64,000 nucleotides of DNA from Devosia sediminis. Lineage in GTDB: Bacteria > Pseudomonadota > Alphaproteobacteria > Rhizobiales > Devosiaceae. Positions 1-64,000 of the stretch are shown piece after piece. Made by a program: the position numbers and the translations under genes. The notes beneath the pieces are model-generated. The model saw only the letters and a list, made by a program, of their open reading frames with translations. It was not told the origin of the DNA and ran no database searches. The DNA lies in assembly GCF_016411825.1 (NCBI RefSeq), contig NZ_JAEKMH010000003.1, forward strand, positions 62,001 through 126,000. Reading direction: 5' to 3'. The first letter of the stretch is position 1. The number at the start of each line of letters is the position of its first letter.

Positions 1-863
1 TCGCCGTGGGCGTTGATGCCGCCGGCAACAAGGATGTCGGCGCCGGCGACCAGGGCATCATGTTCGGCTATGCCAGCCGCGAAACGCCCGAACTGCTGCC
101 CGCCCCGATCTATTATGCCCACAAGATCCTCGAGACCCTGACCACGGCGCGCAAGGCCAATCACGGCCCCGCCGGCAAGCTCGGCCCCGATGCCAAGAGC
201 CAGGTCACGGTGCGCTACGAAGGCGGCAAGCCGGTCGGCGTGACGCAGATCGTGCTCTCGACCCAGCATCTGGACGAGACGCTGACCTCGGCCGATGTGC
301 GCACCATTGTCGAGCCCTATGTGCGCGAAGCCTTGCCCCAAGGCTGGATCGACGACCAGACCGTCTGGCACGTCAACCCGACCGGCAAGTTCGTCGTCGG
401 CGGTCCGGACGGCGATGCCGGCCTCACCGGCCGCAAGATCATCGTCGACACCTATGGCGGCGCGGCTCCCCATGGCGGCGGCGCCTTTTCGGGCAAGGAC
501 CCGACCAAGGTCGACCGCTCGGCCGCCTATGCGGCGCGCTACCTCGCCAAGAACGTCGTCGCCGCCGGTCTTGCCGATCGCGCCACCATCCAGCTCTCCT
601 ACGCCATCGGCGTGGCCAAGCCGCTCTCGATCTATGTCGACCTCCACGGCACCGGCAAGGTCGACGAAGCCAGGCTCGAAAAGGCCCTGGCCGAGGTGAT
701 GGACCTGACCCCGCGCGGCATCCGCACCCATCTCGACCTCAACAAGCCGATCTATGCGAAAACCTCTGCCTATGGCCATTTCGGCCGCAAGGCCGGCCGC
801 GACGGCAGCTTCTCCTGGGAGAAGACCGATCTGGTGAAGGCGCTCAAGGCCGCCGTCGCCTGA
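1..863 (+). CDS. metK: S-adenosylmethionine synthase, C-terminal part (5' end outside window)
   Basis: Makes S-adenosylmethionine from methionine and ATP in the cytosol. The reading frame is open from the left edge, so roughly the first quarter of the protein is missing. The visible part carries the family signatures [12 protein letters not shown], the glycine-rich [15 protein letters not shown] segment with the following [12 protein letters not shown], and the C-terminal IGVAKP region. The product is the methyl donor for the adjacent tRNA methyltransferase TrmB, and metK-trmB is a common alphaproteobacterial neighbourhood. A rho-independent terminator follows within 25 bp, so metK ends its own transcript. 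Identification is very secure. Confidence 0.97.
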
Positions 864-883
864 GCTGACATTGGACATTGACC

Positions 884-928
884 GGGGGCCTCTTTTCCGC
901 GAAAGCGGCAGGGAGGCCCCCTCTTTTT
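884..928 (+). terminator. Rho-independent terminator after metK
   Basis: A 9-bp perfect stem (GGGGGCCTC at 884-892 pairs with GAGGCCCCC at 913-921) is followed directly by a T-rich run ending in TTTTT at 924-928. It lies between the metK stop and the trmB start. Confidence 0.8.
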
Positions 929-938
929 CAGATTGCCC

Positions 939-1643
939 ATGACCGACCACCAGCTTCCCAAGACCCGCTCCGGCGAGCCGCGCGCCTTTTTCGGCAGGCG
1001 TTCGGGCAAGACCTTGCACGAGGGGCAAAAGGCGCAGGTGGCCGAAGTTCTGCCGCAGGTCGAAATCGTCCTCGACGGCGCACTGGACCCCAGGACCCTG
1101 TTCTCTGAGGCGAAAAAGCTGGTCATCGAGATCGGCTATGGCGGTGGCGAGCATCTGGCACGCAAGGCAAGCGAAGAGCCCGAGACCGGCTTTATCGGCT
1201 GCGAGGTCTTTACCGGCGGCATCGGCAAGATGGTTCAGGCCATCGACGCCAACGGCCTCGGCAATGTGCGCCTTTATACCGACGATGCGCTGAAGCTGCT
1301 GATGGCCCTGCCCGATGCGTCGGTAGATGCGGTCTACCTGCTCTATCCCGATCCCTGGCCCAAGAGCCGCCACCACAAGCGGCGCTTTGTCTCGCCCACC
1401 ACGCTTGACCAGTTGGCGCGGGTGATCCGTCCGGGCGGCATGTTCTACTTCGCTTCCGACATCGAGGACTATGCCAACTGGACGCTGGCCCACATCGTGC
1501 GCGAGCCGCGCTTCCGCTTCGAGGCGGAGGCCCCCGGGAGCTGGCACCAGCCCTATCCGGGCTGGCAGCCGACCCGCTATGAGCAGAAGGCGCGGCGCGA
1601 GGGACGGATGATCAGCTTCTATTTCGCCTTCGTCCGGGTGTAA
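939..1643 (+). CDS. trmB: tRNA (guanine-N7-)-methyltransferase
   Basis: Methylates G46 in the variable loop of tRNAs, using SAM. The SAM-binding loop IEIGYGGGEHLARKA is seen near residue 65, and the diagnostic TrmB segment YPDPWPKSRHHKRRFV follows around residue 133. Its length (234 aa) is typical. The in-frame TTG at 933 lies only two codons upstream; the ATG at 939 is the more likely start. No strong Shine-Dalgarno sequence is visible because the metK terminator T-tract sits just upstream, so trmB may be translated from a short leader or from its own promoter within the 75-bp gap. Confidence 0.95.
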   Translation: MTDHQLPKTRSGEPRAFFGRRSGKTLHEGQKAQVAEVLPQVEIVLDGALDPRTLFSEAKKLVIEIGYGGGEHLARKASEEPETGFIGCEVFTGGIGKMVQAIDANGLGNVRLYTDDALKLLMALPDASVDAVYLLYPDPWPKSRHHKRRFVSPTTLDQLARVIRPGGMFYFASDIEDYANWTLAHIVREPRFRFEAEAPGSWHQPYPGWQPTRYEQKARREGRMISFYFAFVRV

Positions 1644-1739
1644 CGCTCCGGTCACCCTGCCAAACTTTCATCTTCGTCCTCTCTGGACCTTGGCGCCGAA
1701 TGCCCCATATCGGGTCTTCACGCCTCTCGGAGATGCCCC

Positions 1740-2108
1740 ATGTCTGCCGCCACCCGCCTCGACCCCGACTTGAGTCAGGATATTCTGGTGGTGCGGCCGA
1801 GCAAGTGGACGCTGGTCGTGGTGGTGCAGTTGCGCTCGGGAACCATGCGGTTCAACGAGCTCAGGCGCAATATGGGCGGGGTGCCGCAAAAGTCGCTGAG
1901 CCAGACACTGCGCGAACTGGAGCGCGATGGCTTCGTCACCCGCACGGCCTATGCGACCATTCCGCCGCGGGTGGATTATGACCTGACCGCGCTGGGGCGC
2001 GAACTGCTCGACCTGGCGGATCAGTTTCACCTCTTTGCCCAGCGCAACCGGGAGGCCGTGGTCGAAGCACGGCGCCAGTTCGATGCGCTGGATATCCGTC
2101 CGGCCTGA
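1740..2108 (+). CDS. HxlR-family winged-helix transcriptional regulator
   Basis: A 122-aa DNA-binding protein. The stretch KWTLVVVVQLRSGTMRFNELRR followed by QKSLSQTLRELERDGFV and PPRVDYDLTALGREL is the HxlR winged-helix core, almost from end to end. Many HxlR proteins sense reactive electrophiles or disulfide stress through an N-terminal cysteine. This protein has no cysteine at all, so that mechanism is excluded and the ligand is unknown. It stands alone between trmB and a convergent gene, so its target cannot be read from context. Confidence 0.88.
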   Translation: MSAATRLDPDLSQDILVVRPSKWTLVVVVQLRSGTMRFNELRRNMGGVPQKSLSQTLRELERDGFVTRTAYATIPPRVDYDLTALGRELLDLADQFHLFAQRNREAVVEARRQFDALDIRPA

Positions 2109-2158
2109 CGTCGGGCGGTTCGGGCGCCGCCATGGCTGGCGGCGCCGGGAGCGTCAGC

Positions 2159-2476
2159 TTACGGCGTGACGATTTCGTAGGTGTCCGGATCGAGATAGAT
2201 CATGGTCTGGTTGCCATCGGCTCCGGTAACCCAGGCCACGAGGTAGGACGAGCCCCATTCCTGCACCGAGCTGGCATCGATGCCCTTGTCCTTGAGGGCG
2301 GTCAGCGCATAGTCGCTGTCGAAATCGGAGTTCGACAGGCCGGTGGTCTCCGTGACCGAAGTGCCCTTCGAGGACGAGGAGTCGGAGTCCGACGAGTAGG
2401 ATGCGGCCATGGCCGGGGCGGCAAGACCGGCGAGAGCGGCGGTGGCGACGAGGGCGATAACTGTGTTCTTGATCAT
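2159..2476 (-). CDS. Small secreted protein, PepSY-like length, unknown function
   Basis: A 105-aa protein starting at the ATG complementary to 2474-2476, with AAGGA about 10 nt upstream. Residues 1-24 form a clear Sec signal peptide ending in APAMA. A low-complexity Ser/Asp linker (SSDSDSSSSKG) follows, then a compact domain of about 60 residues with DYALTALKDKGIDASSVQEW and YLDPDTYEIVTP. The domain size and the aspartate/tyrosine ending recall periplasmic PepSY-type modules, but I cannot assign a family. A longer in-frame upstream extension exists but lacks sense as a signal peptide. Confidence 0.72.
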   Translation of the reverse strand: MIKNTVIALVATAALAGLAAPAMAASYSSDSDSSSSKGTSVTETTGLSNSDFDSDYALTALKDKGIDASSVQEWGSSYLVAWVTGADGNQTMIYLDPDTYEIVTP

Positions 2477-2718
2477 GGGAGGATGATCCTTTCTGGTTTG
2501 AACGAACCGGAAATGGCCACCATCAGGATCGCCCGCAAGCGGCCCAAAACCACTTTTTTGCTCTTGAAATGGCGTCGCGCCATCCGAAGGTTTGATCAAG
2601 GAAATCAAGCGCTTCAAACGAAACATGGTATCCTTATGGAAACCGGGTTCCCCTTCGGTAAGCGCCAGTTGCAACCGGCCGGACAGGCTCGCTGTTTCTC
2701 ATGGAGAGGAGGGCCCAA

Positions 2719-3384
2719 ATGCAGGTCAGCGTCAGAATTCTCGACACCATCCCCGTTACCCACAATGTCCGCCACTATCGCCTGGAGCGCCCCAAGGGCT
2801 ACGGCTTTTCGCCCGGACAGGCCACGGAAGTGTCCATCGATCGCGATGGCTGGCGGGACCAGAAGCGCCCCTTCACCTTCACCTGCCTGCCCGATGCGGA
2901 CATGCTGGAATTCACCATCAAGAGCTACTTCGACCATAGCGGGGTCACCAATGAACTCTGGTCGCTGGGCTCAGGGGATCACCTCATCCTCCGCGATGTC
3001 TGGGGCACGATCCAGTATAAGGGGCAGGGGACGTTCATTGCCGGTGGCGCCGGGGTCACCCCCTTCATCGCTATTCTGCGGCATCTCAACGCCACGGGCC
3101 GGATCGCTGGAAACCGCCTGATTGTTTCCAATCGCACCGAAAAGGACATCATCCTGCTCGAGGAGTTCGAGGCCATGGAGGGACTCGAAGTCATCTGGAC
3201 CGTCACTGACGATCCGCGGTCAAAGCTCCTGCAGGAACGGATCGACGCCGCTTTTATGCGGAAGCACCTGCCGGACCTCGATGGCAATTTCTACCTCTGC
3301 GGTCCCGACGCCATGGTGGCCGACCTGCGCGGCCAGCTCGAAGAGGCTGGCGCCGATGTGGGCAAAGTCACCTGGGAAAAATGA
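2719..3384 (+). CDS. Ferredoxin-NADP reductase-type FAD/NAD(P)-binding oxidoreductase
   Basis: A soluble flavoprotein reductase of the FNR superfamily. The FAD-binding beta-barrel shows RPFTFT (variant of the RxYS flavin motif) near residue 50. The NAD(P) domain shows GGAGVTPF near residue 100 and the C-terminal CGPDAMV motif. The start at 2719 is preferred over the in-frame ATG at 2701 because GAGGAGGG lies 5-6 nt before it. At 221 aa it contains only the FNR module, with no ferredoxin or globin domain, so it must pass electrons to a separate partner that is not evident nearby. Flavodoxin/ferredoxin reductase and flavohemoprotein-like reductase are both possible. Confidence 0.85.
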   Translation: MQVSVRILDTIPVTHNVRHYRLERPKGYGFSPGQATEVSIDRDGWRDQKRPFTFTCLPDADMLEFTIKSYFDHSGVTNELWSLGSGDHLILRDVWGTIQYKGQGTFIAGGAGVTPFIAILRHLNATGRIAGNRLIVSNRTEKDIILLEEFEAMEGLEVIWTVTDDPRSKLLQERIDAAFMRKHLPDLDGNFYLCGPDAMVADLRGQLEEAGADVGKVTWEK

Positions 3385-3393
3385 GCCCCATGC

Positions 3394-4644
3394 TCAGCGG
3401 AAGGCCAGCTCGACGCTGTTCGGGCGGCGCTGGACAATAGCGGCATCCCAGGCATTGCCGCTCGACAACAGCTCCAGCGTTATGGCCTCGGGAATATCGG
3501 CCGAAGAGGCAACTTGCACTTCCGCGCCCCGCTCCCAAAGCGCGCGCACCGTGCAGTCGATGACCGACTTTCGGTCGTTGAACACCAGTCTGCCTGCCTT
3601 GAGCACCCGGCGCCGGTCGATCTTTTCGGCGACGGTGGCCGTGGTCGTGCCACGCCAGGCCATTGTCAGGTTGCGGCCCGCCCGCTTGGCTTCGTAGAGC
3701 GCCTCGTCGGCCTTGAGCAGCACGCTCTCGAGATCGTCGCGGCCGGGGTCGAGTGTCGCCACCCCGAAACTGGCCGATACCCTGATCGGTGGACGGCTGC
3801 CCGGAAAATCCAGCATCCGGAAGGCGAGGCGCAGCTTTTCGGCCACCGCCATGGCTGCCGGGCCATCGGCATCGGGCAGCACGGCCGCAAATTCCTCCCC
3901 GCCCAGCCGGCCAAGCAGGTCGCTCTTGCGCAAGCCGGTCTGGGCCGCCTGGGCAATGGCCTTGAGAACCATGTCGCCACCGGCATGGCCATAGAGGTCG
4001 TTGATTCTCTTGAAGTGGTCGATATCGAATGTCAGCACCGACAACTGGCTGCGGTGGCGGCGGGCCAGCGCAACATGCTTGTCCGCTTCGGCCTTGAAGG
4101 CCCGCCGCGTCGCAAGGCCCGTCAGTCCGTCGCTGGTGGCCAGCAGCCGCAATTCGAGTTCACTCATCACCACCTGCGCCAGCTCTTCGAGAATGGCGGT
4201 TTCGCGGTCCGAAAAATCGCGTGGGCTCCGGTCGATGGCACAGATCGTGCCGATCGTCTGGCCGTCCTCTGTTACCAGCGGCATGCCGGCATAAAAGCGC
4301 ACGCCATTGGGGGCGGTGACATGCGGATTGGCGCTGAAGCGGGGGTCCAGCGTGGCATCGGGCACGACCAGCGCCCGCGGGGAAAGCAGCGCATGCTGGC
4401 AGAAGCTGTCCCGCACCGGTACCTGGCTCAGCGGGGTGCCGAGCGCTGCCTTGTACCATTGGCGATGGGCGTCGATCATGGTGACGAGCGACGTTTCGAC
4501 GTCGAAGATCAGCCGAACCAGCCGGGCCACCCGGTCGAAGGCCGGCTCGGCCGGCGTATCGAGAATGTCGTACCGCTCCAGCGCCGCCAATCGCTCGATA
4601 TTGGCCACGGCCTGCTGGGTCTGCGAAACCGCCATTGTGTCCAT
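3394..4644 (-). CDS. GAF-GGDEF diguanylate cyclase with C-terminal PilZ-like domain
   Basis: Predicted cytosolic diguanylate cyclase making c-di-GMP from two GTP. Domains: GAF at about 20-165; GGDEF at about 175-335, with the catalytic GGEEF at 248-252 and an intact feedback-inhibition site RKSD exactly five residues before it; and a C-terminal segment (about 343-416, RRRVLKAGRLVFNDRKS onward) resembling alphaproteobacterial PilZ domains. In that segment the (D/N)xSxxG motif is degenerate (ALWERGA). The start chosen, complementary to 4642-4644, has GGGAAG upstream; an extended frame to 4743 reads through a perfect hairpin and is less likely. The hairpin overlaps the Shine-Dalgarno sequence, suggesting translational control. 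Confidence 0.87.
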   Translation of the reverse strand: MDTMAVSQTQQAVANIERLAALERYDILDTPAEPAFDRVARLVRLIFDVETSLVTMIDAHRQWYKAALGTPLSQVPVRDSFCQHALLSPRALVVPDATLDPRFSANPHVTAPNGVRFYAGMPLVTEDGQTIGTICAIDRSPRDFSDRETAILEELAQVVMSELELRLLATSDGLTGLATRRAFKAEADKHVALARRHRSQLSVLTFDIDHFKRINDLYGHAGGDMVLKAIAQAAQTGLRKSDLLGRLGGEEFAAVLPDADGPAAMAVAEKLRLAFRMLDFPGSRPPIRVSASFGVATLDPGRDDLESVLLKADEALYEAKRAGRNLTMAWRGTTTATVAEKIDRRRVLKAGRLVFNDRKSVIDCTVRALWERGAEVQVASSADIPEAITLELLSSGNAWDAAIVQRRPNSVELAFR

Positions 4645-4653
4645 GGATTGCTT

Positions 4654-4714
4654 CCCGGCTCTTGCTGTTGCCGCCATCTTCGTCAGGAAAGTGGCGGCAA
4701 CAGCAAGAGCCGGG
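4654..4714. repeat. 23-bp perfect inverted repeat at the 5' end of the GGDEF gene
   Basis: Arms 4654-4676 and 4692-4714 are perfectly complementary over 23 bp with a 15-nt loop. In the GGDEF mRNA the outer end of the hairpin contains the GGG of the likely Shine-Dalgarno sequence, 10 nt before the ATG. There is no T-tract, so it is not an ordinary terminator. Confidence 0.85.
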
Positions 4715-4775
4715 TCACCCGAACCCGATATTTTCCCATTCATTGTTTACGAGCCCTTGCCGGGGTGACCCACCC

Positions 4776-4804
4776 TTGCGCTGGTCGCGATCCGGGTCTA
4801 TATG
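4776..4804 (+). promoter_or_regulatory. Probable sigma70-type promoter of the rimP operon
   Basis: TTGCGC (4776-4781), a 17-bp spacer and TATATG (4799-4804). Transcription would start near 4811, some 20 nt before the attenuator-like hairpin. Confidence 0.45.
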
Positions 4805-4830
4805 AGGCCAACATCGTTGCTCTCATTCGA

Positions 4831-4861
4831 GAGTGGGTGCCGGAAGGCCCCCGCTCTTTTT
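4831..4861 (+). terminator. Attenuator-like terminator in the rimP leader
   Basis: GAGTGGGTGCC (4831-4841) pairs imperfectly with GGCCCCCGCTC (4846-4856), with one wobble and one mismatch, and is followed by TTTTT (4857-4861). It lies about 55 bp before the rimP start, downstream of the probable promoter, so it would act as a premature terminator or attenuator of rimP-nusA-ylxR-infB. Confidence 0.6.
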
Positions 4862-4916
4862 GTTTATCAATGGCCATTTCCGCGCCGCGCGGGGAAGGCC
4901 CAAGGCGAAGATAGGC

Positions 4917-5540
4917 ATGGCTTTCGACCTCACCGAAAAGCGCTACATCAAGGAAACCGGGCTCGAAGCCCGTATCTCCCGCATTGTCGAGCCGGTGGCC
5001 AATGACCTGGGCTTTGCGCTGGTCCGGGTGAAGATCACGCCGGAAAACGGCTGCACCCTGCAGATCATGGCCGAGGATGAGAACGGGCGCTTCACCATCG
5101 TGGACTGCGAGGCCCTTTCCAAGGATCTCTCGCCTGTGCTCGACGTCGAAGACCCGATCGACCGCGAATATCACCTGGAAGTGTCCTCGCCCGGCATCGA
5201 CCGGCCGCTGGTCCGCAAGCGCGACTATGAACGCTTCCTCGGCCACGAGGCCAAGGTCGAGCTGCTCGACATGATCAATGGACGCAAGCGCTTCCGTGGC
5301 GACATTGCCGCCGTCGATGACGAGGGCGTCACCATCCGCCTGCCCGATGCTCCGGGCGGCACCGATCCCGATCACAAGCTTGCCTTCGGCACCATTGCCG
5401 AAGCCAAGCTCGTGATGACCGACAAGCTCATGGACATGGCTCGCGCCGACCAGGAGCTGCACCCCATCGACGACGACGAGACCGAGACGGTCGAATTTGC
5501 CGATGCCGATAATGACGATATCTCTGAGGAGAAGAACTGA
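4917..5540 (+). CDS. rimP: Ribosome maturation factor RimP
   Basis: Needed for assembly of the 30S ribosomal subunit. The protein shows the RimP core: LGFALVRVKI near residue 35, the CEALSKDLSPVLDVEDPI segment, YHLEVSSPGIDRPL (the best RimP signature) and a C-terminal SH3-like domain. An acidic tail of about 30 residues (DDDETETVEFADADNDD) extends past the usual end. The ATG at 4917 is chosen; the longer frame to 4833 would translate through the attenuator hairpin. It is first in the rimP-nusA-ylxR-infB operon, one base before nusA. Confidence 0.95.
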   Translation: MAFDLTEKRYIKETGLEARISRIVEPVANDLGFALVRVKITPENGCTLQIMAEDENGRFTIVDCEALSKDLSPVLDVEDPIDREYHLEVSSPGIDRPLVRKRDYERFLGHEAKVELLDMINGRKRFRGDIAAVDDEGVTIRLPDAPGGTDPDHKLAFGTIAEAKLVMTDKLMDMARADQELHPIDDDETETVEFADADNDDISEEKN

Positions 5541-5541
5541 A

Positions 5542-7146
5542 ATGGCCGTTAGCGCGAACCGCCTCGAGCTGTTGCAGATTGCCGATTCCGTCGCCCGCGA
5601 AAAGAACATCGACCGCATGGTCGTGATCGAGGCGATGCAGGATGCGATGGAAAAGGCCGCCAAGGGCCGCTATGGCGCCGAGACCGAGATCAAGGTCGAG
5701 ATCAATCCGCGTTCGGGTGAGACCCGCATGTGGCGCCTGCTCGAGATCGTCGACGAGGTCGAAGAGCCCTCCCGCCAGGTCAATCTCAAGTTTGCCCGGA
5801 CCAAGTCGCCCGAGGCCAAGGTCGGCGACTTCCTGACCGAGCCGCTGCCGCCGATGGAATTCGGCCGCATCGCCGCCCAGTCGGCCAAGCAGGTCATCGT
5901 GCAGAAGGTGCGTGACGCCGAGCGCGACCGCATGTTCGAGGAATATACCGGCCGCGTCGGCGAAATCGTCAACGGCACCGTCAAGCGCGTCGAATATGGC
6001 AATGTCATCGTCGATCTGGGCCGTGGCGAAGCCATCATCCGCCGCGACGAACTGATCCCGCGTGAAATGTTCCGCTATGGCGATCGCGTCCGCGCCTATA
6101 TCTACGACGTCCGCCGCGAACAGCGCGGGCCGCAGATTTTCCTCTCGCGCACGCATCCGCAGTTCATGGCAAAACTTTTCATGCAGGAAGTGCCGGAAAT
6201 CTACGATGGCGTCATCACCATCCGCTCGATCGCCCGTGATCCGGGTTCGCGCGCCAAGATCGCCGTGACCAGCAATGACTCGTCCATCGATCCGGTCGGC
6301 GCCTGCGTCGGTATGCGCGGTTCGCGCGTGCAGGCGGTTGTCGCTGAACTGCAGGGCGAAAAGATCGACATCATTCCCTGGACTGACTCGATTGCCGACC
6401 TCGTGGTTTCGGCGCTGCAGCCGGCCGACGTCGCCAAGGTCGTGCTCGACGAGCAGGCCGAGCGCATCGAGACCGTGGTGCCCGACGACCAGCTCTCGCT
6501 CGCCATCGGCCGCCGCGGCCAGAATGTGCGCCTCGCCAGCCAGCTTATCGGCTGGGATATCGACATCCTGACCGAGCAGGAAGAAAGCGAACGCCGTCAG
6601 AAGGAATTCACCGAACGCTCGGCCCTGTTCATGCAGGCCCTTGACGTTGACGAGATGGTTGCCCAGCTATTGGCTTCGGAAGGCTTCTCCTCGGTCGAGG
6701 AACTGGCCTATATCGAACCGGCCGAAATCGCCTCGATCGACGGCTTCGACGAAGAGACCGCCGGCGAAATCCAGAACCGCGCCGCCGAATATCTCGCCGA
6801 GATCGACGCCAAGTTCGATGCCGAGCGCAAGGCGCTGGGCGTCGAGGACGACCTCTACGAAATCCCGGGCCTCAATGCCGCCATGCTGGTGGCCTTGGGC
6901 AAGGAAGACATCAAGTCGGTCGAGGACTTCGCCGGCTGTGCCGCTGACGATCTCGTCGGCTGGACCGAACGCAAGGATGGTGAAACCAAGCGCTTTGACG
7001 GCACTTTCAAGGACTTCCCCGTGTCCCGCGAGGAAGCCGAGGACATGATCATGCAGGCCCGCATCCGTGCCGGCTGGATCAGTGCCGATGACCTGCCGGC
7101 CGAAGAGGGCGGCGAAGACGGCTATTCCGAGGAGGAGGCGGTCTAA
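5542..7146 (+). CDS. nusA: Transcription termination/antitermination factor NusA
   Basis: Binds RNA polymerase and nascent RNA to modulate pausing, termination and antitermination. A 534-aa protein with the N-terminal polymerase-binding domain (about 1-130), an S1 domain (about 134-200, [15 protein letters not shown]), two KH domains (about 200-345, ending at [16 protein letters not shown]) and a C-terminal pair of acidic helix-hairpin-helix repeats (about 360-500, with [19 protein letters not shown] and [16 protein letters not shown]). The start at 5542 is one base past the rimP stop, with GAGGAGAAG in front, so the two are translationally linked. Confidence 0.97.
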
Positions 7147-7176
7147 GGACCGCCCCTTTTTGGGAGCACCCGGTCT

Positions 7177-7866
7177 ATGGCCCGGAGCGCTGACATGGTG
7201 AGGACCTGTGCCTTGACCCGGACTGAAAAGCCGGTCGAGGCACTGGTGCGTTTCGTGGTCGGGCCGGACGAGGCCATCGTGCCCGATGTCGATGCGCGCG
7301 CCGAAGGGCGCGGTGTCTGGATTACCCTCAGCCATGAGGCCGTGGCCGAGGCGGTCCGGAAGAAGGCCTTTGCCCGCAGCCTCAAGGCGCCGGTCACGGT
7401 GCCGGAGGACCTGGCGGAGCTGACGCGGATCCGCCTCGAACAGCGGCTGCTGTCGGCCCTGGGCATGGCGCGAAAGGCCGGGCAGTTCACCACCGGCGCC
7501 ACCAAGGTCAAGTCGGCCCTCCAATCGGGCCAGGTGCTGGCTTTGCTCACGGCGAGCGATGCGGCCGAGGACGGCCGGAACAAGATGCTGGGGACCCTCA
7601 AGGCCCTCAACTATGCGCGGCAGGAGGCCGGTTTGACCGGTCCCGACGTGCCGCATTTCGAATCTCTCTCAAGTGAGCAAATGGGTTTGGCACTTGGGCT
7701 GGAAAATGTGATACATGCTGCCCTCATGACCGGGGCGGCAGCCCAATCGGCGGTGGAGAAGGCCCGTAGACTGGCCCGATACAACGCCCCAGCGACAGCA
7801 GACCACACCGACCGCCTCCCGGCGTCCGGTGTGCTTTTGCCCGCGGAACAGGACGAAAGACGATAG
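7177..7866 (+). CDS. YlxR/L7Ae-type RNA-binding protein
   Basis: A fusion of two RNA-binding modules, typical of alphaproteobacteria. Residues 1-75 are a YlxR (DUF448) domain ([31 protein letters not shown]). Residues 85-180 are an L7Ae/L30e-like domain ([21 protein letters not shown]). The last 40 residues look disordered. It sits between nusA and infB, 5 bp before infB, so it is co-expressed with the translation machinery. In Bacillus the YlxR protein modulates RNase P; whether that holds here is unknown. Confidence 0.9.
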
Positions 7867-7871
7867 GAAGT

Positions 7872-10664
7872 ATGGCTGATAACGACGACAAGCGTTCCGA
7901 CGACACTGGCGCCAAGAAGACTCTGACCCTCAAGGGTGGCGCCGGGCTGGGCAATCGCCCCGGCGGGATGTCGCGTGGGCCTTCGCGCTCGACCGTGGTC
8001 GTGGAAAAACGCACGCGCATCGTGCCCAAGCCCGCTGGCACCGCGCCGGCTGGTGCCGGCCGGCCTGGCGCGCCCGGTGGCCGTCCTGGCCAGGGCCGCC
8101 CGATGCAGCAGCAGAACCGCGCGCCCCTGGGGCTGAGCGCGGCAGAGGCCGAGGCACGCCGCCAGGCGCTGGCTTTGGCCGGTGCCCGCCAGGCCGAGGA
8201 CAAGGAACGCTTTGCCGCCGAGGAAGCGCGCCGCATCGAGGACGACAACCGTCGTCGCCAGGTGCGTGAGGAAGCTGCCCGGCAGGAAGAGGAACGCGCC
8301 CGTGCCGAAGAGGCGCGCCGCGCCGAAGAGGCCGCCGCCGCCACCACGCGTCCCGAGCCCGAGGCCGAACGCCCGGCTGCGCGCGAGCCCTTCGTGCCCG
8401 CCAGCCAGCGCAATCCCGGTCCGTCCAGCGTGCGCACCGTGTCGGGCCGTCCCGGCCAGCCGGCGCGTCCGCAGCGCAGCGACCGTCCCGGTGAACGCCC
8501 CACCGGCCGTCCCGATGGCGAACGCCCGACAGGCGCGCGTCCTGCCGGTGCCCGTCCTGCGGGCACAGCCGGCCGTCCGGCCGGTGAGCGTCGTCCCGGC
8601 GCCGGCATGGCGCCGATCGGCAATGTGCCCCCGGCGCCGCCGAGCGAGGCCGACGGCCGCAAGATCCGCACCGGCGCGCCGCAGCATCGCCCGACCACCG
8701 AGGCGGAACTGGAAAATGCGCGCCGCGCCAGCCGTGCCCAGCCCGAGCGCCCCTCGCGCCGCGGTGGCGACGACAGCGCCTCGCGCGGTCGCCTGACGGT
8801 TTCCAGCGCCACCACCGAGAGCGATCGCGATCGCGGTCCGTCGCTGGCGGCCATGAAGCGTCGCCGCGACAAGAAGATGGGCCGCAACCAGCAGGATGCG
8901 CCAAAACTCAGCCGTGAAGTGACCATTCCGGAAGTCATCACGGTGGGCGAACTCGCCAACCGCATGGCCGAACGCTCGGTCACCGTCATCAAGATGCTGA
9001 TGCAGCAGGGCGAAATGGCCAAGATCACCGACGTGATCGACGCCGACACCGCCGAGCTGATCGCCACCGAACTGGGTCACACCGTCAAGCGCGTTTCCGA
9101 CGCCGACGTGGAAGAGGGCCTGTTCGACATCGCCTCGGACGACAAGGCCGAGGATCTGACCGATCGTGCGCCGGTTGTGACCATCATGGGTCACGTCGAC
9201 CACGGCAAGACCTCGCTGCTCGACGCCATCCGCGAAGCCAATGTGGTGTCCGGTGAAGCCGGCGGCATCACCCAGCATATCGGCGCCTACCAGGTCGAGA
9301 AGAATGGTCACAAGATCACCTTCCTCGACACCCCGGGCCACGAGGCGTTCACCGCCATGCGTGCCCGCGGTGCCCAGGCTACCGATATTGCGGTGCTGGT
9401 GGTGGCGGCCGACGATGGCGTCATGCCGCAGACCATCGAATCCATCAAGCACGCCAAGGCGGCGGGCGTTCCGATCATCGTGGCCATCAACAAGATGGAC
9501 AAGCCGGAAGCCAACCCCACCCGCGTGCGCACCGAGCTGCTCCAGCACGAAGTGTTCGTGGAATCCATGGGCGGCGAAGTGCTGGACGTGGAAGTCTCGG
9601 CCAAGACCCAGGCCGGTCTCGACAAGCTGCTCGAGACCATCCTGCTGCAGGCCGAAGTGCTCGAACTCAAGGTGGCCCGTGACGGCCGCGCCGAAGGTCT
9701 GGTCATCGAAGCCAAGCTCGACAAGGGTCGTGGCGCCGTGGCGACGGTTCTCGTCCAGCGCGGTACGCTGCGCGTCGGCGACATCCTCGTGGCCGGCACC
9801 GAAATGGCCCGCGTCCGCGCGCTGCTCAACGACAAGGGAGAGCAGGTCAAGGAAGCCGGCCCGTCCGTGCCGGTGGAAGTGCTGGGCTTCTCGGGCGTGC
9901 CGAGCGCGGGCGACCGCTTCTCGGTGGTCGAAACCGAAGCGCGTGCTCGCGAAGTGACCGAATACCGTCAGCGTGCCATCCGTGAAAAGACGGCCGGCGG
10001 CGGTGCCACCAGCCTCGAGCAGATGATGAACCAGCTCAAGGCCTCGGGCATTTCCAAGTTCCCGCTGGTCATCAAGGGTGACGTGCAGGGTTCGGTGGAA
10101 GCCATCGTGGCCTCGCTCAACAAGCTCTCGACCGACGAAGTGTCGGCCCAGATCCTGTTCTCGGGCGTGGGCGGCATCACCGAGTCGGACGTGACCCTGG
10201 CCTCGGCCAGCAACGCCATCATCATCGGCTTCAACGTCCGCGCCAACAAGCAGGCGCAGGACCTGGCCACCCGCGATGCCATCGAGATCCGCTACTACAA
10301 CATCATCTACGACCTCGTGGATGACGTGAAGAACGCGATGTCGGGCCTTTTGGCGCCGGAACGCCGCGAGACCTTCATCGGCTACGCCAAGATCCTGGAA
10401 GTGTTCAACATTTCCAAGGTCGGCAAGGTCGCCGGCTGTCAGGTCACCGAGGGCATCGTGGAACGCGGTGCCGGCGTGCGCCTGCTGCGCGACGACGTGG
10501 TCATCCACGAAGGCAAGCTCAAGACGCTCAAGCGCTTCAAGGACGAAGTCAAGGAAGTTCAGGTCGGCCAGGAATGCGGCATGGCCTTCGAGAACTACGA
10601 AGACATCCGTGCCGGCGACGTCATCGAATGCTTCCGCGTCGAGACCGTCAAGCGCACGCTCTGA
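7872..10664 (+). CDS. infB: Translation initiation factor IF-2
   Basis: GTPase that brings fMet-tRNA to the 30S subunit. 930 aa. The N-terminal third (to about 330) is low-complexity, rich in Arg, Pro, Gly, Ala and Glu, with many near-repeats such as ERPTGRP and [11 protein letters not shown]. Then comes the conserved N-domain ([22 protein letters not shown]) and the G domain with GHVDHGKT (about 439), DTPGHE (about 485) and NKMD (about 540). Domains II-IV follow. It is the last gene of the operon and ends in a strong terminator. The usual next genes rbfA and truB are absent. Confidence 0.98.
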
Positions 10665-10690
10665 CCGTCGTCGACAACCGAAACAAAAAG

Positions 10691-10717
10691 GGGCGCGGAG
10701 CAATCCGCGCCCTTTTT
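10691..10717 (+). terminator. Bidirectional terminator after infB
   Basis: GGGCGCGGA (10691-10699) pairs with TCCGCGCCC (10704-10712), a 9-bp stem with a 4-nt loop, with TTTTT on the right and AAAAA on the left. It terminates infB and can also serve the convergent ATPase gene starting at 11290. Confidence 0.9.
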
Positions 10718-11290
10718 CTATTCGATCACGGCTTTCACCAGCGCAACCACATTCTCGGGTGACCCCTGCGCATCGACCTTGTCGCCAAAAGCCGGATCGG
10801 CATGGGCCGCGACGCATTCGGCCGAGCGCCGGATCTCGAACGGGGTCAGGCCAGCCCGGCCCTCGGCCATGGCCCGCTGTTCCAGCCGGGCATGGATCAC
10901 CTCCAGCGGCGCGACCAGACAGATGCGTTTCACCGACGCCGTCCTCTCCAGCGCACCGGCAAAAGCATCGAGATAAGTGAGATTGGTGAAGGCCATGGGC
11001 ACGATGACCAGTTTCGCCCGCAGGTGCACCAGGCGGGCCTGATAAACGATCAGCCGCCGCCACAGCGCCATGTCCTGATAGTCGCCGGGCTGTTCCCGGA
11101 GACCGAGGAGGAGGGGCGGCAGGCGGCGGAGCACATAGCCCAGATGCTCCGGATCGGAAATGGCGGTGCCGGTCAAATCCCGTGCGAGCAGCCGGGCCGT
11201 CGTGGTCTTGCCGATGCCGAACGAGCCATTGAGCAGGATGAACACGGCCCGCCTATCCTTCCATGCGTCCTCCCGCATCCTATCGGCCAT
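10718..11290 (-). CDS. P-loop AAA/kinase-like ATPase, unknown substrate
   Basis: A 190-aa nucleotide-binding protein. The Walker A motif GSFGIGKTTTARLL lies near residue 20, followed by a zeta-toxin/shikimate-kinase-like helical arrangement with VIHARLEQR in the position of a LID-type arginine segment. The size and motif order fit small P-loop kinases (AAA_33-type), but the substrate cannot be predicted. Two starts are possible, complementary to 11288-11290 and to 11276-11278, neither with a strong ribosome site. It lies between two terminators, so it is a single-gene unit. Confidence 0.75.
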   Translation of the reverse strand: MADRMREDAWKDRRAVFILLNGSFGIGKTTTARLLARDLTGTAISDPEHLGYVLRRLPPLLLGLREQPGDYQDMALWRRLIVYQARLVHLRAKLVIVPMAFTNLTYLDAFAGALERTASVKRICLVAPLEVIHARLEQRAMAEGRAGLTPFEIRRSAECVAAHADPAFGDKVDAQGSPENVVALVKAVIE

Positions 11291-11300
11291 TGCGGCAAGG

Positions 11301-11331
11301 AAAAGGCCCGCCTCCGGGGGAGAGCGGGCCT
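11301..11331 (-). terminator. Terminator after the L,D-transpeptidase gene
   Basis: AGGCCCGC (11304-11311) pairs with GCGGGCCT (11324-11331). On the minus strand the hairpin is followed by TTTTCC (from the AAAA at 11301-11304). Confidence 0.65.
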
Positions 11332-11421
11332 GGGATGCCGGTGGCGGGTGACTACGGTGGGATCCGAACGCCGCCGGCAATTCTTGAAACTGGAGCGGGG
11401 ACCTTGCCGGCCCCCGGGTCG

Positions 11422-12117
11422 TCAGACGACCGGGGTAAATCCGGGCGTGGCGACCACGCTGCCCGGCGCTCCGTTGATGACGGTCACGCGGGCGCCGACG
11501 GGCACGCGCGCATAAAGGTCGATGATGTCCTGGTTCATCAGGCGGATACAGCCCGACGAGACGTTGGTGCCGATCGTATAGGGTTCGGTCGTGCCGTGGA
11601 TGCGGAACAGGGTGTCGGCGCCATTCTTGTAGAGATAGAGCGCACGCGGGCCAAGCGGGTTTTCCGGTCCCGGTCCCATGCCGTTGGCATAGGGGCCGTA
11701 GCGGTCCGGCTCGCGCTTGATCATGTCGCGGGTCGGGGTCCAGCGCGGCCACTCGGCCTTGCGGCCAATGGTGGCGTCGCCGCGGAACACCAAGGCTTCG
11801 TCCTTGCCCACGCCAATGCCGTAGCGCAGCGCGCGGTTGTTCTCGAGCACGAGATAGAGGTAGTGCGCCGGGGTGTCGACCACCAGGGTGCCGGGACGCT
11901 CGCTGGTGAAATAGGGAACTTCCTGGCGCCACCATTTCGGGTCGACGCGCTGCAGGTCCATGCCCGCGACCATATAGGGCTCGCCAACCACCGGCCCGTA
12001 CATGCGCAGGTAATAGGGATCGATGACGGGTTCCTGGACGACGGGCTGGCTGGTTGTGGAACAGGCCGCGAGCGCGGAGGCGGAAAGGCCAAGGAGAAAC
12101 AGGCGGCGCGAAATCAA
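11422..12117 (-). CDS. L,D-transpeptidase (YkuD domain) lipoprotein
   Basis: Periplasmic cell-wall enzyme that forms 3-3 peptidoglycan cross-links or attaches proteins to peptidoglycan. 231 aa. Residues 1-18 are a lipoprotein signal peptide with the lipobox LAAC. A YkuD catalytic domain occupies about 95-225, with the histidine and cysteine of the active site in HGTTEP and SSGCIRLMNQD. Polar-growing Hyphomicrobiales rely heavily on L,D-transpeptidases for wall synthesis. It is transcribed alone. Confidence 0.93.
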   Translation of the reverse strand: MISRRLFLLGLSASALAACSTTSQPVVQEPVIDPYYLRMYGPVVGEPYMVAGMDLQRVDPKWWRQEVPYFTSERPGTLVVDTPAHYLYLVLENNRALRYGIGVGKDEALVFRGDATIGRKAEWPRWTPTRDMIKREPDRYGPYANGMGPGPENPLGPRALYLYKNGADTLFRIHGTTEPYTIGTNVSSGCIRLMNQDIIDLYARVPVGARVTVINGAPGSVVATPGFTPVV

Positions 12118-12353
12118 CTCAACAACCTCAGGACTTAGGGAGAACAGGCGGACGGCGCTGCGTCACCCGATCAGTAGCGCATTGGGACCTTAACGTGGCC
12201 CAAATGCGGCGGTTCCTCGCCGCAATGTGATGAAAGGCGTTCTGTGCCTTCTTGGCAACAGATCGCCTGGACCAAAGCCACGCATCGCTGGTAAGCCCTT
12301 GTCAGCCGATCCGAATTGCCCGCCAGATGCGCCACTATCGTCTGGGGCCGGTC

Positions 12354-12920
12354 ATGGAATTCGCTGCGGATATCCAACTCTATGTGCGGCTCATCTCCGG
12401 CACCATATTGGGCCTCTCGGTCGGTAAGCTGCTCAGCGGCACGGCGAAATTCATCCAGCATCCGCACGAGTATCGCATCAACTGGCTGCATGCGCTCTGG
12501 ATCGTCTTTCTCTTCGGCTCGATCATCATCTTCTGGTGGCAGGAAGCGCTGACCTTTTCGCGCGTGCAATGGAGCTTTCCGCTCTACGCCTTCCAGATCG
12601 CCTATTGCGGCAGCTTCCTCTTCATCACGGCCATCCTGCTGCCCGACGAAGTGACCGAATTCGATACCCACTACGAGTATTTCATGGCCCGCCGCGTTTG
12701 GTTCTACGGCGCGCTGATCGTGAGCTACCTCCTGGGCATCGGCAATGCGGTCATCAAGGATGGCTGGGAGGAGAGTTTCCTCTCCCCCGAATACATCATC
12801 CTCAATCTGGTCATGGTGGCGATCCTCGTTGCGGGGATGGTGCTCAACCGCCCGCGCCTGCAACTGGGCATCGCTGCCTTCATGGTGCTGCTGACCGTGC
12901 TCTCGGCGCTGCTCGAATAG
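12354..12920 (+). CDS. Integral membrane protein, six TM segments, unknown function
   Basis: About 188 aa from the ATG at 12354. Six hydrophobic segments can be drawn: VRLISGTILGLSVGKLL, WIVFLFGSIIIFWW, FQIAYCGSFLFITAILL, FYGALIVSYLLGIGNA, ILNLVMVAILVAGMVL and IAAFMVLLTVLSALL. No catalytic or transport motif was recognised. An in-frame extension reaches 12252, but it is not hydrophobic and includes no better start; the ATG at 12327 is an alternative. The gene converges with the downstream hydrolase, with 3 bp between the stops. Confidence 0.75.
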   Translation: MEFAADIQLYVRLISGTILGLSVGKLLSGTAKFIQHPHEYRINWLHALWIVFLFGSIIIFWWQEALTFSRVQWSFPLYAFQIAYCGSFLFITAILLPDEVTEFDTHYEYFMARRVWFYGALIVSYLLGIGNAVIKDGWEESFLSPEYIILNLVMVAILVAGMVLNRPRLQLGIAAFMVLLTVLSALLE

Positions 12921-12923
12921 CGA

Positions 12924-13478
12924 TCAGGCGCCCTCTATGCTGCCTATGGCCGCCAGAATGTCGGGCGCCGCCTCTGCCGCTTCATGATCGATACCGGGCA
13001 GGCTTTTGGTTTCGGCATTGGGCAAGATGGCCTTGTAGCGATCGAGGTGGTCGGCCGTCACGGTGTCGTCCTCGTCGCCCAGAAGCATGATGAGGCGCGG
13101 CAACTGCAGTAGCTTGGTCGCCTCCTCAGGCGGCAGGGCATAGGCCGCATATTCCCAGCCCGGGGCGCCCCAGAACGGGCTCGCCAGTGTCACGACGCCC
13201 TTGAGGTTTACCGGCAGGCCGAAGCGCGCCAGGGTCTGGAGCACGGTCGACCCCCCGAGCGAATGGCCGACAATGACGAATTCGTCTTCGATGCCGGTAA
13301 TGGCCGACTGGCAGGCGGCAATCCAGAGCTCGGCCTCGGGATTGTCCGGTTGCGGCATCAGCGGCGCTTCGAGCTTCATGCCGTCGGGCAGGGCCGCCCG
13401 CAAATTCTCCAGGAGCGCCGAACTGCCTTCGCCCGGATCCTGGGCCCCGGCACTATGGATGAAAAGCACTGTGGTCAT
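12924..13478 (-). CDS. Alpha/beta-hydrolase (RBBP9/YdeN-like)
   Basis: A 184-aa small alpha/beta-hydrolase. It starts with TTVLFIHSAGAQDPG, carries the nucleophile elbow GHSLGGS near residue 71, an aspartate in LLGDEDDTV (about 133) and a histidine in LPGIDHE (about 160), which together make a plausible Ser-Asp-His triad. The length and motif layout fit the RBBP9/YdeN serine hydrolases. The substrate is unknown. Confidence 0.82.
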   Translation of the reverse strand: MTTVLFIHSAGAQDPGEGSSALLENLRAALPDGMKLEAPLMPQPDNPEAELWIAACQSAITGIEDEFVIVGHSLGGSTVLQTLARFGLPVNLKGVVTLASPFWGAPGWEYAAYALPPEEATKLLQLPRLIMLLGDEDDTVTADHLDRYKAILPNAETKSLPGIDHEAAEAAPDILAAIGSIEGA

Positions 13479-13582
13479 GGCTGTCTCCCGTCTTGATTGC
13501 TAAGTGCGCGAGCCGGCAAGCCGGTTCCCGGTGCCGATGCTTCTGGGTAGACGAGAGAGGCCCCGGCATTTCGACAGGACGC

Positions 13583-13616
13583 CCGAAAGAGAAAGGGCCC
13601 GGATCGCTCCGGGCCC
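13583..13616 (-). terminator. Terminator after pnp
   Basis: GGGCCCGG (13595-13602) pairs with CCGGGCCC (13609-13616). On the minus strand the hairpin is followed by TTTCTCTTTC. It lies 26 bp past the pnp stop. Confidence 0.75.
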
Positions 13617-13641
13617 CTCAACACTCTGCGGGAGACGCGCC

Positions 13642-15786
13642 TTATTCGGCAGCGTCGTCCTTGGCGGCGGCGACGATTTCCTTGCCGGTCGCCTGGTCGA
13701 CGACCTTCATGGACAGGCGGACCTTGCCGCGCTCGTCAAAGCCCAGGAGCTTGACCCAGACCTTGTCGCCTTCCTTGACCACGTCGGTGGTCTTGGCGAC
13801 GCGCTGGTCGGCAAGCTGCGAGATGTGCACGAGGCCATCCTTGGCGCCGAAGAAGTTGACGAAGGCGCCGAAGTCGGCGGTCTTGACGACCGTGCCCTGG
13901 TAGATGGCGTTGACTTCCGGCTCGTCGGTGATCGAGCGGATCCACTTGATGGCGGCTTCGATCTGCGAACCATCAGAGGACGAGACCTTCACGGTGCCGT
14001 CGTCTTCGATATTCACCTTGGCGCCGGTCTTTTCCACGATCTCGCGGATGACCTTGCCGCCGGTGCCGATCACTTCGCGGATCTTGTCGGTCGGGATCTT
14101 GAGGGTCTCGATGCGCGGGGCGAATTCGCCCACTTCACCGCGGCTCTCGCCCAGCGCCTTGGCCATTTCACCCAGGATGTGGATGCGGCCGTCCTTGGCC
14201 TGCGCCAGGGCGATCTTCATGATCTCTTCGGTGATGCCGGCGATCTTGATGTCCATCTGGAGCGAGGTGACACCCTCTTCCGTACCGGCCACCTTGAAGT
14301 CCATGTCACCCAGGTGATCTTCGTCACCCAGGATATCCGAAAGAACGGCGAACTTTTCGCCTTCGAGGATGAGGCCCATGGCGATACCGGCCACCGGCTT
14401 CTTCATCGGCACGCCCGCATCCATCAGCGCCAGCGACGTGCCGCAGACGGTCGCCATCGAGCTCGAGCCATTGGACTCGGTGATCTCGGAGACGACGCGG
14501 ATCGTGTAGGGGAATTCCTCGATCGACGGGCGGATCGGGTTGATGGCGCGCCATGCGAGCTTGCCGTGGCCGATCTCGCGGCGACCGGGCGAACCCATGC
14601 GGCCAGCTTCACCCACCGAATAGGGAGGGAAGTTGTAGTGCAGAAGGAAGTTTTCCTTCTTGGTGCCTTCGAGCGAGTCGATGAACTGCTCGTCTTCGGC
14701 GGTGCCGAGGGTCGCAACGACCAGCGCCTGGGTTTCGCCACGCGTGAAGATGGCCGAGCCGTGGGTGCGCGGCAGGACGCCGACTTCCGCCAGGATCGGG
14801 CGGACGGTCTTGAGATCGCGGCCGTCGATGCGGCTGCCGGTGTCGAGGATGTTCCAGCGGACGATCTTGGCTTGGAGGTTGTGCACCACCTCGCCCAGTT
14901 CTTCCTTGGACACGTCGCCGGCCTCGATCTTGGCGGCAAAAGCGTCCTTGACCTTGGCATTGGCGGCGTCGACCGCGGCATAGCGCTCGGCCTTGTTGGT
15001 GAGCTTATAGGCGGCGCGCAGGTCAGCTTCGGCCAGGGCCAGCACTTCGCTTTCCAGCGCCGAGAAATCCGGAGCCTGGAAGTCGCGCGGTTCCTTGGCG
15101 GCCAGCTCGGCCAGCTTGATGATGGCGTCGATCACCTGGGCCGAGGCCTTGTGGCCGAACATCACGGCGCCGAGCATCACCTCTTCGGAAAGCTCCTTGG
15201 CTTCCGATTCCACCATCAGCACGGCGTCCTGGGTGCCGGCCATCACGAGGTCGAGCTTGGAATCCGCGCGACGATCGATCGAGGGGTTCAGCACATATTC
15301 GCCGTCGATATAGGCGACGCGGGCGGCGCCGATCGGGCCCATGAAGGGCACGCCGGAAATGGTGAGCGCAGCGGAGGCGGCGACCATGGCCAGCACGTCC
15401 GGATTGTTTTCCATGTCATGCTGGAGAACGGTGACGACCACCTGGGTCTCGTTCTTGTAGCCATCGGGGAAGAGCGGGCGGATCGGGCGGTCGATGAGGC
15501 GCGAAACCAGGGTTTCGTTCTCGGTCGGACGGCCTTCGCGCTTGAAGTAGCCGCCCGGGATCTTGCCGGCGGCGAAGTACTTTTCCTGGTAGTTGACGGT
15601 CAGCGGGAAGAAGTCCTGGCCGGGCTTGGCCGACTTGGCGCTGACGACGGTGGCCAGCAGCACGGTCTCGCCGAGGGTGGCGAGCACGGCGCCATCGGCC
15701 TGGCGGGCAATCTTGCCGGTTTCGAGCGTCAGGGGCTGGCCGCCCCAGTTGAGCTCGACCTTGTGGTGATCAAACTTGATCGACAT
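13642..15786 (-). CDS. pnp: Polyribonucleotide nucleotidyltransferase (PNPase)
   Basis: 3'-to-5' phosphorolytic exoribonuclease, usually part of the RNA degradosome. 714 aa from the ATG complementary to 15784-15786 ([16 protein letters not shown]), with GAAGAA upstream. Two RNase PH domains make up residues 1-550 ([25 protein letters not shown]). A KH domain follows around 560-615 ([18 protein letters not shown]) and an S1 domain around 622-690 ([17 protein letters not shown]). The longer frame to 15993 has no family resemblance and was not used. rpsO lies upstream on the same strand, as in most bacteria. Confidence 0.97.
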
Positions 15787-16054
15787 CTTGTTCTTCGTCT
15801 TTCCATTCTGCCGGGGCGCGGGAACGCGGGGCTTAGGCGACTGCCCCACGAACGCCTCCGGTGTGCCCGCACTCGGCAGCGCACCCCATGTGCGCGCCGG
15901 CTCAAAATCAGGCACGGTTTTCGTTTGGCGCGGACGAAACATGGACAAGACGATGAGCCTCTCCACGGCGGAAGAGGCCGATAATCCTGCCATGCTCCGG
16001 CTGCGCCGGCCTATGGCGCCAAGCTCGGGCCTGGCCTGCCCCCGGGCGACAGCC
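15787..16054. other. rpsO-pnp intergenic region
   Basis: About 320 bp separates the rpsO stop from the pnp start. Apart from the rpsO terminator at its right end I see no convincing gene, RNA or strong promoter. It must hold the pnp 5' leader, which in enterobacteria is a target of PNPase autoregulation; no matching long stem is obvious here. Confidence 0.5.
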
Positions 16055-16093
16055 CAAAAGGCATCCGGCGCGGAAGCATTCTCCCGCGCCGGA
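16055..16093 (-). terminator. Terminator after rpsO
   Basis: TCCGGCGCGG (16064-16073) pairs with CCGCGCCGGA (16084-16093), a 10-bp stem. On the minus strand it is followed by TGCCTTTTGG, a weak U-run, so termination may be partial. Confidence 0.6.
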
Positions 16094-16108
16094 AACTTTT
16101 TTCTCGCC

Positions 16109-16378
16109 TTAGCGACGCAGGCCGAGCTTCTCGATCAGCGTCTTGTAGCGGTTCTCGTCCACCTTCTTGAGGTAGTCGAGCAGCGAGCGGCGGGTCGAAA
16201 CCAGCTTCAGCAGACCACGGCGGGAATGGTTGTCCTTGACGTGGCCCTTGAAGTGCTCGGTGAGGTTGGCAATGCGCTCGGAAAGGATCGCAACCTGCAC
16301 TTCCGGCGAGCCGGTGTCGTTGGCAGTGGTGGCGTATTCCTTGATGAGGGCGGTCTTGCGCTCTGCAGTAATCGACAT
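16109..16378 (-). CDS. rpsO: Small ribosomal subunit protein uS15
   Basis: 89-aa 30S ribosomal protein that binds 16S r[56 protein letters not shown] and [12 protein letters not shown] are the S15 hallmarks. The ATG complementary to 16376-16378 has AAGGA nine bases upstream. It precedes pnp as usual, but truB and rbfA, which normally lie before it, are missing; a histidine kinase gene is found there instead. Confidence 0.98.
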
Positions 16379-16566
16379 CGGGCATATCCTTTCGAAAGGG
16401 AGGATGGTTGTCGCCCCAGCCGGGATGTCGTCCAGGTGGGGCCGTGTAAAGGCAGGTGCCAGGCGCAAGGCCCGGCAACCGGCTGGCGCTGCTATAGGGC
16501 ATCAGGACGGCAAAATCCAGAATTTATTGGGCTGGCGCCGCCCGGGACCCCGCCCGGCCTCGCGGC

Positions 16567-18273
16567 TCAGGCGTCCGGCGCCGGGTCGTCCGGACGGGCC
16601 GCGGCAAAGGCAGGATCAAGGGCCGACAGCGGCACCTCGAAGAGCCACTCCACCCCGTACTCATGCACATTCCTGTCGACCTGCGCGCCCAGCGCCCCGC
16701 CCACCATGGTGCGCAGCACGATGGTGCCGAAGCCGCTGCGCTCGCCCACCACGAGAGGCCGCCCGAGATATTCGCGCCAGCGCATCGAGAGCATGTCCTT
16801 GTCGGTCGTCCAGGTCAGCTCCAGCCGACCCGTAGTTTCAGCAAAGGCGCCGTAGCGGGTGGCATTGGTCGCCAGCTCGTGCAGCGCCATGCCCAGGATC
16901 TGCGCGCCCTGCGGATTGATCCGCAGGTCCGGGCCCGAAATGGTCACCCGGTCCGCCTCGGGCGGGCGGAATGCCGCCAACTGCTGGTTGATGAGCTCGG
17001 CCAGCATCACGCCGGCCCTGCCATGGGCGAGAAGCAGATCGGTCGAGCGCGCCAGCCCCATGATGCGCCGCTCGAGCGCCGCCACATAGGACTGGATGTC
17101 GGTCGCGCCGCGGGCCGTCTGCTTGGCCATGGCGGCAATCACGGCCATCTGGTTCTTGGAGCGGTGCGCCAGCTCGCGCATCAGGAAGCGGATGTCGCGA
17201 TCCGCCGTCAGCCGCTGTTCCGAAGATTCGGCCAGGGCCTGGGACACTTCCGCGATTTCGGCGATCGGATAGGTGCGCGGATAGACCGCCTCGCCGCGGC
17301 CCAGCCGCATGGCGTCGAGCCGGAGCCCCTGCACCGAGCTGCCGATGCGCCGCCCGATGATGGCCGCCACGGCGGAAGCCAGAAGCGCGATGGCGAGGCC
17401 CCAGACCGCCAGTTGCAGCACCGAATCCTGCAGCGGCTTCTGCACCTGTGCCGAGGAAGCCCAGGCGATGATGCGCCAGCCGGTATAGCCCGAGCGCCAT
17501 TCGGCGGTCACCACGCGCTGGCCTTCGAGGTCCTCCTGGGCCCAGTCGTCGCTGTCGCCGCTTTCGTTCCATTGCCGGATCGGCAGGATCTCGCCGATAT
17601 CAAGAGCGGCGTCGGCGGTAGCGGCGATGACGGCATTGTTGGTGTCGACCAGGGCGGCGTGCCAGCCGTCCGGCAATTGCCGCGACTGCAGGGCCGGCAC
17701 GAGGTTCTGCGCGTTCTGCGTCAGCGTGATCAGCCGGATCGGCGCACGGTCATCGATGGGCAGCCAGACGTTGAACACATAGGCCTTTGCCGTCTGGCCA
17801 TAGAAGATCGGTGAAATCGTCGCCACCCCGCGCTCGATGGCCCGCTGCGCCGTTTCGGGGTCCGATGTGCGGCCCAGCGGAATGCCGAATTCGGCGCGCG
17901 TATTGAGCAATTGCTGCATGTCGCCATCGACGGCGAGAAGGTAGGAGCCGGTCCCTGCCAGCGCCGTAACGGCCCGGTCATAGAGGCCGTTGAGGTCACC
18001 AATTTCGATGCTTTCGCTCGAAGACAGCACGCGCAGCGTTGTCGCCATGCCGGTGATTTCCCGGTCGATCGACTGGCCCATGGCCTGCACGGTCGCATTG
18101 GTCAGCGCCGCCAGCACATCCTGCTGGGCGTCGTTGGTCCGGTTGATGAGCACGAGCGCTACCCCGAGCGCCGGCAACAGGATGGCCAGCACCATGCCGA
18201 TCAGGTAGACGGAAATAGGCCAACCGCGTCGCACGCGCGAGCCTGCCGCATCTGGCGCGGTTGTGTCCGCCAT
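16567..18273 (-). CDS. Membrane sensor histidine kinase, HWE/HisKA_2 type
   Basis: Two-component sensor kinase, 568 aa. TM helix 1 is at about 20-42, a periplasmic sensing region of about 235 residues follows (CACHE-like position), TM helix 2 is around 285-312, and then the cytoplasmic part. The phospho-acceptor region ELAHRSKNQMAVIAAMAKQ and the ATPase part with HELATNATRYGAF and GFGTIVLRTMVGGALGA match the HWE/HisKA_2 family common in Hyphomicrobiales. No response regulator gene is adjacent, so the partner is elsewhere. The ATG complementary to 18271-18273 has GGAG just upstream; one at 18291 is the alternative. Confidence 0.9.
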   Translation of the reverse strand: MADTTAPDAAGSRVRRGWPISVYLIGMVLAILLPALGVALVLINRTNDAQQDVLAALTNATVQAMGQSIDREITGMATTLRVLSSSESIEIGDLNGLYDRAVTALAGTGSYLLAVDGDMQQLLNTRAEFGIPLGRTSDPETAQRAIERGVATISPIFYGQTAKAYVFNVWLPIDDRAPIRLITLTQNAQNLVPALQSRQLPDGWHAALVDTNNAVIAATADAALDIGEILPIRQWNESGDSDDWAQEDLEGQRVVTAEWRSGYTGWRIIAWASSAQVQKPLQDSVLQLAVWGLAIALLASAVAAIIGRRIGSSVQGLRLDAMRLGRGEAVYPRTYPIAEIAEVSQALAESSEQRLTADRDIRFLMRELAHRSKNQMAVIAAMAKQTARGATDIQSYVAALERRIMGLARSTDLLLAHGRAGVMLAELINQQLAAFRPPEADRVTISGPDLRINPQGAQILGMALHELATNATRYGAFAETTGRLELTWTTDKDMLSMRWREYLGRPLVVGERSGFGTIVLRTMVGGALGAQVDRNVHEYGVEWLFEVPLSALDPAFAAARPDDPAPDA

Positions 18274-18317
18274 TGGCTCCAGTCCCTCCATATCCCCGCT
18301 GCCCCGGGGATGAAAAC

Positions 18318-18512
18318 TCAATACTTGGCGCTGGAATCGCTGGCCGGAAAACTCTCGTCGGAGGCCTCGTCGACCTCGTCCCAATTACTGGGCTGGTCCT
18401 TCATGGCCTCGGGTCCGGAATTGCGCACCTGCACGGGGGCGTCCTTGGGGCCGGGCTTTCGACCATCCCGCAGCGCTGCTGCCGCGTCGGTGGGTCTGTC
18501 TGGCTTGGTCAT
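18318..18512 (-). CDS. Small acidic protein with SDESFPASD motif
   Basis: A 64-aa hydrophilic, probably disordered protein. It ends in [21 protein letters not shown], a motif that I recognise from many small uncharacterised alphaproteobacterial proteins ([16 protein letters not shown]). The start is the ATG complementary to 18510-18512. It lies upstream of, and in the same direction as, the histidine kinase, 44 bp apart, so they may be co-transcribed. Function unknown. Confidence 0.75.
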
Positions 18513-18607
18513 TATCGCACTCGTTTTCTGAACAGGTACAACACACAAAGCGCCGCGCGGTTGCAGGGGCATGGCATCGGCTGTCAGGCTCTGGTAAACA
18601 GCCCTCC

Positions 18608-20017
18608 ATGACCGAGACCGACATCCTTCCTCAGCCCGCGCAGAAGCGCGTGTTCATCAAGACCTATGGTTGCCAGATGAACGTCTATGACAGCGACCGC
18701 ATGGCCGATGCGCTGGCGCCGCAAGGCTATGTGCCGACACAGGAAATCGGCGAGGCGGACCTCGTGCTGCTCAACACCTGCCATATCCGCGAAAAGGCGA
18801 GCGAGAAGGTGTTTTCCGAGCTCGGCCGACTGCGCGAACTGCAGGATGAAAAGCGGGCTACGGGCGGCGACATGATGATCGGCGTCGCCGGTTGCGTCGC
18901 CCAGGCCGAGGGCGAGGAAATCGCCCGCCGCGCTCCCGTCGTCGACATGGTTTTCGGCCCTCAGGCCTATCACCGCCTGCCCGATATGCTGCAGCGCGCA
19001 GAGGCCCAGCGGCACCTGCATCCGGCACTGAAAAAGGCCGTGATCGACACCGACTTTCCCGAGGAAGACAAGTTCGCGCACCTGCCGGCGGCCAGGAAGG
19101 AAGTGACCATCAAGCGTGGTCTCACCGCCTTCCTCACCGTGCAGGAAGGCTGCGACAAGTTCTGTTCCTTCTGCGTCGTGCCCTATACGCGCGGCGCCGA
19201 AGTCTCGCGTCCCGTCGCCCAGGTGCTGGCCGAAGCGCGGAATCTCGTCGAGGCAGGGGTCAAGGAGCTGACGCTGCTCGGCCAGAACGTCAATGCCTAT
19301 CATGGCGTCGACGCCGCCGGCCGCGCCGTCGGCCTTGGCGAGCTCGCATATCTGCTTGCCGACATCCCCGGGCTTGAACGGCTGCGCTACACCACCAGCC
19401 ACCCGCGCGACATGGACGATGCGCTGATCGCGGCGCATCGCGACCTGCCCCTGCTCATGCCTTACCTGCACCTGCCGGTGCAGTCCGGCTCGGATCGCAT
19501 CCTCAAGGCCATGAACCGCAAGCACACCGCGGCCGAATATCTGCGTCTCATCGAGCGCATCAAGTCCGCGCGCCCGGACATGGCGCTGTCGGGCGATTTC
19601 ATCGTCGGCTTCCCGGGCGAAACCGACCAGGATTTCGAGGACACACTGACCATCATCCGGGAAACCGGTTACGCCTCGGCCTATTCCTTCAAATATTCGA
19701 CCCGTCCCGGCACGCCCGGCGCCAACCTTGGTGACCAGGTGGCCGAAGAGATCAAGACCGAGCGCCTCTACCGGCTCCAGGAGCTGGTCAATCAGCAGAC
19801 CACGGACTTCCACGCCTCCTGTGTCGGCAAGACCATGCCGGTGCTGATCGAGCGCGTGGGGCGCATGCCTGGCCAGGTGGGCGGGCGCTCGCCCTATCTG
19901 CAGGCCGTGCATCTGGATGGCTCGCCCGACCTCATCGGCGCGATCCACGAGGTCGAGATCGTCGGCACGTCCACCAATTCCCTGGTCGGGCGCCTGAAAG
20001 TCGCCGCTGCGGCCTAA
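18608..20017 (+). CDS. miaB: tRNA-2-methylthio-N6-dimethylallyladenosine synthase
   Basis: Radical-SAM methylthiotransferase that adds the methylthio group to i6A37 of tRNAs. 469 aa. The UPF0004 domain (about 12-130) holds three cluster cysteines ([25 protein letters not shown]). The radical-SAM motif GCDKFCSFC is near residue 181-189, and a TRAM RNA-binding domain ends the protein. All six Fe-S cysteines are present. It begins the miaB-lyase-phoH-ybeY-corC run. Confidence 0.97.
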
Positions 20018-20029
20018 ACGGAGACAAAC

Positions 20030-20917
20030 GTGGTGTTCAACGGCCTGTCCGCTTTTCCCATCACGCCCGCCGACGAGGCCGGGCGCGTGGACACCGAGGC
20101 GCTGGGCCGGCTGCTGGAGCGGCTCGTGGCTGCCGGCGTCGATTCCATCGGCCTCCTCGGCAGCACCGGCACCTATGCGTTTCTGACGCGCGAGGAGCGG
20201 CGCCGAGCCATCGACGCTGCCGCAGAATGCGTCGAGGGTAGGGTGCCGCTGATCGTCGGCGTCGGCGCCTTGCGCACCGACCAGGCCTGTGATCTGGCCC
20301 GCGACGCCGAAGCCGGTGGGGCATCCGGTCTGCTGCTGGCGCCGGTTTCCTACAACAAGCTGCTTGACGAAGAGGTGTACCAGCAGTTCCTCGCGGTCAC
20401 CGAAGCCTCGCGCCTGCCGCTCTGCATCTACGACAATCCCGGCACCACCAATTTCAGCTTCGGCATCGATCTGGTCGCCCGCCTGACCCAGCGACCCAGC
20501 ATTGCCGCCATCAAGATGCCGCTGCCGGCGAATGGCGACTTTGCCGGCCATCTGGCTGCCGTTCGCGCGCGGGTAGAGCCCGGTTTTGCGCTAGGCTTCA
20601 GTGGTGACTGGGGCATGGGCGACGCCATGCTGGCGGGCAGCGACGTCTTCTTCTCGGTTCTCGCGGGTACCATCCCTGGCCCGATCCTCGCCCTGGTCCG
20701 GGCGGCTCAGTCGGGAGACGCAGCCAGGGTGCGCGAGCTTGAAGGTCAACTGGCCCCGCTCTTTGCCCTCTGCAAGGAGCTCACCAGCCTCCGTGTCGTC
20801 TATACGATGGTCGATCTTCTGGGGCTGACCACGGCACGGCCACCGCGCCCCATCCTGCCGCTTCCGGCCGAAGCCCAACGGCGCGTGGCCGAGGCCGTCA
20901 ATCGCATTCACGCCTGA
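20030..20917 (+). CDS. Dihydrodipicolinate synthase/N-acetylneuraminate lyase family protein
   Basis: A TIM-barrel class I aldolase/lyase, 295 aa, starting at GTG with GGAGA upstream. GLLGSTGTYAFLTREERRRAIDAAAE is the family's substrate-carboxylate loop region and IAAIKMPL carries the Schiff-base lysine; the tyrosine of IYDNPGTTNF matches the catalytic Tyr133 of E. coli DapA. However, the DapA arginine after this tyrosine (Arg138 in SRTG) is replaced by threonine, which argues against true dihydrodipicolinate synthase. It is 12 bp after miaB and likely co-transcribed, an unusual insertion in the miaB-phoH cluster. Actual substrate unknown. Confidence 0.85.
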   Translation: MVFNGLSAFPITPADEAGRVDTEALGRLLERLVAAGVDSIGLLGSTGTYAFLTREERRRAIDAAAECVEGRVPLIVGVGALRTDQACDLARDAEAGGASGLLLAPVSYNKLLDEEVYQQFLAVTEASRLPLCIYDNPGTTNFSFGIDLVARLTQRPSIAAIKMPLPANGDFAGHLAAVRARVEPGFALGFSGDWGMGDAMLAGSDVFFSVLAGTIPGPILALVRAAQSGDAARVRELEGQLAPLFALCKELTSLRVVYTMVDLLGLTTARPPRPILPLPAEAQRRVAEAVNRIHA

Positions 20918-20928
20918 CCCAACACCAC

Positions 20929-20954
20929 GTCATTGCCCGGCTTGACCGGGCAAT
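20929..20954. repeat. Palindromic intergenic element, copy 1
   Basis: GTC followed by ATTGCCCGG-CTTGA-CCGGGCAAT: a 9-bp stem with a 5-nt loop. The same 26 bases occur identically at 53121-53146, so this is a dispersed repeat of the REP type. Confidence 0.8.
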
Positions 20955-21133
20955 CCATGCCTCCGCCCAGACGAAGGGCCAAGCGATCCAGCGAGGCGAC
21001 ATGGCGCTCCTGCCTGGCTGAATCCCGTCAAAACGTCACAAAATATCTACAGACAGCGAACGCAAATCATCCTAGCGTCGTTACTGCACTGGGCGACGCG
21101 CTCCGCGGCGCCCCCTCCGGGAGCCGAGAAAGT

Positions 21134-22207
21134 TTGAGCAGGCACTTGCCACCCACCGCCGATAACGCCCTTGCATCGCAACTCGAACTCGCCTTTGAAG
21201 ACAATCGCCTGGCTGCCCAGCTTTACGGCGATTTCGACCAGAACCTCGCCCTCATCGAACAGCGCCTTGCCGTCAGCGCCACGCCGCGCGGCAACCATGT
21301 GCTCTTGAAAGGCGCGGCCAGTAAGGTCGACCAGGCGCGCCGTGTGCTCGAATCGCTCTATGCCGGCCTCGAAGAGGGGCGCGCCATGGATATTGCCGAT
21401 GTCGATGCGGTCATCCGCATGATCGAGACCGAAGATTCGCAGCTCACCCTGCCGACGCTGGAGCGCAAGGGCAAGGTGCGCATGGCCCAGATCGCCACGC
21501 GCAAATCCACCATTGTCGCCCGCACCCCGGCACAGGACGCCTATATGCGTGCCATGGAGCGCTCGGAACTGGTCTTCGGCATCGGCCCCGCCGGTACGGG
21601 CAAGACCTATCTGGCCGTGGCGCACGCCGCTTCGCTGCTCGAGCGCGGCGACATCAACCGCATCATCCTTTCGCGCCCGGCGGTGGAGGCAGGCGAACGC
21701 CTCGGCTTCCTGCCCGGCGACATGAAGGAAAAGGTCGATCCCTATCTGCGCCCGCTTTACGACGCCCTCTACGACATGATGAAGCCCGAAAATGTCGAGC
21801 GCTGCATCAATTCGGGCATTATCGAAGTGGCGCCGCTCGCCTTCATGCGCGGCCGCACCCTTGCCAATGCCGTGGTCATCCTCGACGAGGCGCAGAACAC
21901 CACGTCGATGCAGATGAAGATGTTTTTGACCCGCCTGGGCGAAAACTCCAAGATGATCGTCACCGGTGACCCGACCCAGGTCGACCTGCCGCGCGGCGAG
22001 AAATCTGGCCTCGTGGAAGCGGTCAAGCTGCTCGACGGCGTCGAGGGCGTGCATATTTCCCGCTTCAACGACAAGGACGTGGTGCGTCACGCCCTTGTGG
22101 GCCGCATTGTCCGGGCCTATGAGGCAGACAGCGCGCGCCGCCTTGCCGAAAAAGAAGGCGATACCGACGGCCTGGCGCGGACATTGGGCACTTTGCCTCG
22201 GAGCTGA
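21134..22207 (+). CDS. phoH: PhoH family ATPase
   Basis: Cytosolic P-loop ATPase. A KH-like N-terminal region (about 20-100, LIEQRLAVSATPRGNHVLLKG) precedes the PhoH domain with Walker A GPAGTGKTYLAVAHA (about 155), SRPAVEAGERLGFLPGD, Walker B VVILDEAQNTT and the sensor region VTGDPTQVDLP. The start is uncertain: no ATG fits the family's usual N-terminus, and the frame stays open to 20933 through a palindromic repeat. The TTG at 21134 gives the expected length of about 357 aa. ybeY follows 11 bp later, the classic phoH-ybeY pairing linked to rRNA processing. Confidence 0.92.
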   Translation: MSRHLPPTADNALASQLELAFEDNRLAAQLYGDFDQNLALIEQRLAVSATPRGNHVLLKGAASKVDQARRVLESLYAGLEEGRAMDIADVDAVIRMIETEDSQLTLPTLERKGKVRMAQIATRKSTIVARTPAQDAYMRAMERSELVFGIGPAGTGKTYLAVAHAASLLERGDINRIILSRPAVEAGERLGFLPGDMKEKVDPYLRPLYDALYDMMKPENVERCINSGIIEVAPLAFMRGRTLANAVVILDEAQNTTSMQMKMFLTRLGENSKMIVTGDPTQVDLPRGEKSGLVEAVKLLDGVEGVHISRFNDKDVVRHALVGRIVRAYEADSARRLAEKEGDTDGLARTLGTLPRS

Positions 22208-22218
22208 TCCAGAAGACC

Positions 22219-22692
22219 ATGCCGACCCCGCCGCTGGAAATCGCCGTCATCCGCAATGCGGAGGGCTGGCCCGAACATTTCGATGCCCTTGCCGAAAAAG
22301 CCGTCCTCGCCGCGCTGGCCGGCGCCAGGCCCAAGCTCAAGGGCGCGGCCGAGATTTCGGTTCTGCTCACTGACGATGCCGAGCAGCGCGAACTCAATGC
22401 CCAGTGGCGCGGCAAGGACAGCGCCACCAATGTGTTGAGCTTCCCCCAGATCGAGCCGTTTGCGCCGGTCATCGGCATTCTTGGCGACATCACGCTGGCC
22501 CGCGAAACCCTGGAGCGCGAGGCCGCCGACCTGGGCAAGAGCCTTGAAGATCACTTCACCCATCTAATGGTGCATGGCTTTCTCCACATTTTAGGGTATG
22601 ATCACCTCGATGAGGCGGAAGCCCTTCAAATGGAAGGGCTGGAAACCCAGATACTGGCAGGGTTGGGGATCGACGATCCCTATGCCGACTGA
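22219..22692 (+). CDS. ybeY: Endoribonuclease YbeY, rRNA maturation factor
   Basis: Metal-dependent single-strand endoribonuclease needed for 16S rRNA 3'-end maturation and ribosome quality control. 157 aa. The zinc-binding motif HLMVHGFLHILGYDH (three histidines) near residue 116-130 and the substrate-groove segment WRGKDSATNVLSFP are both present. It sits between phoH and corC, the usual order in this class. Confidence 0.96.
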   Translation: MPTPPLEIAVIRNAEGWPEHFDALAEKAVLAALAGARPKLKGAAEISVLLTDDAEQRELNAQWRGKDSATNVLSFPQIEPFAPVIGILGDITLARETLEREAADLGKSLEDHFTHLMVHGFLHILGYDHLDEAEALQMEGLETQILAGLGIDDPYAD

Positions 22693-22776
22693 TTACTGCC
22701 AGGGAACCCCTGCCATTGCGGGGCATTCCGCACCTTGGACAGACATGAAGCCGTCAATCGGGACGGCGCGAGATGA

Positions 22777-23808
22777 ATGAACGATAGCCAAGACAAGGCC
22801 CCACGGGTGGCTGAAAACCCCGAGCCTCCCTCTAGTCCCGCCCCCGCCACCTCGTGGGGGCAAAGGCTGCTGCACCGTCTCCGGAGCCTGATGGCCCGCA
22901 CGACCGTGTCCCTGCGCGATGACCTGCAGGTCGCGCTCGATGAAAAGGACAGCCCCGAAACGGCCGACTTTTCGGAAAGCGAACGCCTGATCCTGCAGAA
23001 TGTCCTGAAACTCTCCAAAGTGTCGATCGACGACGTCATGGTCGAGCGCTCGGACATCCAGGCCGTGCAGGCAGATATCAATCTCGGTGCGCTGATCGCC
23101 CGCTTCCGCCAGGTCGGCCACTCGCGCCTGCCGGTCTATGAAAGCGGGCTCGACGATATCAAGGGCTTCATCCACATCAAGGATGCCCTTTCCAAAATTA
23201 CCGAGCCGGTCACCGATCCTGAAAAGGAGGTGCCGGTGAAGCTGCTCTCGACCGCCCTGCGGCAGAAGATCGGCAAGCTCGGCATTACCCGCCCGGCCAT
23301 GTTCGTGCCCACCTTCATGCCGGCGGCCGACCTCCTGCAATCCATGCGCGCCAGCCGCACCCACATGGCCATCGTGGTCGACGAATATGGCGGCACCGAC
23401 GGGCTCGTGACCATCGAGGACCTGCTCGAGGCCGTGGTCGGCGAGATCGAGGACGAGCATGACGAGACGGAGGCCGCGCTGATCCGCAAGGTCGGCGAGG
23501 ACACCTATGTCGCCAATGCCCGTGCCGAACTCGAGGACGTGCAGGCTCTGATCGGCCCGGATTTCGATCCCGGCGAACTGGCCGCGGATGTCGAGACCAT
23601 TGGCGGCCTGGTCTTCGACCTTGCCGGCCACGTGCCCAAGCGCGGCGAGCGGGTCAGCGGCCTCGACGGCTTCGAATTCGAAGTCCTGGCCGCCGACAGC
23701 CGCCGCATCAAGCGCCTCCGCATCCATCGCAAGCGCGCCATCACCCATGTCGAGCCGCTGGCCATCACCGACCAGCGCCCCGAGGCCGAACGCGCCGCGG
23801 CGGAATAA
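22777..23808 (+). CDS. CorC/TlyC family CBS-domain protein
   Basis: A 343-aa protein with no membrane segments, matching the cytosolic CorC/TlyC ('hemolysin C-like') type. A paired CBS module (about 85-215: [48 protein letters not shown]) is followed by a CorC_HlyC transporter-associated domain (about 240-325). Enterobacterial CorC affects magnesium and cobalt handling; in alphaproteobacteria the gene belongs to the ybeY neighbourhood. lnt, which commonly comes next, is absent and a palindromic element is found instead. Confidence 0.9.
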
Positions 23809-23820
23809 GGGCTCTCGCAG

Positions 23821-23926
23821 ACCCCCACCCTTGATCCCTCCCCACAAGGGGGAGGGAGACGATGAACACAGGCGCAGCACCCAGCGCCTCCCTCCCCTTG
23901 ATGGGGAGGGACTGAGGGTGGGGTGA
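23821..23926. repeat. Long composite palindromic intergenic repeat
   Basis: About 105 bp. Outer arms CCCCACCCT (23823-23831) and AGGGTGGGG (23915-23923) enclose two smaller hairpins built on CCCTCCCC / GGGGGAGGG and CCCTCCCC / GGGGAGGG. This architecture is typical of repeats dispersed in Hyphomicrobiales genomes. It lies between convergent genes and may also act as a terminator. Confidence 0.75.
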
Positions 23927-23937
23927 CCTCCTCTAGC

Positions 23938-26850
23938 CTACCGGCTCGCCCATTCCAGCAGGCTGGCCAGCCCGACGAATGGCAGCTCGGCGCGTTCCGT
24001 GAGCCCCGAAGCGCAGGTCGACACCGTCGAGACGCCCAGCTCGCAGCCTTCGGGGATGTCCATTCCGACCCGCCGCGTGGCATGGGCATTGAGCTCGGGG
24101 ATGAAGAGACCCTTGTCCCCGGCATAGCCGCAGCAGGTGATCGAGGTGAGCACCGCGATCCGCTCGGCGCAGGCCGCCGCGACGGCCTCGGTCATCGGCT
24201 GCTCGGCCAGGCGCTGGGCCGAGCAATTGTGATGCACGGCAACGACGGGCAGTTTCTGCGTGATCGTCAATCGGGGCAGCACCTTCTCGACCAGGAACTG
24301 CGCCGAATCGGCAACCGGCGCATCGCCCGGAAATTCCTTGAGGTGCTTGGCGCAGGTCGAGGCATCGGTCACGACAGGCAGGCGGCCGGCATCGGAATGG
24401 GTTGAGAGCGCGCTCTTGAGCGCCCCCCCGACCCGATCGGCCTCCTCCGGAAACCCCTTGGACTGGAATGGCTGGCCACAGCACTGACCGTTGAGATGTT
24501 CGGGCACGATCACGTCATAGCCGGCCCGTTCCAGCAGCGCGATCATTGCCGCCGGGGTATCGAGCAGCCCATGGCGGGTCTTCGGCGCCCCGAACATGCG
24601 ACTGGGGCAGGCGGGAAAATACACCACCTGCTGCCGTCCGGTCTGGGCGATGGGCACCGGAAAGCCGGTCCGGCGCGGATCCTGCCGGGTCTCGCGAGCC
24701 CGTGGCGCGCCGGGACCGTGATGCAGAGCCCGCGACACGCGGGGCACGCGCTTGTTGGTCAGGCGTCGCGCCGTCTCGGTGATGACCTCCACGGCCGGCG
24801 CCGGGATCACCACGCGCGCCGCATCGGCCAGCGCCACGCCACCGCGCATCATCGTCTCGACGGCGCCGCGATGGTCGGCTGCGACCCGCGCCACCTTGTG
24901 CGCCACCGGGCCACGGCGTCTTGCGCGCTCGCCCATGATCATGGTGCCGGTCTCGATGCCGACGGGACAGCGCAGCGAACAGAGATTGCAGGCCGCGCAG
25001 GTATCCATGCCGGCATATTGGAAATCCGCATCGAGCCGCGCCAGCCGCGCCGGGTCCTCGCCCGTGGCGCGCAGGCGCTCCCGCTCGCGGGTCACGGCAA
25101 TGCGCTGGCGCGGGGTCAGCGTCATATGGTGGCTGGGGCAGGCCGGCTCGCAGAACCCACATTCGATGCAAAGATCCACGGTCGCGTCGCTGAGCGGCAT
25201 CAGCTTCAGGTTCTTGACGTGGATATGCTTGTCGTCATTGAGCAGCACGCCCGGATTGAGCAGGCGCTCGGGATCGAACAGCCCCTTGATGCGATGCATG
25301 ATTGCATAGGCCTTCGCGCCCCATTCGGTCTCGACAAAGGGCGCGATGGCGCGGCCCGTGCCGTGCTCGGCCTTGAGCGAGCCGCCATAGCGCAGCGACA
25401 CCAGCGTCGAGAGTTCGCGATTGAAAAGGTCGAATTTCTCCGCCGCGCCGGCTTTCGAAAAATCGTCGCCCATCTGGAAATGGAGGTTCCCCGCGAGCGC
25501 GTGCCCGAAAATGACAGCATCCTGATAGCCGTGATGATCGAGCATCTCGCGCAGGTCGACGACGAAGTCGGCCAATCTTTCGATCGGCGCCGCCACGTCC
25601 TCGGTGAGCATGATCGTGCCCTTGGGGCGCGCCGCGCCGGCCGAGGTGAAGAAGCCCTTGCGGATGTCCCAGAGCGCGTGGCTGCGATGCGCGTCCTGGC
25701 TGAGATCGATATGGGTGGCGCCATGCCGCGCCAGCAGCGCCTCGGCCTTGGCGATCTCGGCCAGCAGCGTCGCCTCGTCGGGCGCGGTGACGTCGATCAG
25801 CACCGCCGGGGAATCGGGCGTGAGCCAAGGCAACAGCGGCGCCATCGGTGCCAGATGCTCCACCGTGGCCAGCGCCCGCCGCTCGATATATTCGGCCGCA
25901 GTGATCCCGGTCGTCACCTGCAACCCACCATTGGCCATTTCGATAATGGCACGGCCCGCCGATTGCGGATCGGGGAAGGGGATCAGCCCCGTTGCCTTGA
26001 ACGGATGCTCGGGCACGGTGTTGTAGGTGACCTCGGAGACGAAGCCGAGCGTCCCTTCCGAACCAACCATCAGGTGGATCAGGATATCGAGCGGGTCGTG
26101 GTAATCCACCAGCGCATTGAGCGAATAGCCGACCGTGTTCTTGATCTTGTATTTGTGGCGGATCAGCGCGGTGAGTTCGGCATCGTCGGCAATCTCGTGA
26201 TGGAGGCGATGCAACTCTTCCAGCATGGCGCCGTGGCTTCGGCGAAAGGCGTCGCGGCTCGCTTCGTCCCCTGAATCGAGCATGGTGCCGTCGGGCAAGA
26301 CGATCCGGAGGCGCGCCATGGTGTGGTAAGTGTTCTGCGCCACTCCGCAGCACATGCCCGATGAGTTGTTGTTGACCACGCCGCCGATCTTGCAGGTGGC
26401 CTGGCTGGCCGGATCGGGGCCGATCTTGCGGTCGAACGGCTTCAAGGCCCGGTTCGCCTCGGCGACGATGACGGCCGGCCCCAGCGTGACCTGATCGGCG
26501 CCCGGATGAACCACCAGCTTGCGCCAACCATCCCCGAGCACGGCGAGCACGCCATCGGTCACCGCCTGGCCCGAGAGCGACGTCCCGGCGGCGCGGAACG
26601 TCACCGGCAGGCCCTCCGCACGGGCAGCCTGGAACACGGCCCGCACCTCGTCCTCGCTGTTGATGAACACCACCACGGCCGGAATCAGCCGGTAGGAGCT
26701 GGCATCGCCGCTCCAGGCATAGGTCATCAGCGGGTCGGTATGGATGGCGCCGCGCACCTGGCCTTTGAGGCGGGCGGCAACGCGTTCACCGGCGGCGAGA
26801 CGGTCTGGTGTCTGGGCGCGGGCTTGGAGGGAGGACGTCGGGGCTTGCAT
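23938..26850 (-). CDS. FAD-linked oxidase with Fe-S (CCG) domain, D-lactate dehydrogenase type
   Basis: A 970-aa fusion of a D-2-hydroxyacid dehydrogenase flavoprotein and a heterodisulfide-reductase-like Fe-S part. Domains: FAD_binding_4 (about 45-185, FRAAGTSLSGQAVTDGVLAV), FAD-oxidase C (about 240-510), two 4Fe-4S clusters (CIECGFCEPACP near 562 and CAACNLCSLRCPVG near 605) and two CCG domains (QCCGQPF, TCCGYAGDKG). This corresponds to GlcD+GlcF in one chain, as in YdiJ-like D-2-hydroxyglutarate or D-lactate dehydrogenases. It probably passes electrons to the quinone pool. The LysR gene 61 bp upstream in the same direction may regulate it. Confidence 0.9.
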   Translation of the reverse strand: MQAPTSSLQARAQTPDRLAAGERVAARLKGQVRGAIHTDPLMTYAWSGDASSYRLIPAVVVFINSEDEVRAVFQAARAEGLPVTFRAAGTSLSGQAVTDGVLAVLGDGWRKLVVHPGADQVTLGPAVIVAEANRALKPFDRKIGPDPASQATCKIGGVVNNNSSGMCCGVAQNTYHTMARLRIVLPDGTMLDSGDEASRDAFRRSHGAMLEELHRLHHEIADDAELTALIRHKYKIKNTVGYSLNALVDYHDPLDILIHLMVGSEGTLGFVSEVTYNTVPEHPFKATGLIPFPDPQSAGRAIIEMANGGLQVTTGITAAEYIERRALATVEHLAPMAPLLPWLTPDSPAVLIDVTAPDEATLLAEIAKAEALLARHGATHIDLSQDAHRSHALWDIRKGFFTSAGAARPKGTIMLTEDVAAPIERLADFVVDLREMLDHHGYQDAVIFGHALAGNLHFQMGDDFSKAGAAEKFDLFNRELSTLVSLRYGGSLKAEHGTGRAIAPFVETEWGAKAYAIMHRIKGLFDPERLLNPGVLLNDDKHIHVKNLKLMPLSDATVDLCIECGFCEPACPSHHMTLTPRQRIAVTRERERLRATGEDPARLARLDADFQYAGMDTCAACNLCSLRCPVGIETGTMIMGERARRRGPVAHKVARVAADHRGAVETMMRGGVALADAARVVIPAPAVEVITETARRLTNKRVPRVSRALHHGPGAPRARETRQDPRRTGFPVPIAQTGRQQVVYFPACPSRMFGAPKTRHGLLDTPAAMIALLERAGYDVIVPEHLNGQCCGQPFQSKGFPEEADRVGGALKSALSTHSDAGRLPVVTDASTCAKHLKEFPGDAPVADSAQFLVEKVLPRLTITQKLPVVAVHHNCSAQRLAEQPMTEAVAAACAERIAVLTSITCCGYAGDKGLFIPELNAHATRRVGMDIPEGCELGVSTVSTCASGLTERAELPFVGLASLLEWASR

Positions 26851-26911
26851 GGCCGCAAACTAACATGTCAGCCAGCCGCCGGAAAACCAAAATCCGCGTT
26901 CCCGGTTGCGC

Positions 26912-27850
26912 TCAGGTTCCGTCCGCAGGCTTCCAGGGCGGCAGCGCGGCATGGGCGGCGCGGGTAATGCGGTCTATCAGGTCTTCCACCCGGTCTTCGC
27001 CGCGGCGCTCCTTGAGCACATAGATGCCGGTCACCGCGCGCTTGGGTTCATCGCGCTGCTCGACCTCAACCAGGCCACGCTTGCGAAAATCGTCCCGCAT
27101 CACATGGGTGTGGACCAGCACCGCATCGGTGGCGAGGGCATAGTCGACGCAGGCGGCCAGCGAATTGGTGCGGAATGCCACCGTCGTGCGGTCGAATACG
27201 GTCTCGACCCGGGTGCGGCGGCGCGACGGATCGAAGAACCGCTCGTGCCGGCTTTCCGCCAGCGAGCTGATGACGATTGGGTACGTGTCGATCTCCGCCA
27301 GGCTTTGCGGGCGCTCCAGGAGGGCGTGTCCCTCGCGCACGAAAAACGCATTGTAGACCCGGGTGAGGGGAATGAAGTCGGTGCCGATGGCGCCGCTGAG
27401 CCCATCGACCTCATGGGCCAGGAACATCGAAATGTCGCCCGAGAGCATCTGGTCCATCAGGCGAAGCTGGTTGCCGAGGCTCACCTGCACCGGCGCCTTG
27501 GGAAATTCGCGCTGGTAGTCGATGATCATGTCCCGCAGGAACATGGTCCACCACGAATAGCCCGAGCCGATGCTGAGGCCGCGCTCGGTTCCGCGCTTCT
27601 GGTCGGCAATGGCATTGAGCGTATTGTCGTAGAGCCGCTGCATCAGCCTGGCATTTTCGTAGAGGGTTTCGCCATAGCGCGTGAGGTGCATGCCGCGGGA
27701 GGAGCGATCGAACAGCGGGACGCCGATCGTCTGCTCGAGCTTGTTCATGTTGAAGCTCAGCGTCGGCTGGGTGACGAACAGGGCTGTCGCCGCACCACTC
27801 AGCGTGCCGGCGTCCGCCACGGCCAAAAACTGGGAAAGAAGCTTGTCCAT
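26912..27850 (-). CDS. LysR-family transcriptional regulator
   Basis: A 312-aa LTTR. Residues 1-60 form the winged helix-turn-helix (FLAVADAGTLSGAATALFVTQPTLSFNMNKLE), and the rest is the periplasmic-binding-like effector domain. It is divergent from the carbohydrate ABC operon, with 433 bp between them, and in line with the FAD/Fe-S dehydrogenase gene. An AT-rich dyad 23 bp before its start is a good autoregulatory site. The effector is unknown; the dehydrogenase substrate is a reasonable guess. Confidence 0.92.
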   Translation of the reverse strand: MDKLLSQFLAVADAGTLSGAATALFVTQPTLSFNMNKLEQTIGVPLFDRSSRGMHLTRYGETLYENARLMQRLYDNTLNAIADQKRGTERGLSIGSGYSWWTMFLRDMIIDYQREFPKAPVQVSLGNQLRLMDQMLSGDISMFLAHEVDGLSGAIGTDFIPLTRVYNAFFVREGHALLERPQSLAEIDTYPIVISSLAESRHERFFDPSRRRTRVETVFDRTTVAFRTNSLAACVDYALATDAVLVHTHVMRDDFRKRGLVEVEQRDEPKRAVTGIYVLKERRGEDRVEDLIDRITRAAHAALPPWKPADGT

Positions 27851-27872
27851 CGGCCGACCTCCGGCATCTGAG

Positions 27873-27891
27873 CTATAGATATTTTCTATAG
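27873..27891. promoter_or_regulatory. Probable LysR-type operator
   Basis: CTATAGA-TATTT-TCTATAG, a perfect 7-bp dyad with a 5-bp AT-only centre, 23 bp before the LysR start codon in an otherwise GC-rich region. AT-rich interrupted dyads are the usual LTTR binding sites. Confidence 0.6.
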
Positions 27892-28100
27892 TGTTGCCGG
27901 AAATTCGTTCTTTTCCAATCGATTTTTTTGCGCCAGTCTGCCCCTTGAGAGGAGATGGCTGCCGCCTGAGGAGACCGGCCGCCCCAATGCCCTACCGCAT
28001 CCGCACGACCGGGCGATCACGTCGCCGGGTAGCTTCGGTGACGTGGGGCAACTTCCATACAAGCTGGTTGCTGCAAGGCGCGCTTGTGTGGTATTGGGCG

Positions 28101-28114
28101 TAACTGGCTGGTTA
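28101..28114. promoter_or_regulatory. Upstream operator-like dyad of the ABC operon
   Basis: TAACTGGCTGGTTA has complementary ends (TAAC/GTTA), and its CTGGTTA half is the reverse complement of the TAACCAG half of the site at 28196. It lies about 95 bp upstream of that site, a spacing compatible with looping by one repressor. Confidence 0.4.
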
Positions 28115-28165
28115 TTTGTGTCCGGGCTCAGTCAGCACCTGCACAAAACCCGGGGCCAATTGTGA

Positions 28166-28193
28166 TTGACAACCACAACAAAGGCCCTAACGT
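28166..28193 (+). promoter_or_regulatory. Promoter of the carbohydrate ABC operon
   Basis: A perfect -35 box TTGACA (28166-28171) with, after 16 bp, TAACGT (28188-28193) as a weak -10. It is the only consensus -35 in the 433-bp divergent region. Transcription would start just inside the operator-like dyad at 28196-28209. Confidence 0.5.
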
Positions 28194-28195
28194 AG

Positions 28196-28209
28196 TAACC
28201 AGTTGGTGA
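28196..28209. promoter_or_regulatory. Operator-like dyad at the ABC operon start site
   Basis: TAACCAGTTGGTGA, an imperfect palindrome placed at the predicted transcription start. A repressor bound here would block the promoter. The sequence style suits GntR or LacI regulators, but no such gene is in the window. Confidence 0.45.
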
Positions 28210-28283
28210 TTTAGCGACGGGAGGTCGCTGATCGCTCGCCGGTTCCGCAAGGCGGATCGGCAACTGTTCATGGGAGGAAAGAC

Positions 28284-29561
28284 ATGACAATTCGACTTGG
28301 ACGCCGTGAATTCCTGATGGGATCCTCGGCACTTGCCGCTGCCGCCGCCCTTGGCGTCAGCCCGGCCTGGGCTCAGAATGCCCTGCGCCTGATCTTCTGG
28401 GGCGGCCAGGCTCGCGCCGACCGCACCTATGCCGTGACCGACGCCTATGCGGCCGCCGGCAATCCCGGCGTCGAGGGTGAATTCCTGAGCTGGAACGACT
28501 ACTGGCCCAAGCTGGCGACCCAGACCGCCGGTGGCACCGCCCCGGACGTCATCCAGATGGACTATCGCTTCATCGTGGAATACGCCACCCGCAACGCCAT
28601 TGCCCCGCTCGACGACATTATCGGCGACCTGGGTGAATTCGACGCCGACCAGCTCGAAGGCGGCAAGGTCGACGGCAAGCTCTACGGCATTTCGCTCGGC
28701 GCCAACTCGGTCGCCATGCTGGCCAACGTCACCGCATTCGAAGCCATCGGCGAAGCCGTTCCAGACAATTCCTGGACCTATGCCGATATCGAGCGCCTGG
28801 GCGAGGCCTTCAAGGCTGCCGGCAACGGCATGGCTGCGATGTCGGACGGCTCGGGTTCCGAACCCTTCCTCGACAACTGGCTGCGTCAGCGCGGCAAGGC
28901 CCTCTACACCGCTGAAGGCAAGCTGGGCTTCGATGCTGCCGACGCGACCGAATGGTTCGCCATGTGGAACGGCTTCCGCGAAAAGGGCTATATCGTCTCG
29001 GCTGAAGACAATGCCCTCGATACCGGCGCGCCGGAAACCAGCATGGTGGCGCTCAAAAAGGCAGCTCTCCTGCCTTCGAACTCCAACCAGCTCGTGATCC
29101 ACCAGTCGGTGAACGACGATACCCTGACCATCACCTCCTATCCGCGCATCGAAGCCGGTGTTGGCGGCGGTCACTATCGCAAGCCCTCTATGTTCTTCTC
29201 GGTCGGTGGCACTGCTGCCGAAAAGCAGGCTGCTGCCGATTTCATCCGGTACTTCGTCACCGATCCGGAAGCCGGCAAGATCCTCGGCGTCGAGCGTGGC
29301 ATTCCCTGCAACGCCTCAGTCCGCGAAGCCATCACCCCGACCCTCGACGAACAGAGCCAGATCGCGCTCAACTTCGTGTCGAACCTGGGCGACCTGCTCG
29401 GACCGCTGCCGCCGTCCCCGCCGGCTGCCGCTGGTGAAATCGACACCTCGCTGCTGCGCGTGCTGAGCCAGGAAGTCGGCTTCGGTGGCCGTTCCGCGGA
29501 AGATGCCGGTCAGTTCTTCGTCGACGAAGCGACCGCCATTCTTAATCGCGCGGCCAGCTAA
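28284..29561 (+). CDS. Carbohydrate ABC transporter substrate-binding protein
   Basis: Periplasmic sugar-binding lipid-free protein of the family-1 (MalE/UgpB-like) type, 425 aa. The N-terminus MTIRLGRREFLMGSSALA has a twin-arginine motif followed by a hydrophobic stretch and cleavage after AWA, so export may use Tat rather than Sec. GTAPDVIQMDYRFIVEYA and the later LGVERGIPCN are typical of this class. GGGAGGA precedes the ATG. It is first gene of a six-gene operon; the substrate is probably a sugar or polyol converted by the two downstream dehydrogenases. Confidence 0.93.
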   Translation: MTIRLGRREFLMGSSALAAAAALGVSPAWAQNALRLIFWGGQARADRTYAVTDAYAAAGNPGVEGEFLSWNDYWPKLATQTAGGTAPDVIQMDYRFIVEYATRNAIAPLDDIIGDLGEFDADQLEGGKVDGKLYGISLGANSVAMLANVTAFEAIGEAVPDNSWTYADIERLGEAFKAAGNGMAAMSDGSGSEPFLDNWLRQRGKALYTAEGKLGFDAADATEWFAMWNGFREKGYIVSAEDNALDTGAPETSMVALKKAALLPSNSNQLVIHQSVNDDTLTITSYPRIEAGVGGGHYRKPSMFFSVGGTAAEKQAAADFIRYFVTDPEAGKILGVERGIPCNASVREAITPTLDEQSQIALNFVSNLGDLLGPLPPSPPAAAGEIDTSLLRVLSQEVGFGGRSAEDAGQFFVDEATAILNRAAS

Positions 29562-29563
29562 CA

Positions 29564-30505
29564 ATGGCTGTGAATGCGGCAGAAGCGGCTCCGCAGAATG
29601 CCGCATTCAGCACCACGAAATGGTCGAGGGCGTGGCAAAACCACGCCCCCGGCTATCTCTTCCTGCTGCCCTGGTTGATCGGCTTTATCGGCCTCACGGT
29701 CGGCCCGATGATCACCTCGCTCTACCTGAGCTTCACCGACTTCGACCTGCTGACGCCGGCGCAGTGGATTGGCACCGCCAATTACGAACGCATGTTCACC
29801 AATGACCGCAATTTTGCGGCCGCCATGCGCGTCACCTTCACCTTCGTGCTGTTCTCGGTGCCGTTGAAGCTCGCCTTCGCTCTGGCCATCGCCATGCTGC
29901 TCAACCGCGGCATGAAGGGCCTGCCGCTCTATCGCGCGCTGTTCTATCTACCGAGCCTGCTCGGCGCATCGGTCGCCATCGCCATCCTGTGGCGCCAGAT
30001 TTTTGCCGGCGACGGCCTCGTCAACCAGTTCCTGTCCATCTTCGGCATTGTCGGCCCGAGCTGGATTTCCAACCCCAATTACTCGCTCTGGACGCTGATC
30101 ATCCTGTCGATCTGGCAGTTCGGTTCGCCCATGATCATCTTCCTCGCCGGTCTGCGGCAGATTCCGCAGGACATGTACGAGGCAGCCAGTCTCGACGGCG
30201 CCGGCAAGTGGCGCCAGTTCTGGAAGATCACCCTGCCGCTGCTGACCCCCGTGGTGTTCTTCAACGCCATCATCCAGACCATCAATGCTTTCCAGAGCTT
30301 CACGCCGGCCTTTATCATCTCCAACGGCACCGGCTCGCCGATCAACTCGACGCTGTTCTATGCGCTCTATCTCTACAACGAGGCCTTCAGCTTCTTCCGC
30401 ATGGGCTACGCATCGGCCCTCGCCTGGTTCCTGCTGTTCCTGATCGCGTGCTTCACCGCCTTCTCCTTCCTCACCTCGAAATACTGGGTGCACTATGACG
30501 ACTGA
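29564..30505 (+). CDS. Carbohydrate ABC transporter permease (MalF-like)
   Basis: Inner-membrane permease, 313 aa, six predicted TM helices beginning at YLFLLPWLIGFIGLTVGPMI. The EAA loop that contacts the ATPase is EAASLDGAGKWRQFWKITLP. It begins 2 bp after the binding-protein stop and overlaps the next permease by 11 bp. It pairs with that protein to form the transport channel. Confidence 0.94.
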   Translation: MAVNAAEAAPQNAAFSTTKWSRAWQNHAPGYLFLLPWLIGFIGLTVGPMITSLYLSFTDFDLLTPAQWIGTANYERMFTNDRNFAAAMRVTFTFVLFSVPLKLAFALAIAMLLNRGMKGLPLYRALFYLPSLLGASVAIAILWRQIFAGDGLVNQFLSIFGIVGPSWISNPNYSLWTLIILSIWQFGSPMIIFLAGLRQIPQDMYEAASLDGAGKWRQFWKITLPLLTPVVFFNAIIQTINAFQSFTPAFIISNGTGSPINSTLFYALYLYNEAFSFFRMGYASALAWFLLFLIACFTAFSFLTSKYWVHYDD

Positions 30506-31391
30506 TGCACACAAGCTGACCGTGGTGACCGGGGCCGAAAACGACCCCTCGGCGCGGATGCGGAAGCGGATCGTCTCGGTCCTCGCCCATACGGCGCTGA
30601 TCTCTGCTTCGATCCTGATGCTCTATCCCCTGCTCTGGCTCCTCGCGGCTTCGTTCAAGCCCGACAACCAGATCTTCAACACCGGCATCTGGCCGACGGC
30701 GGATTGGGATATCGACGCCTATTTCCGTGGCTGGAACGCCATGCGCGTCAGCTTCGGCGTCTTCTTCATGAACTCGTTCGTGATCGCCATTCTCTCCATC
30801 GTCGGCAATCTCATTGCCTGCTCGATGGCGGCCTATGCGTTCGCGCGGCTGGAGTTCAAGTTCAAGAACTTCTGGTTCGCCATGATGATGATGACCCTGA
30901 TGCTGCCCGGCCAGGTCACCATCATCCCGCAATATGTGCTGTTCCGCGACCTGGGGTGGATCAACACCATCCTGCCGCTGGTCGTGCCGAAATTCCTTGC
31001 CGTCGACGCCTTCTTCATCTTCCTCATGGTGCAGTTCTTCCGCGGCATTCCGCGCGAGCTGGACGAGGCGGCGATGATGGACGGCGCCGGACCCTGGCGC
31101 ATCTACTGGAAGATCATGCTGCCGCTTTCCGTCCCCGTTCTGGTGACGGCAGCCATCTTCACCTTCATCTGGACCTGGGACGACTTCTTCGGACCGCTCA
31201 TCTTCCTCAATCGCATGCAGGATTACACGGTAACCTTGGGTCTCCGCACCTTCGTGGACTCCACGGGCGAAAGCGACTTTGGCGGGCTCTTTGCCATGAG
31301 CGTGCTCTCCATCGTGCCGATCTTCGTCTTCTTCCTCATCTTCCAGCGGTTCCTCATCGAAGGCATCGCCACGACCGGTATGAAACGCTAG
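30495..31391 (+). CDS. Carbohydrate ABC transporter permease (MalG-like)
   Basis: Second channel subunit, 298 aa, six TM helices. The EAA loop is DEAAMMDGAGPWRIYWKIML, and the C-terminal IEGIATTGMKR is the characteristic MalG-type ending. Its start lies inside the end of the preceding permease gene, which implies translational coupling and equal amounts of both subunits. Confidence 0.94.
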   Translation: MTTDAHKLTVVTGAENDPSARMRKRIVSVLAHTALISASILMLYPLLWLLAASFKPDNQIFNTGIWPTADWDIDAYFRGWNAMRVSFGVFFMNSFVIAILSIVGNLIACSMAAYAFARLEFKFKNFWFAMMMMTLMLPGQVTIIPQYVLFRDLGWINTILPLVVPKFLAVDAFFIFLMVQFFRGIPRELDEAAMMDGAGPWRIYWKIMLPLSVPVLVTAAIFTFIWTWDDFFGPLIFLNRMQDYTVTLGLRTFVDSTGESDFGGLFAMSVLSIVPIFVFFLIFQRFLIEGIATTGMKR

Positions 31392-31395
31392 CCCT

Positions 31396-32415
31396 ATGTC
31401 TGACATCAAGTTTGCCGCCATCGGCATCAACCACGCCCATATCTATGGCCAGGTGGAATGCCTGAAGCGCGCTGGCGCCGAATTCGTCGCCTTCCACGCC
31501 ATCGAGGATGATCTCGCCAAGACCTTTGGCGAGAAATTCCCCGAAGCCAAGCGCGTCTCGGACCCCAAGGCCATCCTCGAGGATGCCTCCATCCAGGTCA
31601 TCGTTACCGCCGCCATTCCGGGCGACCGGGCCGACATCTGCCTGGCCGCCATGCGGCACGGCAAGGATGTGCTGACCGACAAGCCGGGCATGACCACCTT
31701 TGCCCAGCTCGACGAGATCAAACGCGTTCAGAAGGAAACCGGCCGCATCTTCTCGGTGCTCTATTCCGAGCATTTCGAAGTGCCGGCCGCGGTCGAAGCG
31801 GGCAATCTCATTGCCGCGGGCGCCATCGGCCAGGTGGTCAATACCGTCGGCCTCGGCCCTCATTCGCTCCGCCTCAACAACCGCCCCGACTGGTTCTTCA
31901 CCCGCAATCGCTATGGCGGCATCCTCTGCGACATCGCCAGCCACCAGTTCGAGCAGTTCCTGTTCTTCTCGGGCGCCATGGATGGCGAAGTGGTTTCGGC
32001 CAGCGTCGCCAATCGCGGCAATCCCAATCGGCCGGGCCTCCAGGATGTCGGCGACGCCCATGTGCGCACCGCCACCTCGTCGGGCTATATCCGCGTCGAC
32101 TGGTTCACGCCCGAAGGCCTGCCCACCTGGGGCGACGGGCGCCTGACCATCCTCGGCACCGAGGGCTATATCGAGCTGCGCAAATATGTCGATATCGCCG
32201 GCCGCCCCGGCAAGGATCACCTCTTCCTCGTCGACAGGAAGGGCGTGCAGCATGTCGACTGCGCCAATGTCGATCTGCCCTTTGGCCGCCAGTTCCTCGA
32301 CGACGTCAGGAACCGCACCGAAACGGCCATGCCGCAGGAGCGCTGCTACAATGCCATGAAACTGGCGCTCACTGCCCAGCAGATGGCCGAAGTCGGGACG
32401 GAGTGGGCCCAATGA
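31396..32415 (+). CDS. Gfo/Idh/MocA family oxidoreductase (first)
   Basis: NAD(P)-dependent sugar or polyol dehydrogenase, 339 aa. A Rossmann domain starts at FAAIGINHAHIYGQVECLKRAG; the unusual GxNHxH in place of GxGxxG is seen in a subgroup of the family. TDKPGMTT corresponds to the conserved EKP motif, with Asp for Glu. A C-terminal beta-sheet substrate domain follows. Its stop overlaps the next dehydrogenase start (ATGA). Being inside a sugar-importer operon, it likely oxidises the imported compound. Confidence 0.9.
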   Translation: MSDIKFAAIGINHAHIYGQVECLKRAGAEFVAFHAIEDDLAKTFGEKFPEAKRVSDPKAILEDASIQVIVTAAIPGDRADICLAAMRHGKDVLTDKPGMTTFAQLDEIKRVQKETGRIFSVLYSEHFEVPAAVEAGNLIAAGAIGQVVNTVGLGPHSLRLNNRPDWFFTRNRYGGILCDIASHQFEQFLFFSGAMDGEVVSASVANRGNPNRPGLQDVGDAHVRTATSSGYIRVDWFTPEGLPTWGDGRLTILGTEGYIELRKYVDIAGRPGKDHLFLVDRKGVQHVDCANVDLPFGRQFLDDVRNRTETAMPQERCYNAMKLALTAQQMAEVGTEWAQ

Positions 32416-33491
32416 GCCGCGTATTGAACGTCGCCATCGTCGGCTGCGGCATCGGCCGCTCGCATATCGTCGAGGGCTACCTGCCCAATGCCGACAAGTT
32501 CAAGGTCGTGGCGCTGTGCGATCTCGACCAGGCTCGGCTCGACAAGATCGGCGATGAATTCGGCATCGAGCGCCGCATCCTCGACTTCAACGAACTGCTC
32601 ACCATGGACGATGTCGACGTCATCGACGTCTGCACCCCGCCCGGCGCCCACTTCTTCATGGTGAAAGCCGCGCTCGAAGCGGGCAAGCATGTGGTCTGCG
32701 AAAAGCCGCTGGTCGGCTCGCTCGAGGCGGTCGACGCGATCATGGAGATCGAAAAGACCGCCAAGGGCAAGCTGATGCCGGTCTTCCAGTACCGCTTCGG
32801 CAACGGCATCGAACAGGCCAAGCGCATCATCGATGCCGGCATTGCCGGCAAGGCCTATGTCGGCACGGTGGAAACCTTCTGGCGTCGCGAGGCGCCCTAT
32901 TACGCCATTCCCTGGCGCGGCAAGTGGAAGACCGAACTGGGCGGCGTCCTCATGGGCCACGCCATCCACCCGCACGACATCTTCACCTATCTCATGGGCG
33001 ACATCGCCCGGGTGTTCGGTCGCGTCGCCACCCGCGTCAACCCGATCGAGGTGGAGGACTGCATTTCGGCCTCGCTCGAAATGAAGTCGGGGGCGCTCGC
33101 CAGCCTCACGGCCACCCTGGGCTCGGTCGACGAGATCACCCGCATCCGCCTGCAGTTCGAAAACGTCACCATCGAGAGCGACCACGCCCCCTACAATCCG
33201 GGCAAGGAACTCTGGAAAATCCTGCCGCGCAATGACGAGGTGAAGGCCAGGATCGAGGCGCTGCTGGCCAATTGGCAGGACGTGCCGAGCCGCTTCCAGA
33301 CCCAGATGGCCCGCTTCCACGACGCCATTTTCGGCAAGGGCGAATTGCCCGTGTCCAGTGCCGACAGCCGCCGCGCGCTCGAACTGGTGACGGCCTTCTA
33401 CCACTCCTCTTCAACCCATACCGAGGTCACGCTGCCGCTCGGTCCCGAACATCCGCTCTACCAGAGCTGGGTGCCGGCTGAGTTCCGCTAA
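32412..33491 (+). CDS. Gfo/Idh/MocA family oxidoreductase (second)
   Basis: A second NAD(P)-dependent dehydrogenase, 359 aa. Classic Rossmann start VAIVGCGIGRSHIVEGY and the conserved EKP motif in HVVCEKPLVGSLEAVDAIM; the segment MGHAIHPHDIFTYLMG contains the histidines expected around the active site. ATGA overlap with the preceding gene. Two different members in tandem suggest sequential oxidation and reduction of a sugar, as in scyllo/myo-inositol or levoglucosan-type pathways, but the substrate cannot be deduced. Confidence 0.92.
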   Translation: MSRVLNVAIVGCGIGRSHIVEGYLPNADKFKVVALCDLDQARLDKIGDEFGIERRILDFNELLTMDDVDVIDVCTPPGAHFFMVKAALEAGKHVVCEKPLVGSLEAVDAIMEIEKTAKGKLMPVFQYRFGNGIEQAKRIIDAGIAGKAYVGTVETFWRREAPYYAIPWRGKWKTELGGVLMGHAIHPHDIFTYLMGDIARVFGRVATRVNPIEVEDCISASLEMKSGALASLTATLGSVDEITRIRLQFENVTIESDHAPYNPGKELWKILPRNDEVKARIEALLANWQDVPSRFQTQMARFHDAIFGKGELPVSSADSRRALELVTAFYHSSSTHTEVTLPLGPEHPLYQSWVPAEFR

Positions 33492-33503
33492 GGAGACAAG
33501 ACC

Positions 33504-34559
<1,056 letters not shown>

Positions 34560-34575
34560 CGCCGACCCGCTAGGG

Positions 34576-34600
34576 CAAATCTCTCCGGTGGAGAGATTTG
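34576..34600. repeat. Perfect 11-bp hairpin after the ABC operon
   Basis: CAAATCTCTCC (34576-34586) pairs with GGAGAGATTTG (34590-34600) around a 3-nt loop. It has no U-run. It sits between the last stop codon and the terminator and could protect the operon mRNA 3' end or be part of a dispersed palindrome. Confidence 0.7.
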
Positions 34601-34663
34601 AGGCAAGGAGGCCATGAGCGCTATGCGCAAATGGCGGAGCGCCGCCCCTCCTAGGCACGCTCC

Positions 34664-34697
34664 AACACCCTCGGGCCTTTCCCGAGGGTGTTTTGTT
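34664..34697 (+). terminator. Strong terminator of the ABC operon
   Basis: AACACCCTCGGG (34664-34675) pairs with CCCGAGGGTGTT (34681-34692), a 12-bp perfect stem with a 5-nt loop, followed by TTGTTT. It separates the operon from the Shedu genes. Confidence 0.92.
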
Positions 34698-34848
34698 TGG
34701 GCGGGATGGGGGTGGGGAGCGGACTGGCAGGTTTTGGCAATCAAGTCGACAAGTCGGACCTGCGCCCCTGTGGATTACGTCGCAACGCGAGACTCTCGCT
34801 AAGTAGAACGGATATGTTTGGTATCAGGATTTCTGTGCTGGGAAGATT

Positions 34849-36030
34849 ATGTCGGACGGCGATGAAACGTACTTTTGGGGACGCATCCCCCGATACACGT
34901 ATTACTCGCGACGCATCAGCGCCATCTTTGAACGGCCGGTGAGCCCGAGGCGGTTTCTTCATCGTGTGATCGAGGGCAAAGGCGGGGTGGTGGCTATGAA
35001 GGAAGGTAAAGAGGTTGTCTTGCGTGAAGCAGAAGCCGCCCGGTACCAGCTAAAGGCAACTCTGTACGAGGACGACCACCAGATAACGAACCTCACCTTC
35101 CAGAAGTGGAACAACAAGGGTGGACCCAACAAGGAGATCGCCTTCTCCCTGCGCGGTCGAGAGATTGACGAGTTGCTCCACTTCATCCGCTCTTCCGAGA
35201 CGATGATTTTTGTTGATGAGCAAGGCGGCCGGGTGTCCGACCGTACCTTGGTACAGTCCACGTTCGACCGGCGACAGATTGCTCGCGTGCTCGTGGAAGA
35301 CCCCACCCTCCTGAATGCCGTGCTGGAGAACGACATCGAGGCGCAAGACATAGTGGGGCTGGCACGCAGACGCCGCGAGCTTGCCCACTTCCGCCAGATG
35401 CTCGATGACGCTGATTTTCGGCAAGCCGAAGCCGAGAAGAAAAAGAGTCTTGAGGCAGCTTGGCAGGCCTTCTTTGAACGGAACACTTGGATATTCGGCT
35501 ACGGCCTGTCCTACATAGCCATGTCAGAGCTGGACGGTCGGGCCCTGCGGAACAAGGTGGCAGGCTACAACATCAGCGGGCGGGGCAAGGAGGTGGACGG
35601 GCTGATGAAGACCGTGGCGGCCATCAACTCCCTGTGTTTTGTCGAGATCAAAACGTCTGACACCCAGCTGGTCAAATACTACCGCCCAGGCGTTTTCGCT
35701 CCGAGCGTTGAGCTTGCGGGGGCCGTCTCACAAATTCAGGTGACGGTGCAGCGCGCTCTTGAGGACCTGACCGAGGTATATCAGCCGACGCATCTGGAAA
35801 GCGGCGATCCAACCGGCGAGACCCTGTTCCAGTTCCAGCCACGGTCGTTCCTGGTTGTTGGCAACCTTGGCGAGTTTCAGACGCCCGAAGGCACCAACAA
35901 GGACAAATTCAGGTCGTTCGAGCTGTTCCGCCGCTCGCTCAGATGGCCGGAGGTACTGACCTTCGACGAGCTATATGCGCGGGCGCGGTTCATTGTGGAG
36001 GATGCGTCGGCCGAGGGTAAGGCTGAGTGA
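34849..36030 (+). CDS. Shedu-type anti-phage nuclease (SduA, DUF4263)
   Basis: A 393-aa protein whose C-terminal half matches the Shedu/DUF4263 PD-(D/E)XK nuclease. The helix-strand ERNTWIFGYGL (210-220) precedes GKEVDG with Asp250 and FVEIKTSDTQLV with Glu266 and Lys268, together the D...ExK catalytic set; RPGVFAPSVELAGAVSQIQ continues the fold. Shedu proteins are known as single-gene anti-phage defences. The N-terminal 195 residues are not recognisable and probably sense the invader. The stop codon overlaps the next gene's start (GTGA), so the two are coupled. Codon use by eye is less GC-biased than that of neighbours, which fits horizontal gain. Confidence 0.85.
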   Translation: MSDGDETYFWGRIPRYTYYSRRISAIFERPVSPRRFLHRVIEGKGGVVAMKEGKEVVLREAEAARYQLKATLYEDDHQITNLTFQKWNNKGGPNKEIAFSLRGREIDELLHFIRSSETMIFVDEQGGRVSDRTLVQSTFDRRQIARVLVEDPTLLNAVLENDIEAQDIVGLARRRRELAHFRQMLDDADFRQAEAEKKKSLEAAWQAFFERNTWIFGYGLSYIAMSELDGRALRNKVAGYNISGRGKEVDGLMKTVAAINSLCFVEIKTSDTQLVKYYRPGVFAPSVELAGAVSQIQVTVQRALEDLTEVYQPTHLESGDPTGETLFQFQPRSFLVVGNLGEFQTPEGTNKDKFRSFELFRRSLRWPEVLTFDELYARARFIVEDASAEGKAE

Positions 36031-36902
36031 GCCAGAAGCTGGGGAAGAGAAGCCGAAGCCGAGCAGAGGTGATGTCACGCGATGGCGAGTGCATCTATTG
36101 CGGCCAGCCCACCACGCACCAAGAGCATATGCCGCCCATTGGTATGTTCCGCAAGCGGGACCGGGCGAGCGGGATGGAGTTTGCCACCTGTGCGGCGTGC
36201 AATAATGGAACGAGTGCTGCCGACCTAGTGGCCAGCTTCATGGCGCGGATAGACGCCAATGGGGCACTGGGCGACTGGCGCTTTCAGGAGGCTTTTGCCC
36301 AGCGGAACATGCTCATGGAGCTTGCCCCGGGCTTTCTAGCCGAGCTTCTAAGCCCTGCCCGCGTCGAGCCTGTCCTATTAAACACCAACGGCGTACTTAC
36401 CCGTCAGGCCATGATTAAAGCCGATGGTCCGCTGACCAAAGCATACCTAGACGTTTTCAGCGCAAAATTGGGCATGGCCTTGTATCGAGAGCACACCGAC
36501 TCCCGATTGCCCGACCACGGCGGGGTGCAGGCGTGGTGGTATCTCAACTTCGGGCTGGCCATCAAAGACGTCGAGCAGATGTTGTCCATCATGCCTTTGG
36601 CCGGTCGGCTAGCTCAAGGGCGAAAGACATCAGATGGGCAGTTCAACTACCGTTGCAACACAGACAACAAAAGTATTGTAGTGGCCCTCGTATCCTTCCA
36701 CGACAACCTGCACGTGTCGTTTGCAGCTACATCGGATCCGCAGTTTTACAATCTGCCGTTCGAACACCCGCGAGCGCGGTTCACGAAGCCAGGTCAGATT
36801 GCCGGGATGATGCCCAAGGTGACGCCGTCGCAGCTTATTATGCTGCCAGGGCTCGGCGGGGCGCCCTATACATCCCTCCGAATACCCGCGCGGCGCGCGT
36901 AA
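36027..36902 (+). CDS. HNH-like zinc-finger protein coupled to the Shedu gene
   Basis: A 291-aa protein starting at GTG, inside the stop of the Shedu gene. The N-terminus has a treble-clef/HNH pattern: CIYC (22-25), HQEHMPP with Glu33-His34, then CAACNNGTSAAD with Cys55, Cys58 and Asn59. CxxC - EHxxP - CxxCN is the layout of HNH endonuclease-like families. The remaining 220 residues are without recognisable motifs and rich in aromatic and hydrophobic residues (VQAWWYLNFGLAI). The tight coupling suggests a partner of the Shedu nuclease: second nuclease, regulator or effector. The family is not identified; catalytic activity is unproven. Confidence 0.72.
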   Translation: MSQKLGKRSRSRAEVMSRDGECIYCGQPTTHQEHMPPIGMFRKRDRASGMEFATCAACNNGTSAADLVASFMARIDANGALGDWRFQEAFAQRNMLMELAPGFLAELLSPARVEPVLLNTNGVLTRQAMIKADGPLTKAYLDVFSAKLGMALYREHTDSRLPDHGGVQAWWYLNFGLAIKDVEQMLSIMPLAGRLAQGRKTSDGQFNYRCNTDNKSIVVALVSFHDNLHVSFAATSDPQFYNLPFEHPRARFTKPGQIAGMMPKVTPSQLIMLPGLGGAPYTSLRIPARRA

Positions 36903-37030
36903 TCACTCTATCAAATGAATGTCGGCTTTCGGGAATTAGAGGTTAGGGCCTCCACGACTGAGACGGGGTCGAACGCCGCCACTCCAAAACACTTATCCCC
37001 GCCCCCAAATTCCGCCCCATACTGCCCCCA

Positions 37031-37072
37031 TCCCCGTCACACACGCGGCCCCGACGCAGGGTCGGGCGGGGA
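37031..37072. repeat. REP-like palindrome
   Basis: Nested inverted repeat: TCCCCG (37031-37036) with CGGGGA (37067-37072) outside, and CCCGAC (37050-37055) with GTCGGG (37061-37066) inside. The bases from the end of the HNH-like gene (36903) to here show no gene or other signal. Confidence 0.55.
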
Positions 37073-37171
37073 GGATCGGATGGAGAGGGCGCTCTCCTGC
37101 GTGGGTAGAAAACTTCGGCGCTGTCTGGCGCCAGCCTGACGGCACCCCCTTAAACATGGGACCGGACGGCT

Positions 37172-37339
37172 GGGGTCACCTATCGGACAGCGCAGATGCG
37201 CCGGCAGCCGGACCCCAAAGGTACCGCCTGAGGACCGGGCCCCCTAAGCAAGCCGATGCCGTGACGAACGGCCAGTGGCTCAGTTCTTGAACGTTCGTTT
37301 GGGCCGCCGGCCGTTCGTTACCGTGCACCCGATAGCCCC
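37172..37339. ncRNA. Candidate structured RNA between the Shedu island and tRNA-Gly
   Basis: About 168 bp without a credible ORF that fold on paper into a closed structure. The ends pair (GGGG + CTATCGG at 37172-37186 with CCGATAG + CCCC at 37329-37339). An inner perfect stem, ACGAACGGCC (37264-37273) with GGCCGTTCGT (37309-37318), extends outwards by wobble pairs. Its tip has a further 8-bp stem, GTGGCTCA with TGGGCCGC. The length and a closing stem recall 6S RNA, but the large left-hand bulge does not, and I could not match it to any known RNA. Strand undetermined. Confidence 0.35.
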
Positions 37340-37408
37340 ATGGGCGAGGCGGGACCTCTGCACGTCCAGCGCACAAATCCGCGCATTTAACGACAACCCG
37401 AAAACAAC

Positions 37409-37435
37409 AAAGGCCGGACTGCTGTCCGGCCTTTT
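37409..37435. terminator. Bidirectional terminator next to tRNA-Gly
   Basis: AAAGGCCGGA (37409-37418) pairs with TCCGGCCTTT (37425-37434), a 10-bp stem with 6-nt loop. On the minus strand it lies 24 bp past the tRNA 3' end and is followed by TTTGTTGTTTT, so it terminates the tRNA transcript. On the plus strand it could end a transcript from the structured region. Confidence 0.88.
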
Positions 37436-37458
37436 GTCGTATCCCGATCTTGGGAAAT

Positions 37459-37533
37459 TGGAGCGGGCGATGGGATTCGAACCCACGACCCTAACCTTGG
37501 CAAGGTTATGCTCTACCCCTGAGCTACACCCGC
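37459..37533 (-). tRNA. tRNA-Gly(GCC)
   Basis: 75 bases on the minus strand including an encoded CCA. Acceptor GCGGGTG pairs with CGCCCGC; D-arm GCTC..GAGC; anticodon stem AACC/GGTT around the loop TTGCCAA, anticodon GCC; T-arm GTGGG-TTCGAAT-CCCAT. The 3' end faces the Shedu genes, the usual orientation for integration of mobile islands. Confidence 0.97.
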
Positions 37534-37729
37534 GCTCCGTTGTCTCCGGCACTTGTAAGTGCGGCGACGGGCGCTATATGCCCAATCGCCGATCCGATTG
37601 CAACCCGGTTTTTTGCGGAAATCCGTTTCTTCCGGGCGCCTGTGGGAAAGGGGGGTTGCCACGAGCCCTCCGTGAGGCGCAAAAAGGCCGCCAACGCTCA
37701 GTTTTCTCTGCACTTGAAGAGTTGAAATC

Positions 37730-38671
37730 ATGACCCTGTCCTTTGATGGCGCTCCCGGCGCCGCCCCGGTTCCCGCCGATCTCATCCGGGACGGTTCCGA
37801 TGCCGGCTTCAAGGCCGACGTCATCGACGCATCGCTCGAACAGCCGGTGCTTGTGGATTTTTGGGCCCCCTGGTGCGGCCCCTGCCGCCAGCTCGGCCCG
37901 GCCATCGAAAAGGTCGTCACCGAGAAGGCCGGCGCCATCAAGCTGGTCAAGATCAACATCGACGAGCATCCGCACATTGCCGGCCAGCTCGGCGTGCAGT
38001 CCATTCCGGCCGTCTTTGCCTTTGCCGGCGGCCGCCCCGTGGACGGCTTCATGGGCGCCATGCCGGAGGGTGAAGTGCGGCGCTTTGCCGAAAAGGTGAT
38101 CGCCGGCGCCCCCTCCGCGCCGCCGCAGGCGGATTCGCTCGAAGCCCAGATCGCCGATGCCCTCGATATCGCCCGGCAGGCTGAAGCCGCCGGCGAACTG
38201 GGCCAGGCTGCCCAGATCTATGGCCAGATCCTCCAGCATGTCCCCGACAATGCCGAGGCGCTGATCGGCCTTGCCGGCGTCTACATGACTGCCGGCGAAG
38301 CCGAGCAGGCCAAGGTCACGCTCGACATGGTGCCCGAGGACCAGCGCAAGGGCGAGGCCTATACGACGCTCGCCAATGCCATCCGCCTCAAGGACGAGGC
38401 TGCGGGCCTGTCCGAAGCGGCAACGCTGGAAGCCGCGATCGCCGCCGATCCCGACAATCACCAGGCAAGGCTGGATCTGGCCGTGGTGCTCAACGCCGAG
38501 GGCAAGCGCATCGAGGCCGCCGAGGCCCTGGTCGCCAGCTTCAAGCGCGACCGGTCCTGGAACGAGGATGCTGCCCGCAAGAAGCTGCTCGAACTGTTCG
38601 AGGCCTGGGGTCCAAAGGACCCGGCCACGCTCAAGGGCCGCCGCCTGCTCTCGGCCGTGCTCTTCTCCTAA
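37730..38671 (+). CDS. Thioredoxin-TPR protein, CnoX/YbbN-like
   Basis: A 313-aa cytosolic protein with an N-terminal thioredoxin domain (about 20-125) containing the active site WCGPC, and C-terminal TPR-like helices (about 145-310). This matches the YbbN/CnoX chaperedoxins, which protect proteins from oxidative aggregation and hand them to GroEL. Unlike E. coli YbbN, which lacks the second cysteine, the CxxC here is complete, so redox activity is expected. It heads a three-gene run with a LON-domain protein and a Trm112-like protein. Confidence 0.9.
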   Translation: MTLSFDGAPGAAPVPADLIRDGSDAGFKADVIDASLEQPVLVDFWAPWCGPCRQLGPAIEKVVTEKAGAIKLVKINIDEHPHIAGQLGVQSIPAVFAFAGGRPVDGFMGAMPEGEVRRFAEKVIAGAPSAPPQADSLEAQIADALDIARQAEAAGELGQAAQIYGQILQHVPDNAEALIGLAGVYMTAGEAEQAKVTLDMVPEDQRKGEAYTTLANAIRLKDEAAGLSEAATLEAAIAADPDNHQARLDLAVVLNAEGKRIEAAEALVASFKRDRSWNEDAARKKLLELFEAWGPKDPATLKGRRLLSAVLFS

Positions 38672-38679
38672 GGTTCATC

Positions 38680-39348
38680 ATGCCCAAGCGACCGACCAGC
38701 CCGGCCGAACTGCCAAAATCCGTTCCGGTCTTTCCGCTGAGCGGGGCTTTGCTGCTGCCCTATTCGCATCGCCCGCTCAACATCTTCGAGCCGCGCTACA
38801 TCGAAATGGTGGACGCTGCCCTGCGCGGTGACCGGCTGATCGGTCTCATCCAGCCCGAGGACACCAGCGAGGAAAGCCCCAAGGGTCGCGCCCCGCTGCA
38901 AAGTGTGGGGTGTCTGGGGCGCCTCACCCATTTCGAGGAAAGTGGCGACGGGCGCTATTTCATCATCCTCGAAGGCGTCACCCGCTTCCGCCTGATGCAT
39001 GAACTGACCGTGCTCACGCCCTATCGGCAATGCGTGATTTCCGCCGAAGGCTACGAAGCCGATTTCTCCCGCAATCACGGCGAGGAGGCGGTGGATCGGG
39101 TCCGTTTCGTCAAGATGATGCGCGACTATGCCGAATTCGCCAATTTCGAACTCAACTGGGAAGAGATCGAATCGACCGGCACAGCCGACCTCGTCAATTT
39201 CTGCTGCATGGTCTCGCCCTATGGCGCCGCCGAAAAGCAGGTCCTGCTCGAGGCCAATACATTGGAAGAGCGCGCCGAGACCCTGATCGCCATGACCGAA
39301 TACGAGATGGCGCGTGGCGGCTCCGACGGCGCGGCCCCGCTCAACTGA
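38680..39348 (+). CDS. LON N-terminal (substrate-binding) domain protein
   Basis: A 222-aa protein consisting only of the LON substrate-recognition domain: VPVFPLSGALLLPYSHRPLNIFEPRY at the start, GCLGRLTHFEESGDGRYFIILEGVTRFRL in the middle. It has no ATPase or protease part. Alphaproteobacterial genomes often carry this stand-alone form next to the thioredoxin gene, consistent with a protein-quality function. It overlaps the next gene by one base (TGATG). Confidence 0.9.
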   Translation: MPKRPTSPAELPKSVPVFPLSGALLLPYSHRPLNIFEPRYIEMVDAALRGDRLIGLIQPEDTSEESPKGRAPLQSVGCLGRLTHFEESGDGRYFIILEGVTRFRLMHELTVLTPYRQCVISAEGYEADFSRNHGEEAVDRVRFVKMMRDYAEFANFELNWEEIESTGTADLVNFCCMVSPYGAAEKQVLLEANTLEERAETLIAMTEYEMARGGSDGAAPLN

Positions 39349-39572
39349 TGGCTGAAGCGCCCGCCGATCCGCGCCATGTGGTGTCGCCGCAGGTTCTCGA
39401 CATGCTGGTCTGCCCGCTGACCAAGACCCGCCTGACCCTTTCCGCCGACCGGGCCGAGCTGATCTCGGTCGCGGCGCGCCTCGCCTTTCCCATCCGCAAG
39501 GGCGTCCCGCTGCTCAGCCTCGATGAGGCGCGCAATGTCGATCCGGAAGAAATCCAGCGCCTCAGCCGCTAG
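39348..39572 (+). CDS. Trm112 family protein
   Basis: 74 aa, of the short Trm112/YcaR (DUF343) type: PQVLDMLVCPLTKTRLTLSADRAELIS then ARLAFPIRKGVPLLSLDEA. The family folds into a zinc-ribbon-like domain; only one cysteine (MLVCPLT) remains here, so zinc binding is unlikely. Eukaryotic and archaeal Trm112 activates methyltransferases; the bacterial role is unclear. The start codon overlaps the previous stop. Confidence 0.9.
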   Translation: MAEAPADPRHVVSPQVLDMLVCPLTKTRLTLSADRAELISVAARLAFPIRKGVPLLSLDEARNVDPEEIQRLSR

Positions 39573-39610
39573 GCTTATCCCCGGCCCCTTGGGCTCTGCT
39601 AGCCTTGGTC

Positions 39611-40837
39611 TCAGATGGGCATGCCGCTGAGGAGTTTTGGAGCGCCGCCGCCGACGCTCGAGGCGGCGCGGATCAGCGTCGACTTGATCGGCCCCGCGCG
39701 ATCGACGAGCCCCAGGCCGAAATCCCTGAGGGCGCGGATCGGCGCCACATCGTTGGAAAAGAGCCGGTTCATCCCGTCCGTCACCGCGGCCATCGAAGCG
39801 GTGTCAAGCCGCCGCCAGCTCTGGTAGCGCTCCAGCACATCGGCCGCGCCATGGTCGAGCCCGAGGCGCATGGCGTCGACGACCACTTCCGCCAGCGCCG
39901 CCACATCCTTGAGGCCGAGGTTGAGGCCCTGACCGGCAATGGGGTGGATGACATGGGCGGCATCACCCACCAGCGCCAGGCGCGGTCCGACAAAGCTCTT
40001 GGCCAGTTGCAGGCGTAAGGGAAAACCCATCAGCTTGTCTTCTAGCGTCACCCGCCCCAGGGTCGAGCCCATCACGGCTTCGATCTCCAGCGCCAGCTCT
40101 TCTTGGTTCATGGCAAGGAAGCGTGGTGCCTCACGGCTGCTTTCGGTCCAGACCAGCGAGGATCGGTTGCCCGGCAGGGGCAGGCTGGCAAAGGGACCCG
40201 CGGGGCGGAAATGCTCATAGGCCACGCCGTCATGCGCCAGTTCGTGGCCGATCGTGGCGACCAGCCCGGTCTGCTGGTAGTCATGCCCGAACGTCTCGAT
40301 GCCGGCGCGTTGCCTGAGGCTCGATTGGGCCCCGTCGGCCGCGACGATCAGCGGCGCCGCCAGGACGCGTCCATCCGCCAGCGTCAACCGGCCAAATGTC
40401 TCGTCCGCCGACCAGTCGGCGATCTCGGCCGGGGCGACCACGCTGATCCGCCCCTCGATGGCAGCCATCAGCGCCGCGCCGCTGGCCTGGTTCGGCACCA
40501 TATGGGCAAAGGGCTCTCCGGGACCGACATCGCCGTCAAAGCGCAAAAACAGCGGCCGTGCCAGGTCGCCCTCGCCCGAATCGGTGATGTGCATGGCGGA
40601 GATGGCCTGACTCTGCCCTTCCATCGGCGCCCATACGCCGAGCGCCTCGAAGATCCGTCGCACCGCGGCGGCTATGGCGGATGCCCGGTTGTCGCGCGGC
40701 ACGCTCAGCGGCCGCCGGTCCACCAGCGCAATGCGCATTCCGGGGCCGGATTGCACCAGCGCCAGGGCCAGCGTCAGGCCCACCGGGCCACCGCCGACAA
40801 TGATGACATCATGCTGCTGCGCTTGCGTTTTGGACAT
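39611..40837 (-). CDS. UbiH/UbiF/COQ6-type FAD monooxygenase
   Basis: Flavin-dependent hydroxylase of ubiquinone biosynthesis, 408 aa. GxGxxG FAD-binding loop VIIVGGGPVGLTLALAL near the N-terminus, the ubiquinone-hydroxylase DG motif in AADGAQSSLRQRAG, and the second FAD motif ALVGDAAHVIHPIAGQGLNLGLKD, which is the UbiH/COQ6 signature. It hydroxylates the benzoquinone ring. Alphaproteobacteria use one to three such enzymes with different positions, so the exact position (C5, C1 or C6; UbiH, UbiL or UbiM) is not assigned. Confidence 0.92.
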   Translation of the reverse strand: MSKTQAQQHDVIIVGGGPVGLTLALALVQSGPGMRIALVDRRPLSVPRDNRASAIAAAVRRIFEALGVWAPMEGQSQAISAMHITDSGEGDLARPLFLRFDGDVGPGEPFAHMVPNQASGAALMAAIEGRISVVAPAEIADWSADETFGRLTLADGRVLAAPLIVAADGAQSSLRQRAGIETFGHDYQQTGLVATIGHELAHDGVAYEHFRPAGPFASLPLPGNRSSLVWTESSREAPRFLAMNQEELALEIEAVMGSTLGRVTLEDKLMGFPLRLQLAKSFVGPRLALVGDAAHVIHPIAGQGLNLGLKDVAALAEVVVDAMRLGLDHGAADVLERYQSWRRLDTASMAAVTDGMNRLFSNDVAPIRALRDFGLGLVDRAGPIKSTLIRAASSVGGGAPKLLSGMPI

Positions 40838-41047
40838 GCCGGTCTCCTTGCCGCCATTGTCGGTTCCCGCCCCTCGGGAGGCAAGTGCATCATTGCCGCG
40901 TCACGCCACAATGTGCCTGCGCAAATTATAAGCAGAGCCCTCTCTTTGTGCGCAATACATAGGCAGTGATTTGCCCATTTCTGAGTCGCCGCCGAATGCC
41001 GTTTGTTAAGCCGCTGTAAACGCTGCTCAATTTCGAGCGCGCCCATT

Positions 41048-41063
41048 TGGCATGCAGTTTGAG
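41048..41063 (+). promoter_or_regulatory. Possible sigma54 promoter of glnK-amtB
   Basis: TGGCATGCAGTTTGAG fits the -24/-12 layout (GG and, 10 nt on, a G+A where GC is expected). The -24 element TGGCATG matches well, but the -12 element is degenerate. NtrC/sigma54 control of glnK-amtB is common in this class; I found no clear NtrC site. Confidence 0.35.
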
Positions 41064-41108
41064 TGTGGTTTGACCGTTCCAACGCGCATCAGCGTCAAAG
41101 GGGGTCAG

Positions 41109-41447
41109 ATGAAACTGGTGATTGCCATTATCAAGCCGTCACGGCTCGAAGAGGTCCGGCAGGCGCTCAATTCGCTCGACGTGCACGGCATGACCGTCAC
41201 CGAGGTCAAGGGTTACGGTCGTCAGAAGGGTCACTCGGAAATCTATCGCGGCACGGAATATGCGGTGCATTTCCTGCCCAAGCTCAAGGTCGAGATCGCT
41301 GTCGACGACGCCCTGGCCGACCAGGTCAGCACCGTCATTCGCGATGCCGCTCAGACCGGTCGCATCGGCGACGGCAAGATTTTCGTGCTCGACCTCCTGG
41401 CCGTGACCCGCATCCGCACCGGTGAGACCGGCGCCTCGGCGCTGTGA
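41109..41447 (+). CDS. glnK: PII nitrogen regulatory protein
   Basis: 112-aa trimeric sensor of 2-oxoglutarate, ATP/ADP and glutamine status. MKLVIAIIKPSRLEEVRQAL opens the protein; the T-loop carries Tyr51 within SEIYRGTEYAVHFLPK, the uridylylation site, and TGRIGDGKIFVLDL closes the nucleotide-binding site. The start at 41109 is preceded by GGGGTCAG; an in-frame ATG at 41052 would add 19 unfamiliar residues. It sits before amtB, so the gene is best called glnK, whose product plugs AmtB when nitrogen is plentiful. Confidence 0.95.
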   Translation: MKLVIAIIKPSRLEEVRQALNSLDVHGMTVTEVKGYGRQKGHSEIYRGTEYAVHFLPKLKVEIAVDDALADQVSTVIRDAAQTGRIGDGKIFVLDLLAVTRIRTGETGASAL

Positions 41448-41476
41448 CCCGCATCCCATTTCCGGAGACAACAACA

Positions 41477-42856
41477 ATGAAAATGTCCAAAGTCCTGGGG
41501 GGTGCGACACTGGCCTCCCTCTTGATGGCCCTGCCGGCCTTTGCCCAGGATGCCGCGCCCGGCGTTGCCGCCGCCGCTGAAGTCGTCGAAGAAGCCGCTG
41601 CCGTCGTCGACAAGGGCGACGTCGCCTGGATGCTCGTCTCGACCATGGTCGTCATCGTCATGACCATCCCGGGCCTTGCCCTTTTCTACGGCGGCCTCGT
41701 GCGCGCCAAGAACGTGCTGAGCGTCCTCACCCAGGTCTTCCTCGGCTTCTCGATGATCGCCATCCTCTGGGTAGCCTATGGCTATTCGCTGGCCTTTGCC
41801 GGCCCCACCGAAGGCGGTCTCTCGGCCTTTATCGGCGACTTCTCGAAATTCTTCCTCAATGGCGTGACGCTCGATTCGCGTGCCGCGACCTTCTCGGCTG
41901 GCTTCGAGCTACCCGAACTGGTCTTCGTCACTTTCCAGCTCACCTTCGCCTGCATCACCTCGACCCTCATCGTCGGCGGCATTGCCGAGCGCATGAAGTT
42001 CGGCGCGTTGATGGCCTTCCTCGCCATTTGGTTCACCTTCTCCTATGTGCCGATGGCCCACATGGTCTGGTCGGGCCCCGGCCTGCTGTTCGGCATGGGC
42101 GCTTATGACTTTGCCGGTGGCACCGTGGTTCACATCAATTCGGGTGTCGCTGCCCTGGTCGCCGCCCTGGTGCTTGGGCCGCGCGTCGGCTTCCTCAAGG
42201 AACCAATCCCGCCCCACAACCTGGTCCTGACCTATGTCGGCGCCGGCCTCCTTTGGTTCGGCTGGTTCGGCTTCAATGCCGGCTCCAACCTCGAAGCCAA
42301 TGCCCTCACCGCCGTTGCCCTGATCAACACCGTCCTGGCTCCGGCCGCCGGCGCCCTCGCCTGGGCCCTGGGTGAGCGCATCACCCGTGGCCATGCTTCG
42401 GCCCTCGGCGCTGTCTCGGGTGCCGTTGCCGGTCTCGTCGCCATCACCCCGGCCGCTGGCTTTGCCGGCGTCGGCGGTGCCATCGTGCTCGGCGCCATTG
42501 CCGGCGTGGTCTGCCTCTGGGCCGTCGTCAATCTCAAGCCGCTGCTCAAGTATGACGACAGCCTCGACGTCTTCGGCATCCATGGCGTGGGTGGCATTGT
42601 CGGTGCCCTCGGCACCGCCGTCGTCGCGGCCCCCGGCTTTGGTGGCTACCCGCTCGGCGACGCAGCGGCCTACTCGATCGGCGGCCAGTTCATGGTGCAG
42701 CTGACCGGCGTGGTCATCGCCATCGTTTGGTCCGGCGTCGTGGCGCTCATCGCCATGCTGATCGTCAAGGCCCTGTTCGGTGGCGCCAAGGTCTCGGAAG
42801 CCGCCGAAAGCGACGGCCTCGACCTCTCGACCCACGGCGAACGCGCCTACAACTAA
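41477..42856 (+). CDS. amtB: Ammonium transporter
   Basis: Inner-membrane ammonium channel, 459 aa. A cleavable signal peptide (MKMSKVLGGATLASLLMALPAFAQ) and a short acidic linker precede eleven TM helices. AMLLNRG-type motifs are absent, but the Amt family marks are clear: DFAGGTVVHINSGVAALVAAL, with the pore histidine His168-type in VVHINSG, and FGIHGVGGIVGALGTAVV with the second pore histidine. GGAGACAAC is the ribosome site. It is 29 bp after glnK, as in most bacteria. Confidence 0.95.
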   Translation: MKMSKVLGGATLASLLMALPAFAQDAAPGVAAAAEVVEEAAAVVDKGDVAWMLVSTMVVIVMTIPGLALFYGGLVRAKNVLSVLTQVFLGFSMIAILWVAYGYSLAFAGPTEGGLSAFIGDFSKFFLNGVTLDSRAATFSAGFELPELVFVTFQLTFACITSTLIVGGIAERMKFGALMAFLAIWFTFSYVPMAHMVWSGPGLLFGMGAYDFAGGTVVHINSGVAALVAALVLGPRVGFLKEPIPPHNLVLTYVGAGLLWFGWFGFNAGSNLEANALTAVALINTVLAPAAGALAWALGERITRGHASALGAVSGAVAGLVAITPAAGFAGVGGAIVLGAIAGVVCLWAVVNLKPLLKYDDSLDVFGIHGVGGIVGALGTAVVAAPGFGGYPLGDAAAYSIGGQFMVQLTGVVIAIVWSGVVALIAMLIVKALFGGAKVSEAAESDGLDLSTHGERAYN

Positions 42857-43112
42857 GCGCTCCTGGGCGGCCCACGGGCCGCCCAATCCTGCCCCAGCGT
42901 CGCAGCCATGCGGCTGGTCGGGGCGTGCGGCTCGTGTTCTCTTTGGCCCGCCACAGAGGCTTCCCACTCGCAAACAACGCGAGCCGCACTCCCGGGCCAG
43001 TTCCCACCGGCAAATTCCGATGGTTAGCACGCGATTAACCACACACCGCTAGCATGAGCCCATTACGGCCCACGCTGATGGTTTGCGGGCCGACAACGAG
43101 TAATGCGTGTCC

Positions 43113-45812
43113 ATGCCCAGCCATCCCGTTCCTACGCTCGATGAAGTCCGCAGCTTGCCGGCCCGTGCGCCGCGCGCCTCGACGCGCACCGTCAGCGCCC
43201 CGATGCCGCCGCCGGCCATCGCCATCCGCATTCCCCTGCGAGTCGCTGGCGCGCTGATTCTGGGCTTCTGCGCCGTTCTGCTGCTCTCGCTCGCCTCCTG
43301 GTCGGTCGATGATCCCTCCCTGTCGCTGGCGACGGGCAAGACCGCGGCCAACTGGCTGGGCTTTCCGGGCGCCGTCATCGCCGATCTCACCTTCCAGTTC
43401 CTGGGCCTTGCCGGCCTCGTCATGGTCGTGCCGCTCGCCATCTGGGGCTGGGCCATGGCGCGCCGCCGTGCCGTCAGCCGCTTCGGCCTGCGTCTCGTCG
43501 CCTGGCTGGGGGCGGTACTGCTGTTTGCCGGTGTCTTCTCCTTTGTGGCCCTGCCCGAAACCTGGCCCCTGCCCACCGGTCTCGGCGGCCTTGCCGGATC
43601 CATGTTCACCGCGCTCGCCAGCTTGATTGCCGGCAGCGAGCCGCAGGCCATCACCTCGACCCTCTTCGCCATCATCCTGGCCGCCCCGGCTCTTGCCCTG
43701 TTCTGGATTGCGATGGGCCTCGGCACCTCGATCCCGGTCAAGCCGCAGAAGGCATCCGCCGCCCGCAAGGCCGCCGAGGCTGACGAGCGCGAACCCAATC
43801 CGCTGGTCGAAGTCGCCATGGGCGCCATCGTCCATATGGGCTATTCCATGCGCACCGCCTTCCGCCGCGCCCGGGCCGAGCATGCCGCCCGCCGCGCCGT
43901 GGAAGACGAACAGGATTTCGGACACGAAACCGAGCCGGCCATGACGGCCCGCCATGCCCCCGATGTGGCGGTGGAGCGCGAGCCTGTGGTCAGTGCCCCC
44001 CAGCGCCGCATCCATGCGCCTGCCCAGCATGTCGAGCCCAGCTTCGAGCCGAGTGCGCGCATCAAGGCGCAGCCCGATTACGACGATACCGCCATCGACT
44101 ATCCCGACGAGCCCGAGGACGACGCCATTCCCTTCGTCCCCGACGCGCCGGTGGTCAATCGCACCCAGCGCGGCGATTCCCGCTTCCATCCGGTCGATCC
44201 GGCCGCGCCGCGTGTCACCGCCCCCGCCCCGCGCCCGGCTCAGGGCCAGCGCCAGTTCCGCGAGGCCCAGGGCTCGCTGCTCGACGAACCGCATGGTTTC
44301 GAACTGCCCGAGCTCAGCCTCCTGGCCGAACCGCGCCGCGCCGGTCCCTCGCCCGAGCACGCCCCGGAGCGGCTCGAGGAAATGGCCCGTCAGCTCGAAG
44401 CGGTGCTGGCCGATTTCGGCGTCAAGGGCGACATCATCAATGTCCGCCCCGGCCCGGTCGTGACCCTCTTTGAACTCGAGCCGGCCCCTGGCATCAAGTC
44501 GAGCCGCGTCATCTCGCTGGCCGACGACATTGCGCGCTCGATGAGCGCCATTTCCGCCCGCGTCGCCGTGGTGCCGGGCCGCAATGCCATCGGCATCGAA
44601 CTGCCCAACCAGACGCGTGAAACCGTGTTCTTCCGCGAAATGCTGGCCTCGTCCGACTTCGAGAAGATGCGCGGCAAGCTGCCGATCTGCCTGGGCAAGA
44701 CCATTGGTGGCGAGCCCGTCATTGCCGACCTGGCGCGCATGCCGCATCTGCTGATCGCCGGTACCACGGGCTCGGGCAAGTCGGTCGGCATCAACACCTT
44801 CATCCTTTCGCTGCTCTACCAGATGACGCCCGAGCAGTGCCGCATGATCATGATCGATCCCAAGATGCTCGAACTCTCGATCTATGACGGCATTCCGCAT
44901 CTGCTGACGCCCGTCGTCACCGATCCGCAAAAGGCGGTCGTGGCGCTCAAATGGGCCGTGCGCGAGATGGAAGACCGCTATCGCAAGATGAGCAAGATCG
45001 GTGTGCGCAACATCGACGGCTTCAACCAGCGCGTCTCCGAGGCCGCCAAGGAAGGCCGCACCATCAGCCGCACGGTGCAGACTGGCTTCGATCGCGAAAC
45101 CGGCGAGGCGATCTATGAGAGCGAGGAGTTCGATCTCGAGCCCTTGCCCTATATCGTGGTCATCGTCGACGAAATGGCCGACCTGATGATGGTCGCCGGC
45201 AAGGATATCGAAGGCGCCATCCAGCGCCTGGCGCAGATGGCCCGTGCCGCCGGCATCCATATGGTCACCGCCACGCAGCGCCCGTCGGTCGACGTGATCA
45301 CCGGCACGATCAAGGCCAATTTCCCGACCCGTATCTCCTTCATGGTAACCAGCAAGATCGATTCGCGCACCATTCTGGGCGAGCAGGGCGCCGAACAGCT
45401 CCTGGGCAATGGCGACATGCTCTACATGGCCTCGGGCGGCCGCACCAAGCGCCTGCATGGCGCCTTCGTGTCGGACAATGAAGTCGAGGCGGTGGTCAAC
45501 CACTTGAAGAGCCAGGGCGCCCCTGACTACCTCGACAACATCACCGAGGAAGACGACGAGGGTGGCTATGGCGAGGATGGTGCCGGCGGCGACGACTATG
45601 CCGGCTCGGGCGACGAGCTTTACGACAAGGCCGTCCATATCGTCATGACCGACAAGAAGGCGTCCACCTCCTATATCCAGCGGCGCCTCGCCATCGGCTA
45701 CAACAAGGCGGCGACACTGATCGAGCGCATGGAACGCGAAGGCGTCATCAGCCCGGCCAACCATGCCGGCAAGCGCGAAATCCTCGTCGGCAACAATGCC
45801 GACGGCTACTGA
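43113..45812 (+). CDS. ftsK: DNA translocase FtsK
   Basis: Septal DNA pump that helps to resolve chromosome dimers and clear DNA at division. About 899 aa. N-terminal domain with four to five TM helices ([53 protein letters not shown]), a proline-rich linker to about 430, then the motor with Walker [13 protein letters not shown] near 550 and Walker [13 protein letters not shown] near 685, and the gamma winged helix at the end ([23 protein letters not shown]) that reads KOPS-like sequences. Start alternatives are GTG 43107 and ATG 43113. Confidence 0.96.
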
Positions 45813-45963
45813 TCGATCTGATCGATAGTCCTCATCAAATTACAATCGCCGCCGGCGCCGTCATGGTGTCGGCGGCGCTTTCCTGTGTTCTCTGCAGTGC
45901 TGGAGGCGGGAGGCACAAGCATCCATTTCCCGCGCGCATCGTTTGCCCATGGAGGAGAGCTGC

Positions 45964-46506
45964 ATGGCCAACGACGTTGCTTACTTCGGATTTACCGGCC
46001 CGATCGAGCCGGGGGGCGTAGGGCGGCTGGCTGGGGCGCTGAATTCGGCGGTCAATGGCGGCGTGGATACCGTCCATCTCGCCTTCAGCTCAAATGGCGG
46101 CTATGTCGCCGACGGCGTCTATCTTTATAACCATATCCGCGCCCTGCCGCTGCATCTGGTCATCTACAATAGCGGCTCGGTTGGCTCGATCGCGGTCTCG
46201 GTGTTTCTGGCTGCGCAGGAGCGCTACTGCTCGACCCATGCGATGTTCATGATCCACCCGACGACCATGGGCCAGTCCGAGGGTCTTACGGCGCGGCGGC
46301 TGCAATCAACGCTGGATGCGGCACTGGCGGATGATGATCGTACGGACAACATCCTGCGTGAGCGGAGCCGGATCCCCAGCGACATCCTGGCGGCCCGGCG
46401 TCACAGCGAGATCTACATCCCGCCGTCCAAGGCCGTTGATTATGGGCTGGTCAATGCTGTCCGGGAATTTGCGCTGCCACAGGGGCAGCAGATCGTGCAG
46501 ATCTAG
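45964..46506 (+). CDS. ClpP/SDH-class serine protease-like protein
   Basis: 180-aa ClpP-fold protein, start at 45964 with GGAGGAGAG upstream. VHLAFSSNGGYVADGVYLYNHIRAL corresponds to the oxyanion-hole strand, SGSVGSIAVSVFLAAQE holds the likely catalytic serine, and MFMIHPTT the histidine. It is shorter than true ClpP and stands away from clpX or clpA, so it probably is not the housekeeping subunit. A stand-alone ClpP-like protease or a non-proteolytic crotonase-superfamily relative are both possible. Confidence 0.78.
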   Translation: MANDVAYFGFTGPIEPGGVGRLAGALNSAVNGGVDTVHLAFSSNGGYVADGVYLYNHIRALPLHLVIYNSGSVGSIAVSVFLAAQERYCSTHAMFMIHPTTMGQSEGLTARRLQSTLDAALADDDRTDNILRERSRIPSDILAARRHSEIYIPPSKAVDYGLVNAVREFALPQGQQIVQI

Positions 46507-46582
46507 CGGCATTTCTGGTCCCCCCTTGATCGCCTGAGGCGGCGCGCGGTAAAGCCCGCCGCCGCCCAAGGCAAGTTACCGA

Positions 46583-46930
46583 TCAGCGATATTGATTATT
46601 GTTGTTCTGGCCGGGGCGCTGATCGTTCTGCTGATTGTCGCTGAACTGATCGTCCTGCTGACCCTGGCGCTGCTGCTGGTCGGACTGCTGGCCGCCCATG
46701 CCGCCCTGACGGTTCATGTCATCGGACTGCTGGTCGTTCTGGCGGTTCTGCTGACCACCTTGCTGGGACTGGCCACCTTGCTGACCCTGCTGGTTCTGGC
46801 CCGACTGCTGGCCGCCCTGGTGACCCTGGCGGTTCTGATCGGACTGCTGCCCACCCTGGCTCTGCTGGCCGAACTGGTTCTTGTCGGATTCGAAGCCGCG
46901 GTCGTTCTGGTTCTTCTCGTGGTCCTGCAT
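46583..46930 (-). CDS. Glutamine-rich low-complexity protein
   Basis: A 115-aa protein with 41 glutamines (36%), and otherwise mostly Gly, Asn, Asp, Ser and Arg. I count no Ala, Leu, Ile, Val, Thr, Cys or Trp. It is built from imperfect blocks such as QGGQQSDQNRQG, QGGQQSGQNQQG and QGGQSQQGGQQNRQ. GGAGGA six bases before the ATG supports real translation. It is predicted to be fully disordered and could phase-separate or bind water or ions. The opposite strand is an open frame of hydrophobic residues, an artefact of CAG codons. Confidence 0.75.
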   Translation of the reverse strand: MQDHEKNQNDRGFESDKNQFGQQSQGGQQSDQNRQGHQGGQQSGQNQQGQQGGQSQQGGQQNRQNDQQSDDMNRQGGMGGQQSDQQQRQGQQDDQFSDNQQNDQRPGQNNNNQYR

Positions 46931-47122
46931 GGAAACTCCTCCGAGTTGGCCGGACCTGATTGTCCGGTGATGCGGAGGCAACGGTGCCCCCATCGCCCCG
47001 TTCCGCGAATGTGATCGGCGCCAGAAAACGTGATCGTCAGCGTTCGTCCTCTGGTAGGTGCGCATGGAAGCGGGAGGACGACATCGCCCTCAGCAAGACG
47101 CAGCGTGGAAAATCCTGCACCG

Positions 47123-47428
47123 CTATTCGTCGCAGACCAGGGGACCCGATTCCACCGCGAAGCGGCGCGGCCCGGATGCGGGTTGTTCGCCCAATCCCAG
47201 CGGCACATCAACGATCACCACCTCCATCCGGCACGATCCGCTGATCACTTCGTAAAAGTCGGTGTCGGTCGTGATGATGGCTTCGATGGGGTGGCTTATG
47301 CCGAATTCCTCGACGACATGCGCGATGATGGCCTCAAGTTCGTTCTGCCGCTGGTAATGCGGTGGCAGGGCGGCCAATGCTGGCGTTGCGATGAGCGCGA
47401 GCCCCGCAACCAGAAGTCTTTTCCGCAT
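47123..47428 (-). CDS. Small periplasmic protein, unknown function
   Basis: 101 aa from the ATG complementary to 47426-47428. Residues 1-19 are a Sec signal peptide (RKRLLVAGLALIATPALA). The mature part has a helix NELEAIIAHVVEEFGISH, a strand-rich middle and two cysteines (SGSCRMEV, GPLVCDE) able to form a disulfide. No family recognised. It is divergent from the lolA-like gene, 115 bp apart. Confidence 0.7.
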   Translation of the reverse strand: MRKRLLVAGLALIATPALAALPPHYQRQNELEAIIAHVVEEFGISHPIEAIITTDTDFYEVISGSCRMEVVIVDVPLGLGEQPASGPRRFAVESGPLVCDE

Positions 47429-47543
47429 AGCCCCTCCCGCCCGCGCTAACCACTTCGGGAACCACAATGGAACTTTCCCGCTGTTGCCGCAATTGCTGCC
47501 TAGGGTAGGTTTCACCAAAAGATCCGCGAGGAATTTAAAGCCG

Positions 47544-48170
47544 ATGATTCGCCGCACAGCCCTGATGCTTGGTCTTGCTGCCGCACTTTCGCCGGTTCTG
47601 CCGGCACTGGCCCAGAGCCGCGCCCTCACCCCGGAGGAGCAGCAGCTCATCAACGACATCAACGTGCACAATTCGGCCATCCGCACCATGGTGGGGCGGT
47701 TCCTGCAGATCGACAGCCAGGGCGGCAGGCAGGAAGGCACCTTCTTCCTCGAGCGGCCCGACAAGATCGCTTTCCGCTATGCGCCGCCCAGCCGCGAAGA
47801 GATCGTCTCGGTGGGCCGTGGCTTCTATGTCATCGACCGGCGCGAAGAGACCTATTACGCCTATCCGCAGGACTCCATCCCGCTGCGTCAGTTCCTCGGC
47901 GCCGAGATCAATCTGCTCAATGCCAATGTGGTCGATATCACCAATACCGATGGCTATATCAGCGTCACGGTCATCGACAATACCGTGGCCGGCACCGTGC
48001 AGGTCTCGCTGATCTTCGATACCGAGACCAAGGATCTGGCGCAGTGGACGCTGGTCGAGCCCAATGGTTCGGAATTGACCTTCTCGCTCTATGACGTGCA
48101 GAAGGACGTCGAAATCCCACCCAACTTCTTCACCTTCCCCTCGACCTATCGGGGCAAGGATCCGGCCTGA
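47544..48170 (+). CDS. lolA: Outer-membrane lipoprotein carrier protein LolA family
   Basis: Periplasmic chaperone that carries lipoproteins from LolCDE to the outer membrane. 208 aa from the ATG at 47544, with GAGGAA upstream. Signal peptide 1-23 (LMLGLAAALSPVLPALAQ), then a LolA-like fold with MVGRFLQIDSQGGRQEGTFFLERPDKIAFRY and the C-terminal DVQKDVEIPPNFFTF. The alphaproteobacterial LolA is divergent; 'LolA-type carrier' is secure, exact partner specificity is not. Confidence 0.88.
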   Translation: MIRRTALMLGLAAALSPVLPALAQSRALTPEEQQLINDINVHNSAIRTMVGRFLQIDSQGGRQEGTFFLERPDKIAFRYAPPSREEIVSVGRGFYVIDRREETYYAYPQDSIPLRQFLGAEINLLNANVVDITNTDGYISVTVIDNTVAGTVQVSLIFDTETKDLAQWTLVEPNGSELTFSLYDVQKDVEIPPNFFTFPSTYRGKDPA

Positions 48171-48190
48171 GGGTTGGAAGACGGCACAAG

Positions 48191-48215
48191 AAAGCCCCGG
48201 CGAGCCGGGGCTTTT
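48191..48215. terminator. Bidirectional terminator between lolA and uppP
   Basis: AAAGCCCCGG (48191-48200) pairs with CCGGGGCTTT (48205-48214), loop CGAG, with T-runs in both directions. The two genes converge here. Confidence 0.92.
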
Positions 48216-48221
48216 GCTTTT

Positions 48222-49034
48222 CTAGAGGCCGAAAGCAAAGATGGCGATGAGCCCGGCGCCGCCTACAAGGATGCGCCACCAGGCAAAGGGCGCAAAGCCA
48301 TAGCGCGACACGAAATCGAGCAGGTAGCGCACGACGAGCGCCGCCACCACGAAGGCCGCGGCAAAGCCAATGGCGACATTGAGCGCGATGGAAGCGTCGA
48401 TCAGGTCGCGGCTCTTATAGAGATCGTAGCCGAATGCGCCGACCATGATGGGGAGGGCGATGAAAAAGGTGAACTCGGCCGCCGCGCGCTTGGAGGCGCC
48501 GAACAGCATGCCGCCCACCACGGTCGAGCCGGAGCGCGATACGCCCGGGATCAGCGAGATCATCTGGAAGAGCCCGATGATCACGGCCAGGTGCCAGGGG
48601 AAATGGTAGATGTCGTCGTATTTTGGTTCGAGCGGCAACCGGTCGACGATCAGGAGAATGATGCCGCCGACCAGGAGCGTGATGCAGATCAGCGCCGCCG
48701 ATTCCCAGAGCGCGCCCTGGATGAAGTCGCGCAGCAGCACGCCCGCCACCACGGCGGGCAGGCAGGCGAGAATGACCGAAAGCGCGAACTGCCAAGCATA
48801 GGCTTTTCCGGTCAAGGCGTCGCGGATCAGCAGGCCCAGTTTGGCGAAATAGACGGTGACGACGGCCAGGATCGCGCCGAGCTGGATCAGCACGATAAAC
48901 GTGGCCGGCTGGGTCAGCCCGAAGAAGTGCCCAGCCAGCAGCAGGTGGCCGGTCGAGCTGACCGGAAGGAATTCGGTAAGCCCTTCGAGAATTCCAAGGA
49001 TCAGCGGCACAAAAAGACCTTGATCGGCGTTCAT
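48222..49034 (-). CDS. uppP: Undecaprenyl-diphosphatase
   Basis: Membrane enzyme (BacA/UppP) that dephosphorylates undecaprenyl diphosphate to recycle the lipid carrier for peptidoglycan synthesis; also gives bacitracin resistance. 270 aa with about eight hydrophobic segments. The catalytic motifs LTEFLPVSSTGHLLL (residues 15-29) and LIPGVSRSGSTVVGGMLFG are intact, including the essential glutamate, serines and arginine. It is transcribed away from the GST-like gene. Confidence 0.96.
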   Translation of the reverse strand: MNADQGLFVPLILGILEGLTEFLPVSSTGHLLLAGHFFGLTQPATFIVLIQLGAILAVVTVYFAKLGLLIRDALTGKAYAWQFALSVILACLPAVVAGVLLRDFIQGALWESAALICITLLVGGIILLIVDRLPLEPKYDDIYHFPWHLAVIIGLFQMISLIPGVSRSGSTVVGGMLFGASKRAAAEFTFFIALPIMVGAFGYDLYKSRDLIDASIALNVAIGFAAAFVVAALVVRYLLDFVSRYGFAPFAWWRILVGGAGLIAIFAFGL

Positions 49035-49154
49035 TTGATCCCCTAACTCGTTTTATTGGGTCACCCTCTGCTGCGCTCTCTTAGCCCTGTTCGGCAGGAG
49101 CGCCAAGGCGCGCAGGAGCAGGGCCGGGTCCGCAACAGTTCAGAGCGTCAGTTC

Positions 49155-49835
49155 ATGCCCAGCCTCGTGCACCATCCCCTCGATCCAGCCTCGCGTCTCG
49201 TCCGGCTGATGTGCGCCGAATACGGGGTGCCGCTCGATCTTGAGGAGATCAAGCCCTGGCTGCGCGAGGAGGCACTGCTGGAAATCAATCCGGCCGCCAC
49301 CCTGCCCATCCTGTTCACCGATACCGAGCAGGCCGTGGTGGGCATTCTCGCCACCCTCCACGTCATCGAGGATTTCTATGCACCCGATGCCGTCGGCGGG
49401 CTCGTGCCGGCCGACCCGATGGCGCGCGCCGAGATGTGGCGGCTGGTGGAATGGGCGCTGGTCAAACTCAATGACGAGGTGACCCGCTATCTTGTCGAGG
49501 AAAAGATCGCCAAGCGCGACCTGCGCGGCGCCACGCCCGAACCGGCGGTGCTGCGGGCGGCCAAGGCCAATTTCGTCGAGCATATGCTCTATTTCAATTA
49601 CCTGCTGGCCAGCCGCAACTGGGTAGGTGGCGACGAGATGAGCCTGGCCGATTTCGCCCTGGCGGCGCATTTCTCCACCCTCGACTATATGGGCGATATC
49701 GACTGGTCCAAGGCGCCGCACGAAACGCGCGACTGGTATTCGCGCATCAAGTCCCGCCCGGCTTTCCGCACCCTGCTCAATGATCGCGTGACCGCCATGC
49801 CGCCCTCCAAGGGCTATGCGAACCTCGATTTTTAG
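49155..49835 (+). CDS. Glutathione S-transferase-like protein, possibly FzlA
   Basis: 226-aa GST-fold protein. The N-terminal thioredoxin-like domain has PLDPASRLVRLMCAEYGVPLDLEEIKPW and NPAATLPILFTD; the C-terminal helical domain includes SLADFALAAHFSTLDY. Its length and the ProTrp-type segment after the second helix resemble FzlA, the GST-like FtsZ-binding division protein of alphaproteobacteria, and its place between uppP and queG is a setting where I expect fzlA in Hyphomicrobiales. The assignment to FzlA is inference; a generic GST remains possible. Confidence 0.8.
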   Translation: MPSLVHHPLDPASRLVRLMCAEYGVPLDLEEIKPWLREEALLEINPAATLPILFTDTEQAVVGILATLHVIEDFYAPDAVGGLVPADPMARAEMWRLVEWALVKLNDEVTRYLVEEKIAKRDLRGATPEPAVLRAAKANFVEHMLYFNYLLASRNWVGGDEMSLADFALAAHFSTLDYMGDIDWSKAPHETRDWYSRIKSRPAFRTLLNDRVTAMPPSKGYANLDF

Positions 49836-49848
49836 CAGCCTTCCCCCG

Positions 49849-49932
49849 CGTCATCCCCGCGTAAGCGGGGACCTCCGTTTGCAGCGTGGGCAGTGGGCGC
49901 CTAAACAGGGGTTCCCGCTTCCGCGGGAATGA
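49849..49932. repeat. Twin-hairpin REP-like element before queG
   Basis: Hairpin 1 TCCCCGC-GTAA-GCGGGGA (49854-49871); hairpin 2 TTCCCGC-TTCC-GCGGGAA (49912-49929). Outer GTCAT and ATGAC make the whole 80-bp unit an inverted repeat. It ends 12 bp before the queG start codon. Confidence 0.8.
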
Positions 49933-49944
49933 CCCGGATGACAA

Positions 49945-51078
49945 ATGGCTGGCCCATCGCAGATTGCCGATAGGATTGTCGAAGACATCAGAACCCGCGC
50001 CGAAGCGCTGGGTTTTGACGCCTTTGGCATTGCTCGTGCCGATGCGCGGCCGGACCTGCCCGAAAAACTGGCCCATGCCCTGGCCGAGGGCTGGCACGCC
50101 GACATGGAGTGGATGGCCGAGACCGAGGAGCGACGCGGCAGCCCGCAAAAACTTTGGGACGGGGCGCGCTCGGTCATCCTGCTCGGGGTCAATTATGGGC
50201 CGCAGACCGATCCGATGGCGCTGCTCGCCGAAAAGAAACTCGGCATCATCTCGGCTTATGCGCGCAATCGCGATTACCACGACATCATCAAGGGGCGGCT
50301 CAAGGAACTCGCCGGTCTCCTTGCCCGGCGCGCCGGCGCGGATGTCAAAGTCTTCGTCGACACCGCGCCCCTGATGGAAAAACCGCTTGCCGAGGCTGCG
50401 GGACTCGGATGGCAGGGCAAGCATTCGGTGCTGGTCAGCCGCGACTTTGGCTCCTGGCTGTTCCTCGGCGCCATTCTCACCTCCGCCGAACTGCCGGTGG
50501 ATGCGCCACACGCCGAGAGCTGCGGCTCCTGCACGAAATGCCTCGACATATGCCCGACCAATGCCTTCCCGGCGCCCTTCCGGCTCGATGCCCGCAAGTG
50601 CCTTGCCTATTATTCGGTCGAGCATAAGGGCCAGATTCCGCGCGAATTCCGCCGGCCCATGGCCAATCGCATCTATGGCTGCGACGATTGCCTCGCCGTC
50701 TGCCCGTGGAACAAGTTCGCTTCGGTCAGCCGCGAGGCGCGCCTCCGCAGCCGCCCGGAATTCGAGCGGCCGGCCCTGGCCGATCTGGTCAAGCTCGACG
50801 ATGCGGGGTTCCGCGCGCTCTTTGCCGGTTCGCCGGTCAAGCGCATCGGCGTTGCGCGCCTTCTCCGCAACGTCTTGATCGGCATCGGCAATTCCGATGA
50901 CCTGAGCCTTGTTCCGGCCGTTCTGGAACGGCTCGATGACCCCGATCCCGTGGTGCGGGGCGCTGCCGTCTGGGCGCTGCGGCGGCTCGATCCTGACCGG
51001 GCTGAAGCCATGCGGCTGGACAGATTGTCGTCGGAAGGCGATAGCTCGGTGCGCGACGAATGGGCCGGAGTGGTGTGA
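49945..51078 (+). CDS. queG: Epoxyqueuosine reductase
   Basis: Cobalamin-dependent enzyme for the last step of queuosine biosynthesis in tRNA (epoxyqueuosine to queuosine). 377 aa. DUF1730 N-terminal domain, then two 4Fe-4S clusters (SCGSCTKCLDICPTNAF and CDDCLAVCPWNKFA) and C-terminal HEAT-like repeats (RRLDPD end). SHDYH-type residues appear as RNRDYHDIIKGRLKELA. Its start is close behind a palindromic repeat and the ribosome site is weak. It overlaps the next gene by one base. Confidence 0.95.
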   Translation: MAGPSQIADRIVEDIRTRAEALGFDAFGIARADARPDLPEKLAHALAEGWHADMEWMAETEERRGSPQKLWDGARSVILLGVNYGPQTDPMALLAEKKLGIISAYARNRDYHDIIKGRLKELAGLLARRAGADVKVFVDTAPLMEKPLAEAAGLGWQGKHSVLVSRDFGSWLFLGAILTSAELPVDAPHAESCGSCTKCLDICPTNAFPAPFRLDARKCLAYYSVEHKGQIPREFRRPMANRIYGCDDCLAVCPWNKFASVSREARLRSRPEFERPALADLVKLDDAGFRALFAGSPVKRIGVARLLRNVLIGIGNSDDLSLVPAVLERLDDPDPVVRGAAVWALRRLDPDRAEAMRLDRLSSEGDSSVRDEWAGVV

Positions 51079-51947
51079 TGCAGGCGTTCTTTTTCGGGCT
51101 GGGATTTTCCTCGCAGGCCAGTGCGCGGGCGATCCGGGAGCGGGATCGATCGGCGCTCGTTTCGGGGACCGTGCGCTCGCCGGAAAAGGCCAATTTGCTA
51201 GCAGACCGTTATCATCAGGTGCTGCAATTCGATGGCACGCGTGAAACGCCCGCAATCGCCGAGGCCCTGGTCTCGGCCTCCCATGTGATCCAGTCGATCG
51301 CGCCTGATGACAATGGCGATCCGGTGCTGCGGTTTTTCCGGGACGACCTTGCTGCAGCACCTGACCTCAAATGGCTCTGCTATTATTCCACCGTCGGGGT
51401 CTATGGCGATTTCGGCGGAGACTGGATCGATGAGACGGCGCCGCTGGTGCCGCGCAATATGCGCTCCGATCGCCGGGTGCTGGCCGAACAGGAATGGCGC
51501 GACTTTGCCACCACTCGCGGCGTGCCGCTGACGATCCTGCGGCTGGCCGGCATCTATGGGCCGGGGCGCTCGACCTTTGACAAACTTCGTGAGGGCACGG
51601 CGCGGCGGGTGATCAAGCCGGGCCAGGTGTTCAATCGCATCCATGTCGAGGATATCGCCCGGGTGACGGCCCTGGCCGCCGAAGCCCGGCTCGACGGCAC
51701 CTTCAACCTCGCCGATGACGAACCCGCCCCGCCCCAGGATGTCATCGAATATGGGGCAAAGATGATCAATATGCCGGTGCCACAGGACCTGCCCTACGAG
51801 ACGGCGGAAATGACACCGATGCAGCGCAGCTTTTATCGCGATAACAAGCGGGTCTCCAACCGCGCCATCAAGACGGCGCTCGGCATCGACCTGCTTTATC
51901 CGGACTATCGTGCCGGCCTCCGGCAAATCCTCGAAAGCGAACAATGA
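51078..51947 (+). CDS. NAD(P)-dependent epimerase/SDR-like oxidoreductase
   Basis: 289 aa, an extended short-chain dehydrogenase fold similar to YeeZ. The N-terminus AFFFGLGFSSQASARAI is a modified Rossmann loop; YYSTVGVYGDFGGDWIDE carries the tyrosine position, although the usual YxxxK is not seen; LRLAGIYGPGRS and IHVEDIARV are family landmarks. It begins within the queG stop (TGATG) and overlaps the next gene by four bases, so queG-SDR-GNAT-DUF6886 is a tightly coupled operon. Substrate unknown. Confidence 0.87.
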   Translation: MQAFFFGLGFSSQASARAIRERDRSALVSGTVRSPEKANLLADRYHQVLQFDGTRETPAIAEALVSASHVIQSIAPDDNGDPVLRFFRDDLAAAPDLKWLCYYSTVGVYGDFGGDWIDETAPLVPRNMRSDRRVLAEQEWRDFATTRGVPLTILRLAGIYGPGRSTFDKLREGTARRVIKPGQVFNRIHVEDIARVTALAAEARLDGTFNLADDEPAPPQDVIEYGAKMINMPVPQDLPYETAEMTPMQRSFYRDNKRVSNRAIKTALGIDLLYPDYRAGLRQILESEQ

Positions 51948-52597
51948 CGCCCCAACCTGCCAAGTCAGCACCCCAGCCGATCGTGCTCGAAGGCCGCTAT
52001 GTCCGCCTCGAACCGCTCGCGGCCAAGCACGCCGCCGACCTGTTCGCCGTCTCCACCATGGAGGGCGGCGCCGAGCGTTATCGCTGGCTCTTCAGCACGG
52101 CGCCCGCAACGCTGGCGGAGGTGGAGGCGCGCTTCGCCGCCGCCGACTGGAACAGCGATACCAGATATGTCGCCATCATCGACAAGGCCAGCGGCAAGGC
52201 GCTTGGCCAGCAGGGCTGGATGCGCATCCGCCCCGAACACGGCTCCATCGAGATCGGTGGTGTTTATTGGGGCCTGCCCATGGCTCGTTCGCGGCTGGCC
52301 ACCGAAGCGCTCTATCTCTTTGCCCGCCACGCCTTCGACGATCTCGGCTATCGGCGCTTCGAATGGAAGTGCAATGACCGCAATGAGCCCTCGAAGAGCG
52401 CAGCGACCCGCTTCGGCTTCACCTTCGAGGGCGTGTTCCGGCAGGACATGATCACCAAGGGTGAGAGCCGCGACACGGCCTGGTTCTCGATCATCGACGG
52501 CGAATGGCCGGCCCTGCGCGCCGAATACGAGCGCTGGCTCGCACCCGACAATTTCGACGCGAACGGGGCGCAAAAGACCCGCCTCGCGACGCGGTGA
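51944..52597 (+). CDS. GNAT acetyltransferase, RimJ/RimL-like
   Basis: 217-aa N-acetyltransferase of the RimJ/RimL type (Acetyltransf_3). GRYVRLEPLAAKHAADLFAV at the start, IEIGGVYWGLPMARSRLATEALYLFARHAF as the acetyl-CoA-binding helix region and YRRFEWKCNDRNEPSKSAATRFGFTFEG as the classical C-terminal motif. It could acetylate a protein N-terminus or a small molecule. Overlaps neighbours on both sides (ATGA, GTGA). Confidence 0.9.
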   Translation: MTPQPAKSAPQPIVLEGRYVRLEPLAAKHAADLFAVSTMEGGAERYRWLFSTAPATLAEVEARFAAADWNSDTRYVAIIDKASGKALGQQGWMRIRPEHGSIEIGGVYWGLPMARSRLATEALYLFARHAFDDLGYRRFEWKCNDRNEPSKSAATRFGFTFEGVFRQDMITKGESRDTAWFSIIDGEWPALRAEYERWLAPDNFDANGAQKTRLATR

Positions 52598-53100
52598 CCT
52601 TGTTTCACCTCAGCGATGCGGGCGATATCGCCCGCTTCGTGCCCCGGCCCTCGGCCTATACGGCCGACCCGGTGGTCTGGGCGATCGCGCCTGAGCGCAT
52701 CGCCAATTACTTCGCGCCGCGCGACTGTCCCCGCGTCTGCTTTCGCGCCGGGGCGGAGAGTTCGGCTTCCGATGTCGAGCGCTTTCTAGGCGGCGACCGC
52801 GCGGTGGTGGCCATCGAAGCGGGATGGCTGGAGCGGCTGCGCAGGGGCTGTCTTTATCGCTACGCCATGCCACGCGAGGGTTTCGTGCTGCAGGACGAGG
52901 GCGCCGGATACTGGGTGTCCCATGCGCCCGTAACCCCGCTTGCGGTAGAGCGCGTGGATGATCTTGCCACCGCCATCGCCGCTGAAGGCGTGACCCTCCG
53001 AGTCCTCCCCTCGCTCTGGGAGCTTCATGATGAGGTGAAGGCATCGAGCCTGGTGTTCTCGATGATCCGGATGCGGAATGCGGTGGCGCGAGTTGCCTGA
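52594..53100 (+). CDS. DUF6886-like protein
   Basis: 168 aa from the GTG at 52594, within the stop of the acetyltransferase gene. LFHLSDAGDIARFVPRP, DPVVWAIAPERIANYFAPRDCPRVCFRA match a small uncharacterised family (DUF6886 as I recall it), whose members have a compact alpha/beta fold with possible nucleotidyl- or ADP-ribosyl-type architecture; this last point is a guess. It is the last gene of the queG operon, followed by a palindromic repeat. Confidence 0.75.
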   Translation: MTLFHLSDAGDIARFVPRPSAYTADPVVWAIAPERIANYFAPRDCPRVCFRAGAESSASDVERFLGGDRAVVAIEAGWLERLRRGCLYRYAMPREGFVLQDEGAGYWVSHAPVTPLAVERVDDLATAIAAEGVTLRVLPSLWELHDEVKASSLVFSMIRMRNAVARVA

Positions 53101-53117
53101 ACACATATTTATCGTTC

Positions 53118-53196
53118 ATCGTCATTGCCCGGCTTGACCGGGCAATCTACCTACCGGCATCGCATGGACCACCCGGACAAGCCGGGTGGTGACGAT
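53118..53196. repeat. Palindromic intergenic element, copy 2
   Basis: Hairpins ATTGCCCGG-N5-CCGGGCAAT (53124-53146) and CCACCCGG-N5-CCGGGTGG (53169-53189), enclosed by ATCGTCA (53118-53124) and TGACGAT (53190-53196). Bases 53121-53146 are identical to 20929-20954. Confidence 0.85.
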
Positions 53197-53211
53197 GGAT
53201 GGGAGGGGCCG

Positions 53212-53976
53212 TCAGGCAACCATCCCCAGAACCGCATCCCTCAACCGGACCAGGTCCTCCTCCCGGCTCAGCCGGTGGTCGCCGTCGGGAATGAGCGTAT
53301 AGGTCACCGGATCGTGGAGGATGTGGGTCATGAGCTTCCGGGCATGCTCGGGCGGCACGTCGGGATCTTGCCCGCCCTGGAGAATATGGACGGGGCAGCC
53401 GGTTTCGATGACCGAGCCAAGTAAGAGGTGATTGGCGCCGTCCTCGATCAGCCCCCGCGTATAGCGGTAGAGCCCGTCGCCATAGGCGCTTTCCCGCTCG
53501 TAATAGCCAAGTGTCTCGAGGTCGCGCTGTTGCTGCTCGGTCATACGCGCGGCGATGCGCGCGCTGGCATCAGTGGCCGGCGCCACGAGGACCAGGCCTT
53601 TTAGCGGCTGACCCTTGCGCAATTGCCGCCGGGCCAGCAACAGGGCGATCCACCCGCCCATGGACGAGCCGCAGACGATCTGGGGGCCGCGGGTTGTGGC
53701 AAACACCGCCTCGGCCTCTTCGAGCCAGCGGCTGATGGTGCCTTGGTCGAAATCGCCTCCGGACACGCCGTGGCCGGAATAGTCGAAGCGCGTGACTTCG
53801 AGGCCCTTTTCGGCCCCCAGCGCATCAAGGCTCATTGCCTTGGCCCCGCTCATCACCGATCGGAAACCATTGAGCCAGAAAATTCCCGGCGCGCTGCCCT
53901 TGCGCTGTTCCATGGCGATGGAGCGCGCGTCCTCGCCGGCCCCGACGGTGATGCTGGAAACCTCTATGGAACTCAT
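53212..53976 (-). CDS. Alpha/beta-hydrolase
   Basis: 254-aa serine hydrolase. IFWLNGFRSVMSGAKA is the oxyanion region, CGSSMGGWIALLLARR the nucleophile elbow (Ser about 104), LQGGQDPDVPPEH holds the acid and PDGDHRLSREEDL the histidine: a complete triad. Layout fits the ABHD10/YqiA-like group of acyl-thioesterases or esterases. Substrate unknown. The gene converges with the queG operon, separated by a REP-like element. Confidence 0.87.
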   Translation of the reverse strand: MSSIEVSSITVGAGEDARSIAMEQRKGSAPGIFWLNGFRSVMSGAKAMSLDALGAEKGLEVTRFDYSGHGVSGGDFDQGTISRWLEEAEAVFATTRGPQIVCGSSMGGWIALLLARRQLRKGQPLKGLVLVAPATDASARIAARMTEQQQRDLETLGYYERESAYGDGLYRYTRGLIEDGANHLLLGSVIETGCPVHILQGGQDPDVPPEHARKLMTHILHDPVTYTLIPDGDHRLSREEDLVRLRDAVLGMVA

Positions 53977-54132
53977 CGAGCGGCCCGCGACTTTCTCTGT
54001 GGCATTTTACTAGCGTACCCCCGGCGCAACAGCGGGAATTTCAGTGTTTCCGCCAGTTGACTTATTGGGCCGCTAACACGATTTTAGGGCCGAATTCACC
54101 CCCTGGCATCAATAGCACAAGGAAAGCTTGCC

Positions 54133-54669
54133 ATTCGCCGTCCCATGAGACCCGTTGCGCCCCAGAAGGATGGGCCGCTTGCCAACGAGGACATCACCAG
54201 CCCCGACGTCCAGCTTATCGATGCCGAAGGTGAAAACCGCGGCATTGTCCGCACGCGTGACGCCATGGCTGAAGCGCAGGAACAGGGGCTCGACCTCGTT
54301 CTGATCGCCGCCAATTCGCAGCCGCCCGTCGCCAAGATGCTCGATCTCGGGCGCTACAAGTATGCCGCCCAGAAGAAGGCTGCCGAAGCGCGCAAGAAGC
54401 AGAAGGTGATCGAGGTCAAGGAAGTCCAGATGCGTCCGAACATCGACGATCACGACTACCAGACCAAGATGAAGGCCGTGCAGCGCTTCCTCGACGATGG
54501 CGACCGGGTCAAGGTGACCATGCGCTTCCGTGGCCGCGAAATGGCGCACCAGGACCTGGGCATGCAGTTGCTGATCAAGGTCAAGGAACAGACCGAAGCC
54601 ATCGCCAAGGTCGAAAGCCAGCCGCGCTCGGAAGGCCGGCAGATGGTCATGGTCCTGGCGCCCAAGTGA
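54133..54669 (+). CDS. infC: Translation initiation factor IF-3 (AUU start)
   Basis: Binds the 30S subunit, keeps subunits apart and checks start-codon choice. 178 aa: RRPMRPVAPQKDGPLANEDI, ENRGIVRTRDAMAEAQEQGLDLVLI in the N-domain, a long linker helix (KKAAEARKKQKVIEVKEVQ) and the C-domain DDGDRVKVTMRFRGREMAHQDLG. The first ATG (54145) is 21 nt from the Shine-Dalgarno sequence, while an in-frame ATT at 54133 follows AAGGAAAG (54119-54126) at normal spacing and restores the conserved RRP N-terminus. AUU start is the known autoregulatory device of infC. Followed by a strong terminator. Confidence 0.94.
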   Translation: MRRPMRPVAPQKDGPLANEDITSPDVQLIDAEGENRGIVRTRDAMAEAQEQGLDLVLIAANSQPPVAKMLDLGRYKYAAQKKAAEARKKQKVIEVKEVQMRPNIDDHDYQTKMKAVQRFLDDGDRVKVTMRFRGREMAHQDLGMQLLIKVKEQTEAIAKVESQPRSEGRQMVMVLAPK

Positions 54670-54706
54670 GCTGACGCCGCAAGGCGACGGGATTGCTGGA
54701 ATGAAG

Positions 54707-54735
54707 AAAGCGGGCCGCAAGGCCCGCTTTTTTTT
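54707..54735 (+). terminator. Terminator after infC
   Basis: AAAGCGGGCC (54707-54716) pairs with GGCCCGCTTT (54721-54730) around a GCAA tetraloop and is followed by TTTTT. Textbook rho-independent terminator; no rpmI or rplT follows. Confidence 0.95.
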
Positions 54736-54797
54736 GTTTGTCGCCATGGACCTGGGGACGTGTCAGGTGTTCGGGGAGAGAATGGGAGGAGTGCGCC

Positions 54798-55430
54798 ATG
54801 ATCACCATCTGGACTTATGACTGGGTGCCGCCGCCGCCGCGCGGCTTTGTGCGCGACCTGCGGCTGCGCTGGGCCTGCGAGGAGGGCGGGCTGGATTATA
54901 CGGTCAAGGGCACGCCCTTCGAGAACCGTGGCGCCGAGCATTTCGCCCACCAGCCCTTTGGCCAGATCCCCTTCATCGAGGATGGCGACATCCAGGTCTT
55001 TGAAAGCGGCGCCTGCCTCATTTACCTCGCGCGCAAGACCGACAGGCTGATGCCCAGCGACCTCCGCGGCGAAACCGCCGTGATGCAATGGATCATCGCT
55101 GCCCTCAACAGCATCGAGATCGTTTCCGTCTCCTGGGCCGAAATCGGTGGCGCCCGCAACCCCGACAACAAGCTGACGGGCTGGCTCGACATGCGGCTCG
55201 GACAGCTCGACAAAGTCCTGGCGGAGCGCGAATGGCTGGTTGCGGACCGCTTCACCGCCGCCGACATCATGGTGGGCGACGTACTGCGCCAGACGCCGAA
55301 GGACGCGACCGGCAAGCATGGGGCGATCATGGCCTATGTCGAAAAGCTGAAGGCAAGGCCCGCCTTCCAGAAGGCCTATGCGGAGCAGCTCGCGTTTTTC
55401 GCCAAGGGCGACGAGGCGCGCGCGAGCTGA
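54798..55430 (+). CDS. Glutathione S-transferase family protein
   Basis: 210-aa GST. The N-terminus MITIWTYDWVPPPPRGFVRDL is proline-rich compared with standard GSTs; GQIPFIEDGDIQVFESGACLIYLARK is the glutathione-binding half with the conserved cis-proline and ES motif, and VADRFTAADIMVGDVLRQ the N-capping motif of the C-domain. The start at 54798 has GGGAGGA seven bases upstream. Stands alone after the infC terminator. Detoxification role likely; substrate unknown. Confidence 0.9.
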   Translation: MITIWTYDWVPPPPRGFVRDLRLRWACEEGGLDYTVKGTPFENRGAEHFAHQPFGQIPFIEDGDIQVFESGACLIYLARKTDRLMPSDLRGETAVMQWIIAALNSIEIVSVSWAEIGGARNPDNKLTGWLDMRLGQLDKVLAEREWLVADRFTAADIMVGDVLRQTPKDATGKHGAIMAYVEKLKARPAFQKAYAEQLAFFAKGDEARAS

Positions 55431-55528
55431 ACAACCGCTGGTCTGCAAATCGCAACAGAAGTCCCCGCTTTCCCGGATATGACACTGTGATAGGGTGACG
55501 CCGTTCACTTGCGCCTTGGGGGAGGGGC

Positions 55529-55561
55529 ATGGATAATTTTGTTTTGCGGTGTGGCCGATGA
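55529..55561 (+). CDS. 10-codon leader ORF before the nuclease gene
   Basis: ATG at 55529 encodes MDNFVLRCGR and stops at TGA (55559-55561), which overlaps the ATG of the next gene (ATGA). It has the strongest ribosome site in the region (GGGGGAGGGG, 55518-55527), whereas the nuclease gene has none of its own. So ribosomes probably load here and reinitiate on the nuclease gene. Confidence 0.5.
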   Translation: MDNFVLRCGR

Positions 55562-56493
55562 CGTCCTCGGACAAGCCACTTCCGGCGCTTGTGCCGCAGA
55601 TGCCGCGCGAAATGCGCATCGCTGTAGTCCCCCCATCGCAAACGCCTCCGCCTGAACCAATATTGGCAGGGACCTGCTGGGTTGTGGACGGTGACACAAT
55701 TATTATCGACAAGGTCTCGATCCGTCTGGCCGGCATCGATGCACCTGAACTCGATCATCCCTTCGGGAAGCAGGCTATGTGGGCGCTGGTGAAGCTGTGC
55801 AAAGGTCACAGGGTTACCGCGCACATAAAGCCAGAAATGTCCTATGACCGTGTCGTGGCTCAATGCTTTTTGCCCGACGGGCGCGATCTGGCCGCTGAGA
55901 TGGTCCGGCTCGGATTGGCAATCGACTGGCCGAAATTTTCAGGTGGCAAGTATCGCGATCTGGAACCAGAGGGTGTGCGCAAGAGGCTCTGGCGGGCGGC
56001 GGTGCGGCAGCGGGGCATGGCGTCACTTCTGGACGACCTCACCCCTGTCGCCCCTCAGCGGGCCGATTCCAGAGCCACGTCCACGGCGCCAATCGCGCCG
56101 AGCCCGGCGCGTAGATGGGAACATGACCCCGCGCCGGTCGTTCGACTTGCCGCGAGACGACGCGCCGGTCGCTCACTTTTCTGGCTCGTCGTCCCCTGTC
56201 TGCTTCTGACACCGGTTGGCTGCATGGTCATCAATGCCGGCAGCCCTTCCCACACCCGCCATGGCGCCTCAGTGACATATCGCCCAACGGCCACGCCTGA
56301 CATTTATGAGGTGACAGCCGCCGAGCTCAATGTTCGTTCCAGGCCATCGGGAACGGCTCAAGTCATCTCTCAGGTCGCGGGCGGATCCAAAATCGTCTCA
56401 AATCGCGTATCTGGCAGGTGGCACGCCATCCTGCTGCAGGACGGTCGCACTGGGTGGGTATACGGCGATTTCCTGCGACCGGTTGCCGAGTGA
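55558..56493 (+). CDS. Staphylococcal-nuclease-like protein with TM segment and SH3 domain
   Basis: 311 aa. Residues about 45-150 form an SNase (TNase) domain: WVVDGDTIIIDKVSIRLAGIDAPELDHP with the catalytic Arg and Glu, then MSYDRVVAQCFLPDGRDLAAEMVRLGLA with the second Arg, all three active-site positions being kept. A single TM helix (about 205-225, SLFWLVVPCLLLTPVGCMVI) follows and a bacterial SH3 domain ends the protein (TAAELNVRSRPSGTAQVISQV; GRTGWVYGDFL). No signal peptide is seen, so the nuclease would be cytosolic and the SH3 part periplasmic. Base composition is less GC-rich by eye than that of neighbours. Confidence 0.85.
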   Translation: MTSSDKPLPALVPQMPREMRIAVVPPSQTPPPEPILAGTCWVVDGDTIIIDKVSIRLAGIDAPELDHPFGKQAMWALVKLCKGHRVTAHIKPEMSYDRVVAQCFLPDGRDLAAEMVRLGLAIDWPKFSGGKYRDLEPEGVRKRLWRAAVRQRGMASLLDDLTPVAPQRADSRATSTAPIAPSPARRWEHDPAPVVRLAARRRAGRSLFWLVVPCLLLTPVGCMVINAGSPSHTRHGASVTYRPTATPDIYEVTAAELNVRSRPSGTAQVISQVAGGSKIVSNRVSGRWHAILLQDGRTGWVYGDFLRPVAE

Positions 56494-56499
56494 CGCGCT

Positions 56500-57774
56500 T
56501 TAGGTCCCAGGCTTCGCTGCAACTATAGTGTTTTCGATATTTCGCAGATGCGGTGACAGAAACCCCACGAGCGTGACGAGGCCGCCGAGAATGCCCATCA
56601 GCACGAAGAGCCAGACGATACCGATGGCCTCACCCAGCGGCGTGGCGATGGCGATGCCGACCGGTCCACCCAGAGCGATGACGGTGGTCAGCAGCGACAG
56701 GACCCTTCCCTGCAACCGGTTGGGCACAATGGTTTGGAGCAGGGCGGTGAAGGGCGCGCTGCCCAGGACATAGAGGAGGCTGCTCAGCGCCCACCAGAAT
56801 GTGCCCAGCCACAGCATGTCCGAGGGCGCGAGGCTCATGAGGCTGAAGGTGAAGCAGGAGGCGGCCATCGATCCCAGGATCCAGAGCATCTTGCGCCTCG
56901 GTACCAGCAAGGCCGCGATGCCGCCGCCGAGCAGCATGCCGAGGCCGGCCATGCTTTCCATCAGCGCCACTTCCGGTGCGCCGCCCCTGAAGTGTTCCTT
57001 CACCAGGAGCGGGGCGAGCGTCATCGCGGGCATAATGACGATGGTGACCGCGGCCATGAGGCCATAGAGGCGCCGGAGTCCGGGATGAGACCAGACGGTG
57101 ACGAAGCCCTCGCGCAGTTCGGTCCAGACACCCTGTCGGTCGGCTTTTTCGATTTTCGGCTGAGGAATGCGGAACACCAGCAGCGGCACGATGCCCAGGA
57201 GCGCCGTGACCACATCGATGGCCAGGGCATAACCGATGGGCATGAGGCTGATGGCCAGCGCGCCGAGCGGCGCGGCGCCGATCAACATCATCGCTGCCAT
57301 CATCTGGTTGAGGCCAGCGGCGCGTGTGAGAAACGATGTCGGCACCAGCATGGCGGTGCTGGCGGCGGCTGCCGGAGCCTGGAAGGCCTGCATGGCGCTG
57401 CGGATGAACATCATGGTGTAGAGATGCCAGAGCTCGACCGAATTGGTCAGGAACAGCACGATCAGCACGCTCATGCAAAGGGCGCTGACGAGATCGGCCA
57501 TGATCATCAGCGCGCGGCGGCTGGAGCGATCGGCAAACGTGCCGCCCAGCGGCCCGAGAAGGGCGTGGGGCAGCAGCGCGAAGACGCCGGCCAGGGCCAG
57601 CGCGGCGACGCTGCCGGTCGTGTCGGTGATCCACCACATCAGGACGAATTGGGTGAGCGCCGAACCGACCAGCGAGGAGGCCTGGCCGCCAAAGACGGCC
57701 CAATAGCGCAATTGCCAGCGCGAGCCGGGATCGACGCCTGGAGACAGGACAGCGGTAGCGGTATGGTCGGTCAT
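56500..57774 (-). CDS. MFS transporter
   Basis: 424-aa major facilitator with about 12 TM helices. YWAVFGGQASSLVGSALTQFVLMWWI at the start and the loop GGTFADRSSRRALM (motif A, GxxxDRxxRR) are typical of the EntS/MFS_3 exporters. It is divergent from a TetR regulator with a dyad between them, the standard arrangement of a repressed multidrug or siderophore exporter. Confidence 0.9.
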   Translation of the reverse strand: MTDHTATAVLSPGVDPGSRWQLRYWAVFGGQASSLVGSALTQFVLMWWITDTTGSVAALALAGVFALLPHALLGPLGGTFADRSSRRALMIMADLVSALCMSVLIVLFLTNSVELWHLYTMMFIRSAMQAFQAPAAAASTAMLVPTSFLTRAAGLNQMMAAMMLIGAAPLGALAISLMPIGYALAIDVVTALLGIVPLLVFRIPQPKIEKADRQGVWTELREGFVTVWSHPGLRRLYGLMAAVTIVIMPAMTLAPLLVKEHFRGGAPEVALMESMAGLGMLLGGGIAALLVPRRKMLWILGSMAASCFTFSLMSLAPSDMLWLGTFWWALSSLLYVLGSAPFTALLQTIVPNRLQGRVLSLLTTVIALGGPVGIAIATPLGEAIGIVWLFVLMGILGGLVTLVGFLSPHLRNIENTIVAAKPGT

Positions 57775-57794
57775 CGCAGTTACCTTGATTAGAA

Positions 57795-57808
57795 ACCGAC
57801 CGTCCGGT
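57795..57808. promoter_or_regulatory. Probable TetR-family operator
   Basis: ACCGACCGTCCGGT, a near-perfect palindrome in the 70-bp gap between the divergent MFS and TetR genes, 37 bp before the TetR start. It can control both genes. Confidence 0.6.
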
Positions 57809-57844
57809 ATCTTAACTCGAGCCGAAAGTCAAAGCAGGGCAGCC

Positions 57845-58396
57845 ATGACCAGTTCCGCCTATTCGAAGAAGAAGCAGCCCGAACTGGTGCGCCAGGCGCT
57901 GCTCGACGAGGCGCTGCGCCTTGCCATGTCGAGCGGGCCCGAGGCGGTGACGATCCAGGCGGTGGCTGCGGGCGCGGGCGTCACCAAGGGTGGGCTCTTC
58001 CACCACTTTCCCTCCAAGCAGGCACTGATCGAGGGCATGGTGGCCCATGTCTTTGCCCAGCTCGACCTCGCCATCGATCGGTATCTCCAGACCGACAGTG
58101 GCCGGGGTTGCTTCACCCGCGCCTATGTCGAGACTATCCTCGTGGATGCCGATTTCGGGCCGGGCTCGCCCATGGATGTGCTGAACCTGTCGGTGGTGAA
58201 CTACCCGATCATGGGTCCGGCCTGGGACGACTGGATCGCCCGGCGCATGGACCGGCACAACGAGACCGACAACCATCTCGATCTCGAGATCCTGCGCTAC
58301 GCCGCCGACGGCGCCTGGCTCTCGCATCTGGGGACCCGGCCGGAGGGCAAGTTCAGAGAGATCCGCGACCGGTTAGTTGCCCTGTCGCGGGAATAG
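57845..58396 (+). CDS. TetR-family transcriptional repressor
   Basis: 183 aa. N-terminal helix-turn-helix VTIQAVAAGAGVTKGGLFHHFPSKQALIEGMVAHVF is the TetR signature; the C-terminal part is a TetR_C-like ligand domain with WDDWIARRMDRHNETD. It is expected to repress the divergent exporter gene and itself until a compound carried by the exporter binds. Confidence 0.92.
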   Translation: MTSSAYSKKKQPELVRQALLDEALRLAMSSGPEAVTIQAVAAGAGVTKGGLFHHFPSKQALIEGMVAHVFAQLDLAIDRYLQTDSGRGCFTRAYVETILVDADFGPGSPMDVLNLSVVNYPIMGPAWDDWIARRMDRHNETDNHLDLEILRYAADGAWLSHLGTRPEGKFREIRDRLVALSRE

Positions 58397-58399
58397 AAA

Positions 58400-58420
58400 A
58401 AGCGGGCCATCGGCCCGCTT
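58400..58420. terminator. Bidirectional terminator after the TetR gene
   Basis: AAGCGGGCC (58400-58408) pairs with GGCCCGCTT (58412-58420) with a 3-nt loop. AAAAA lies to the left and a short mixed T-run to the right, so it works best for the convergent hydrolase gene. Confidence 0.75.
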
Positions 58421-58439
58421 GCTGTTTGTGAGGCTGCGG

Positions 58440-59240
58440 TCAGGCAACCAGCTTGAGCTCCACCCGGTCGGTGGCGTGGGTGACGGCCCAGTTGAGGGCG
58501 TAGTCGGCCACTTCTTCCCAGCCGGCATCGCCGAGCGTCCAGTGCGAGCGGTCCTCGTAGACCTTGAGTTCCGTCAGGGCCTTGGCCTTCTTCTGCTTCT
58601 TGAAGATGGCGCGGGTCATCGAGGCATCGGCGATGAGGTCCTTGCCACCACCGATCAGCAGCAGCGGTGCCCGGTCCTGGCCGGCAAAGTCGATCTTCAT
58701 AGGATTGATGACGCCGTTCCAGTAGACGAGGCCGGCCGTGGGGATCACGTAGCGGTTGTATTCGGCTTCCACCAGCTCCGCCGGGATGGTCTGGGCGAAG
58801 CGGGTGCGGAAGAAATCCAGCGTCATGGTCTTGGCCTTGCGCCAGCTCAGCGGATCGCCGAAGACCGGCAGGGCCGAGACGATGGCATGCGGTCCGAGCG
58901 GCACGCCGGGCGTGGGGGCCGGGTTGATCGCGACACCGGCAACGCCGAGACCGCGTTCAAGCAGATGCTGCACGAAGACCGCGCCCAGCGAGTGACCGAT
59001 CAGGATCGGCTTTTCCGGCAGGGCCCGGATGATCTTTTCGTAGTGGGCGACGATGTCGCGCTGGCCGGTACGGGCAAGGGCAGGGTTGGGATTGGCGCGC
59101 AGCTCGGCGGGGCTGCGGTCGTCATGGAGCCAGTCGGGCACGATGACAGTATAGCCCTGGGCCTGGTAACGGGCCTTTACATGTTCGAACGAAAGGCTGT
59201 TGAGCCAGGCGCCGTGAACGAGAACGATGGTCTTGGTCAT
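58440..59240 (-). CDS. Alpha/beta-hydrolase
   Basis: 266 aa from the ATG complementary to 59238-59240, with GGAGAG seven bases upstream. IVLVHGAWLNSLSFEHV is the oxyanion HG motif; LIGHSLGAVFVQHLL contains the nucleophile serine; LLIGGGKDLIADA the acid and YEDRSHWTLGD the histidine. A complete catalytic triad. It is divergent from the GlxA-type regulator (52 bp apart), which may control it. Substrate unknown. Confidence 0.9.
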   Translation of the reverse strand: MTKTIVLVHGAWLNSLSFEHVKARYQAQGYTVIVPDWLHDDRSPAELRANPNPALARTGQRDIVAHYEKIIRALPEKPILIGHSLGAVFVQHLLERGLGVAGVAINPAPTPGVPLGPHAIVSALPVFGDPLSWRKAKTMTLDFFRTRFAQTIPAELVEAEYNRYVIPTAGLVYWNGVINPMKIDFAGQDRAPLLLIGGGKDLIADASMTRAIFKKQKKAKALTELKVYEDRSHWTLGDAGWEEVADYALNWAVTHATDRVELKLVA

Positions 59241-59292
59241 TTCTACTCTCCGGTTTTGGGCAAACCCTTGTTTGCCTTGATGAGAGGAGCCT

Positions 59293-60330
59293 ATGCTTGA
59301 GCCAGGCAGGCGACGATTGCCGCAAGTGACAATGTCCGGTTCGGAAGTGACAAAGATGGTCCAAGGCATGCGACAGACCGAAATCGGCCTCCTCCTGTAC
59401 CCCGGTTGCGCCATGGCCTCCGTGCATGGGCTGACCGATGCCTTCGAGGTGGGAAATCAGTATGCGGCCCAGCATGGCGGGCCGGTGCGCATCCGCACCA
59501 CGCATTGGCGCCTCGGATCATCGGGCTTCGAGCGCAGCTTCGACAGCGCGCCCGATGATGCCGGGCAGCCCGACTATGTCGTCATCCCCGGCCGCCTGGC
59601 CGATCCACTGACCGCTGAGGAGGCGAGCGCCTTCATCCCCTGGCTGCGCCAGCGCCACGACAAAGGCGCCACCCTGGGGTCGATCTGTGGCGGTGCCTTC
59701 ATGCTCGGGCATGCGGGCCTGCTCGACGGACGGCGGGCAACGACGCACTGGCTCTATGCCGAGCGTTTCAATGCCATGTTTCCTGCCGTCGCCATGACGC
59801 CGAGCGATATCGTGGTGGAGGATGGCGACATCATCACCGCCGGCGGCATGCTGGCCTGGACCGATCTCGGGCTCAGGCTCATCCATCGGGTGCTGGGCCC
59901 CACGGTCATGGCCGATGCGGCAAAGTTCCTGCTGGTCGATCCATCGGGGCGCGAGCAGCGCCATTATTCGACCTTTGCGCCAAAACTCACCCATGGCGAC
60001 ACGGCAGTGCTGAAAGTCCAGCACTGGCTGCAGGCGCATTCGGGCGAGGAGATCAATATCGGGGCGCTGGCCGGGCGTGCTGGCCTCGAACAGCGGACAT
60101 TTCTCCGCCGCTTCCAGAAGGCGACCGGATTGAAGCCCACCGAATATGTGCAGGCCCTGCGCATCGGCCATGCCCGCGAAAAGCTCGAATTCAGCCGTGA
60201 CAGTGTCGAGCGCATAGCCTTCAATGTCGGCTACAAGGACGCCTCGGCCTTCCGGCGCGTGTTCCAGAAGGTGACCGGCCTCTCGGCCAGCGCCTATCGC
60301 GAACGCTTTGCTGCGATTGGGGCGGCCTAA
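59293..60330 (+). CDS. GlxA-type AraC regulator with DJ-1/PfpI domain
   Basis: 345-aa transcription factor. The N-terminal half is a class I glutamine-amidotransferase-like (DJ-1/PfpI) domain, with LGSICGGAFMLGHAGLLDGRRATTHW around the nucleophile-elbow cysteine. The C-terminal half is a double helix-turn-helix AraC domain (INIGALAGRAGLEQRTFLRRFQKATGLKPTEYVQALRI and VERIAFNVGYKDASAFRRVFQKVTGLSASAYRERF). GAGAGGAG is just before the ATG at 59293. Such regulators often control degradation of carnitine- or arginine-type compounds. Confidence 0.93.
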   Translation: MLEPGRRRLPQVTMSGSEVTKMVQGMRQTEIGLLLYPGCAMASVHGLTDAFEVGNQYAAQHGGPVRIRTTHWRLGSSGFERSFDSAPDDAGQPDYVVIPGRLADPLTAEEASAFIPWLRQRHDKGATLGSICGGAFMLGHAGLLDGRRATTHWLYAERFNAMFPAVAMTPSDIVVEDGDIITAGGMLAWTDLGLRLIHRVLGPTVMADAAKFLLVDPSGREQRHYSTFAPKLTHGDTAVLKVQHWLQAHSGEEINIGALAGRAGLEQRTFLRRFQKATGLKPTEYVQALRIGHAREKLEFSRDSVERIAFNVGYKDASAFRRVFQKVTGLSASAYRERFAAIGAA

Positions 60331-60680
60331 AGGTCCGGGCCGGCTACGAAAGGCATGACCTCCACGGCGTCGCCCGGGAAGGTACCGATATGGGGGTGGT
60401 CAGCGAACAGCGCGGCGGCAGCTTCCGCCGTTTCGGCCTCGACAATGACATAGCCGCAGAAGTCGTTCACGGCAGGTGCGATGGTGCCGTCGCGGCCTAT
60501 GCGCGTGGTCTTGCCCACCATGCCGCCCTTGTTGACGATCGCCGCGGCATGGCGCTTTTCCCACGCCTCCCATTCCGGCAGGCCCTTATTGTCGACCGCG
60601 TCCTGCTCTTCCTTGGGCATGGCGCGGAAGCGGGTGACGTTTTCGCCCTTCATCAGAAGGGTGGCGAGAAACAAGGGCAT
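60327..60680 (-). CDS. YCII-related domain protein
   Basis: 117-aa small alpha/beta protein. PLFLATLLMKGENVTRFRAMPKEE at the start and YVIVEAETAEAAAALFADHPHIGTFPGDAVEVMPF at the end fit the YCII/DGPF dimeric ferredoxin-like fold family. The start complementary to 60678-60680 follows AGGAG. The gene converges with the GlxA-type gene and their ends overlap by 4 bp. Function unknown. Confidence 0.83.
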   Translation of the reverse strand: MPLFLATLLMKGENVTRFRAMPKEEQDAVDNKGLPEWEAWEKRHAAAIVNKGGMVGKTTRIGRDGTIAPAVNDFCGYVIVEAETAEAAAALFADHPHIGTFPGDAVEVMPFVAGPDL

Positions 60681-60889
60681 GGCGGTTCTCCTGTGGTTCT
60701 CTCGCAAGCTAGCGCGTCTGCGGAGCGCCTGTCACCTCCACGGGCTGCAGCTTATGGAATGCTTATGGCGCGCGCCATGTTTCCTATGGAGCCCTTACGC
60801 GGCGCGAGCCTAGCGTCTGGCTCTGACAAGGAGACAGACATGCGCCCACCATTTCACCTGATCCCCCAGCCTTTGCCCGCCGGCAGGAA

Positions 60890-61216
60890 ATGCACCCTCA
60901 GGATGAGCGCGAGCCGGTCGCGGCGGACATCGCGGCAGGCGTCGGATGCCAGTTGCTGGTGGGCGCTGCGGTGGTGTGGCACCACAAGGGCGCGAGCACG
61001 TCCCGCCTCTCCTGGATCGGAGTGGATCCGGCGGCGCGGCGCCGGGGCGTCGGGTCTTTGTTGCTCGAAAGCGTCATGGCACGGGCCAGCCTGGGTGGCG
61101 CGCACGATGTGTCGGCATCTGTCCCGGAAGCCGCCGAGGGACTGGGCGAACTGCTCGGCGCGCGCGACTTCGCGGCGGGCAAGGGTGGCGAGTGGCGCCT
61201 TTCGCTCGGGGGATGA
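60890..61216 (+). CDS. GNAT acetyltransferase, short, possibly frameshifted at the 5' end
   Basis: 108 aa in frame. LSWIGVDPAARRRGVGSLLLESVMARA is the acetyl-CoA-binding motif A of the GNAT fold, but the first strand and helices of the domain are missing. The strong ribosome site AGGAGACAGAC with ATG at 60840 is in another frame. Reading one base back at the C-run 60865-60869 would join that start to the same coding sequence. Either the gene has lost a base (pseudogene or sequence error), it frameshifts, or it begins at 60890 as a truncated GNAT. Confidence 0.6.
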   Translation: MHPQDEREPVAADIAAGVGCQLLVGAAVVWHHKGASTSRLSWIGVDPAARRRGVGSLLLESVMARASLGGAHDVSASVPEAAEGLGELLGARDFAAGKGGEWRLSLGG

Positions 61217-61232
61217 TCGTGGCGCCCTTGGG

Positions 61233-62126
61233 TCAGCCCGCTATGGCGTCAACGTCGCCCTTTGCCGGAATAGCCGGCTGTGCCCCGGGTTTGAGACAAG
61301 CAAGGCTGCCGGCAATGGCGGCGCGCCTGAGGGCGGTTTCAAGATCGTAGCCGGCATCGAGCCCAGCCGCGAGATAGCCGCAGAATGTATCGCCTGCGCC
61401 AACCGTATCGACGGGCTTGACCTTGTGCGCGGGCACCGCGATGGGCCCGTCGGGCGTGCGGGCCCGGGCACCCTCGGCCCCGAGGGTGACGACAATCGTG
61501 CGGCCGGTGCGGTTGACCCATTCGGCCATGGCCGCATCGAGCTGGTCGATGGGACGGCCGGTAAGCAGCGAGAATTCGGTTTCATTGGCGACGACGATGT
61601 CGGCCAGCGGCGCCAGCTTTGCCGTGTCGGGCAGGAAAGGCGCGGTGTTGAGAATCGAGCGGGCGCCCTTTTCGCGGGCGATGTCGAGCGCCCTGCGGGT
61701 CGCAGCCTGCGGTACTTCCTGCTGCACCAGCACCGTATCGGCCTCAGTCAGCGCGGCAAGGCCGCGATCGGCATCCTCGGCGCTGACCGTGCCATTGGCG
61801 CCGGGCAGGATGGCAATGACATTCTCGCCCTTGGCATCGACGAAGATCATGGCAATGCCGGTGGCGGCATCCGCCTTGCGCAGATGCGAGAGATCGACGC
61901 CACCTTGCTCGAGGAGATCGAGCGCCAGTTCGGCAAAGGCATCGTCGCCCGCCGCCGAGACGTGGCGCACATCGGCGCCGGCGCGGCGCGCGGCCAGGGC
62001 CTGGTTGGCGCCCTTGCCGCCGGGCGCCATGGAAAAGGTACCCCCGGCCACGGTTTCACCGGGCTTGGGCAGGCGGGAGACGGTGCCGATCTGGTCGAGA
62101 TTGGTGGAGCCGAAGACGGTGATCAT
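61233..62126 (-). CDS. rbsK: Ribokinase (PfkB family)
   Basis: 297 aa, phosphorylates ribose with ATP. Starts VFGSTNLDQIGTVSRLPKPGETV with the ribose-binding N-terminal region, GGKGANQALAARRAGADV is PfkB signature 1 and VDTVGAGDTFCGYLAAGL signature 2 with the catalytic aspartate. The N-terminal Asn-Asp pair typical of ribokinase (here STNLDQ) supports RbsK rather than other sugar kinases. Overlaps DUF1697 gene by 4 bp; no ribose transporter is adjacent. Confidence 0.92.
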   Translation of the reverse strand: MITVFGSTNLDQIGTVSRLPKPGETVAGGTFSMAPGGKGANQALAARRAGADVRHVSAAGDDAFAELALDLLEQGGVDLSHLRKADAATGIAMIFVDAKGENVIAILPGANGTVSAEDADRGLAALTEADTVLVQQEVPQAATRRALDIAREKGARSILNTAPFLPDTAKLAPLADIVVANETEFSLLTGRPIDQLDAAMAEWVNRTGRTIVVTLGAEGARARTPDGPIAVPAHKVKPVDTVGAGDTFCGYLAAGLDAGYDLETALRRAAIAGSLACLKPGAQPAIPAKGDVDAIAG

Positions 62127-62677
62127 TTCAGAATCTTCTCGATCGTGTTCCAGTTGCGCATGGTGTCGAGATTGCCTTTGCCGATCTTCTGGTAAAGCGG
62201 TTTCAGCACCTCTTCCACATGCTCGGTATAGCGGCCATTGGGCTGCTTGTAGGCGGCAATGTAGACGTCGCGCGCATCCACGCGCAAAATCTCGGTATCC
62301 CCCGGCCGGCTCTCGATCGTCACGCCCTTGGGCAGGTCCGCGTCGAACATGATGATATGCCGCGTCAGGTCGGCTTCGGGGTCGAGCGTGCCGAAGGGAT
62401 TGCCCTTGAGCATGGCGTCCATCTCCTGTTCGGAGCGGAGAACGACGCCGACCTTGAAGCCAAAGGCGTCGGAAATGGCTTTTTCGATTCTGGCCTTGAC
62501 GGCTTCGGCGCTGCCCTCGCCGGTGAGCCGGACATTGCCGCTGGCCAGCACCGTCTTGACGTCGGTGAAGCCGGCTTCCTCGAGGCAGGCCTTGAGCTCG
62601 GCCATCTTCATCTGCCGCTTGCCCAGGTTAATGCCGCGCAGGAAGACGCCCCAGAGGTGCTTGGTGCCCTGGCTCAT
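62123..62677 (-). CDS. DUF1697 family protein
   Basis: 184 aa. GVFLRGINLGKRQMKMAELKACLEEAGFTDVKTVLASGNVRL is the conserved DUF1697 start (RGINVGG..KMxxL...G...V.TYIQSGNV). Function unknown in all organisms I know of. Overlaps both neighbours by four bases (ATGA), so it is part of one transcript with ribokinase and the YdeI-like gene. Confidence 0.9.
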   Translation of the reverse strand: MSQGTKHLWGVFLRGINLGKRQMKMAELKACLEEAGFTDVKTVLASGNVRLTGEGSAEAVKARIEKAISDAFGFKVGVVLRSEQEMDAMLKGNPFGTLDPEADLTRHIIMFDADLPKGVTIESRPGDTEILRVDARDVYIAAYKQPNGRYTEHVEEVLKPLYQKIGKGNLDTMRNWNTIEKILK

Positions 62678-63270
62678 GATTTCACCTTCTGCGGATAAAT
62701 GGTCTCGCCGCGCTCGAGCATGGCGACGAAGCCCTCGATCTTCTTCTTCCGGCCCGCCTCGGTCTTCATCGAAATGGTGCGGAAGGTGAGGGCAAAGCGG
62801 TTCTGCGATGAAAGGCCTTCATAGGTCTTTTGCGCCTCGGGGCTTCGGGCGATGGCGGCGAGCAGGTCGGCCGGTGCCTCCTGCGTCGTCTTGTAGGCCG
62901 CGTCCCAGCGCCCGTCCTTCCGCGCCGCCTCGACATGGACAAGGCCATGTTCGGTCATCAGGCCCAGCTCGGACAGTCGGGCGACATTGTCGCGATTGAC
63001 CTGGCTCCACACCGATCTCGGGCGGCGCGGGCAATAGCGCTGGACGAAGCTATCCTCGTCCCAACTCTTCTTGATGGCATCGATCCAGCCCCAGCAGAGG
63101 ACGGCATCGATGGCATCCACCGGGGTGATGGTCTTCTTGCCTGTGCTCTTCTTGAAGATGCGGATCCACACCTCGTCGGCCCTGGCATGGTTGTCGCGCA
63201 GCCAGGCATAGAAGGCGTCGAAATCGGCGAATTCGAAGAGCTTGTCCTCAGGGACGGTGACGGGCGCCAT
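62674..63270 (-). CDS. YdeI/OmpD-associated family protein
   Basis: 198 aa. FDAFYAWLRDNHARADEVWIRIFKK, VLCWGWIDAIKKSWDEDSFVQRYCPRRPRSVWSQVN and the lysine-rich C-terminus (TEAGRKKKIEGFVAML) are the family marks. Homologues are named after a link to OmpD porin or sensitivity to antimicrobial peptides; the molecular role is not established. It is in the same cluster as the arylamine N-acetyltransferase, 3 bp behind it. Confidence 0.88.
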   Translation of the reverse strand: MAPVTVPEDKLFEFADFDAFYAWLRDNHARADEVWIRIFKKSTGKKTITPVDAIDAVLCWGWIDAIKKSWDEDSFVQRYCPRRPRSVWSQVNRDNVARLSELGLMTEHGLVHVEAARKDGRWDAAYKTTQEAPADLLAAIARSPEAQKTYEGLSSQNRFALTFRTISMKTEAGRKKKIEGFVAMLERGETIYPQKVKS

Positions 63271-63273
63271 GGG

Positions 63274-64000
63274 TCACACGGGCGCCTGGTCCGGCATGTC
63301 CGGAGGCAGGGGAAAAAGCCGCGCCAGCGCCGGTTCGAGCCGCTCGTCATTGGGCAGGACGAGACCGAATTCATTGGTCAGCACGGCGCGCATTTCTTCC
63401 ATCGAGCCGATTTCGCGCTGCGACTTTTCTCCATCCACCGGCTGGGCGGTGAATGATCGGTTATGCAGCTTGAGGCGCCGGCCGCTGGGCGACAGCGCCA
63501 CCCGCAACTCGACGGTGAAAGGCGATGCCGTGGCGATCTCTTGGTTGATCGGGGCGATGTCGGCTTCGCTGACGGCATCGAGGCTGAAGACATAGACCGG
63601 CTTCCAGTCCTCACCGATTTTTGCTTCCAGCGTCCAATCCGGATCGCCGCCGGTGAGGCGGAAGGTTTCGTGCGGCGTCGGCTGCTCGACATCGGCGCGC
63701 AGGCGCAGTGGCGTAGTAAGGCTTAGGCCACCGAAACCGACATCGACCACGTAATTCTGGCCGTTGACGTCGACTAGCAGCAGGAGATGGCTGGGCGGCA
63801 GGCTGGCGCCTTCGGGATTGGTCCAGACGACCCGCGCCAGGAGCGGCCGCACCACAAAGTCGAGGTCCTCGAGCATGCGGATGAACAGGAGATTGTGCTC
63901 GAAACAATAGCCGCCGCGGCGCTCGGTGAGCATCTTCCTTTCGAGGCTCGGCTGGTCGAGCGGCACCGGATCACCCATCAACGGAGTGAGGTTCTCGAAC
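63274..64000 (-). CDS. Arylamine N-acetyltransferase (5' end outside window)
   Basis: Transfers acetyl from acetyl-CoA to arylamines, hydrazines or, in some bacteria, other amines. Visible catalytic triad: Cys in RRGGYCFEHN, His in PPSHLLLLV and Asp in VVDVGFGGLS. The beginning of the protein, about 40 residues, lies past the right edge; the frame stays open to base 64000 (FENLTPLMGDP, a NAT hallmark). It is the first gene in this window's minus-strand run NAT-YdeI-DUF1697-rbsK. Confidence 0.95.
   Translation of the reverse strand, partial: FENLTPLMGDPVPLDQPSLERKMLTERRGGYCFEHNLLFIRMLEDLDFVVRPLLARVVWTNPEGASLPPSHLLLLVDVNGQNYVVDVGFGGLSLTTPLRLRADVEQPTPHETFRLTGGDPDWTLEAKIGEDWKPVYVFSLDAVSEADIAPINQEIATASPFTVELRVALSPSGRRLKLHNRSFTAQPVDGEKSQREIGSMEEMRAVLTNEFGLVLPNDERLEPALARLFPLPPDMPDQAPV

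Follow-up and report, generated by a model that had tools for sequence, protein, structure and literature searches.

We find that the two overlapping genes at positions 34849–36902 of the window analysed here (64,000 nucleotides of Devosia sediminis, contig NZ_JAEKMH010000003.1) are probably a single-gene Shedu system and an independently mobile HNH-like gene, both of them cargo of a variable site next to a tRNA-Gly gene. The first, sduA (34849..36030, plus strand), starts with ATG and encodes a 393-aa Shedu anti-phage nuclease, as judged by its Pfam and PADLOC matches. The second, which we call the HNH-like gene (36027..36902, plus strand), starts with GTG and encodes 291 aa with a CxxC-EHxPP-CxxCN finger at residues 22–59. 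The two genes overlap by four nucleotides, GTGA, which hold the stop codon of sduA and this GTG, and the start is backed by relatives that begin in register (MSQKLGKRSRSR in the window, MNQKLGR in L010, MNQKLGRKSRSR in L075). The overlap, start codon and length given in the original prediction agree with the coordinates, and the start also with the relatives. Its central proposal, that the second protein is an obligate partner in an undescribed two-gene defence system, is not borne out: a known type of Shedu stands next to an uncharacterised mobile gene.

The identity of the first gene, predicted to encode a Shedu/DUF4263 nuclease, was confirmed by profile searches. Residues 4–388 match the PADLOC SduA model PDLC00394 (E 5.9e-137), while Pfam SduA_C scores 94.1 bits (cut-off 27; E 1.3e-26) and places the PD-(D/E)XK domain at residues 200–376. 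The solved SduA 8ti8 is matched at E 1e-9, and 8ti9 is a further solved relative. No Pfam match passes its cut-off over the N-terminal part, though PDLC00394 spans it. The proposed catalytic residues Asp250, Glu266 and Lys268 show no variation among 8 aligned SduA proteins; a broader alignment of 7 keeps Glu266 and Lys268 without exception, but Asp250 is absent from its list of invariant positions. The relatives found are at most 44% identical over near-full length, with no closer kin for comparison, and the structure model of SduA was poor (mean pLDDT 54.7) and was left out of further use. In a review (PMC12904381), Shedu is described as an autoinhibited nuclease relieved by DNA-end binding, with its specificity thought to reside in a variable N-terminal clamp. 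The window SduA, by its family, would be a PD-(D/E)XK nuclease that presumably detects phage DNA through its N-terminal region. It resembles known Shedu in the near-full-length model match and in the catalytic D-E-K residues, and differs in its distance from the relatives found and in the HNH-like gene that overlaps its 3' end.

Both genes sit between an ABC-transporter ATPase gene (33504-34559) and tRNA-Gly (GCC) (37459..37533, minus strand), which is followed by a thioredoxin-type gene. A terminator-like hairpin (34664..34692, plus strand) lies 3' of the ABC-transporter ATPase gene and upstream of sduA, in a scan that returned 4 such sites versus 3.7 in shuffled sequence. The cassette genes have a G+C content of 0.59 and a third-position G+C of 0.70–0.73, the two flanking genes 0.64–0.68 and 0.83–0.86. 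For comparison we took the corresponding stretches of 12 out of 75 genomes of the same genus, picked by their thioredoxin-type match. tRNA-Gly (GCC), the 3' end of which faces the cassette, is present in 12/12 of these stretches and forms the conserved right edge of the variable site. In eight the fetched stretch also takes in the left-flank ABC gene, and the interval from there to tRNA-Gly measures 1.7 to 5.7 kb and contains other ORFs. The variable site corresponds to 34560-37458 of the window, and counterparts with different ORFs are seen in L111-L114, L116, L117, L119 and L121, the last having two tRNA-Gly genes 73 bases apart. By tblastn neither sduA nor the HNH-like gene occurs at the site in any of the 12 same-genus stretches. 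In the three same-genus genomes that do have the HNH-like gene, it lies on a different contig from the thioredoxin-type gene or is hundreds of kilobases away from it.

It is less straightforward to say what the second protein is. No Pfam, NCBIfam or PADLOC model reaches its threshold on it, and similarity to Pfam HNH_5 is sub-threshold, seen for 3 of 16 members with a best E of 0.011. Cys22, Cys25, Glu33, His34, Cys55 and Cys58 are invariant among 16 aligned HNH-like proteins, so the finger is not mere chance; in an alignment of 15 members, position 33 is Glu or Asp. The finger part of the prediction stands as a conserved CxxC-EHxPP-CxxCN motif with a plausible HNH reading, but without a curated HNH model that passes. 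The AlphaFold2 model (mean pLDDT 82.8, pTM 0.84) has strands at 31–34 and 51–54 and a helix at 56–74. Such a strand-strand-helix order is that of the beta-beta-alpha nuclease core. Foldseek comparison of the model with the PDB and with viral models gave no match at E 1e-3, and the C-terminal part of about 200 aa is without a known match. The N-terminal finger part of a 15-member profile matches proteins of about 190–240 aa (E 2e-5 to 9e-4) that, judged by eye, resemble ordinary HNH endonucleases.

With Pfam HNH_5 and related HNH endonucleases (PDB 4h9d) the protein has in common the CxxC-(D/E)H-CxxCN finger and the predicted order of secondary structure; it differs in falling below all curated thresholds, in lacking the middle Asn and in its long C-terminal part. 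The middle Asn of the H-N-H triad is Met50 in the window protein and hydrophobic in relatives, according to a sub-threshold alignment with 4h9d (E 0.31). For this reason, together with the sub-threshold models and the lack of a fold match, we name the protein HNH-like and not a proven HNH nuclease. The same Met50, along with the replacement of Asn59 by Gln in 2/16 relatives and the sub-threshold Pfam HNH matches, would fit a protein that keeps the HNH scaffold but is no nuclease, acting instead as a zinc-finger regulator or DNA-binding protein. We consider this unlikely, since Glu33-His34 is kept in 16/16 proteins, the strand-strand-helix order is predicted and the finger profile reaches HNH-type proteins. 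Most likely the protein would act as a separate nuclease with a recognition part of its own at the C-terminus. Septu PtuAB combines the HNH protein PtuB with the ATPase PtuA, and there too a small HNH-type protein is encoded second in a defence operon. The HNH-like protein differs, having no PADLOC match and SduA instead of an ATPase as its operon neighbour, and a Septu-type HNH was ruled out for the second gene on these two grounds.

The HNH-like gene is mobile. Matches were found in 5/136 genomes of the family and 4/397 of the order, the own genome counted in both, and in 7/72,556 plasmid records. A search of 50,697 phage records at E 1e-5 gave no match to the HNH-like protein or to SduA, though relatives of both are present in IMG/VR contigs. 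A search with a six-sequence alignment placed the gene at 10 genome-contig loci and 7 viral-contig loci. A class-wide profile search of 385 genomes gave 29 with a match, many being HNH proteins outside the family that were matched through the finger only; these 29 loci (1.5 kb flanks), in which no SduA was seen, were kept out of the set used for co-occurrence. Reading loci by eye, we see the gene as a lone insertion between housekeeping genes in L012 and L016, and near lysozyme-, resolvase- or integrase-like genes in the viral-contig copies L074, L078 and L079, where it looks like prophage cargo. Its settings thus include plasmids and viral contigs as well as isolated insertions. In Novosphingobium (L069, 4956-5810) a stop interrupts the gene, and that copy may be inactive. 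The gene would most likely be stand-alone defence or prophage cargo, with a presumed anti-phage role and a presumed independent function.

The company it keeps includes other defence genes. Of 23 non-viral HNH-like loci, at least 6 have a PADLOC-named one (E 1e-15 or lower) no further than about 5 kb away: PDC-S71 in L011, SduA and GajAB in L018, GajA with a partial GajB in L019, dCTP deaminase in L066, a TIR gene (PDC-S66) in L067 and a type IV restriction enzyme in L017. Among those neighbours in L010 that were scanned, none matched a PADLOC model strongly. L018, on the Agrobacterium plasmid pQ15_94_4, has the gene order SduA, DUF5677, HNH-like, and the HNH-like gene is again the last of an overlapping operon. 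These observations would fit an optional, promiscuous accessory that enhances or regulates Shedu, Gabija or TIR operons when adjacent to them. Against it stand the lone insertions and the prophage-like copies, as well as the lack of any preferred neighbour: 86 selected neighbours match 123 PADLOC families at E 1e-15, and no family matches more than two of them. The 52 control proteins match 7 families, but they are an unmatched set, drawn from the window and a single locus in its relatives; for this reason, and as the matched member was not reported, we withhold an enrichment statistic. One of the 86 strongly matches RT_III-A. Taken with that caveat on the controls, an accessory role seems improbable to us, somewhat more so than a non-nuclease finger protein.

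The sister of the L018 gene, in L067, is 65% identical to it; its operon contains TIR genes and a DUF5677-type gene but no SduA. The DUF5677-type protein there is 43% identical to its L018 counterpart and falls below the Pfam cut-off. In this Rhizobiales isolate, positions 267-5828 hold a possible six-gene operon (TPR-S/TIR-like, DUF5677-type, TIR, unknown, poly-gamma-glutamate hydrolase-like, HNH-like), which might be an undescribed defence module.

Co-occurrence of the two genes was tabulated from both sides, as had been named beforehand as the check on the two-gene claim, and adjacency turned out not to be conserved, the outcome that the original prediction had named as speaking against it. 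From the HNH-like side the set comprised 30 loci outside the window (14 chromosome or plasmid, 9 further genome and 7 viral contigs), after L063 was dropped for sharing a contig with L011, and L001, L002, L024 and L152 for being the window itself. SduA was present in the fetched flank of one of them, L018, flanks being about 6 kb at most and several cut by a contig end. From the SduA side, at E 1e-3, the HNH-like gene was absent from all 26 loci with flanks of about 4–5 kb where contigs allow, from 23 loci with flanks of about 1.5 kb (four of their genomes are also in the first set) and from seven viral-contig loci. This makes 0/56 SduA-matched loci, or 52 without repeats; several are weak or fragmentary (for example, L044 and L137-L144 have no match to the SduA profile at E 0.1), L051 is nearly the same as L052, and the plasmid part took in 14 of 35 records with SduA matches. 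Two neighbours of SduA were considered and rejected as members. A Phaeobacter 'HNH endonuclease' (L053, 5185-5877), 144 bp after SduA, has no family-profile match at E 0.1. In L047 (3219-3947), the HNH-type protein directly upstream of SduA gives a weak match through the finger alone (E 0.0095).

Shedu relatives usually lack a close co-directional partner of any kind: by a simple ORF call, an ORF of at least 80 aa begins within 60 bp past the end of SduA in 7/36 loci. PMC12137116 describes a Vibrio Shedu that works as a single gene adjoining an independent two-gene system. No Shedu-HNH pair appears in the titles or abstract openings among the literature matches listed, a coverage that leaves the two main Shedu papers outside and does not establish absence from print.

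The L018 case deserves a closer look. The SduA there falls in a different PADLOC subgroup (PDLC00384, E 9e-145) and is 28% identical to that of the window over 197 residues. A tree of 29 proteins requires, by its starred branches, that association with SduA arose twice. It does not settle the place of the window protein, which by path is nearest to L010 and L011, both without SduA; for each of the two SduA-adjacent genes the nearest rows by path lack SduA, and the two do not form one group. SduA_C is present in 23/397 genomes of the order; with genes placed at random, the number of SduA neighbours expected for 30 loci is 0.004, against the one observed. The single case thus exceeds chance, which the clustering of defence genes would explain. 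An obligate two-gene Shedu-HNH system, for which the GTGA overlap and the recurrence beside a different SduA subgroup could be cited, is highly improbable given one joint occurrence in 30 HNH-like loci, none in 56 SduA loci, separate positions on the HNH tree and so distant SduA partners. Against the view of a single-gene Shedu beside an independent mobile gene it can be said that the 4-nt overlap could reflect function, that L018 is one independent SduA-DUF5677-HNH operon and exceeds chance, that several flanks stop at contig ends and that the SduA relatives compared are distant. We nevertheless favour that view. Given the overlap, co-expression of sduA and the HNH-like gene is likely at this locus, where the latter would be read together with its neighbour.

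The Shedu part of the locus is ordinary and the pair as such is of low interest; what novelty remains is the HNH-like family itself. Tentatively, its members may form an unrecognised family of mobile stand-alone anti-phage nucleases that travel on prophages and plasmids, settle in defence islands and have twice joined Shedu operons independently. On the same tentative reading, the family, found here mainly in Alphaproteobacteria, would join its finger to a C-terminal part without a known match. The analysis keeps a 4-nt overlap from turning a single-gene Shedu into a supposed new system of two genes. The mobile and as yet unnamed HNH-like family, which occurs in viral contigs and next to more than one kind of defence system, is the better first target for functional work.
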